Source: Planctomycetota bacterium (lineage in GTDB: Bacteria; Planctomycetota; PLA2; JAEUHO01). Taken from it: a stretch of 32,909 nt of DNA. The stretch covers positions 1 to 32,909 of the forward strand of contig JASJDY010000063.1 of assembly GCA_030065025.1 (NCBI GenBank), read 5' to 3'. The position numbers were made by a program, and so were the translations under genes. This document shows, one piece after another, positions 1 to 32,909 of the stretch (position 1 is the first letter of the stretch; every line of letters starts with the position of its first letter). The notes beneath the pieces were generated by a model that was given only the letters and a program-made list of their open reading frames with translations, was not told the origin of the DNA and made no database searches.

Positions 1-874
1 CGTCCTCGGCGATGACCGCGAAGCCCGGCGCGGCGTAGCGCCAGGAGTCGGCGAAGTCCTTCATGACGGCCGTGTCGGAGCCGAGCAGCGTGCGGCCCTC
101 CGGGCCCTCCGCGACGAGCGTGACGCGCTTGGCCGGCTCACCCTTCGTCAGGAACGTCTCGTGGTGCTTGCTGCCCTTGTGGAAGACCCACAGGCGGCCC
201 TCCTCGGCGCCGTAGACGGCGTAGCCGGGCAGGGTGAACTTGGCGCTGGCGGCGTAGGCCCTCATGACGTCTGCGTTCGAGCCCATGAGGGTGACGCCGT
301 CAGGCCCCTCACCGACGAGCGTGACGCGCTTCGCGGGCTCGCCCTTCGTCATGTACGTCTGGTGGTCCTTGCTGCCCTGCTCGAAGACCCAGAGACGGCC
401 CTCCGTGGCGATGACCGCGTACCCGTCCATGCGGTACTTCATCGTGTGCGCGTAGTCGCGGAGGTCCTCCGAGTCGGAGCCCATCAGTGTGCGGCCGCCG
501 GGGCCGGTGCCGATCTGGGTCACGCGCTTGGCGGGCTCGCCCTTCGTCAGGAACGACGCGAGGCCCTCGCTGCCGCTGCGGAAGACCCAGAGGCGGCCAC
601 CTTCGCCCTCGTACACGTTGAAGCCGTCGAGCGCGAACCCGGCAGCTTGCGGCTTGGCGCCGCCCGGGCGGGCGACGACGCGCGGCGCGGGCTTGCCCTC
701 GACCGCCCGCGGGGCGGGGGCCGGCATCATGGTCGGCGCAGCATCGGCGACGGGTGCACTGTCCGCCGAGCGGACGACGACCTGCTGGGAGCGGCGCTGG
801 CCGGTGGCGCAGCCGATGAGTGCTACGGCAATCAGCGCAACGAGGGCTGTACGAATGGTTGCGGACGGGCTCAT
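1..874 (-). CDS. Lipoprotein with tandem GRLWVF repeats (3' end cut by window edge)
   Basis: This gene is absent from the ORF track because its stop lies left of the window. Translating the minus strand from ATG 874 (AGGAGG eight bases upstream) gives a signal peptide with lipobox LIGC at residues 19-22. A Pro/Ala-rich linker runs to about residue 80. Then come repeats of 66-67 residues, each built as GRLWVF, a GS pair, TKGEPAKRVT, a GP-x-G turn, TLMGS and a G-(Y/F)-AV strand. Two full units and part of a third are visible over about 291 codons. The regular Gly/Trp/aromatic pattern suggests a beta-rich repeat domain on the periplasmic face of a membrane. I do not recognise the family and assign no function. 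It lies 65 bp downstream of pstB on the same strand, so read-through from the pst operon is possible but unproven. Confidence 0.85.
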   Translation of the reverse strand, partial: MSPSATIRTALVALIAVALIGCATGQRRSQQVVVRSADSAPVADAAPTMMPAPAPRAVEGKPAPRVVARPGGAKPQAAGFALDGFNVYEGEGGRLWVFRSGSEGLASFLTKGEPAKRVTQIGTGPGGRTLMGSDSEDLRDYAHTMKYRMDGYAVIATEGRLWVFEQGSKDHQTYMTKGEPAKRVTLVGEGPDGVTLMGSNADVMRAYAASAKFTLPGYAVYGAEEGRLWVFHKGSKHHETFLTKGEPAKRVTLVAEGPEGRTLLGSDTAVMKDFADSWRYAAPGFAVIAED

Positions 875-939
875 CCCGTTCCTCCTCTTGCTGGAACTTG
901 CTGGTGGGACCGGATGCTGGAGATGGACGATGCGCCGGA

Positions 940-1914
940 CTAGCCGAAGCGCCCCGTCACGTAGTCTTCCGTCTCCTTGAGATGCGGATTGACGAACAGG
1001 TCCTGCGTGGGACCGAACTCGACCATGCGGCCGAGGTACATGAAGGCGACGTAGTCGCTGGCGCGCTGCGCCTGCTGCATGTTGTGCGTCACGATCAGGA
1101 TGGAGTAGTGACCCTTGAGCTCCTGGATGAGGTCCTCGATGCGCCCCGTGGCGATCGGGTCCAGCGCGGAGCAAGGCTCGTCGAGGAGCAGGATCTCGGG
1201 CTCGCCGGCGATGGCGCGACCGATGCACAGGCGCTGCTGCTGACCACCGGACAGGCGTAGCGCGTTGTCGTCGAGGCGGTCCTTGACCTCTTCCCACAGG
1301 CCGGCACCGCGCAGGCTCTTCTCGACGACCTCGTCCAGGATCGCCTTGTCCCGCAGGCCATCGATGCGCAGCGGATAGACGATGTTCTCGTAGATGCTCA
1401 TCGGGAACGGGTTCGGCTTCTGGAACACCATGCCGATGCGCTTGCGGAGCTCGATGACGTCGACCCCCGCCCCGTAGATGTCATCGCCACTGAGGCGCAT
1501 GTTGCCCTTCGTCGTGACGGTGGGGATCAGGTCGTTCATGCGGTTCACGCAGCGGAGCAGCGTGGACTTGCCGCAGCCCGACGGCCCGATCAACGCCGTG
1601 ACCTCGCCCTTGGGTACGCCCATGCTGTTGTCGTACAGCGCCTGCGCCGAGCCGTACCACAGGTTGAAGTTCTCGATCTCGATGACGCAGTCCTTGTCGA
1701 CCATCCCGTCGTGGACGTCGGTGTCGAAGGCGACCCCGCGCGAGACCGACTCGAACACGCCACCGATGCGAGCACCGTGCTGCCCCTCGGGCATCGGTGC
1801 AAGCGGTCGCTCGCTCGCGCTCTCCGGCACACTCCGCGCGGTGTCATCCGCAGGGTTGTTCTGGACAGGGATCTGAGCGTTCTCTTCGCGTTGCATGTCG
1901 TTGTCCTCGACCAT
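940..1914 (-). CDS. pstB: Phosphate ABC transporter ATP-binding protein PstB
   Basis: This is the cytoplasmic ATPase that drives phosphate import through PstC/PstA. Walker [10 protein letters not shown] is at about residues 110-118, the signature LSGGQQQR and Walker B ILLLDEP follow, and the H-loop is in [16 protein letters not shown] and the NRMNDL segment are characteristic of PstB. The ORF opens at 1956, but ATG 1914 is preferred: it follows the pstA stop by four bases and has GAGGG upstream. ATG 1896 is also possible. With the 1914 start the protein is 324 residues, and about 75 of these form a polar low-complexity N-terminal extension that a typical 250-290 residue PstB lacks. It is the last pst gene here, and no phoU follows. 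Confidence 0.96.
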
Positions 1915-1918
1915 TCGA

Positions 1919-3655
1919 CTATCCGCCCTCGATGTACGCACGGCGGAGGCGTGCACGAACCCAGATCGCCACGACGTTGAGGACGATGACGATCCCGATC
2001 AGAAGCAGTGTGGTGGTGAACACCAGGGGCTCCGCCGCCTTCGCGTTGGGACTCTGGAACCCGACGTCGTAGATGTGGAAGCCCAGGTGCATGAAGCCCC
2101 GCGTCGGATGGACGAAGGGGAACTCGCCATCGACGGGGAGATCCGGCGCCATCTTCGCGGCGCCGACGAGCATGATCGGCGCCACCTCGCCGGCTCCTCG
2201 TGCGATGGCCAGGATCATGCCGGTCATCACGCCTGGCATGGCGCGCGGCAACACGATCCGCCGGATCGTCTGCCACTTGCTGGCCCCACACGCGTATGAA
2301 CCCTCGCGCATGGAGTTGGGCACGGCGGCGAGCGCCTCTTCCGTGGCCACGATGACGACAGGCAGCGTGAGCAGGGCGAGCGTCAGCGACGCCCACAGGA
2401 TCGCGCCCTTCCCGAACGTCGGGTTGGGCAGCTGCTCGGCGAAGAAGATCTCGTCGATGCCCGCACCGATCGTGTAGCAGAAGAAGCCCAGGCCGAAGAC
2501 GCCGAACACGATGCTGGGCACGCCCGCCAGGTTGTTGACGGCGATGCGCACGAGGCTCACGAGTGCGCCCTGCTTGGCGTACTCGCGCAGGTAGAGCGCG
2601 CCGAGCACGCCGAACGGTACGACGAGGATCGTCATGATCATCGTCAGCACGATCGTGCCGAGGATGGCGGGCCAGACGCCGCCCTCGGTGTTCGCCTCAC
2701 GCGGGTTGGCCGTGAGGTACTCCCACCAGCGCGAGATGTAGATCCCCACCTTGTCGAAGAAGTCGAGACGGTTGGCGGGGTAGGCGCGAATGATGTCGAC
2801 GAGTCGCACCGGCTCCTCGGAGCCGTACGACGTCTTCATGAGGAGCGCGTACTTGCCGGCCTCCGCGCGCAGCTCGTCGACCTGGGCACGGAGCTTCGTG
2901 CGCTCGGGATTCTGCGCGCTCTCGAAGGCGGCCCGAGCCTCGAGCGCCTTCACGTGCTCGGGCGAGTTCGTGCCATGCTCGAGCTCGACACTTCGGGCGC
3001 GAAGGCGCTCCTTCTCGAGCGCGGCGTCCAGGTCTCCGATCGCCTCCTTCTCGATCTCGGAGGCCTGATCCCACATGTCGAGCGCCTTGTCGTGGTTCTG
3101 CTCGAACAGCTCCCACGCCGTGGCGGGATCCTCGGCTGTGCGTTCCTCGCCCGTGAGGAAGGCGATCGGCTCGCCGTAGAAGCGCCCCCACTCGCTGCGC
3201 TCGATCGTGACAGCCCACTCGGGGAACGTCTCGGACTTGACCTGGAAGTCGCTGACCTCCGTGAAGCCCTGGGTCCGCCGCTCGGGGCTGTTGTTCCCCG
3301 TGCGCCACAGGTAACGGGTGCTGCGGCCGCGGTTGTCCTCGACCATCTTCTTCGCGGCCGCCCGATCGGCCTCGGGCAGCGCGTCGAAGACGAAGGCCTC
3401 GGGCTTGTACTCCTCCGTGCGCGTGAGCTCGCCCATCAGCGCGCGACCGTCGACCAGATTGATGACCTTGAGCTTCTGCGGCCAGAAGGTCGTACCTCCA
3501 CGCACGAGCACGATGCCGAGCAAGCCCAGGATCATGGCGATGCTCACAACGAGCGCAGCGCCCGTCATCCACACCATGGGCTCACCGCGCGCGAACAGCG
3601 ACGACCGTCGCTTGATCAAGCGGCGCTTCATCTTGGTTCCCGGTGCGTCGGCCAT
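1919..3655 (-). CDS. pstA: Phosphate ABC transporter permease PstA, long variant
   Basis: This is one of the two membrane subunits forming the phosphate channel. The protein has 578 residues, against about 290 in the classic form. One membrane segment at about 27-50 is followed by an extracytoplasmic insert of roughly 280 residues. The insert includes a charged helical, coiled-coil-like stretch ([12 protein letters not shown] through EKERLRAR). The canonical permease domain follows, with the EAA loop [20 protein letters not shown] near residues 438-460. The layout matches the long PstA type that carries a DUF3333-like N-terminal region in some Proteobacteria, although I cannot confirm homology of the insert. 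The ORF opens with GTG then ATG. The ATG at 3655 is chosen because AGGAG lies six bases upstream and overlaps the pstC stop codon, which suggests translational coupling. Confidence 0.93.
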
Positions 3656-3664
3656 CACCTACTC

Positions 3665-6283
3665 CTAGAGATCCGCAAACCGCTTGCGGAAGTGGCGTCG
3701 AACCAGCTCGGCAATCGTGTTGATGACGAAGGTCATGGCGAAGAGCACCAGACCGCACATGAAGAGCACGCGGTAGTGCGTGCTGCCGACCACCGCTTCA
3801 GGCAGCTCCGTTGCGATGTTGGCGGAGAGCGTGCGGAACCCGTTGAACATGTTCCAGTCCATGATTCCGGTGTTGCCCGCCGCCATGAGCACGATCATCG
3901 TCTCGCCGACTGCGCGGCCGAGACCCACCATCATGGCGCCGAACAGGCCGCTCATCGCGGCCGGCACGACGATGCGGATGCCGGTCTGCCAGGGCGTCGC
4001 GCCACAGCCGAGCGAACCCTCACGCAGCTGCTGGGGGACGCTGCTGAGCGCATCCTCGGCCAGGGTGTAGATGATCGGGACGATCGCGAACCCCATGACG
4101 AAGCCGACGATCAAGGCGTTGCGCTTCTGGTACTGGCCGACGATCGACTCGCGCGGATCGAGGCCGCCGCCGAGCAGGGAGCCGAGCGCCCAGGCGATGA
4201 ACACGCCGCCCGCAATCACGATGGCGAAGCGGACGACATCGGCAAGTGCGCACTGCGCGCGGCTCCAGCCGGCCGAAGCCGAACGCAGCCACGGCCCCGC
4301 GAACCGCGCGAAGGCGATGGCGGCCCCGACCATGCAGAGGGGAATGAGCAGGAAGGTCCAGCCTCCCGCGTTGGTGCCTTCGCCGCGGTTGAGCCACCCG
4401 TCGATGTCGCCGTTGAAGCACAGACTCTCGATGCCGGGCGCGATCCACTGTGCCATCAAGACGGCCAGGGGCAGCGTGAGGCAGATCGCCAGGAAGCGCG
4501 GCATGCCCGACCAGCGAATGGCGTATTGGCCGGGCAGGAACTGCCACAGCCTGGCTCCCAGGATGACCGTCACCGGCAGGGTGACGAACACGCACAGCAC
4601 GGTGATCAGCACGCTGTCCACGAAGGGCGCCAGCACGATGGCCGCCAGGAAGCCGAGCACCACGCTAGGCAGGCTGGCCATCATCTCGATGACCGACTTC
4701 AGGGGCGCCCGCCAGCGCGGCGTGAGGAACTCGCTGGTGAAGAGTGCTGCCAGCAGCGCGATCGGCACGGCGATCAGCATCGAATAGAGCGTGGCCTTCA
4801 GCGTGCCGAACACGAGGACCATCACGCCGAGCTTCGGCTCGAAGTCGTCGGAGCCACCCTCGGACTGCCAGGTGTAGGCGGGCCCCTCTTGTCCCTCGTA
4901 CCAAACACGCCCGAAGAGCGACGAGAGCGTCGCCGCGGGGTGACCGGGATCGACGAGCCAGCGCTGCAGGGAGCCGCCGAACCAGGCGACGAGGCCGTCC
5001 TCCTTCGGCGTGAGGGCGAGGCCTTCGATGCGCACCTGGCTGTCGGCGCTCACCTCGAGGAGCAGCTGGTCGGTGGTGACGTGGAACAGGCGGACGGTGC
5101 CGTCGTCGAAGCCCACGGCCAGCTGCCTACTGCGGAGGGACGTCGAGAAGGCAGTCGCGCGTGCGCCCACCCCGTCGTCTCCGGTCAGCCGGTGGCCCTG
5201 CGCCATCTGGATGCCGTCCCTCGCGTAGGCACCCGCGGGACGCGTGGGGAACCAGGCGGTCAGGGCGCCTCGTTCGTCGGCGGCGATGAGCGTCGTCTTG
5301 CCGATGAGGAACTCGATGCGGTCGAGCGTGCGTCCCTCGGGGACGACCTGGACGGTCTCGACGACCTCGAGTTCCCCGCCGGCGGCCATCACGGTCTCGC
5401 GCGCGTCGAAGCGCATCCCGTAACCGTCCGCCCAGAGCAGCATGAGCGAGTTGCCCTGGCCGAAGAGCCTGAGGAACGCCGGCTCGCCGCGGTCGGCCTT
5501 CGGGCGGTAGACGATGGGCTTGTCGAAGGGATCCTCGACCCAGGCGTCCATCATCGGGTTGAAGCGCCGGAAGTACTGCCGGATACCGAGCTTGCCGTCG
5601 GCGGTCAGGTAGCCGAAGGCGCGACCGTTCGACGGCAGCGAGTAGTCGATCAGGCGAATCGCGCTCTGGGCGATCGCATCCGGAGCGGACATCTCGACGG
5701 CGAGCCGATCGAAGCGCCACTGGTCTTCCGGGGTCTTCGACAGGACGCCGTTCTGGAAACGGACGGAGCCGCCGACGCGCAGCTTGAGCGCCTCCTCGGT
5801 CAGGTTCTCGTCGTTGCGCTCGAGGAACGACTCCTCGAACTGGATGGTCCCTGTGCGGACCGTGCCGTCCTCGAAGCCGAAGGCGCAGTCGGGCCCATCC
5901 GGCGAGAAGGACCAGCAGGTCGGCCGCTTGCCGTCGAAGAGGTCGAGGTCGTCGACCAAGGCTCCGTCCTGGAGGCGACGAACGCGCAGACGCCCATCCG
6001 CGTGGAGGCTCCAGCCCAGGAGCTGCGCGTCGTCGACGCCCGTGCGAATGATCTCGGCGGCCTCGCCGCGAGTCTTCAGGTCGAGCGTCGAGGCGGGCTC
6101 GACGTCCGCGTCGGAGAAGAGCGGGACGACGACCCACAGGAGGAAGACGAAGATCAGCAGAACGGCGAGGATCGTGCCGATGCCGCCGGCCGTGATGGCG
6201 GTACGCGCGACCGTCTCGGCCGTCTTGACGCTGCGCGGGGTGGTGCGTTCGCGATTGAGACCAGTGAACGTCTTGTCAGCCAT
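3665..6283 (-). CDS. pstC: Phosphate ABC transporter permease PstC, long variant with beta-propeller-like insert
   Basis: This is the second membrane subunit of the Pst importer. The protein has 872 residues, against about 320 in the classic form. A first membrane segment at about 30-52 is followed by some 400 extracytoplasmic residues. These contain WD40/propeller-like strands such as WSFSPDG, FGFEDGTVRTG and VGFDDGTVRLFHVTT. The C-terminal permease part begins at about 490 and has several membrane helices and an EAA loop, EDALSSVPQQLREGSLGCGA, near residue 748. GRAVGETMIVLMAAGN is typical of PstC. The N-terminal domain could contact PstS or sense something in the periplasm, but that is inference. 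The start at ATG 6283 has only a weak ribosome site. It is separated from pstS by 154 bp carrying a strong hairpin. Confidence 0.94.
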   Translation of the reverse strand: MADKTFTGLNRERTTPRSVKTAETVARTAITAGGIGTILAVLLIFVFLLWVVVPLFSDADVEPASTLDLKTRGEAAEIIRTGVDDAQLLGWSLHADGRLRVRRLQDGALVDDLDLFDGKRPTCWSFSPDGPDCAFGFEDGTVRTGTIQFEESFLERNDENLTEEALKLRVGGSVRFQNGVLSKTPEDQWRFDRLAVEMSAPDAIAQSAIRLIDYSLPSNGRAFGYLTADGKLGIRQYFRRFNPMMDAWVEDPFDKPIVYRPKADRGEPAFLRLFGQGNSLMLLWADGYGMRFDARETVMAAGGELEVVETVQVVPEGRTLDRIEFLIGKTTLIAADERGALTAWFPTRPAGAYARDGIQMAQGHRLTGDDGVGARATAFSTSLRSRQLAVGFDDGTVRLFHVTTDQLLLEVSADSQVRIEGLALTPKEDGLVAWFGGSLQRWLVDPGHPAATLSSLFGRVWYEGQEGPAYTWQSEGGSDDFEPKLGVMVLVFGTLKATLYSMLIAVPIALLAALFTSEFLTPRWRAPLKSVIEMMASLPSVVLGFLAAIVLAPFVDSVLITVLCVFVTLPVTVILGARLWQFLPGQYAIRWSGMPRFLAICLTLPLAVLMAQWIAPGIESLCFNGDIDGWLNRGEGTNAGGWTFLLIPLCMVGAAIAFARFAGPWLRSASAGWSRAQCALADVVRFAIVIAGGVFIAWALGSLLGGGLDPRESIVGQYQKRNALIVGFVMGFAIVPIIYTLAEDALSSVPQQLREGSLGCGATPWQTGIRIVVPAAMSGLFGAMMVGLGRAVGETMIVLMAAGNTGIMDWNMFNGFRTLSANIATELPEAVVGSTHYRVLFMCGLVLFAMTFVINTIAELVRRHFRKRFADL

Positions 6284-6326
6284 GGAACCCAGCGCAGGCT
6301 AGCGAAGGGTCACAAGGGGGAGAGAG

Positions 6327-6354
6327 GGTGCCGGCGGCCGAAGCCGCCGACACC
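6327..6354 (-). terminator. UUCG-loop hairpin between pstS and pstC
   Basis: Read on the minus strand, GGTG-t-CGGCGGC, loop TTCG, GCCGCCG-g-CACC forms a stem of 11 pairs with one mismatch, closed by the very stable C(UUCG)G tetraloop. No T-tract follows (CTCTCTCCCC), so it is not a classic intrinsic terminator. Between a binding-protein gene and its permease genes, such a hairpin usually protects the upstream mRNA or attenuates read-through. That would give more PstS than PstC/A/B. Confidence 0.7.
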
Positions 6355-6437
6355 GAGGGAAGACAGTCCGCAGTGTGACCGGATGCTGCAGACTGCAACT
6401 GTGGAAGCCCATGAGGGGCCATGGACACGCTTCGCGC

Positions 6438-7421
6438 CTAGTTGCTGGAGAGCGTGATACCGACCTTGGCGAGCTCGGCGCGCGCGATCGAGTTCGGGAC
6501 GGGGAAGTAGCCGTCCTTGGCCACGATCTTCTGGCCCTGCTTGCTGAAGATCAGCTTGATGAACTCGCGGCGAAGCGGCTCGAGCTGGCTGCCCGGCTTG
6601 TAGTTGACCGCGCACCACAGGAAGCGCGCGAGCGGGTAGCGGCCGCTGTAGGCGTTCGCGGGCACGGCGGCGATGAACTGGCCCGGACGGACGCCGAGGG
6701 GCACGGTGGCGACGTCGGCCGTCTTGTAGCCGATGCCGCTGTAGCCGATACCGCCCAGGTCGTTCGAGACGGACGTCACGACGGCCGAGCTGCCCGGCTG
6801 CTCCTTGACGGTGTCCTTGTAGTCGCCCTTGAAGAGCGCGTGCTTCTTGAAGTAGCCGTACGTGCCGGAAGCGGAGTTACGGCCGTAGATCGTGATCGGA
6901 CGGCTGGCCCAGGCGCCGGTGAGACCGACGTCACCCCAGGTCTTGATGTCCTTGGCGAAGCCGCCCTTGCGCGTCTTCGAGAAGATCGCGTCGACCTGCT
7001 GCAGCGTCAGGCCCGTCTTGGCGATCGGGTTGTCCTTGTGGACGTAGACGGCGAGCATGTCGATCGACGTGCGGAGCTGGACGGCCTTGTAGCCGAACTT
7101 GTCGACGAACTTGTCCATCTCCTTGTCCTTCATCTTGCGGCTCATGGGGCCGAAGGTGGAGGACCCGGCGATCAGCGCGGGCGGCGCGGTCGAGGAGCCC
7201 TTGCCCTCGATCTCGATGCCGACGCTGGGGTAGTACTTCTTGAACAGCTCGGCCCAGAACGTCATCAGGTTGTTCATGGTGTCCGAGCCGACGCTCTTGA
7301 TGTTGCCCGACACGCCGCTGCTCGGCTTGTACTCGGGCAGGTTCTTGTCGAGGTCCGCAGCGGCGAAACCGCCGGTCACCAGGAGCACGATGGCGCTGAT
7401 CGCGACCACTCTCTTGAGCAT
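6438..7421 (-). CDS. pstS: Periplasmic phosphate-binding protein PstS
   Basis: This protein captures phosphate in the periplasm and delivers it to PstC/PstA. It has 327 residues. A Sec signal peptide (MLKRVVAISAIVLLVTGGFAAA) without a lipobox cysteine indicates a soluble periplasmic protein. Family marks are the opening strand IKSVGSDTMNNL, the helix-start segment KGSSTAPPALIAGSSTFGPMSR and the ligand loop YGRNSASGTYGYF, followed by GGIGYSGIGYK. AGAGGA lies eight bases before ATG 7421. It is the first gene of the pst operon and sits behind an AT-rich promoter region. The downstream hairpin at 6327 probably sets its excess over the membrane subunits. Confidence 0.95.
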   Translation of the reverse strand: MLKRVVAISAIVLLVTGGFAAADLDKNLPEYKPSSGVSGNIKSVGSDTMNNLMTFWAELFKKYYPSVGIEIEGKGSSTAPPALIAGSSTFGPMSRKMKDKEMDKFVDKFGYKAVQLRTSIDMLAVYVHKDNPIAKTGLTLQQVDAIFSKTRKGGFAKDIKTWGDVGLTGAWASRPITIYGRNSASGTYGYFKKHALFKGDYKDTVKEQPGSSAVVTSVSNDLGGIGYSGIGYKTADVATVPLGVRPGQFIAAVPANAYSGRYPLARFLWCAVNYKPGSQLEPLRREFIKLIFSKQGQKIVAKDGYFPVPNSIARAELAKVGITLSSN

Positions 7422-7518
7422 GGATCGATTCCTCTGTCGGGTTCGTTGAGGCGGGGAATCGCCCCCGCCCGGCGAGAGTGGAACCGTGAGCGATGAACGC
7501 TTGATAGCTTGGCGGTGA

Positions 7519-7560
7519 TCTTTATATAAAGACGTAAGTCGATATCTGACAGCAACTTAC
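7519..7560 (-). promoter_or_regulatory. pstS promoter region with palindrome and PHO-box-like CTGTCA
   Basis: This is one of the few AT-rich patches in the window. It holds a perfect 14-bp palindrome, TCTTTATATAAAGA (7519-7532), and an inverted pair GTAAGT/ACTTAC (7534-7539 and 7555-7560). On the minus strand CTGTCA (7552-7547) lies inside that pair, with a weakly similar CGACTTA eleven bases later. PHO boxes are CTGTCA-type direct repeats with 11-base spacing, so PhoB-like control of pstS is plausible, but the second half-site is poor. Confidence 0.45.
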
Positions 7561-7572
7561 GGAGACAGGCGC

Positions 7573-8484
7573 CTACTCGACGGCGCGCTGTACGCGCGTT
7601 CCCGCCTCGCCCCGCAGGATGCGCGCTGCGTCGGCGAGAGCGCCGATGCCGGCGATGCCACCGCTGGAGCGCACGAAGCGGCAGGCGGCCTCGACCTTCG
7701 GCCCCATGCTGCCGCGCTCGAGGCGCATGTCCTCGAGCTGCTCCGGCGTACACGTGGTGATCGGAGGTGTGTCGCCGGGCGGCCATGAGGGATACACGCC
7801 CGGCACGTCGGTCAGCAGCAGGAGGGCGTGCGCGTTCAGGCGCGCGGCCAGCAGCGCGGCGGATCGGTCCTTGTCGATGACGGCCTCGACTCCGCGCACC
7901 GCCCTTGCGGGCGTGACCACCACCGGGATACCTCCGCCGCCGGCGCACACCACGATGCGGTCGGCCTGGAGCAGCACGCGGATCGTGTCGAGCTCGCGGA
8001 TGCGGCGCGGCTCGGGCGACGGGACGATGCGGCGATAGCCCGCGTCGAACTCGGCGAACGACCAGCCGCGTTCCCCCTCGAGCTCGCCGGCCCGGTCGGC
8101 GTCGTAGAAGGGACCGATCGGCTTGGTCGGATCATCGAACGCGGGATCGTTCGCGTCGACCTCCACCTGCGTGAGCAGTGTGACCACCTGGCGATCGGGC
8201 AGGGCGTTGGACAGCTCCTGATCGATCAGGTAGCCGACCATGCCCTCGCTCTCCGCACCGAGCACGTCGAGCGGCGGCTCCGGCGCGTCCTCGTAGGCGG
8301 CGGCCTGCAGCGCGAGCAGTCCGACCTGCGGACCGTTGCCATGCGTGACGACGATCTGGTGCTCGTCGGCGACCTCCGCGATCGCGCTGGCCGCTTCCCG
8401 CAGGTTGGCGCGCTGGAGCTCCGTGTCCAGCGGCTGACCGCGACGCAGGAGGGCGTTGCCGCCCAGGGCGATGACGACGCGCAA
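7573..8484 (-). CDS. arcC: Carbamate kinase
   Basis: This enzyme interconverts ADP plus carbamoyl phosphate with ATP plus carbamate, normally in the ATP-forming direction during citrulline or ureide breakdown. It has 303 residues, close to the usual 310. Visible marks are the N-terminal phosphate-binding ALGGNALL, THGNGPQVG, CAGGGGIPV, the DKD pair in VIDKDRSAALLA, LLTDVPGVY and the C-terminal ERGSMGPKVEAA. The start codon is TTG at 8484, chosen because AGGAGA lies eight bases upstream and the gap to the preceding carbamoyltransferase stop is only 15 bases. It is the last gene of a three-gene operon. No arginine deiminase gene is present, so the source of citrulline or carbamoyl phosphate is not shown. 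Confidence 0.95.
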   Translation of the reverse strand: MRVVIALGGNALLRRGQPLDTELQRANLREAASAIAEVADEHQIVVTHGNGPQVGLLALQAAAYEDAPEPPLDVLGAESEGMVGYLIDQELSNALPDRQVVTLLTQVEVDANDPAFDDPTKPIGPFYDADRAGELEGERGWSFAEFDAGYRRIVPSPEPRRIRELDTIRVLLQADRIVVCAGGGGIPVVVTPARAVRGVEAVIDKDRSAALLAARLNAHALLLLTDVPGVYPSWPPGDTPPITTCTPEQLEDMRLERGSMGPKVEAACRFVRSSGGIAGIGALADAARILRGEAGTRVQRAVE

Positions 8485-8499
8485 CGCGTGATCTCCTAC

Positions 8500-9444
8500 C
8501 TAGCTGGGATCGTAGCCCTCGAGGCGCCCGGCGAGCACGGCGTAGAGGATGCCTACGGCCGCGTGCAGGCGGTTCTCGGCCTGATCGAACACGACGGAGC
8601 GCGGACCGTCCACGACCTCCGCGGTGACCTCCTCGCCCCGGTGGTCCGGCAGGCAGTGCATGAAGATCGCCTCCGGGCGGGTGAGGTCCATGAGCGCGTC
8701 GTTGACCTGGTACGGCTCCAGGTCGTGGAGCCGCTTGGCGCGCTCCTCGTCCGGGTCCCCCATCGACACCCACGTGTCCGTGTAGATGGCCTGGACGCCT
8801 TCGACGGCCGCCTTCGCATCGTCCGTGAAGATCAGCTTGGCGCCGCTGAGCGCGGCGCGTGCCTTCGCGACCTCGACGACCTCGGGCTCCACCTCGTAGC
8901 CGGGCGGCGTCGCGACGCGCATCTCCATGCCGACGATGGCCGCAGCCTCGAGGAGGCTGTGCGCCACGTTGTTGCCGTCGCCGACGTAGGCGATCACGAC
9001 GTCGCTGAGATCGCCGAACCGCTGCAGTAGCGTCTGCAGGTCGGCGAGGCTCTGACACGGATGATGGCCGTCCGTCAGCGCGTTGACGACGGGCACGCTC
9101 GCGGTCTTCGCGAAGCGACGCACCTCGTCGTCCGAGTACGTGCGGATGGTGATGGCGCGCGCGTAGCGGCTCATCACCTCGGCCGTGTCCTCGATCGTCT
9201 CGCCGCGGCCGAGCTGCAGGTCGTTGGGACCGACCATGATCGGCACGCCGCCGAGACGCGCGACGGCCGTCTCCAGGGAGAGCCGCGTTCGCGTCGAGGG
9301 CTTGTTGAAGTACAGCACCGCCGTGTCCCCTTCGAGGATGTGGCGGAAGCCGTACGGGTCATCCTTGGAGCGCTGGGCGTACTCGAGCACGCGCTCGATG
9401 TCCGCGAGGTCCAGGTCGGCAGTGCGGAGCAGGTCCTTCAGCAC
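8500..9444 (-). CDS. argF: Ornithine carbamoyltransferase
   Basis: This enzyme transfers a carbamoyl group between carbamoyl phosphate and ornithine to make citrulline, or runs in reverse when coupled to carbamate kinase. It has 314 residues, the normal length. The carbamoyl-phosphate loop STRTR is at 50-54, HPCQ at 128-131, GDGNNVA near 155-161, the ornithine-type D-x-W-x-SMG at 223-229 and HCLP at 263-266. The SMG loop favours ornithine over aspartate. Ureide carbamoyltransferases of the YgeW type are a less likely alternative. The start is GTG 9444, with GGAGG next to the stop codon of the upstream gene (13-bp gap). Sitting beside arcC suggests a catabolic rather than biosynthetic role. 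Confidence 0.92.
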   Translation of the reverse strand: MLKDLLRTADLDLADIERVLEYAQRSKDDPYGFRHILEGDTAVLYFNKPSTRTRLSLETAVARLGGVPIMVGPNDLQLGRGETIEDTAEVMSRYARAITIRTYSDDEVRRFAKTASVPVVNALTDGHHPCQSLADLQTLLQRFGDLSDVVIAYVGDGNNVAHSLLEAAAIVGMEMRVATPPGYEVEPEVVEVAKARAALSGAKLIFTDDAKAAVEGVQAIYTDTWVSMGDPDEERAKRLHDLEPYQVNDALMDLTRPEAIFMHCLPDHRGEEVTAEVVDGPRSVVFDQAENRLHAAVGILYAVLAGRLEGYDPS

Positions 9445-9457
9445 GGTCCGGTCCTCC

Positions 9458-10792
9458 TCAGCTCTGCACCGTGGGAAGGAAGCGCTCGCGCACGACGCCG
9501 GCCAGGCCCGGCTCCTCCGTCTCGGCGTAGTCGTAGGTCACGCGGACGGCCGGCTGCGGGATGTCGACGATGCGACCCAGGTCGATCGGCGTGCCGATGA
9601 CCACCGCGTCGCAGGGCACGGCGGCGATCGTCTCCTGCAGATCGGCGACCTCCTCGGCGCCGTAGCCCAGCGCCGGCAGGACGTCGTGGAGGTGCGGGTA
9701 GTGCTCGAAGGCGTCGGCGATCTGGCGCACGGCGTACGGCCGCGGATCCACGATCTCGGCCGCCTCGGCGCGCTTCGCGGCCAGGAGGCCGGCGCCGTAG
9801 CCCATGCCGCCATGGGTGACGGTCGGGCCGTCCTCCACCACGAGGACCTTCTTGCCCTTCACGGCCGCCTCGTCGGCGAGTCCGATGGGCAGGCGTCCCA
9901 GCAGGAAGGCCGCGTCGGGGTTGTGCTCGCGGGCGGCGCCGCGAAGCGCCTCGATCGCCTCGGGCGTGGCCTCGTCGACCTTCGTGACGAGCAGCACGTC
10001 CGCGTGGCGCAGGTTCCAGCGCGAGGGGAACCAGCTCGTCTCGTCGCCGGCACGCAGCGGATCGAGCAACGTGATCATGAGGTCGGGCTTCACGAAGGGC
10101 GTGTCGTTGTTGCCGCCGTCCCAGAGGATGACGTCGGCCTCCTTCTCCGCTTCCTCGAGGATGCGGCCGTAGTCCACGCCGGCGAACAGGAGGTCGCCCG
10201 CCTCGATGTGCGGCTCGTACTCCTCCATCTCCTCGATCGTGCACTCGTGCGTCTCGAGGTCTTCGAGCTTCTCGAACCGTTGCACGATCTGCTTGTCGAG
10301 GTTGCCGTACGGCATGGGATGCCGCAGCACGGCGATGCGTAGGCCGGCCTCGCGCAGCTGATGCGTGACGTAGCGCGCGACGGGGCTCTTGCCGCAGCCC
10401 GTCCGCACCGCGCAGATGGCGAGCACGGGCTTGCTGCTCTTCAGCAAGCAGCGCTCGGCGTCGAACGTCGTGAAGGTCGCGCCGGTCTTGCGCACGCGCT
10501 CTTCCTGTTCGGCGAGGAAGTCCATCGAGACGTCGCTGTAGGCGAAGACGACGTGCTCGACCTTCTCCTTCTCGATCGTCGCCTCGAGGTCGTCCTCGGG
10601 CACGATCGGAATCCCATCCGGATACTGCGGACCGGACAGCGCGGGCGGGTAGCGCCGATCGTCGATGTTCGGGATCTGCGCCGCGGTGAACGCGACGACA
10701 ACGGTGTCCGCGTCCTCCCGGTAGCACGTGTTGAACACGTGGAAATCGCGCCCTCCGGCGCCCATGATCAGCACACGCTTCGCGTGAGACAT
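9458..10792 (-). CDS. Cyclic 2,3-diphosphoglycerate synthetase-like P-loop protein
   Basis: The protein has 444 residues and matches the family annotated as cyclic 2,3-diphosphoglycerate synthetase or predicted GTPase. Members have a Rossmann-like N-terminus (RVLIMGAGGRDFHVFN) and a P-loop at 131-136 (TGCGKS). They also have PMPYGNL, VILWDGGNNDTPF and a THGGMGYGAG loop. In Methanothermus fervidus the enzyme makes the thermolyte cyclic 2,3-diphosphoglycerate from 2,3-diphosphoglycerate. Many bacterial homologues are uncharacterised, so substrate is inferred by family only. The ORF extends to 10942, but ATG 10792 is chosen: GGGAGGA lies seven bases upstream and conserved sequence starts immediately. 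It is the first gene of the operon with the carbamoyltransferase and carbamate kinase, and is divergent from the GT-C gene. Confidence 0.85.
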   Translation of the reverse strand: MSHAKRVLIMGAGGRDFHVFNTCYREDADTVVVAFTAAQIPNIDDRRYPPALSGPQYPDGIPIVPEDDLEATIEKEKVEHVVFAYSDVSMDFLAEQEERVRKTGATFTTFDAERCLLKSSKPVLAICAVRTGCGKSPVARYVTHQLREAGLRIAVLRHPMPYGNLDKQIVQRFEKLEDLETHECTIEEMEEYEPHIEAGDLLFAGVDYGRILEEAEKEADVILWDGGNNDTPFVKPDLMITLLDPLRAGDETSWFPSRWNLRHADVLLVTKVDEATPEAIEALRGAAREHNPDAAFLLGRLPIGLADEAAVKGKKVLVVEDGPTVTHGGMGYGAGLLAAKRAEAAEIVDPRPYAVRQIADAFEHYPHLHDVLPALGYGAEEVADLQETIAAVPCDAVVIGTPIDLGRIVDIPQPAVRVTYDYAETEEPGLAGVVRERFLPTVQS

Positions 10793-10892
10793 CGGGTCCT
10801 CCCTTGGGTTGAGGCCGTAGGATCCCGCCGGAATCGTGGGCCACCTAGAATGTCCGGAGCGCGATATCGGAGGCGGTAAGGAGGGCCTGGCG

Positions 10893-12347
10893 ATGCAGCT
10901 CGGCGCCTTCCTCGGACGCCTCGCGGGGGCACTGGGCCTCACGCTGGATCGCCGCGGACTGGTGCGAACCGGAGCGCTGCTCGCCGTGCTCCTGGGGGTC
11001 TATGCGGCGGCCTTCCCCGAGCGTCCCGAGCGGCTCCTGCGACACCTCTTCGGCTGGTTCGGCACCGGGGCCTTCCTCTTCCTGTGGTGGCGCGGCGCGC
11101 AGCAGATCCATGCGCTGGAGATGCGCCAGGAGGTCCCGTGGCGGCTCCTGGTCGGCTTCTTCGTCGTGTTCGCGGCCCTGGCGACGGCCATCCGGCCGTT
11201 CCACTCCTCCGACGTCTACGCCTACGTGACCGTGGGCCAGCTTCAACACGCCTACGACCTCGATCCGTACGTCCACACCGCGGCCGACGTCGAGGACTGG
11301 GAGGCGGATCCGCTGCTCTCGGGCACGTGGAAGGACGTGCCCTGCACGTACGGCGTGCTCTTCGCCTTCGTCACGAAGAAGGTCGTGCAGCTGGGCGGCG
11401 ACCTGGCGTCTTCGATCCTGCTGTTCAAGCTCCTGGGGATCGTCGTGCTGGCCGCCTGCGCGTGGCTGACGCTGGACACGATGCGCAGGCTCGGCGTCGG
11501 GGGGCGCGCCTTGGCGCTCTTCACGCTCCTGTGGAGCCCCTACGTCCTGCTCCACTTCGTATCGAACGCACACAACGACCTGTGGATGGCGCTCTTCCTG
11601 CTCGTCGCCTTCCGCCAGCTGCTGCTGGGCGATTGGCCCAGGGTCGTGGCCGTGATCCTGCTCGCCGCCCTCATCAAGCACCTGGCCCTCGTGGCGCTGC
11701 CGTTCGCCTGGATCCTCCTGGTGCGTCGCCATGGCTGGTGGCGCACGGCCGTGTCGTCCGCCGCTGCGTTCGCGGTCGTTGCCGCGCTGCTCGTGGCCTG
11801 GTCGCCCCCGTGGAGCGACGTGCGCTGGGCGCAGATCGGCTCCATCCTGACCACGCCCTGGAACTCGTTCCAGGCGGCGATCACGTACAGCTATGCGCAG
11901 GTCGCGCAGGCGGTCGCCGGGCTGGCGGGCAGCGAGCAGGCGGTGACGACGATCGTGCGCATCGCGTTCGGCCTGGGCTTCCTCGGCTTCTACGCCTGGC
12001 GCTGGCTGCGCGCCGTGCGTCGATCGGACTACGCGGCCTCCGACGTGATCGAGGACGCCGTGATCGTGTTCTTCGTGCTGCTCTGCATCGCGAGCGCGGC
12101 GTGGCATCCCTGGTACCTGGGCATGTACCTGCCGGCGATCTTCCTGCTGCCGTGCCGCCATCCGATCCGCGAGCTGACCCTCTGGATCGCCGCCTTCCAG
12201 ATGCTGGCATTCACGCCCCTGGCGAAGGCCCGCGTGCTCGAGGCCCTGGTGATGCTGGCGCTCCCGATGCTGCTGTATTGGCGTATGGCGCGAGCATCCC
12301 GGCGGGCCCGATCATCCAGCGATGCTCGAACGGACGGGGCGCTGTAG
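10893..12347 (+). CDS. GT-C family polyprenol-phosphomannose-dependent mannosyltransferase-like membrane protein
   Basis: The protein has 484 residues with about a dozen hydrophobic segments. The first large extracytoplasmic loop has the GT-C pattern: HSSDVYAYVTVGQ with the likely catalytic Asp107, LDPYVH, then a TYGVLF segment. AHNDLWMALFLL and WHPWYLGMYLP follow. This resembles MptB/GT87 enzymes, which add mannose from a lipid-phosphate sugar to glycans at the outer face of the cytoplasmic membrane. The sugar and acceptor are unknown. ATG 10893 is preferred over the ORF start at 10836 because AAGGAGG lies upstream of it. The last 12 codons and the TAG stop lie in sequence that recurs at 21471, so a repeat appears to supply the C-terminus. 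Confidence 0.8.
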   Translation: MQLGAFLGRLAGALGLTLDRRGLVRTGALLAVLLGVYAAAFPERPERLLRHLFGWFGTGAFLFLWWRGAQQIHALEMRQEVPWRLLVGFFVVFAALATAIRPFHSSDVYAYVTVGQLQHAYDLDPYVHTAADVEDWEADPLLSGTWKDVPCTYGVLFAFVTKKVVQLGGDLASSILLFKLLGIVVLAACAWLTLDTMRRLGVGGRALALFTLLWSPYVLLHFVSNAHNDLWMALFLLVAFRQLLLGDWPRVVAVILLAALIKHLALVALPFAWILLVRRHGWWRTAVSSAAAFAVVAALLVAWSPPWSDVRWAQIGSILTTPWNSFQAAITYSYAQVAQAVAGLAGSEQAVTTIVRIAFGLGFLGFYAWRWLRAVRRSDYAASDVIEDAVIVFFVLLCIASAAWHPWYLGMYLPAIFLLPCRHPIRELTLWIAAFQMLAFTPLAKARVLEALVMLALPMLLYWRMARASRRARSSSDARTDGAL

Positions 12348-12391
12348 GGGCGGGCTGAGCGAGGCCTGCAAGGCCGAGCGGTTGCCCGCCC
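12309..12391 (+). repeat. GTAG palindrome copy 1 with 5' arm
   Basis: The core is 12344-12391: GTAG, outer stem GGGCGGGC (12348-12355) with GCCCGCCC (12384-12391), and inner stem GGCCT-gca-AGGCC (12363-12375). The 5' arm from 12309 matches the arm at 21471 over 45 of 46 bases. The arm overlaps the end of the GT-C gene, whose TAG stop (12345-12347) is part of the GTAG. A trailing ATGCTCCAGC segment is also shared with the 21506 copy. Confidence 0.85.
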
Positions 12392-12438
12392 GGCACGGAT
12401 GCTCCAGCGACGTGCGTGGTCGGGCACCCCCACCCCGC

Positions 12439-12598
12439 TCGATGTCGTCGTGGTCTTGGAGCCTCGATCATCCAGCAATGCGCCCACCTCAGGCATTCGT
12501 AGGGGCGGCTGGGAGTCCTTCGCGCAGCGAAGGACGAATCTCCGCCCGGCCCGCTGGAACTCCCTGGGACCGTGCAGGTGCAGGTGCAGGTGCAGGTG
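12439..12598 (+). repeat. Repeat unit A: GTAG palindrome plus GTGCAG hexamer tract
   Basis: This unit is nearly identical to unit B at 13077. The palindrome core is 12499-12547: GTAG, outer GGGCGG/CCGCCC, and inner TCCTTCGC-gca-GCGAAGGA. After CTCCCTGGGACC come four tandem GTGCAG hexamers (12572-12595). The unit lies downstream of the 56-residue SCGGGGKG lipoprotein gene. ORFs called across this stretch are repeat artefacts. Confidence 0.85.
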
Positions 12599-12610
12599 TG
12601 GAATTGAAAC

Positions 12611-12650
12611 GGTCCCCTGACCCGACGCGCGAGGCGTAGGTCAGGGGACC
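12611..12650. repeat. Perfect 12-bp inverted repeat (strong hairpin)
   Basis: GGTCCCCTGACC and GGTCAGGGGACC are perfect inverted arms around 16 bases that can themselves pair (ACGC/GCGT). The hairpin lies between unit A and the SCGGGGKG lipoprotein gene. It has no T-tract on either strand. It may be a transcription barrier downstream of the lipoprotein, or another palindromic repeat class. Confidence 0.75.
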
Positions 12651-12665
12651 GGATACTTGGCTTAT

Positions 12666-12684
12666 GCGAGCCCGACGGGCTCGC
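12666..12684 (-). terminator. Hairpin 3' of the 56-aa lipoprotein gene
   Basis: GCGAGCCC-gac-GGGCTCGC is an 8-bp perfect stem with a 3-base loop, beginning 14 bases after the stop codon at 12699. There is no U-tract, but its position and its twin at 13271 suggest a 3'-end or termination structure. Confidence 0.6.
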
Positions 12685-12698
12685 GGTGAGTACTAGCC

Positions 12699-12869
12699 TC
12701 ACCCCTTGCCGCCGCCACCGCAGCTAGCGGGGGCAGCGCTGGGCGCGGCCTGCGGCGCCGGGGCCGGCGCGACGGCGTTGGGATCGCCACTGGAGCTGGC
12801 CTGCTGGGCGCAGGCGCTGACACAACCGAGCGCGGCCACGAGGGCCAGGACGGAGAAGACCTTCTTCAT
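12699..12869 (-). CDS. Small lipoprotein with C-terminal SCGGGGKG motif (56 aa)
   Basis: This gene is too short for the ORF track, which buries it in a 312-codon ORF. It starts at ATG 12869 with GAGGA five bases upstream. The peptide has a signal sequence ending in CVSAC (lipobox-like, Cys20), a short Ser/Ala/Pro spacer, and ends in SCGGGGKG. A second lipoprotein 430 bp away ends in exactly the same eight residues, encoded with different synonymous codons. This supports a real and selected peptide. It is predicted to be exported and lipid-anchored, presenting a Cys-Gly tail. I know of no characterised family with this tail and assign no function. The free Cys could be a site for modification, cross-linking or metal binding. 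Confidence 0.75.
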   Translation of the reverse strand: MKKVFSVLALVAALGCVSACAQQASSSGDPNAVAPAPAPQAAPSAAPASCGGGGKG

Positions 12870-13076
12870 TGCTTCCTCTGGGGCTGGGTGATCGTGCTGA
12901 GCATCGGCAGTTCTGATGCCAGCGCTTGTCGAAGTTTGGAAAAGTCTATCGATCGGGAAGGACGAAGCAACCGCCCACCTGCATTGCACCAACAGAGGGA
13001 CAACCTGAGAGGCCTTTGGTCCCATCCACCGGAGCCCCTGCTCAAGCGAGTTGGGTGACCGTGTCGTTCCCGCTGG

Positions 13077-13257
13077 TCGATGTCGCCGTGGTACTGGAAC
13101 CCCGAGCATCCAGCAATGCGCCCACCTCAGGCATCCGTAGGGGCGGCTGGGAGTCCTTCGCGGAGCGAAGGACGAATCTCCGCCCGGCCCGCTGGAGCTC
13201 CCTGGGACCGTGCAGGTGCAGGTGCAAGTGCAGGTGGAAGTGGAAGTGGAAGTGGAG
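13077..13257 (+). repeat. Repeat unit B: GTAG palindrome plus GTGCAG/GTGGAA hexamer tract
   Basis: This is a near-copy of unit A. The palindrome core is 13137-13185 with inner stem TCCTTCGC-gga-GCGAAGGA, so the loop differs from unit A while both stems are intact. CTCCCTGGGACC follows, then eight GTGSAR hexamers (13210-13257) shifting from GTGCAG to GTGGAA. Between here and the 12869 start codon (12870-13076) I see only the likely promoter region of the small lipoprotein and nothing else identifiable. Confidence 0.85.
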
Positions 13258-13270
13258 GCCAGGTGATGGA

Positions 13271-13289
13271 AGGCGCCCGACGGGCGCCT
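13271..13289 (-). terminator. Hairpin 3' of the Pro-rich lipoprotein gene
   Basis: AGGCGCCC-gac-GGGCGCCT is an 8-bp perfect stem, beginning 10 bases after the stop codon at 13300. It has the same GCCC-GAC-GGGC core as the hairpin at 12666 but a different outer stem. It is likely a 3'-end structure, with no U-tract. Confidence 0.6.
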
Positions 13290-13299
13290 GGCCCTAGCC

Positions 13300-13728
13300 T
13301 CAGCCCTTGCCCCCACCACCGCAGCTGCTGCCGCCGTCGCCGGCCGGAGGCGCAGGTGCCTCCTCGACGGGCGGAGGGGCCGGCGGCGTCCAGTTCGGGA
13401 GCTCCGGGGGCGTCGGCGCCGCGGGCGCGGCAGGGGCCGGCGGCGGCTCGGTGGGCAGCGGCGGCGGCGCCGGCGGCATCGCCTGGGCCGGAGGCATCGC
13501 CTGGGCCGGCTGCCAGGTCGTCGAGGGCGCGGGCTGCACCACCGCGGGGCGCGGCACCGCATACCCGGGAGGCGGCGGCGTGGTCCAGGCGCCGGCCGCG
13601 GTCGCCGAGGTCCCGGTGATGCTCGTGGGCGCTCCACCGGCGACGCCGGGCGCGACGGCGTCGTCGCCGATGCAGCCCGTCACGGCGAGGGCGGCGCAAA
13701 GCAGTCCGAGGGTCACGAGACGGCGCAT
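13300..13728 (-). CDS. Pro/Ala-rich lipoprotein with C-terminal SCGGGGKG motif (142 aa)
   Basis: The start is ATG 13728 with a strong AAGGAGGAG site; the ORF-track start at 13755 lacks one. The signal peptide ends in a VTGC lipobox (Cys19). The rest is a disordered, Pro/Ala-rich region with short repeats (QAMPPAQAMPPAPP, then PP-x-P runs). It ends in the SCGGGGKG tail that also closes the 56-residue lipoprotein. Pro-rich stretches in lipoproteins often span the periplasm or cell-wall layer, so a surface-presented Cys-Gly tail is one reading. Function is unknown. The codons of the tail differ from the neighbour at silent positions only, which argues for selection on the peptide rather than recent copying of DNA. 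Confidence 0.8.
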   Translation of the reverse strand: MRRLVTLGLLCAALAVTGCIGDDAVAPGVAGGAPTSITGTSATAAGAWTTPPPPGYAVPRPAVVQPAPSTTWQPAQAMPPAQAMPPAPPPLPTEPPPAPAAPAAPTPPELPNWTPPAPPPVEEAPAPPAGDGGSSCGGGGKG

Positions 13729-13786
13729 GGCACTCCTCCTTCGATTGCGCGGCATTCTACGCCCGCGGCCCCGCTGCGAACGAGCT

Positions 13787-15442
13787 TCACTTCGCGCGGC
13801 GGGCCTTGAGGTCGTTCAGGCGCAGCTGGCCCTCCTCGGCACGCAGGCTGAAGTTGAGCACGCCGATCACCTGGCGTCCGGCGAGCACCGTCGCGGTACC
13901 GCGGTTCACGGAGAGCACCACGCGGTCCCAGGTCGCCCCCGCGAGGCCGCCGGCCAGCGCCTGGACGTCGCCGTCGCGGCGGGCGATGGCCGCGCCGACA
14001 CTGCGGTGGGCGAGCTGCGGGAAGTACGGCAGCACGGCTGCGGCATCGGCCGTGGGGATCCCCCGCAGGCCGTAGCGCTTCGTGACGTCGAATAGCGCCT
14101 CGAACCACACGCGGAAGAGCGCGCCGTCACCGGCCGCGAAGGGGTCGACGGCGAACGGCACGAGCGTGCCGGCCGCACCGCCGGACTCGGGCGTCCACTT
14201 GCCAAAGATCAACCGCATGCGGTCCCCGACGACCAGCAGCGTGACGTCGGCGCGCCCCACGAGCCGTCCCTTGTTGAAGAGCAGCGTGTTGAAGAGCACG
14301 GTCGACGGCACCACGCTCGTGGCATCCGGGAAGGCCTGGCGCACGGGCGTCGTGTAGGTGGGCAGCACCTCCTTGCGACGGAGGCCGATGGCGAAGCGCT
14401 CCTTCAGGTTGGTGGTGCCGCGGATGCCGGCCAGCAGGTCGGCGCCGAGCTTCTGCATCCACGCGCGTGCACGCCCGTCGGCGCTACGCCACACCTGCCC
14501 GGGAACGCCGGACGGCTGCGCCGCGTAGTTCGGCTCCGGCCGGGGCCCGGCCTTGGGCGCCGGGCCGGCGCCGTCGAGGGCGGGCAGCTTCTCGCTCACG
14601 AAGTCGACCCAGCCGGGCTCGGACGCGCCGAGCAGGCCCCACGGGCGGTCGCGCGGCATGACGGGTTGAGGCTGTAGCGACTGCGGCAGGCGCGAGGCGA
14701 CGCCGCCCTGGATCTCCAGCACCGTCACGGGGGTCGCCGTCAGCCGCGGCACGTGCATGCCGCTGCGCAGCTTCACGCCGGACACGCCGGCGCGGTAGAG
14801 CAGGTCGAGCGTGGTCAGCGCGTACTGCAGCGGAGCGTTCGTCGCGATCCAGACACTGGCGACGACCTTCTGCACCCCGAACGTCGCGCGCTTCTCGATC
14901 GCGCGACGCACGGCGGCATACGCATGCCCGGGATCGGAGGAGGCCTTCCGCGTGCCGGCCGCCACGGTGTTGATGCGCATCTCGAGCAGCCCCGCCTTGG
15001 GGCCGGGCGTGCCGGTGCGACCCGGCGGCAGGAACAGCGGGAACCCCATCACCCGACCCGTCGCCTGGCTGCGCACGCGCAACCCAATGCGGTAGATCCC
15101 CGCGGCGGCCGCGGCCTCGCGAACGCGCTTCGCGTGGATCCAGGCGTGCTGGGCGGACGCGCTGATCCAGACCCCGTGCGGGCTGGGACGCGCGGTGCCG
15201 GCGCGCTGCTTGAGCACCGCGATGAGGCCCTGGAAGTCGACGGGCTGCGCGACGCCGCTGACGTGGAACCAGCTGACCTCCGTGCGCTTGCCGACGGTGA
15301 CCACGCTGACGTTCTGGGCCTGGATCGGAGCACAGGTGCCTACGACAGGCAGGTCCCGATCGGCAACGGGCGGAACCCGCTCGTCCGCCCAGGCAGGTGC
15401 GGCGGCGAGGACGAGCAGGAGCAAGGCGGTGGTGCGCAACAT
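13787..15442 (-). CDS. Secreted protein with ExbD/TolR-like segments
   Basis: The protein has 551 residues with a clear Sec signal peptide (MLRTTALLLLVLAAAPAWA), starting at ATG 15442 with GGGAGG six bases upstream. Two internal segments resemble the periplasmic ExbD/TolR fold. One is at about 95-125 (AWIHAKRVREAAAAAGIYRIGLRVR). The other is near 195-225 (VWIATNAPLQYALTTLDLLYRAGVSGVKLR), where ExbD has a strand, a helix and the 'RAG(V/I)' turn. No membrane helix or TonB-motor partner gene is nearby, so a motor role is not supported. The C-terminal half is unassigned. It is divergent from the M1 aminopeptidase with a 113-bp shared promoter region. The function is unknown. Confidence 0.7.
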   Translation of the reverse strand: MLRTTALLLLVLAAAPAWADERVPPVADRDLPVVGTCAPIQAQNVSVVTVGKRTEVSWFHVSGVAQPVDFQGLIAVLKQRAGTARPSPHGVWISASAQHAWIHAKRVREAAAAAGIYRIGLRVRSQATGRVMGFPLFLPPGRTGTPGPKAGLLEMRINTVAAGTRKASSDPGHAYAAVRRAIEKRATFGVQKVVASVWIATNAPLQYALTTLDLLYRAGVSGVKLRSGMHVPRLTATPVTVLEIQGGVASRLPQSLQPQPVMPRDRPWGLLGASEPGWVDFVSEKLPALDGAGPAPKAGPRPEPNYAAQPSGVPGQVWRSADGRARAWMQKLGADLLAGIRGTTNLKERFAIGLRRKEVLPTYTTPVRQAFPDATSVVPSTVLFNTLLFNKGRLVGRADVTLLVVGDRMRLIFGKWTPESGGAAGTLVPFAVDPFAAGDGALFRVWFEALFDVTKRYGLRGIPTADAAAVLPYFPQLAHRSVGAAIARRDGDVQALAGGLAGATWDRVVLSVNRGTATVLAGRQVIGVLNFSLRAEEGQLRLNDLKARRAK

Positions 15443-15555
15443 GGAGCCTCCCAGACCTCGTAGTGTCCGCTGCAGGGGCTTCAGGGCCAGCTTCGGGCGT
15501 CCTGCGGCATCTCCGGCGTGTCATCGCGAGCCTGCTATGGCCTAGGATCTGGCCC

Positions 15556-17994
15556 ATGCATCGCACGCTCATCACGGTCACGGCCATCCTGCTTGTGACC
15601 TTGCCCGCCGCCGCGGCTCCGACGGACGGTCCCCTCGACGCCACCACGCGCGACTTCGACCAGCTGCACATGCGCATCATCGTGCGCCCCGACATCGCGA
15701 AGGGCACGGTCGAAGGCAAGGTCACGCTGCGGTTCGCGTCGCTCGCAGACGGGCTCTCCGTGCTGCGGCTCCACTGCCAGGACACGAAGGTCAAGGGTGT
15801 GAAGGACGCCAGCGGACGCACGCTGAAGCACCGGCACGCGCGCAACATCCTGGCGATCGACCTACCGGGGCCCCTGGCAATGGGTGCCCAGTCCGAGGTC
15901 ACGATCGACTACAAGAGCACGCCACGGCATGGGTTGCTCTTCCACCGGCCGACCGAGCGGGATCCCGACACCCCGCTGTTCATGTACAGCCAGGGCCAGG
16001 GCACCAACAATCGGCGCTGGATCCCCTGCTACGACGAGCCCGACGATCGCCTGAGCTGGGACCTCACGGTCCACGTGCCGCCCGGCATGGACTCCGTCTC
16101 GAACGGCGAGCGCGTGCAGAGCGTGACGATCCCCAACGTCGAGGGCTCCATGCACCACTGGCGCTTCGCCGACCGCGCGCCGACGTACCTGATCTCACTG
16201 ATCGTCGGGGAACTCCAGACGATCACGAAGGAACACAAGGGCGTCCAGCTCGACTACAGCGCCGTGCCGGGCAACAAGGAGAAGCTCGAGGCGTCGCTAC
16301 GCGAGACGGGCAACATGCTCGACTTCTTCGGGGAGTACCTGCAGGCCCCGTATCCGTGGAAGCGCTACGCGCAGACCTACGTCTGGGACTTCCTCTACGG
16401 CGGCATGGAGAACGTCACCGCGACGACGCTCAACATGCGCGCGCTGCACACCAACGCGATTCGCCCCAACTACAGCGCCGACGGCCTCGTCGCACACGAG
16501 CTGGCGCACATGTGGTTCGGCGACCTGATCACGTGCCGCACGTGGCAGCACATCTGGCTCAACGAGGGCTTCGCGACGTACTTCACCGACCTCTTCTTCG
16601 AGTGGCGCTACGGCCCCGAGGAGTTCCTGCTCAGGCGACGCCGGCAGAACCACGGCTACATGAAGGGCACGCCCAAGGCGAGCGAGCTCAAGCTCGAGCG
16701 CGACCCGCGCGGCGACATTCCGCTGGAGCTCTTCGGGGGCAAGCAGTACAGCCGCGGCGCGGCGATCCTGCACAACCTGCGCCGCCACCTTGGCGATGAG
16801 GTCTTCCGCGAGGCGATCCGCGCCTACGTGAAGCGACATCGCGACAGCGCCGTCACGTCCGAGGATCTGCTGACCGTCTGCGAGGAGGTCGCTGGCGAGG
16901 ACCTGCAGTGGTTCTGGGATCAGTGGGTCTACGGGCTCGGCTATCCGAAGCTCGACGTGAGCGTCGTGGACTACGAGCGGCAGATCGTCGTCCGCCAGAC
17001 GCAGAAGCAGGCAGGCGGCCAGGGTCTGTTCCGCCTGCGCGTGCCCATCCGCTTCGGCAAGGACGGCGTCGTCCGCACGGTCACCATCTACCGGGAGCGC
17101 CACACCTTCCCGCTGCTCGAGACGGAGGATCCTCTCCAGCACCTCCGCTTCGGCGTCGGCGGCGACCTGCTCATGCAGGTGAATCAGGTGCAGTCCTTCG
17201 CGCGGTGGGGTGAGCAGGTGCTGACGGATCCCGACGTGACCGGACGTGTCGATGCCGCCGAGGCGCTCGAGGAGTTCGGCAGCGTCTCGGTCCCGGCGTT
17301 GCGCAAGGCCTTGGAGGAGGACGGCTCGTACGCCGTCCGCAAGGTCGCGGCGGAGGTGCTGGGACGCATCGACGATGCTGCGGCGACCGAGGCCCTGCTG
17401 GCGGGCGTGAAGGACCCGGATCCGCGCGCGCGCGAGGCGGTCTTCGATGCGCTCGGCTCGAAGAACCGTCGTGCGGCCGGCGCGGTCGTGCTCGCTGCGG
17501 TGTCGAGCGAGCGCCATCCGCGCGTTCGCGCCGCGGCTGCGAGGTCCGTCGGCAAGCTCAAGGTCACGGGCGCCTATGACGCACTCGTCGCACTGCTTGC
17601 CGTCGACTCGGATCAGGACGCCGTGCGCACGGGAGCCGTCGACGGCCTCAAGAGCCTGGGCGACGTGCGCGCGGTCGAGCACGTGCTGCCGTTCCTCGAC
17701 TACGTGTGGGGCAAGGGCGGCAACCACAGACTGCGGCAGGCGGCACTGGGTTGCGTGACGCACCTGAAGCCCGACGACCGCACGCTTCACGCGGTCGTGG
17801 TCGAGCTGCTGGAGGATCCCTTCCACCGGATGCGTAGCTGGGCGGCGGACGCGTGTGGCACCTACAAGATCACGTCGGCCATCCCGCGGCTACGCCACCT
17901 GCGCGACAACGACTGGCGTGGCGGCGTGAAGGGCGCGGCGCGTCAGGCGCTCAAGCGGCTCGGGTGGCAGGAGCCGAAGAAGAAGGCGGGGTAG
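15556..17994 (+). CDS. M1 family zinc aminopeptidase with C-terminal HEAT repeats
   Basis: This is an exported metallopeptidase that removes N-terminal residues from peptides. The chosen start at ATG 15556 gives 812 residues with a signal peptide (MHRTLITVTAILLVTLPAAAA). The ORF start at 15397 would put about 53 non-family residues in front. The exopeptidase motif GGMEN is at 282-286. The zinc site HELAH is at 314-318, with the third ligand Glu337 in WLNEGFATYF, exactly HExxH-x18-E. From about residue 555 the chain becomes HEAT-like helices (VRKVAAEVLGRIDD, then AREAVFDALGS, VRAAAARSVGKL), as in other M1 enzymes with armadillo-type tails. The ribosome site is weak. The TAG stop is part of a GTAG palindrome. 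Confidence 0.93.
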   Translation: MHRTLITVTAILLVTLPAAAAPTDGPLDATTRDFDQLHMRIIVRPDIAKGTVEGKVTLRFASLADGLSVLRLHCQDTKVKGVKDASGRTLKHRHARNILAIDLPGPLAMGAQSEVTIDYKSTPRHGLLFHRPTERDPDTPLFMYSQGQGTNNRRWIPCYDEPDDRLSWDLTVHVPPGMDSVSNGERVQSVTIPNVEGSMHHWRFADRAPTYLISLIVGELQTITKEHKGVQLDYSAVPGNKEKLEASLRETGNMLDFFGEYLQAPYPWKRYAQTYVWDFLYGGMENVTATTLNMRALHTNAIRPNYSADGLVAHELAHMWFGDLITCRTWQHIWLNEGFATYFTDLFFEWRYGPEEFLLRRRRQNHGYMKGTPKASELKLERDPRGDIPLELFGGKQYSRGAAILHNLRRHLGDEVFREAIRAYVKRHRDSAVTSEDLLTVCEEVAGEDLQWFWDQWVYGLGYPKLDVSVVDYERQIVVRQTQKQAGGQGLFRLRVPIRFGKDGVVRTVTIYRERHTFPLLETEDPLQHLRFGVGGDLLMQVNQVQSFARWGEQVLTDPDVTGRVDAAEALEEFGSVSVPALRKALEEDGSYAVRKVAAEVLGRIDDAAATEALLAGVKDPDPRAREAVFDALGSKNRRAAGAVVLAAVSSERHPRVRAAAARSVGKLKVTGAYDALVALLAVDSDQDAVRTGAVDGLKSLGDVRAVEHVLPFLDYVWGKGGNHRLRQAALGCVTHLKPDDRTLHAVVVELLEDPFHRMRSWAADACGTYKITSAIPRLRHLRDNDWRGGVKGAARQALKRLGWQEPKKKAG

Positions 17995-18109
17995 GGGCGG
18001 TCGGAGCCCTGAGACGGAGTCGAAGGGCGAACGCCCGCCCGTCGAGCACCGGTTGCGATCCGCGGGCGGGCCTGCGGCGGCGCTTCGCGCCGCCTTGGGC
18101 CGCCCCTAC
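17991..18109. repeat. Inverted pair of GTAG palindromes (REPIN-like), 119 bp
   Basis: The left copy 17991-18040 has GTAG, outer GGGCGG/CCGCCC and inner GCCCT/AGGGC. The right copy 18064-18109 is inverted, with CTAC at its end, outer GGGCGG/CCGCCC and inner GGCGGCGC-ttc-GCGCCGCC. The inner stems are unrelated in sequence but both pair fully. The left GTAG contains the aminopeptidase stop codon (17992-17994). Confidence 0.85.
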
Positions 18110-18150
18110 AGGCTCTCCGATTGCGCGAACGTCAGACTGCAGGCTCGCCG

Positions 18151-18180
18151 GGCAGAGGCACCGGCACGGGCAGAGGCACG
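18151..18180 (+). repeat. GGCANN hexanucleotide tandem tract
   Basis: Five consecutive 6-bp units (GGCAGA, GGCACC, GGCACG, GGCAGA, GGCACG) lie between the palindrome pair and the ferredoxin gene. The period and purine-rich style match the hexamer tracts of units A and B, although the motif differs. Confidence 0.6.
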
Positions 18181-18193
18181 GCGCGGCCCGGAG

Positions 18194-18210
18194 GCCGGCC
18201 GAAGGCCGGC
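18194..18210 (-). terminator. Hairpin at the end of the ferredoxin gene
   Basis: GCCGGCC-gaa-GGCCGGC is a 7-bp perfect stem touching the ferredoxin stop codon. It is a probable 3'-end structure and lacks a U-tract. Confidence 0.5.
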
Positions 18211-18569
18211 TAGTCGGCGGCCTTGCTGGGCTCCTCGATCTCCCAGCCCTTCGCCTGCTCCTCCTCCTGGATCTCGTCGAGGAGCTTGGCGCTGTCGAGG
18301 GGATCGCTGCCCTCGGTGATGTTCTCGCCGCCCTCCCAGAGATCGGCGTTCTTCTGCTCCCAGTCGGCGTACTCCGGCGGCAGCTCGTAGTCAGGCCAGA
18401 TCGCGTTGATGGGACACGCCGGGACGCAGGCTTCGCAGTCGATGCAGGTGTCCGGATCGATGACGAGCATCGCCGGATCCTTGACCTCCCAGAAGCAGCT
18501 CACGGGACACTCGACGACGCAGTAGGTGTAGCGGCAGTCGACGCAGCGACCGGTGACGACATGGGTCAT
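18210..18569 (-). CDS. fdxA: 7Fe ferredoxin ([3Fe-4S][4Fe-4S], FdxA type)
   Basis: This is a cytoplasmic electron carrier. The cysteines at 9, 12, 17, 21, 25, 42, 45, 48 and 52 reproduce the spacing of Azotobacter ferredoxin I. By that model Cys9, 17 and 52 hold the 3Fe-4S cluster, and Cys21, 42, 45 and 48 hold the 4Fe-4S cluster. The segments CPVSCFWE and CIDCEACVPACP are typical. The acidic tail from about residue 60 to 119 is also usual in this group. The start at ATG 18569 has GGAGAG upstream. A Fur-like inverted repeat lies about 90 bases upstream of the start, which suggests iron-dependent control. No obvious redox partner gene is adjacent. Confidence 0.95.
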   Translation of the reverse strand: MTHVVTGRCVDCRYTYCVVECPVSCFWEVKDPAMLVIDPDTCIDCEACVPACPINAIWPDYELPPEYADWEQKNADLWEGGENITEGSDPLDSAKLLDEIQEEEQAKGWEIEEPSKAAD

Positions 18570-18658
18570 GGATCTCTCCTCGCGATTCCAGCCTCGAGGA
18601 CGCGAGCATACCCAACGGGGCCCGCAGGCCTAGCCCGGTCCGGCCTCCGTCGACCTGT

Positions 18659-18673
18659 TGAGAATCACTCTCA
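18659..18673 (-). promoter_or_regulatory. Fur-box-like operator upstream of the ferredoxin gene
   Basis: TGAGAATCACTCTCA is a 7-1-7 inverted repeat with a single mismatch. It is close to the Fur-box core TGAGAAT-n-ATTCTCA known from several bacteria. It lies in the ferredoxin promoter region and overlaps the stop codon of the upstream lipoprotein gene (18671-18673). No Fur gene is in the window, so this is a match by pattern only. Confidence 0.5.
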
Positions 18674-19387
18674 GTTCGTGGAAGGGCAACCGCAGTCGAG
18701 TGCCTTCTTCGGCGGGCACTTCGGCTTGCACTCGTTCTTGAGCGTGTAGCTACGGAACTCGCGCTTGTCCTCGGTGGGCTTGCAGACCTTCTCGGCCTTC
18801 CACTCCCAGCGGCCGGGCGTGAACTCCTGCTTCACCCACTCGACCTCGTACTTCGGCGGCACGTAGTTGTAGCGCGCGCGCTGCACGGGCTTCGAGGTGA
18901 CGACGGTCTTGTACTCCGGCGGATGCTCGTAGCAGAACTCGATGCCCTCTTCCTTGCGGGTCTTCTCGCACCACTTGTACTCGGGCGAGCGGTAGCGGTA
19001 CTGCCAGCAGCAGTCGCCGTCCTTCTCCCAGCGGTAGCCACCGGGCTTGACCATCACGAGCGTCTTCTCGCACTGCTCGTCGCAGGCGGTGACCGTGCGG
19101 CGGACGGGAGGCGCAACCATGACCTCCTTCGCCTCGGTGCGCATGACGGTGACGTTCTCGCACTCGACGCCGCCCTTCGACACCTGGCGCATCACGGGCA
19201 CCTTGCGGTACGTCGGCGGCACCCAGACCTTGCAGTACTTGGTGTCGGGCGACGGGTTCGCCGGCAGGTCGGGGTTCAGCGCGCGCACCTGGTCTACGCC
19301 ACAGCCTTCACCTTCGCAGCGGCTGCCACTGCAACCGGCCAGGGCGATCGCGGTCACGGCCACGAACACCAGTGCGAGCGTACGCAT
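18671..19387 (-). CDS. Cys-rich lipoprotein with (W/Y)-x-PP-Y motifs
   Basis: The protein has 238 residues and starts at ATG 19387. AAGGAGG abuts an upstream ATG at 19393 but has correct six-base spacing to this one. The signal peptide ends in a LAGC lipobox (Cys19). The mature part contains more than a dozen further cysteines and aromatic, Lys/Glu-rich segments with recurring PP-x-Y(K/R) turns: VPPTYRKVPVM, HPPEYKTVV and VPPKYEVEW. A CC pair is in GDCCWQYRYR. It ends in CGCPSTN. This suggests a disulfide-stabilised, lipid-anchored repeat protein on the periplasmic or outer surface. I do not recognise the family. Its stop codon overlaps a Fur-like box belonging to the ferredoxin gene. Confidence 0.8.
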   Translation of the reverse strand: MRTLALVFVAVTAIALAGCSGSRCEGEGCGVDQVRALNPDLPANPSPDTKYCKVWVPPTYRKVPVMRQVSKGGVECENVTVMRTEAKEVMVAPPVRRTVTACDEQCEKTLVMVKPGGYRWEKDGDCCWQYRYRSPEYKWCEKTRKEEGIEFCYEHPPEYKTVVTSKPVQRARYNYVPPKYEVEWVKQEFTPGRWEWKAEKVCKPTEDKREFRSYTLKNECKPKCPPKKALDCGCPSTN

Positions 19388-19665
19388 CGTCATCCTCCTT
19401 CGACCCCAAGGGCCCTCGGCTGCCCGCCGCACCTCGGCGGCGCGACGGACAGTCCCTCCCCCTCCCAGGGGAGCCCGATTTCTACCACCCCGGCGCTGAC
19501 GGCGGAAGACCGGCAGACCCTGGCGTTGGAGGTTGATGGGCATGCGGTCCGCCTGCTTCGGTCACGGCACGGTCATACCGGGGCTGGGGCGCGCGGACGG
19601 CAGGGCCGCACGGTAGGATCCGACCCAGTCGGCCGGGCGGTCCTCGCCCCGCATCGAGGTCGAGC

Positions 19666-20775
19666 ATGGCGAGTCAGGCACCGCAGCCCCCCGGGTCTTC
19701 TCCCATCGATCCGCTCGACGAGAGCGGCTGCTACACCCTGCACAACGAGCTCTCGCTCAAGCAGGTGTTCACCAACCGCGAGGTGAACGTGATCGAGCGG
19801 CTGCAGGCCTTCTGCCGCTCGGCCAACAGCGAGATCACGCGCGACGTCTTCAGCGCCCTCTCGCAGGGGTTCCGCGGCCTCGGCGCGATCGCCACGGCGC
19901 TGGACGCCTACCCGTCGCTCCACGACCGCGCCAAGCTCGGCGGCATCGTGCGCTCCGCCGACACGCTCATGCGCAATCTCCTCGAGGCCGGCGAGCACGG
20001 TCTGGAGTGGACGCTGCCGACGAAGGGCGTCTTGTCGCGCAGCTTCGGCATCGCCAAGGTGAACTTCTGGACGTCGTTGCGCTACGCACTCAAGCCGAGC
20101 GACGAGCCAATCGCCATGGAGCTGCGCGCGGCGGTGCGCGAAGCGATCGAGGAGGCGGTGTACACGCGTCTGGCGGAGGAGCTCTACGCGTCATTCGTCA
20201 CCTCGCGCGTCATGGACATCGAGGTGAAGCGGCGCGCCATCGAACAGATCATGGAGCTGTGGGAAGGCCGCGTCGGCTTCGCGACCTACCGGTTCTGCCC
20301 GATCCTGCGCTCGGCGTGGGTGGCCCGCTGCCGCGCGCCGCGCGTCTTCGGCACGATGATGGGCGCCAGCGAGATCGCCAGCCTGCTCTTCCAGGACTGC
20401 GACGCGCGCTTCGTCGAGTGGTTCGCCCAGGTCGAGCACGACTCCTCGCAGGTGCAGGCCTTCGAGGAGTTCGTCTTCGATCTCGCGTTCGAGGACCTCG
20501 AGAAGGTGCGCGGGATGATGGCCGAGGACGGTCGCGATGCCGTTGGCCCCGACGAGGTCGCCCGCTACCTGGGCTTCCCCAAGGGCACCCTGCGGCCGCT
20601 CCTCGAGGACCCGAAGGCGCTCTACTCGTCGTTCCGCACCCGGCGTACGAAGGCGCAGTACCGCACGTCGCTCCGCATGCCCGGGCCCAAGCGCACGGCC
20701 GAGTCCTACGTGCTCGAGGGCCTTCTGATGAGCGAGGCGACGGACGACCGCGAGCTGCAGGAGCAGACGAGCTGA
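19666..20775 (+). CDS. Conserved-looking helical protein of unknown function, coupled to yceH
   Basis: The protein has 369 residues, with no signal peptide and no membrane segment, so it is probably cytoplasmic. Predicted content is mostly helical, with notable segments YTLHNELSLKQVF, VGFATYRFCPILRSAW and LGFPKGTLRPLL. I do not recognise a family or catalytic motif. The start is ATG 19666, with GAGG nine bases upstream. Its TGA overlaps the ATG of yceH by one base (TGATG), so the two are translationally coupled and probably act together. A shared role with the winged-helix protein YceH is an inference from that coupling alone. Confidence 0.8.
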   Translation: MASQAPQPPGSSPIDPLDESGCYTLHNELSLKQVFTNREVNVIERLQAFCRSANSEITRDVFSALSQGFRGLGAIATALDAYPSLHDRAKLGGIVRSADTLMRNLLEAGEHGLEWTLPTKGVLSRSFGIAKVNFWTSLRYALKPSDEPIAMELRAAVREAIEEAVYTRLAEELYASFVTSRVMDIEVKRRAIEQIMELWEGRVGFATYRFCPILRSAWVARCRAPRVFGTMMGASEIASLLFQDCDARFVEWFAQVEHDSSQVQAFEEFVFDLAFEDLEKVRGMMAEDGRDAVGPDEVARYLGFPKGTLRPLLEDPKALYSSFRTRRTKAQYRTSLRMPGPKRTAESYVLEGLLMSEATDDRELQEQTS

Positions 20776-21467
20776 TGAGCATCGAGCTGGACACGCTGGA
20801 GCAGCGCATCATCGGTGTGCTGATCGAGAAGGAGCTGACCGTTCCGGACACCTACCCGCTGTCCGTCAACGCGCTCGTCGCCGGCTGCAACCAGAAGAGC
20901 AACCGCGATCCCATGATGGAGGTCGAGGACTTCGACGTCGAGGGGGCCCTGCGCTCGCTCATGGACAAGGGCTGGGTCACGCGCCGCGAGGAGCTCAGCG
21001 CGCGGGTGATGAAGTACGCCCACGAGGCACGCAGCCAGCTCGGCGTCGACGTCCCGGACCTCGCGATCCTCTGCGAGCTGCTCTGCCGCGGCCCGCAGGC
21101 CCCGGGCGCGCTCAAGACGCGCTGCGCGCGCATGCATGCCTTCGCGAGCCCCGCGGAGGTCGAGGCACGCCTGGCGCAGCTGGCGGCCCGACCGGTGCCC
21201 TACGTCGGGGAGCTCGCGCGGCAACCGCGCGAGCGTCAGGCCCGCTGGGCGCACCGGCTGGGGAAGGAGGCGCCGGCGGCGGCTCCGTCCCCCACCTCCG
21301 CTTCCAGTTCCACTTCCACTTCCACTCCCGCTGCCGCGCCCGCACCCGCGCCCACGTCCACTCCGACGCCCACGAGCGAGGACCTCAACCTCGAGGCGCG
21401 TGTGGAGGCGTTGGAGCAGGAGGTGCTCGAGCTGCGGGACCTGATCGAGCGACTCAAGGGCATGTAG
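20775..21467 (+). CDS. yceH: YceH/DUF480 winged-helix family protein
   Basis: The protein has 230 residues. The N-terminal family signature is clear: LEQRIIGVLIEKELTVPDTYPLSVNAL followed by CNQKSNRDP. Two winged-helix-like units cover about 1-165. The molecular role of the family is not settled, and DNA or RNA binding is presumed from the fold. A Ser/Thr/Pro/Ala linker at about 170-200 is encoded by thirteen 6-bp units (core CTTCCA, 21295-21372). It leads to a C-terminal coiled coil (LEARVEALEQEVLELRDLIERLK). The ATG overlaps the previous gene's TGA. In the ORF track this gene is hidden inside a 486-codon ORF from 20007, and residues before MSIELDTLEQ are a frame shadow of the upstream gene. 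Confidence 0.92.
   Translation: MSIELDTLEQRIIGVLIEKELTVPDTYPLSVNALVAGCNQKSNRDPMMEVEDFDVEGALRSLMDKGWVTRREELSARVMKYAHEARSQLGVDVPDLAILCELLCRGPQAPGALKTRCARMHAFASPAEVEARLAQLAARPVPYVGELARQPRERQARWAHRLGKEAPAAAPSPTSASSSTSTSTPAAAPAPAPTSTPTPTSEDLNLEARVEALEQEVLELRDLIERLKGM
21295..21372 (+). repeat. Coding hexanucleotide tandem tract inside yceH
   Basis: Thirteen 6-bp units are present, with a conserved core of CTTCCA, GTTCCA, CTTCCA, CTTCCA at 21301-21324, degrading to CGCCCA-type units. CTTCCA is the reverse complement (rotated) of the GTGGAA units in repeat unit B. The tract encodes the S/T/P/A linker. Confidence 0.7.
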
Positions 21468-21470
21468 GAC

Positions 21471-21700
21471 CGATCATCCAGCGATGCTCGAACGGACGAG
21501 GCGCTGTAGGGGCGGGTTGAGCGAGTCCTGCAAGGACGAGCGGAATACCCGCCCGGAGCGGATGCTCCAGCGACGTGCTCGGTCCGGTGGGCGTCCTTGC
21601 CCGGTTGCGTCGAGGGTAGGCCTCACCCGAAGCGAGTGACGCGGCGTATGCGCGGGCGACCATTCCGGCCCGCCACAGGCGGACCTCAGGTCGCCCCTAC
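21471..21700. repeat. Inverted pair of GTAG palindromes (REPIN-like) with 5' arm
   Basis: The left copy 21506-21554 has GTAG, outer GGGCGGGT/ACCCGCCC and inner TCCT-gca-AGGA. Its 5' arm (21471-21505) matches that at 12309. The right copy 21654-21700 is inverted, with outer GGGCGACC/GGTCGCCC and inner CCGCC-aca-GGCGG. Compared with the 12344 copy, the outer pair C-G became T-A and the inner G-C became T-A, so pairing is kept. The interval between yceH and the Nudix gene (21468-21717) holds nothing else. Confidence 0.85.
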
Positions 21701-21717
21701 AGCGGATTGGGTCGCGA

Positions 21718-22356
21718 TCAAAGCACCCTCCGCAACCGCTCCGCCAGCTCGCTGAGCGCCATCGCCGTCGCGCCCCAGAGGAAGAGGTCCGCGACGTCGA
21801 CGTAGGGCACGTCGATTTCGCGATCGTGGATCCAGAGGTTGCGACGCTTTCGGCGCGCGGGATCGAGGAACGCGTGGAGCGGCACGACCTCGACGCGCTC
21901 GACCTCGCCGGGGTTGGCGCGGAGCGGACCCGGATCGGACCCGTGAGCGACGTGCACGTGCAGGCGCGTGTGCGTCACCGGGATGTAGACCGGCGTCAGC
22001 TGCCCGAGCGGCTCGCCGACTCCCGTCGGGAGCCCGATCTCCTCCTCGGCCTCGCGAACCGCCGTCTCCCAGAGGGTCTCATCGCCGTGGGGACGTCCCC
22101 CCGGCAGGGAGACCTGCCCGCGATGCTCGCGCAGCTCGGCCGTGCGCAACGTCAGCGGCAGGTGCAGGACGTCGTCCCGCTCGAAGACGAACGCGAGGGC
22201 CGCTGCATCGCGCGGCTCGCGGCCGCCTGACCCGGCGGGCCGCGGTCCCCGCGACACGGGTTCGAGGATCCGCTGCGCCGCGCGACCGTCGAAGTCGTCG
22301 AGGGCGAGCGCGGCGCGTAGATGCTCGAGGTTCGGAGCGGGTCGATCGGCGTTCAC
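21718..22356 (-). CDS. Nudix hydrolase, CoA pyrophosphatase type
   Basis: The protein has 212 residues. The Nudix box G-x5-E-x7-REUxEExGU is perfect at about 87-109 (GGRPHGDETLWETAVREAEEEIGL). It is preceded by HRGQVSLPGG, the extra signature of CoA-hydrolysing Nudix enzymes, which cleave CoA to 3',5'-ADP and phosphopantetheine. Length and the C-terminal RRNLWIHDREIDVP strand fit that group. The protein is cytoplasmic. The start codon is GTG 22356 with a weak ribosome site (GGGAT). It is divergent from the leucyl aminopeptidase gene with 80 bp between starts. Confidence 0.9.
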   Translation of the reverse strand: MNADRPAPNLEHLRAALALDDFDGRAAQRILEPVSRGPRPAGSGGREPRDAAALAFVFERDDVLHLPLTLRTAELREHRGQVSLPGGRPHGDETLWETAVREAEEEIGLPTGVGEPLGQLTPVYIPVTHTRLHVHVAHGSDPGPLRANPGEVERVEVVPLHAFLDPARRKRRNLWIHDREIDVPYVDVADLFLWGATAMALSELAERLRRVL

Positions 22357-22436
22357 GCAGGGATCCCAGGTCGCGAGGAGAAACCCGGAGGGTACCCTTC
22401 GACCCAGCGGCCGCGCGACGCGGCAGGAGGCTCTCG

Positions 22437-23915
22437 ATGCCGGAAGTTCGCTTTGCTCGCACCGCCGCGGCGGCCCTCCGTGGGGCCGGATCGGCGGTCT
22501 TCTTCGCCCCCGAGTCCCGTCTTCGCAAGGGCTGGCTCCGCAAGGCAGCCGACGGCGCCGACTGGGCGCGCCTGCTCGCGGGAGTCGCCAAGCAGGCCGC
22601 GGCGGGGCCGCGCGGCAAGCTGGTCAGCGCCCAGAACCCGGACGCGGGCCCGGCCGCGCTCGCGCTCGGCGTGCTGCCGGACAGGGTCTCGCGCCACAAC
22701 TGTCCGGCGCGCTCGACCATGGCGGATGACCTCATGCGCCGCGTCGAGGTCCGCCCGGGGACGACCGCCGTCGTGCTGTGTGTCGAGAAGCCGGCGCATG
22801 CGCTGCCCCTGGCGCGGGCGATCGGACGGGCACTGCCCGAGTACACGCGAGCGACGGGCAACAGCGGCAAGGCGACGATCCGCATCGCCTGCGTGCGTCC
22901 GGATGGCTCGGCGCACGCGCTGTCTCGGCTGGAGCAGGAGATCGTGCGCTGCGGTCGCTGGGCTGCGCGGCTCTATGACATGCCCACGGCCGAGATGAGC
23001 ACGACGCAGTTCGTCAGCGAGACCCGCAAGGCCGCGCGCGGTGTCGCGCATCTCAGCGTGTCGGTCATCTCCGGCGCGAAGGTGCTCGAGAAGAAGATGG
23101 GCGGACTGCACGCCGTCGGCCGTACGGCCATGCATCCGCCGAAGCTGCTACTCCTGCGCTACAAGCCGCCCGGCGCCAAGCGCATGGGCGCGCTCGTGGG
23201 CAAGGGCATCGTCTACGACACCGGCGGGCTCTCGCTCAAGAACAGCGCCGGCATGTACGGCATGAAGGGCGACATGGGCGGCGCAGCCGGCGTCGTCGGC
23301 GCCGCACTGGCGCTGGCCAAGGCCAAGCACAAGGACGCGTTCATCTGCGCCGCCGCGCTGGCCGAGAACGCGATCGGTCCGGACGCGTACCGTCCCGGCG
23401 ACATCCTCGGGATGCACTCCGGGAAGACCGTCGAGATCAACAACACGGACGCCGAGGGCAGGCTGGTCGTCGCGGACGGGCTTTCCTATGTGGCGCGCAC
23501 GTACAAGCCGGACGTCGTGATCGACATGGCCACGCTCACCGGCGCGCAGCTCGTCGCCACGGGCCACCGCCACGCCGCCGTCGTCAGCAACCGCGCGGGC
23601 CTGGAGGCCCTCGCTGTCGAGGCGGGGCGCGCCGGCGGAGACCTGACGCATCCGCTGCCCTTCGCACCGGAGATGTACCAGGCCGAGTTCGCTTCCAAGG
23701 TCGCGGACATGCGCAACTCCGTCGCGGACCGCATGAACGCGCAGACCTCCTGCGCGGCGCAGTTCATCTATAGTCACATCGAGGACCTCGACCTGCCGTG
23801 GCTGCACGTGGACATGGCCGGTCCCTCGGGCACATCGGAGCGCGGCACCGGCTACGGCGTGGCGCTCGGCGCGATGCTGCTGCACACCATGACGGAGAAG
23901 GCCCTCAAGGCCTGA
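22437..23915 (+). CDS. pepA: Leucyl (cytosol) aminopeptidase, M17 family
   Basis: This is a dinuclear-metal aminopeptidase that releases N-terminal amino acids from peptides in the cytoplasm. It has 492 residues. The catalytic domain has VGKGIVYDTGGLSLK (metal ligands Lys256 and Asp261, catalytic Lys268 by family position), MKGDMGGAA (Asp279) and the signature NTDAEGRL at 336-343 (Asp338, Glu340, catalytic Arg342). The N-terminal macro-like domain is divergent, as usual. The start at ATG 22437 has AGGAGG upstream. The 54-bp gap to mgtE leaves a shared transcript possible. Confidence 0.95.
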   Translation: MPEVRFARTAAAALRGAGSAVFFAPESRLRKGWLRKAADGADWARLLAGVAKQAAAGPRGKLVSAQNPDAGPAALALGVLPDRVSRHNCPARSTMADDLMRRVEVRPGTTAVVLCVEKPAHALPLARAIGRALPEYTRATGNSGKATIRIACVRPDGSAHALSRLEQEIVRCGRWAARLYDMPTAEMSTTQFVSETRKAARGVAHLSVSVISGAKVLEKKMGGLHAVGRTAMHPPKLLLLRYKPPGAKRMGALVGKGIVYDTGGLSLKNSAGMYGMKGDMGGAAGVVGAALALAKAKHKDAFICAAALAENAIGPDAYRPGDILGMHSGKTVEINNTDAEGRLVVADGLSYVARTYKPDVVIDMATLTGAQLVATGHRHAAVVSNRAGLEALAVEAGRAGGDLTHPLPFAPEMYQAEFASKVADMRNSVADRMNAQTSCAAQFIYSHIEDLDLPWLHVDMAGPSGTSERGTGYGVALGAMLLHTMTEKALKA

Positions 23916-23969
23916 TCCCAACGCAAGGCCTGTCCCCACCGACGACCGCCAACCACTCCCTGGGTCTCC

Positions 23970-25319
23970 ATGCCGCAAGAACCCGCCGCCCTGACCGCCC
24001 TCGAGCGCCTGGTCCGCCAGGGCTCGGATGCGGACCTGCGCCGGTTCCTCCTGCTGCTGCAGCCGCCGGAGATCGCGGACCTGATCGAGGCACTGCGGAC
24101 ACCGTCGGATCGCTCCCGGGCGTTCCAGGCCATCGTCGGCATCGACGAGAAGGCCGACGTCATCGGCAGCATGGAAGAGGAAGAGGCGGCGGACGTCCTG
24201 GAGGATCTGGCGCCGTCCGAAGCAGCGGACGTCCTCGAGGAGATGCAGACGGACGACGCGGCGGACGTGCTGCAGGCCATGGAGGAGGACCGCAAGGAAG
24301 AGGTCCTGCGTGAGATCGAGCCCGAGGAGCGCGAGGAGATCTCCACGCTGCTGGAGTACCCCGAGGAGAGCGCCGGCGGGATCATGCAGACGGAGCTGGT
24401 GCGCGTGCGCATCCGCCATCGCGCGCGCGCGGCGGTCGAGGAGATCCGGCGCACGCGGGACGAGGTCGGCGAGCTCCACGAGGTGTTCGTCGTAGACGAC
24501 CAGGGCCGCCTGAAGGGCTGGGTCAAGGAGCGCGCGCTGATCCTCGCCGAGGACAGCACCCCCATCGAGGCCATCACGATCCCCGTCCAGATCAAGGTGC
24601 CGGTCACGATGGACCAGGAGGAAGTCGCCGACCTGGTGCGCGACTACGACCTGTCCTCGGTGCCCGTCGTGGACGATCACGACCACCTGCTGGGCCGCAT
24701 CCTCGTGGACGACATCGTCGACGTCGTCGTCGAGGAGGCCACGGAGGACATCGCGCGTGCGGCGGGTACGGATCCCGAGGAGATCTACGAGCCGTCGGTC
24801 GCGGTCGCCTTGAAGTCGCGTTCGCCGTGGCTCCTGGCCACGTTCCTCGGCGGACTCGTGGCCGCCATCGTGATCAACGCCGGCGACGAGCTCGTGAAGG
24901 ACGCCGGCAAGCTGTTCATCTTCATCCCCGTGATCATGGGCATGGGCGGCGGCTGCGCGACCCAGACGGCGACGGTCACGGTGCGCTCGCTCGCGCTGGG
25001 CCGCATCGGGCTCGGCAGCGTATGGCCCGTGGTGCGCAAGGAGGCGCTCGTCGGGCTCGTGCTGGGCGCGGCGACCGGCCTGCTCGTCTGGGTCACGGCG
25101 GCGGTGCTGAACCACGAGAGCCTGTCGGTCGCGTGGATCGCCGCGTTCGCGATCTTCGGCACGATCTGCCTGGGCACGCTGTTCGGCGTCGTGACGCCGC
25201 TGGTCCTGGACCGGACGGGCGTCGATCCGGCAGTGGCGACGCATCCGCTGGTCACCACGGCGAACGACATCATCGGATCCCTGCTGATACTGGCGTTCTG
25301 CTTCCTTGTGCTGATGTAA
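23970..25319 (+). CDS. mgtE: Magnesium transporter MgtE
   Basis: This is a Mg2+ channel of the inner membrane gated by cytoplasmic Mg2+. It has 449 residues in the family order: an N-terminal helical superhelix (1 to about 125, with repeated E-AADVLE motifs), two CBS domains (about 135-260; LSSVPVVDDHDHLLGRI in the second) and a C-terminal five-helix pore (about 285-449). The pore carries IMGMGGGCATQTATVTVRSLALG, where many homologues have GNxGTQ. It also carries TTANDIIGSLL, which holds the conserved pore Asp. The GNAG-to-GGCA variation is mild. No clear Shine-Dalgarno sequence precedes ATG 23970. It converges with the next gene, with nine bases between stops. Confidence 0.94.
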   Translation: MPQEPAALTALERLVRQGSDADLRRFLLLLQPPEIADLIEALRTPSDRSRAFQAIVGIDEKADVIGSMEEEEAADVLEDLAPSEAADVLEEMQTDDAADVLQAMEEDRKEEVLREIEPEEREEISTLLEYPEESAGGIMQTELVRVRIRHRARAAVEEIRRTRDEVGELHEVFVVDDQGRLKGWVKERALILAEDSTPIEAITIPVQIKVPVTMDQEEVADLVRDYDLSSVPVVDDHDHLLGRILVDDIVDVVVEEATEDIARAAGTDPEEIYEPSVAVALKSRSPWLLATFLGGLVAAIVINAGDELVKDAGKLFIFIPVIMGMGGGCATQTATVTVRSLALGRIGLGSVWPVVRKEALVGLVLGAATGLLVWVTAAVLNHESLSVAWIAAFAIFGTICLGTLFGVVTPLVLDRTGVDPAVATHPLVTTANDIIGSLLILAFCFLVLM

Positions 25320-25328
25320 TCGCGCAGC

Positions 25329-26642
25329 TCAGCGAGCGCGCTTCAGACGACGCTGCATGCGCTCGATCACCTCGCGCATCTCCTCGAGCTCTTCGCGCAG
25401 CTCTTCCAGCTCTTCGCGAAGATCCTCGATCTGCTCTTCTTCCTCGTCGTCGTCATCCTCGTCATCGTCGTCGTCTTCGTCACGCGCCCGGTGCTTGTAG
25501 TAGCGCGCCAGCCGCGCAGAGAGCTCGGCCTTGTCGCCGTCCTCGAAGCGCTTCCATAGCTCTGCGGCCATCCACAGCACCTCGGCCAGCTCGAGCAGCT
25601 CGGGCGTGTCCTCGAGGATCTCGCGGGCTTCGTCGTCCTCTCGGTCGGCGAGGAGCACGCGGGCCGATCGGATGCCCCGCTCGAGGATCTCCATCGCCTC
25701 GCGGCGCTCCGCCTCACGCAAGGCCGGCATCGCCAGCTTCATGATGCGGATGCGCGTCTCGAGTTCATCGATGTCCCACTCGCCGCGCAGTTCCTTCTCG
25801 CGGCGTTCGGCGCGCCGCTGGTCCTGCTTCTGCCACATCCGACCCAGGTCCGCCATCAGCTTCGCGTGGCGCTTGTCGCCACGGTCGTGCAGGAGCTCGG
25901 CGGCGAGCAACATGCAGGCTGCCATCTTCTCGCGCGACGGCGCGCTCTCCAGGATGCGGGCGGACTTCTCGTCGCGCTTGTCGTGCAGCCGGATCTCGAG
26001 CGCGTGCTTCCCGTGCTCGAGCGCATGCGCGTGGTCGCGGCGGCCTGCCTTGACGAGCACCTTGACCGCGTAGCCCATCAGCTCGATCCACTCCTCGGCG
26101 CGCTCGCGCTCCGAGCGCTCACGGTGCGCGCCGGGGCGGACGCCGTGGCGCTCCACCTCTGCGTAGATGCGGCGAAGGTGATGGGCCTCGTCCTCACGGC
26201 CCAGGGCGAGCAGCGCCTCCATGCCCTGCTTCAGTCCACGCAGAATGGCGTGGCGTCGCTTTTCGGCATGCTCTGCATCCTCGTGGCCGTGGTGGCGACG
26301 CTCGTCGTGCTTGTGGTCGTGATGCTTGCCGTCGTGGTGCTTGCGGTCGTGATGCTTCTCGTCGTGATGCTTGTCATCGTGGCCGTCACGACGCTTGCGC
26401 CGCTCGAGGTACTCGGCGATGTGCCGCCGCAGCTCCATCGCGCGCTCATGGACCTCGCGCGCCTCCTTGGCGTGCCCTTCCGCGCGTAGCCTCTTCGCCT
26501 CCATCACGAGCTGCTCGAGCTTGGTCATCACGGCGCGGTACTCGCGCTCTTCCTCGTCGGCGCCGGCCGGCGTGACGAGGACGCTCCCCAGGATCAAGGG
26601 CAGCAGCAGGACGACGAACCACGGGAACAAACGCGCACGCAT
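25329..26642 (-). CDS. Secreted His/Asp/Lys-repeat coiled-coil protein
   Basis: The protein has 437 residues. The start is ATG 26642 with GGAGGTGAG upstream; the ORF-track start at 26906 runs through repeats. The signal peptide is MRARLFPWFVVLLLPLILG and beyond. Next come a charged helix, then tandem KHHD-x pentapeptides with a 15-bp DNA repeat (about 26301-26382), and a long run of helical segments resembling TPR/SEL-like counting units. The chain ends in a DEDDDD/EEEE acidic stretch and a leucine-zipper-like coiled coil. The His/Asp array suggests binding of Zn, Ni, Cu or Co outside the cytoplasm, which is inference only. The family is not recognised. It converges on mgtE, which is suggestive for metal handling but not evidence. 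Confidence 0.8.
   Translation of the reverse strand: MRARLFPWFVVLLLPLILGSVLVTPAGADEEEREYRAVMTKLEQLVMEAKRLRAEGHAKEAREVHERAMELRRHIAEYLERRKRRDGHDDKHHDEKHHDRKHHDGKHHDHKHDERRHHGHEDAEHAEKRRHAILRGLKQGMEALLALGREDEAHHLRRIYAEVERHGVRPGAHRERSERERAEEWIELMGYAVKVLVKAGRRDHAHALEHGKHALEIRLHDKRDEKSARILESAPSREKMAACMLLAAELLHDRGDKRHAKLMADLGRMWQKQDQRRAERREKELRGEWDIDELETRIRIMKLAMPALREAERREAMEILERGIRSARVLLADREDDEAREILEDTPELLELAEVLWMAAELWKRFEDGDKAELSARLARYYKHRARDEDDDDDEDDDDEEEEQIEDLREELEELREELEEMREVIERMQRRLKRAR
26301..26382 (-). repeat. 15-bp coding tandem repeat (KHHDx)
   Basis: Four to five 15-bp units (GTCGTGATGCTTNNN on the plus strand) encode KHHDE, KHHDR, KHHDG and KHHDH. The units differ mainly in the last codon. 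Copy number could vary between strains. Confidence 0.75.
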
Positions 26643-26758
26643 CGCTCTCACCTCCAGGGCCTCGGGTTGAGGGCCCGTGCTCAAGGTAGATCCGCGGCCG
26701 GGTGCGGGGCAATCGGGTGCGCGGGAATCGTGAGGGGGCCCACGAGGGGAAGGACGCG

Positions 26759-26925
26759 GTAGGGGCATCCCGATGCCGACCGCAGGTCGGCAGAGTGGTT
26801 GCCCGTTGCGCCTCCCCGGGACCGGTCGCAACGGAGATCCGGACCTGCAATGGAACGCTCCCCGAGGCCGGGACGGGTCGGGCAACCACTCGCCCTTGCT
26901 ACGCAATGGCTCGGGATGCCCCTAC
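26759..26925. repeat. Inverted pair of GTAG palindromes (REPIN-like), 167 bp
   Basis: The left copy 26759-26804 has GTAG, outer GGGCA/TGCCC and inner TGCCGACC-gca-GGTCGGCA. The right copy 26880-26925 is inverted, with outer GGGCA/TGCCC and inner GCCCTTGC-tac-GCAATGGC (one mismatch). The ends form a perfect 17-bp terminal inverted repeat, GTAGGGGCATCCCGA plus flanks. Both copies share the GGGCA outer stem, unlike the GGGCGG type elsewhere, so the two ends of a pair evolve together. Confidence 0.85.
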
Positions 26926-26985
26926 AGGCAACCGACCGAGGGGCAGGTCACCTCATGCGCGGACGCGGCTGGAGCATGTGTAACC

Positions 26986-27064
26986 GGGCGGGCGTTCGTC
27001 GGCCCTGCGGGCCTCCTCCGGCCGCCCCTACAGCCCCCCGCGAATGGGAAGGCCATTGGATGAT
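26986..27064 (-). repeat. Single GTAG palindrome with 5' arm (minus orientation)
   Basis: The core is 26986-27031, read on the minus strand as GTAG, outer GGGCGG/CCGCCC and inner GGCCC-gca-GGGCC. The 5' arm on the minus strand starts GATCATCCA (27056-27064), as in copies 1 and 21506. An ATGCTCCAGC segment follows the palindrome, also as in those copies. The whole 26643-27069 interval is occupied by repeats, and I see no gene in it. Confidence 0.8.
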
Positions 27065-27069
27065 CAGGG

Positions 27070-27912
27070 CTACTTGGTGGCGCCGGTCACCGCAGCGACG
27101 GGCTTCTTGACGTAGTTCGAGTACGTCGTCGTGATCTTCATGTCACGGCCCATCATCTTGCTGTTCATGACGGACTTGAGCGTGCCGCCCGGGAAGCTCG
27201 GCGCCATGATCATCGTCACGGTCGAGTTGCCCATCTGCGTTCCCGTCGTCATCTTCATCTCGCGACAGTTGAACGTGTGCTTCCCGATGGTGTGCGAGAC
27301 GCTCAGGCGGTTCACCTGCCAGCTCATCGTGGCGTTCTGTCCCATGATGTTGGCCGTGGTCTCCATCTTGAGGACGCCCAGCGTCGGATGCACCCAGACC
27401 TTGCCCTTGCTGAAGGTGGGCTTCATGGAGCCGCCGCGGCCAGGGGGGCCCTTCGGCATGGAGTCACCGAAGAAGGCCTCCATGCTCTTCACGGTCTTGA
27501 CCTTGCACGTGTAGGTCTTGCCCTCGACCTTGACCGTGCCCTCACCGGCGTCCACGACCTGGTCCTTCATGTTGAGGGTGCGCACCTTGGGCTCGGTCTG
27601 CGTGTTCGTCATGGTCCGACCCATGGTCGTCGTCTCGACCTTGATCGTGTAGCTGTCCTTGTTGATGGCGGTCAGCGTGTACTTCGCCGTGGTGGTCATC
27701 TTGCCGCCCTTGGGCATGCCGGGCATATCCGGCATGTTGGGCATGTTCGGCATGGGGATCGTGGTCGTCGTGGTGTAGCTGCTGCCCACGCCGTGACCCT
27801 TCCAGCCGGACTCACGCTTGGCCCACTTGTCGAGGCCCCACTCGCTGGCATCGGCAGGGGCGGCGGACAGACAGATGGCAAAGACGAGAGCTAGTGATGC
27901 AAGCGTGCGCAT
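27070..27912 (-). CDS. Secreted Met/Thr-rich protein of unknown function
   Basis: The protein has 280 residues with a Sec signal peptide (MRTLASLALVFAICLSAAPADA). ATG 27912 has GGAGG upstream. A spacer of repeated NMP/DMP/GMP tripeptides at about 53-68 leads to a beta-rich domain dominated by Thr, Lys and Met strands (KMTTTAKYTL, YTIKVETTTMGRTM, TFNCREMKMTT). Two Cys in the domain (in YTCKV and FNCRE) could form a disulfide. I do not recognise the family. The pattern of alternating strands looks like a lipocalin- or barrel-like periplasmic protein, which is a guess. It is divergent from the His/Tyr-rich gene at 28096. Confidence 0.8.
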   Translation of the reverse strand: MRTLASLALVFAICLSAAPADASEWGLDKWAKRESGWKGHGVGSSYTTTTTIPMPNMPNMPDMPGMPKGGKMTTTAKYTLTAINKDSYTIKVETTTMGRTMTNTQTEPKVRTLNMKDQVVDAGEGTVKVEGKTYTCKVKTVKSMEAFFGDSMPKGPPGRGGSMKPTFSKGKVWVHPTLGVLKMETTANIMGQNATMSWQVNRLSVSHTIGKHTFNCREMKMTTGTQMGNSTVTMIMAPSFPGGTLKSVMNSKMMGRDMKITTTYSNYVKKPVAAVTGATK

Positions 27913-28095
27913 GGGGACCTCCGGGTTCCTTCCAAGGCGGTGTTATAGCCGTTCCCGGGGGCTTCGTCCGAACTCGCCGGCCCGGTGTGTGGGCCCGTGC
28001 GGCCCGCGCGGGCGCTGGTAGGCTGGAAGCCGTCGGATCCCGGTGCTCCCCGGCACGGCTCCGGGTCCTTTTGCTCCACCGAAAGGACCTCTCCC

Positions 28096-28515
28096 ATGCG
28101 CACCATCCTCTTGACCGGAGGAGCCCTACTCCTCCTGGGCGTCGCGGCCCTGCTCGCGGCGCCGGACGCCTCGGCGACGACGATCGTCCGCGACACGGCC
28201 GTGACCGTGACCGACGGCTCGAGCTTCGGCTACCGCTGCGCGCCCCGCCGCCGCGTCGTCGTGCGGCGCCACTACGTTCGCCGCGGATGCCAGCCGACGA
28301 CCGTGCGGCGCGTCTACTACCGCCCCTCCTGCTACCGGACCACCTACTACCGTCCGTACTACTACCGCCCCGCCGTGCACGTGGGCGTCGGCTTCGGCTA
28401 CCACTATGGCCATCGCCATTACTACGGCCACCGGCACCACTACGGGCATCGCCACTACGGCCACCGGCACCACGGACACCGCCACGGCGGCCGCTACGTA
28501 GGACGCAGGCGCTGA
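28096..28515 (+). CDS. Small secreted Tyr/Arg/His-rich protein
   Basis: The protein has 139 residues, with ATG 28096 chosen for its AAAGGA site and signal peptide (MRTILLTGGALLLLGVAALLAAPDASA). The mature chain goes from an Arg-rich stretch through YYRP repeats to a C-terminal array of GHRH(H/Y) units (about 28408-28490). It is very basic and His-rich, with three Cys. Candidate roles are metal binding or a structural envelope component. Neither is shown, and the family is not recognised. With the KHHD protein 1.5 kb away, this locus has two unrelated His-array exported proteins. Confidence 0.78.
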   Translation: MRTILLTGGALLLLGVAALLAAPDASATTIVRDTAVTVTDGSSFGYRCAPRRRVVVRRHYVRRGCQPTTVRRVYYRPSCYRTTYYRPYYYRPAVHVGVGFGYHYGHRHYYGHRHHYGHRHYGHRHHGHRHGGRYVGRRR

Positions 28516-28618
28516 CATCCCCACCGGGGGCGCTTGCCGGCGGCGCCCCCCCATCGTTCTGCCATCCCGAGGCCGGATCCGGTAGACTCCCGGCTGGTTG
28601 ATCGGGCTGGGAGAACCC

Positions 28619-29665
28619 ATGGGATATCGGACTGCAGGCGCGCTGCGCGCCGCCCTCTTCATCGTGCTTGCCGCGGGCTGCTTCGGACTCGGCGCGGACG
28701 TCGCGTGGGCCCAGGGCGCAGGTGAGGTCATGGAGGTCGTCGAGGCGCCGCCGCCCGCGGACGAGGTGCGCTTCGTCCGGCACGCTTCGTCTCGCACCGT
28801 CTGGGACGTGACGGCCGAGGTCGGCCTCACCCTCATCGAGGATCCCGAGGGCATCCTCGGCGAGCCGGTGCCCGGGGGCGTCACGCCCTTCGACTACGGC
28901 GTCAACAGCTACGACCCCGCATTCGCCGCTCGCTTCACGGTCGGCTACCGGGACGGCCGCGGCACGCGCTGGGAGGGCCGCTTCGCCTGGCTCGGCAGCG
29001 CCGACGACAGCTCGCGCCAGACGGGCCAGTTCGGCTTCCGCACGCAACCGGGCGGCACGCTGCTGCTCTCGCCGACTGCCACCACGACGCTCTCCACCGA
29101 GACCGAGGCGTGGAGCGGCGAGATCAACTGGTGGCGCCAGTGGAGCTGCGATCCCTGCGCGCTGATCGAGTACGGCATCGGCGCCCGCGTGATCGCGATC
29201 GACGACGAGGTCACGGCCACCAACTGGGCCGGCCTGGCACCCAACGCCTTCCTCAGCGCCGAGGCGCAGAACCGCTTCATCGGCGCCCAGCTCATGGCCG
29301 CGTACCGCAGCCAGCCGACGGGCTCGTTCTCGTGGTCCGCGAGCGGCAAGGTGCTGCTGGGTTGGATGAACCGCGACCTGACCGAGAGCGACACCTCGAT
29401 CGTCACGGGCGGCACCACGACGAACGGCTCCCGCGAGGAGACCGACTTCACGTGGGGCTTCGAGCTCGAGGTCTCCGCCCTCTGGCGCGTGATGAACCGC
29501 ATCGGCATCACGGCCTCCTACACGCTGCTCTACCTGGACGAGGTCTCGCGCGTCGAGGACGTGCTCGACTTCTCCCAGGCCGCGACCGGCTCCTTGCAGA
29601 TGAAGGACGCCAGCGACTCCGCACTGATCCACGCGTTCTTCGTGGGCGTGCGCCTCGACATCTGA
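28619..29665 (+). CDS. BBP7-like outer-membrane beta-barrel protein
   Basis: The protein has 348 residues. ATG 28619 has GGGAGA upstream and gives a clean signal peptide ending VAWAQ. The rest is made of alternating amphipathic strands typical of a barrel (FAARFTVGYRDG, WEGRFAWLG, IEYGIGARVIAIDDEV, FIGAQLMAAYRS, RIGITASYTLLYLDEV). It ends in an aromatic/hydrophobic terminal strand, HAFFVGVRLDI. The layout resembles the planctomycetal BBP7 (putative beta-barrel porin-7) family: a long strand-rich barrel with INWWRQW and a GARVIAIDDEV-type strand. Assignment is by pattern only. It is followed 57 bp later by the beta-helix lipoprotein gene, probably in one operon. Confidence 0.72.
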   Translation: MGYRTAGALRAALFIVLAAGCFGLGADVAWAQGAGEVMEVVEAPPPADEVRFVRHASSRTVWDVTAEVGLTLIEDPEGILGEPVPGGVTPFDYGVNSYDPAFAARFTVGYRDGRGTRWEGRFAWLGSADDSSRQTGQFGFRTQPGGTLLLSPTATTTLSTETEAWSGEINWWRQWSCDPCALIEYGIGARVIAIDDEVTATNWAGLAPNAFLSAEAQNRFIGAQLMAAYRSQPTGSFSWSASGKVLLGWMNRDLTESDTSIVTGGTTTNGSREETDFTWGFELEVSALWRVMNRIGITASYTLLYLDEVSRVEDVLDFSQAATGSLQMKDASDSALIHAFFVGVRLDI

Positions 29666-29722
29666 CCTGTTGACGATCTGAGCGAAGGGACAACGGCCAT
29701 GGGGCCGTGGGAGATGAATGTC

Positions 29723-31837
29723 ATGAAGCGCTACTCGATGAGCCTCTGCGTACTGCTGATGATCGCGTGTGCCGGCTGCGGCTCGGGCTTCACGCTCGGT
29801 GAGGGCACGGTCACCGTGAACGGCCTCGCCCCGGGCCAGGCCATCCTCTGCGGCGACACGTCGACGCTCGTGTCGTTCACGGGCAGCGGTTTCCAGAGCG
29901 AGCACGGCCTCGAGCTCAGGATCCTGTGGACGGCCGTCTCCGGCACCCCGTTCGACGAGGGCACCTCCGCCACCGCCGAGACGACGGGCACGGCGGTCAG
30001 CGACACCCTCTTCCAGTGCACCCTGCCCGAGGCGTTCGGCACGTTCCCCGTCCTGATCACGGTCATCCTCCCGGGTGGCAACCAGGGCACCTCGCCGCCC
30101 GTGACCCTCGCGGTCGGCGGCGAGCTCGGCCCGCCTGACGCCATCGACGATGTGTACGGCGCGATCGGCAACGTACCGCTCACCGTTCCCGCCGGCACGG
30201 GCGTGCTCTTCAACGACGAAGACGGCGACTGCAGGCCGAGCATCGACACGGAGGATGCCAAGATCAGCGTGTCGGGCTCGCAGGCCCTCACGAGCGGCAG
30301 CGTCGTGGCCTACGACTCCACGACCACGCTCGGTGGCAGCGTGGTCATGCAGCCCGACGGCAGCTTCGTCTACACACCGCCGCTCGGTGTCGGCGCGCCC
30401 GCGGAGGTCATCGAAAACACGACGGACACGTTCACCTACACGCTCGAGCAAAGCGGTGGGCAGGACGTGGCCACGGTCCGCATCGACATCTGCGAGGTCG
30501 TCTGGTTCATCGACGACAGGGCCGCGCCGGGCGGCAACGGTCAGTTCCAGAGCCCCTTCAACTCGCTCACGTCCTTCATGGCGCAGCAGTTCGCGGGCGA
30601 GAGCGACGACCCCGAGGAAGGCGACTGGATCTTCGTCTACCAGGGCAACTCCTCGACCTCGAACCCCTACGACGACGGGATCACGCTCAAGTCGTTCCAG
30701 AAACTGATCGGTCAGGGCGTGGACCTCGTCGTCTGCGGCCAGACGATCGTGACGGCGACCGACCGTCCCGTGCTGACCAACTCCGGCATCTCGATCGGCG
30801 AGACGATCGGGGGCCCGGTGATCGTGCTGGGTGACGCGAACGAGGTCCGGGGCCTGTCGACGGACGGCGGTCAGTTCGGCATCTACGGCTTCGGCGTGAG
30901 CGGCTCGACGATCGTCGACGAGGTCGACATCCAATTCCCGATTATCGACGGCATCCGGCTCGACAACACGTCCGGCAACTTCCAGATCGGGGATCCGGCG
31001 GGAACGGGGAATCCGGCAGTCGACATCATCGGCGGCGGCGGCAACGGGATCCGCATCGGCGGTGTGAACGGCCCCACGGCCAATGCTCGTGCCCTCACCG
31101 GGGGCGGGCCCACGGTCAACGTCTACAGCACGGACATCGAGGACTTCCCCAGCGCCGGCATCCGCTGCATCGACGCGAACCTCAACATCAACTTCCTCAT
31201 CGTCGACGCGGTAGAGACGGGCGTCCTGTTCCACACGCTCAACCCGGGCTCCGGCTGCACGCTCGACATGATCAACTCCAACATCGGTCTGCAGCAGCAG
31301 GTCCGCCTCCACGGTGTGGACCTGCAGAACTTCGGCGCCGACATCGACGCGAACGTCTCGTTCAACGACATGAACTGCCTTGAGCCCTGCATCTACGCGC
31401 AGGCGCAGGCAGGCCCCGGCATCTTCCTGGCGTTCGACTCCAACTCGTTGACGACGGGTCTTGCGCTCGACGCCGACGCGTTCCCCACGGTGTCGCTGCA
31501 GGGCGTGGAGGGCGGCATCACCGTGACGTCGATGCAGAACAACACCATCGTCGGCACGGGCTTCGCCAAGGGCATCCAGGCGGTCGCCTGCATCTTCGAC
31601 GCCAATCCGGCGACGATGGGCTTCGAGGCCGTCCCCGGCGGCACGCTCGGGCTCGGCCAGAACGCGACGTCGCGCATGGAAGGCAACTCGCTGGAGTTCG
31701 CCAGCTGCTTCGGCGCCCTCGACCTGGGCGCGACGACGATCTGGCAAGAGGGCGGCGATCCCGCCGGCTTCGTGAACAGCGGCGGCGGCCTGACGCTCAC
31801 GTTCACCCCGGCGCCGACCGTCAACCACGTGCCGTAG
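29723..31837 (+). CDS. Surface lipoprotein with IPT-like, cadherin-like and parallel beta-helix domains
   Basis: The protein has 704 residues. ATG 29723 is chosen for GGGAGA spacing over the ORF start at 29699. The signal peptide ends in IACAGC (atypical lipobox, Cys19). Domains in order are as follows. An IPT/TIG-like Ig fold lies at about 25-135 (VTVNGLAPGQ, FTGSGFQS). A cadherin-like/VCBS-type unit follows at about 140-265 (DAIDDVYGAIGN, VLFNDEDGD, GSFVYTPP). A right-handed parallel beta-helix runs from about 265 to the end, with the rung pattern G-I-x-I/V-x-N. The architecture is that of a surface adhesin or polymorphic outer-membrane protein. No catalytic residues of pectate-lyase-type helices are evident. 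Confidence 0.82.
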   Translation: MKRYSMSLCVLLMIACAGCGSGFTLGEGTVTVNGLAPGQAILCGDTSTLVSFTGSGFQSEHGLELRILWTAVSGTPFDEGTSATAETTGTAVSDTLFQCTLPEAFGTFPVLITVILPGGNQGTSPPVTLAVGGELGPPDAIDDVYGAIGNVPLTVPAGTGVLFNDEDGDCRPSIDTEDAKISVSGSQALTSGSVVAYDSTTTLGGSVVMQPDGSFVYTPPLGVGAPAEVIENTTDTFTYTLEQSGGQDVATVRIDICEVVWFIDDRAAPGGNGQFQSPFNSLTSFMAQQFAGESDDPEEGDWIFVYQGNSSTSNPYDDGITLKSFQKLIGQGVDLVVCGQTIVTATDRPVLTNSGISIGETIGGPVIVLGDANEVRGLSTDGGQFGIYGFGVSGSTIVDEVDIQFPIIDGIRLDNTSGNFQIGDPAGTGNPAVDIIGGGGNGIRIGGVNGPTANARALTGGGPTVNVYSTDIEDFPSAGIRCIDANLNINFLIVDAVETGVLFHTLNPGSGCTLDMINSNIGLQQQVRLHGVDLQNFGADIDANVSFNDMNCLEPCIYAQAQAGPGIFLAFDSNSLTTGLALDADAFPTVSLQGVEGGITVTSMQNNTIVGTGFAKGIQAVACIFDANPATMGFEAVPGGTLGLGQNATSRMEGNSLEFASCFGALDLGATTIWQEGGDPAGFVNSGGGLTLTFTPAPTVNHVP

Positions 31838-31847
31838 CCGCACCGGC

Positions 31848-32711
31848 GTGAGCGAAGCGCCGGCCCTGTACGACCCGTCGGCGCTCGTGCGCTTCGGGAC
31901 CTCGTCTTTCTCGTCGAAGGACTGGGTCGGCCCCTTCTATCCTCGCGGCATGGCGCCGGGCGCGTTCCTCACGGAGTACGCCCGGCACTTCGATACCGTC
32001 GAGGTGGACGCGACGTACTACGCGCTGCCGAGCGCGCGGCTCGTCGACGGCTGGCGCGAGAAGGTGCCCGACGGATTCCTGCTCTCCGCGAAGTTCCCGA
32101 AGTCGATCGTGCACGCCGGCAAGACGTACAAGCCGGATCCCACGCGCATCCTCGACCCCGACGCCACGTACGAGGACCGCGACGTCTTCCTCGAGCAGAT
32201 GCGTCGCATGGGCGACAAGCTCGCGTACCTGCTGATCCAGTTCCCGTACTTCAACCGCGCCACGTTCCCCTCGGCAGGGCCGTTCCTCGAACGCCTGGAC
32301 ACCTTCCTGCGCGACCTGCCCAAGGACGACCTGCGCTTTGCCGTCGAGATCCGGAACAAGGCCTGGCTCAAGGAGGACTTCGTCGAGCTGCTGCGGCGGC
32401 ACGGCGTCAGTCTCGTGCTCGTCGACCAGGCCTGGATGCCGCACGGCGACGAGGTCACGCCGCGCTTCGACGTGCTGACGGGCACGGACTGCTACATCCG
32501 CCTCCTCGGCGACCGCAAGGAGATCGAGAAGATCACCAAGTCGTGGGGTGAGGAGGTCATCGACCACACCGACCGCATGCTGCGCTGGGCGACGCTCATC
32601 CGCGGCATGATGAAGCAGGGTGTGCGCAGCTTCGTGTACGTGAACAACCACTACGCCGGACACGCGCCCACGACGGTGAGGCGCCTGCGCGAGATGGTGG
32701 AGATGGAGTAG
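31848..32711 (+). CDS. DUF72 family protein (YecE-like TIM-barrel)
   Basis: The protein has 287 residues. Family marks are VRFGTSSFSSKDWVGPFYP at the N-terminus, FDTVEVDATYYALPS, FLLSAKFPKSIVH, AYLLIQFPYFN, RFAVEIRNKAWL and the C-terminal FVYVNNHYAGHAPTTVRRL. DUF72 proteins adopt a TIM barrel related to AP-endonuclease-like folds, but their reaction is not established. The start is GTG 31848, ten bases after the stop of the beta-helix gene, with a poor ribosome site. The TAG stop (32709-32711) is part of a GTAG palindrome. Confidence 0.92.
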   Translation: MSEAPALYDPSALVRFGTSSFSSKDWVGPFYPRGMAPGAFLTEYARHFDTVEVDATYYALPSARLVDGWREKVPDGFLLSAKFPKSIVHAGKTYKPDPTRILDPDATYEDRDVFLEQMRRMGDKLAYLLIQFPYFNRATFPSAGPFLERLDTFLRDLPKDDLRFAVEIRNKAWLKEDFVELLRRHGVSLVLVDQAWMPHGDEVTPRFDVLTGTDCYIRLLGDRKEIEKITKSWGEEVIDHTDRMLRWATLIRGMMKQGVRSFVYVNNHYAGHAPTTVRRLREMVEME

Positions 32712-32909
32712 GGGCCGCTGGGAGGCGGACGCGAAGCGTTCGCCGAATCTCGGCCCGGCCCGTTCATCCTCCCTGGGACCTCACGAAACAACGACGCGGC
32801 TGGGGCGACGCGGCCGAACGACGAGCCACCCCAACGCCCGTGTCTCAGGCGACCCTCGTAGCAGCACGGGTCGGGCCGAGATTCGGCGCGCGCGAAGCGC
32901 GCGCCTCCC
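32708..32909. repeat. Inverted pair of GTAG palindromes (REPIN-like), right copy cut by window end
   Basis: The left copy 32708-32756 has GTAG, outer GGGCCG/CGGCCC and inner GCGGACGC-gaa-GCGTTCGC (one G-T pair). It is followed by CTCCCTGGGACC as in units A and B. The right copy, inverted, begins with GGGCCG at 32873 and has inner GCGCGCGC-gaa-GCGCGCGC. Its outer arm and GTAG lie beyond the window. No gene is visible in 32712-32909. Confidence 0.8.

Follow-up and report, generated by a model that had tools for sequence, protein, structure and literature searches.

A planctomycete operon that probably encodes an arginine synthetase pathway for energy-conserving arginine catabolism

The three-gene operon at positions 7573-10792 of the window, which is the whole stretch of 32,909 nucleotides analysed here, is quite probably of the type arcE-arcB-arcC and would conserve energy from the breakdown of arginine; its P-loop protein would, judging from its gene context, act as arginine synthetase. 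In the proposed scheme, this protein (ArcE) would convert arginine, ADP and Pi into citrulline, NH3 and ATP. The ornithine carbamoyltransferase (OTC), assigned by profile, would then turn citrulline and Pi into ornithine and carbamoyl phosphate, and the carbamate kinase, likewise assigned by profile, would use carbamoyl phosphate and ADP for the formation of ATP, NH3 and CO2, with a net yield of two ATP per arginine. In the ArcE step, a phosphoryl group would pass reversibly between ATP and the ureido oxygen of citrulline, and ammonia would be the second reactant; CTP synthetase is a chemical analogue for a transfer of this kind. A preliminary description of this DNA had pointed out that the deiminase that would make citrulline is absent. 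Arginine deiminase indeed gives no match in the 89%-complete host genome with the profiles PF02274 and TIGR01078, but the gap in the pathway is likely filled by the first gene. As this gene is the likely deiminase substitute, the pathway would be complete, the deiminase being replaced and not missing.

The pathway has most likely been described already in its essence. According to PMC13260591, the archaeon Thermococcus kodakarensis has its arginine deiminase replaced by the arginine synthetase ArcE (TK2200), which couples deimination to ATP synthesis in the reaction Arg + ADP + Pi <-> citrulline + ATP + NH3; ArcE, OTC and carbamate kinase together make up the 'arginine synthetase pathway' described for Thermococcus (Michimori et al. 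2024 PNAS, cited therein). The same source reports that homologs of ArcE occur widely among archaea and bacteria, that carbamoyl phosphate is supplied by ArcE with OTC in Thermococcales without carbamoyl-phosphate synthetase (CPS), and that in T. kodakarensis deletion of arcC has little effect on this supply, for which arcE and arcB are needed. The operon in the window would most likely be a well-supported bacterial instance of this archaeal pathway from 2024, with an annotation that is missing or misleading. In both systems OTC and carbamate kinase are present and arginine deiminase is absent, and both are complementary to ArcA among genomes with arcC; in addition, many carriers of the window family are without CPS or ArgG, and there are links to amino-acid catabolism. 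They differ in that the T. kodakarensis locus numbers are far apart (TK2200, TK0871, TK2158) whereas the window genes form one operon, and in that the organism of the window has CarB and ArgG. The likeness to ArcE is one of gene context and distribution; since the window family shares the published distribution and gene partnership of ArcE, its P-loop gene is probably arcE. With the ADI (arcABC) pathway the operon shares the OTC and carbamate kinase steps, but it differs from it in that neither the operon nor the genome contains arcA.

The three open reading frames lie on the minus strand within the same operon, and the earlier picture of a single unit, with gaps of 13-15 bp and Shine-Dalgarno sequences near the stop codons, was confirmed. 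The arcE-like gene (9458-10792, ATG start) encodes the probable arginine synthetase, a P-loop protein of 444 aa, as judged from its sequence relatives, invariant columns, AlphaFold model and linkage with arcC, and is preceded by the Shine-Dalgarno sequence GGGAGG (10798-10803, minus strand). After a gap of 13 bp follows arcB (8500-9444, GTG start), which encodes the OTC of 314 aa and whose Shine-Dalgarno sequence, GAGGAGGA (9452-9459, minus strand), overlaps the stop codon of the P-loop gene. After a further 15 bp comes arcC (7573-8484, TTG start) for the carbamate kinase of 303 aa, with AGGAG at 8493-8497 of the minus strand; these signals were read directly in the sequence. Both enzyme identities proposed in the preliminary description hold, as the OTC scores 372 bits with TIGR00658 (cut-off 281) and the carbamate kinase 436 bits with NF009008 (cut-off 361). 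The OTC has the canonical SMG ornithine loop and the HCLP motif. A scan for consensus promoters found none, and the gene upstream of the operon, which is divergent, encodes a GT87-like membrane protein. Beyond the other end of the operon, at a distance of 151 bp, Pst-type phosphate transport genes for an ABC ATPase, two permeases and a binding protein occupy 940-7421 of the minus strand; phosphate would be consumed by ArcE and OTC alike. Genes for an M1-type peptidase with HEAT repeats (15397-17994) and an M17 leucyl aminopeptidase (22437-23915) are also found nearby, which fits peptide use.

The host genome (3.9 Mb) has argG, carB, the aspartate carbamoyltransferase gene pyrB and two N-acetylornithine carbamoyltransferases, one of them between argB and an argD-like gene. 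Because of these separate biosynthetic genes, the OTC of the window looks spare for catabolism, and the operon most likely represents a catabolic module that exists in addition to them. This module is patchy, since the P-loop gene and arcC are both absent from four genomes of the same genus.

The family of the P-loop protein is large. A scan with one genome per GTDB species gave at least 587 relatives across many bacterial phyla and Thermoplasmata, and the best 80 of them, with 51-61% identity to the window protein, come from Planctomycetota, Zixibacteria, Krumholzibacteriota, Nitrospirota, Elusimicrobia, Acidobacteriota, Aminicenantes, Ignavibacteria, Thermoplasmata and others. Haloarchaeal plasmids also have a member with 47-49% identity, and in two out of three arcC is divergently adjacent. 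On these plasmids (L005, L006, L007), the arcE-arcC genes are found among several universal stress protein genes. When 84 family loci were compared, leaving the frequent short antisense reading frames opposite conserved genes out of the neighbourhood clusters, arcC was within 4 kb in 35, a carbamoyltransferase in 14, and the family gene, arcC and a carbamoyltransferase together in 12. Five further trios, beyond these 12, occur in the phylum of the window. The gene order is arcC-arcE-OTC in two genomes of the window's own family, and arcE-arcC-OTC or, in one case, arcE-aminotransferase-arcC-OTC elsewhere in the phylum. Proximity to arcC and carbamoyltransferases is thus conserved across many phyla and in haloarchaea, which supports the earlier suggestion that the family acts in carbamoyl-phosphate or energy metabolism and not in thermolyte synthesis. 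Other recurrent neighbours, namely ornithine aminotransferase, P5C dehydrogenase, the 2-oxoacid:acceptor oxidoreductase KorAB and succinyl-CoA ligase (SucCD), are the steps that would extend the route from arginine through ornithine and glutamate to succinate; an NDK-like gene, named by its N-terminal sequence only, recurs as well.

Several carbamoyltransferases are found at these loci. Some family operons hold OTC, arcC and aspartate carbamoyltransferase, and in three Planctomycetota loci (L011/L115, L012, L118) the arcE-like gene adjoins an N-acetylornithine carbamoyltransferase. YgeW was considered for the second carbamoyltransferase of some loci and rejected, as the enzyme is an aspartate or N-acetylornithine carbamoyltransferase. 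The purine-degradation clusters with YgeW, SsnA and allantoinase also combine a carbamate kinase with a carbamoyltransferase, but the latter is a different one and no P-loop partner stands beside it; arcC in clusters of this type explains some of the arcC genomes without the P-loop family. In the OTC of one related trio (L125:5040-5981), SWMSYRVP takes the place of the canonical SMG ornithine loop, and its substrate may differ. Three Acidobacteria loci (L036, L074, L081) have a gene for a DUF1015 protein next to the arcE-like one. Six Elusimicrobia (L024, L028, L050, L053, L080, L083) have the arcE-like gene between GAPDH and PGK, are without CarB and have, elsewhere in the genome, a carbamate kinase with an insertion, placed near YgeW/YgeY-like genes where inspected.

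The association with arcC is also seen for whole genomes, far beyond chance. Of 41 carrier genomes, 39 have arcC, against 2 of 14 controls. The window's phylum was sampled independently with 244 genomes, of which 46 have both genes, 11 the family only, six arcC only and 181 neither. This corresponds to arcC in 46/57 carriers and 6/187 non-carriers (odds ratio 126, P 2e-32, the P value being inflated by the relatedness of the genomes), and without the richest family, f39, the odds ratio is still 84 (P 5e-23). Full-length arcA, in turn, is found in 3/74 genomes with both the family and arcC and in 2/6 genomes with arcC but not the family, and in one of these two it lies next to arcC. In two more of the six, the neighbour of arcC is SsnA or allantoinase. 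Some of these results speak against the ArcE reading: few cases underlie the arcA contrast (P 0.04), the 11 of 57 phylum carriers are without arcC, and in Elusimicrobia the gene is placed with GAPDH and PGK while the aberrant arcC lies elsewhere.

The P-loop protein has no NCBIfam match, and its only Pfam match, to cobW, is below threshold. In the PDB, only cyclic 2,3-diphosphoglycerate (cDPG) synthetases are convincingly related to it by sequence (E 1e-5 with the single sequence, E 1.5e-10 with a profile), and these stand well above all other matches of the profile search. The best PDB match by fold is the Methanothermus fervidus enzyme (8ORK/8ORU), which also leads the profile search together with 9SXB; it has the same two-domain P-loop architecture, with about 15% identity over the structural alignment. 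Foldseek, run on the AlphaFold model (pLDDT 94, pTM 0.92), also ranked cDPG synthetase (cDPGS) best, then LpxK, with dethiobiotin synthetase lower, and together these searches place the protein among P-loop phosphoryl-transfer enzymes. One could therefore think of a bacterial cDPGS that makes a protective solute or a phosphate store and has incidental operon partners, the more so as PGAP names the 48%-identical haloarchaeal relative cyclic 2,3-diphosphoglycerate synthase in RefSeq and the host has two sub-threshold matches to 2-phosphoglycerate kinase (C134:8875-9753, C76:5927-6706). We regard this as very unlikely, since 2-phosphoglycerate kinase gave no match in 40 of the 41 other carriers and the genomic linkage is with arcC and OTC. 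Moreover, the P-loop residues K145 and R146, which bind 2,3-DPG in M. fervidus cDPGS (PMC10690619), align with T131 and G132, invariant in 56 family members. The protein is only a remote relative of the cDPG-making enzymes among which the preliminary description had placed it, and the two key basic residues for substrate binding are absent from it. An invariant acidic stretch at 187-193, some 52-58 residues past the P-loop lysine, would by its spacing sit near the position of the Mg-binding D208 of cDPGS; residues 187-195 read EEMEEYEPH, a motif that is invariant in the family. On the other side, it counts against the ArcE reading that T. kodakarensis has a separate gene, TK1039, different from TK2200, that is annotated as cDPGS (PMC5663688). 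A literature search found no papers on COG2403, nor on cDPGS together with carbamate kinase. HypB-type accessory proteins also appear among the profile relatives, and with neighbours as varied as GAPDH/PGK, SucCD, NDK and KorAB, they would suit a P-loop NTPase of regulatory or chaperone type with control over OTC and carbamate kinase or other enzymes of substrate-level phosphorylation (PGK, SucCD). The very high conservation of the 56-member alignment, with about 90 invariant columns and many invariant polar residues outside the P-loop, fits an enzyme better, and the complementarity with arcA fits catalytic replacement, which makes such a controlling role very unlikely.

The loss of carB in many carriers brings in another explanation, namely that the P-loop protein activates bicarbonate and ammonia to carbamate with ATP and that carbamate kinase works in reverse, giving a two-part CPS where CarAB is missing. 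A match comparable to CarB is absent from 18 of the 41 carriers (not counting G011, with carB in pieces) and from none of the 14 controls, a proportion that is indicative, the carriers being mostly draft genomes of unstated completeness chosen partly by neighbourhood. All 18 have arcC, aberrant in six, and the operons that unite OTC, arcC and aspartate carbamoyltransferase would agree with this explanation too. However, carB is present in the host and in 237 of the 244 phylum genomes, and for this reason a CPS substitute as the general role was rejected. In T. kodakarensis, furthermore, carbamoyl-phosphate supply was little affected by arcC deletion and depended on arcE and arcB (PMC13260591), so the loss of carB can also be explained by supply from arginine; we consider a two-part CPS very unlikely. 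The 18 carriers all have carbamoyltransferases and 15 of them are also without argG; this lack of both carB and argG, seen in many carriers outside the window's phylum, is the genotype of Thermococcales.

Returning to the arginine synthetase reading, it is possible, although we say so tentatively, that in several bacterial lineages the enzyme has replaced canonical arginine and pyrimidine steps. It would make arginine from citrulline and ammonia where ArgG is missing, as in the genome without argG (G206) whose locus L115 has the adjoining N-acetylornithine carbamoyltransferase, and with arcB it would provide carbamoyl phosphate from arginine in the carriers where CarB is missing. Supply via arcE and arcB is shown so far in Thermococcales only, and it is not a general role in the window's phylum, where carB is nearly universal. 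If true, this would account for the source of carbamoyl phosphate or arginine in bacteria that have no CarAB or ArgG. Renaming the protein to ArcE, if correct, would complete the pathway and predict the two ATP per arginine. As neither Pfam nor NCBIfam has a name for the protein and RefSeq calls a relative cDPG synthase, we think that in many uncultured phyla the arginine energy metabolism is likely mistaken for a broken pathway with no deiminase; on the most likely reading of our comparisons, the pathway would occur across dozens of bacterial groups, usually wrongly named or unnamed. The bacterial operon, with its linked genes, is well suited to a direct enzymatic test. A 52%-identical ArcE-like protein is also encoded in an unverified 20-kb record that is labelled 'bacteriophage' and comes from human faeces (L131, MT835996.1), which is possibly bacterial DNA.
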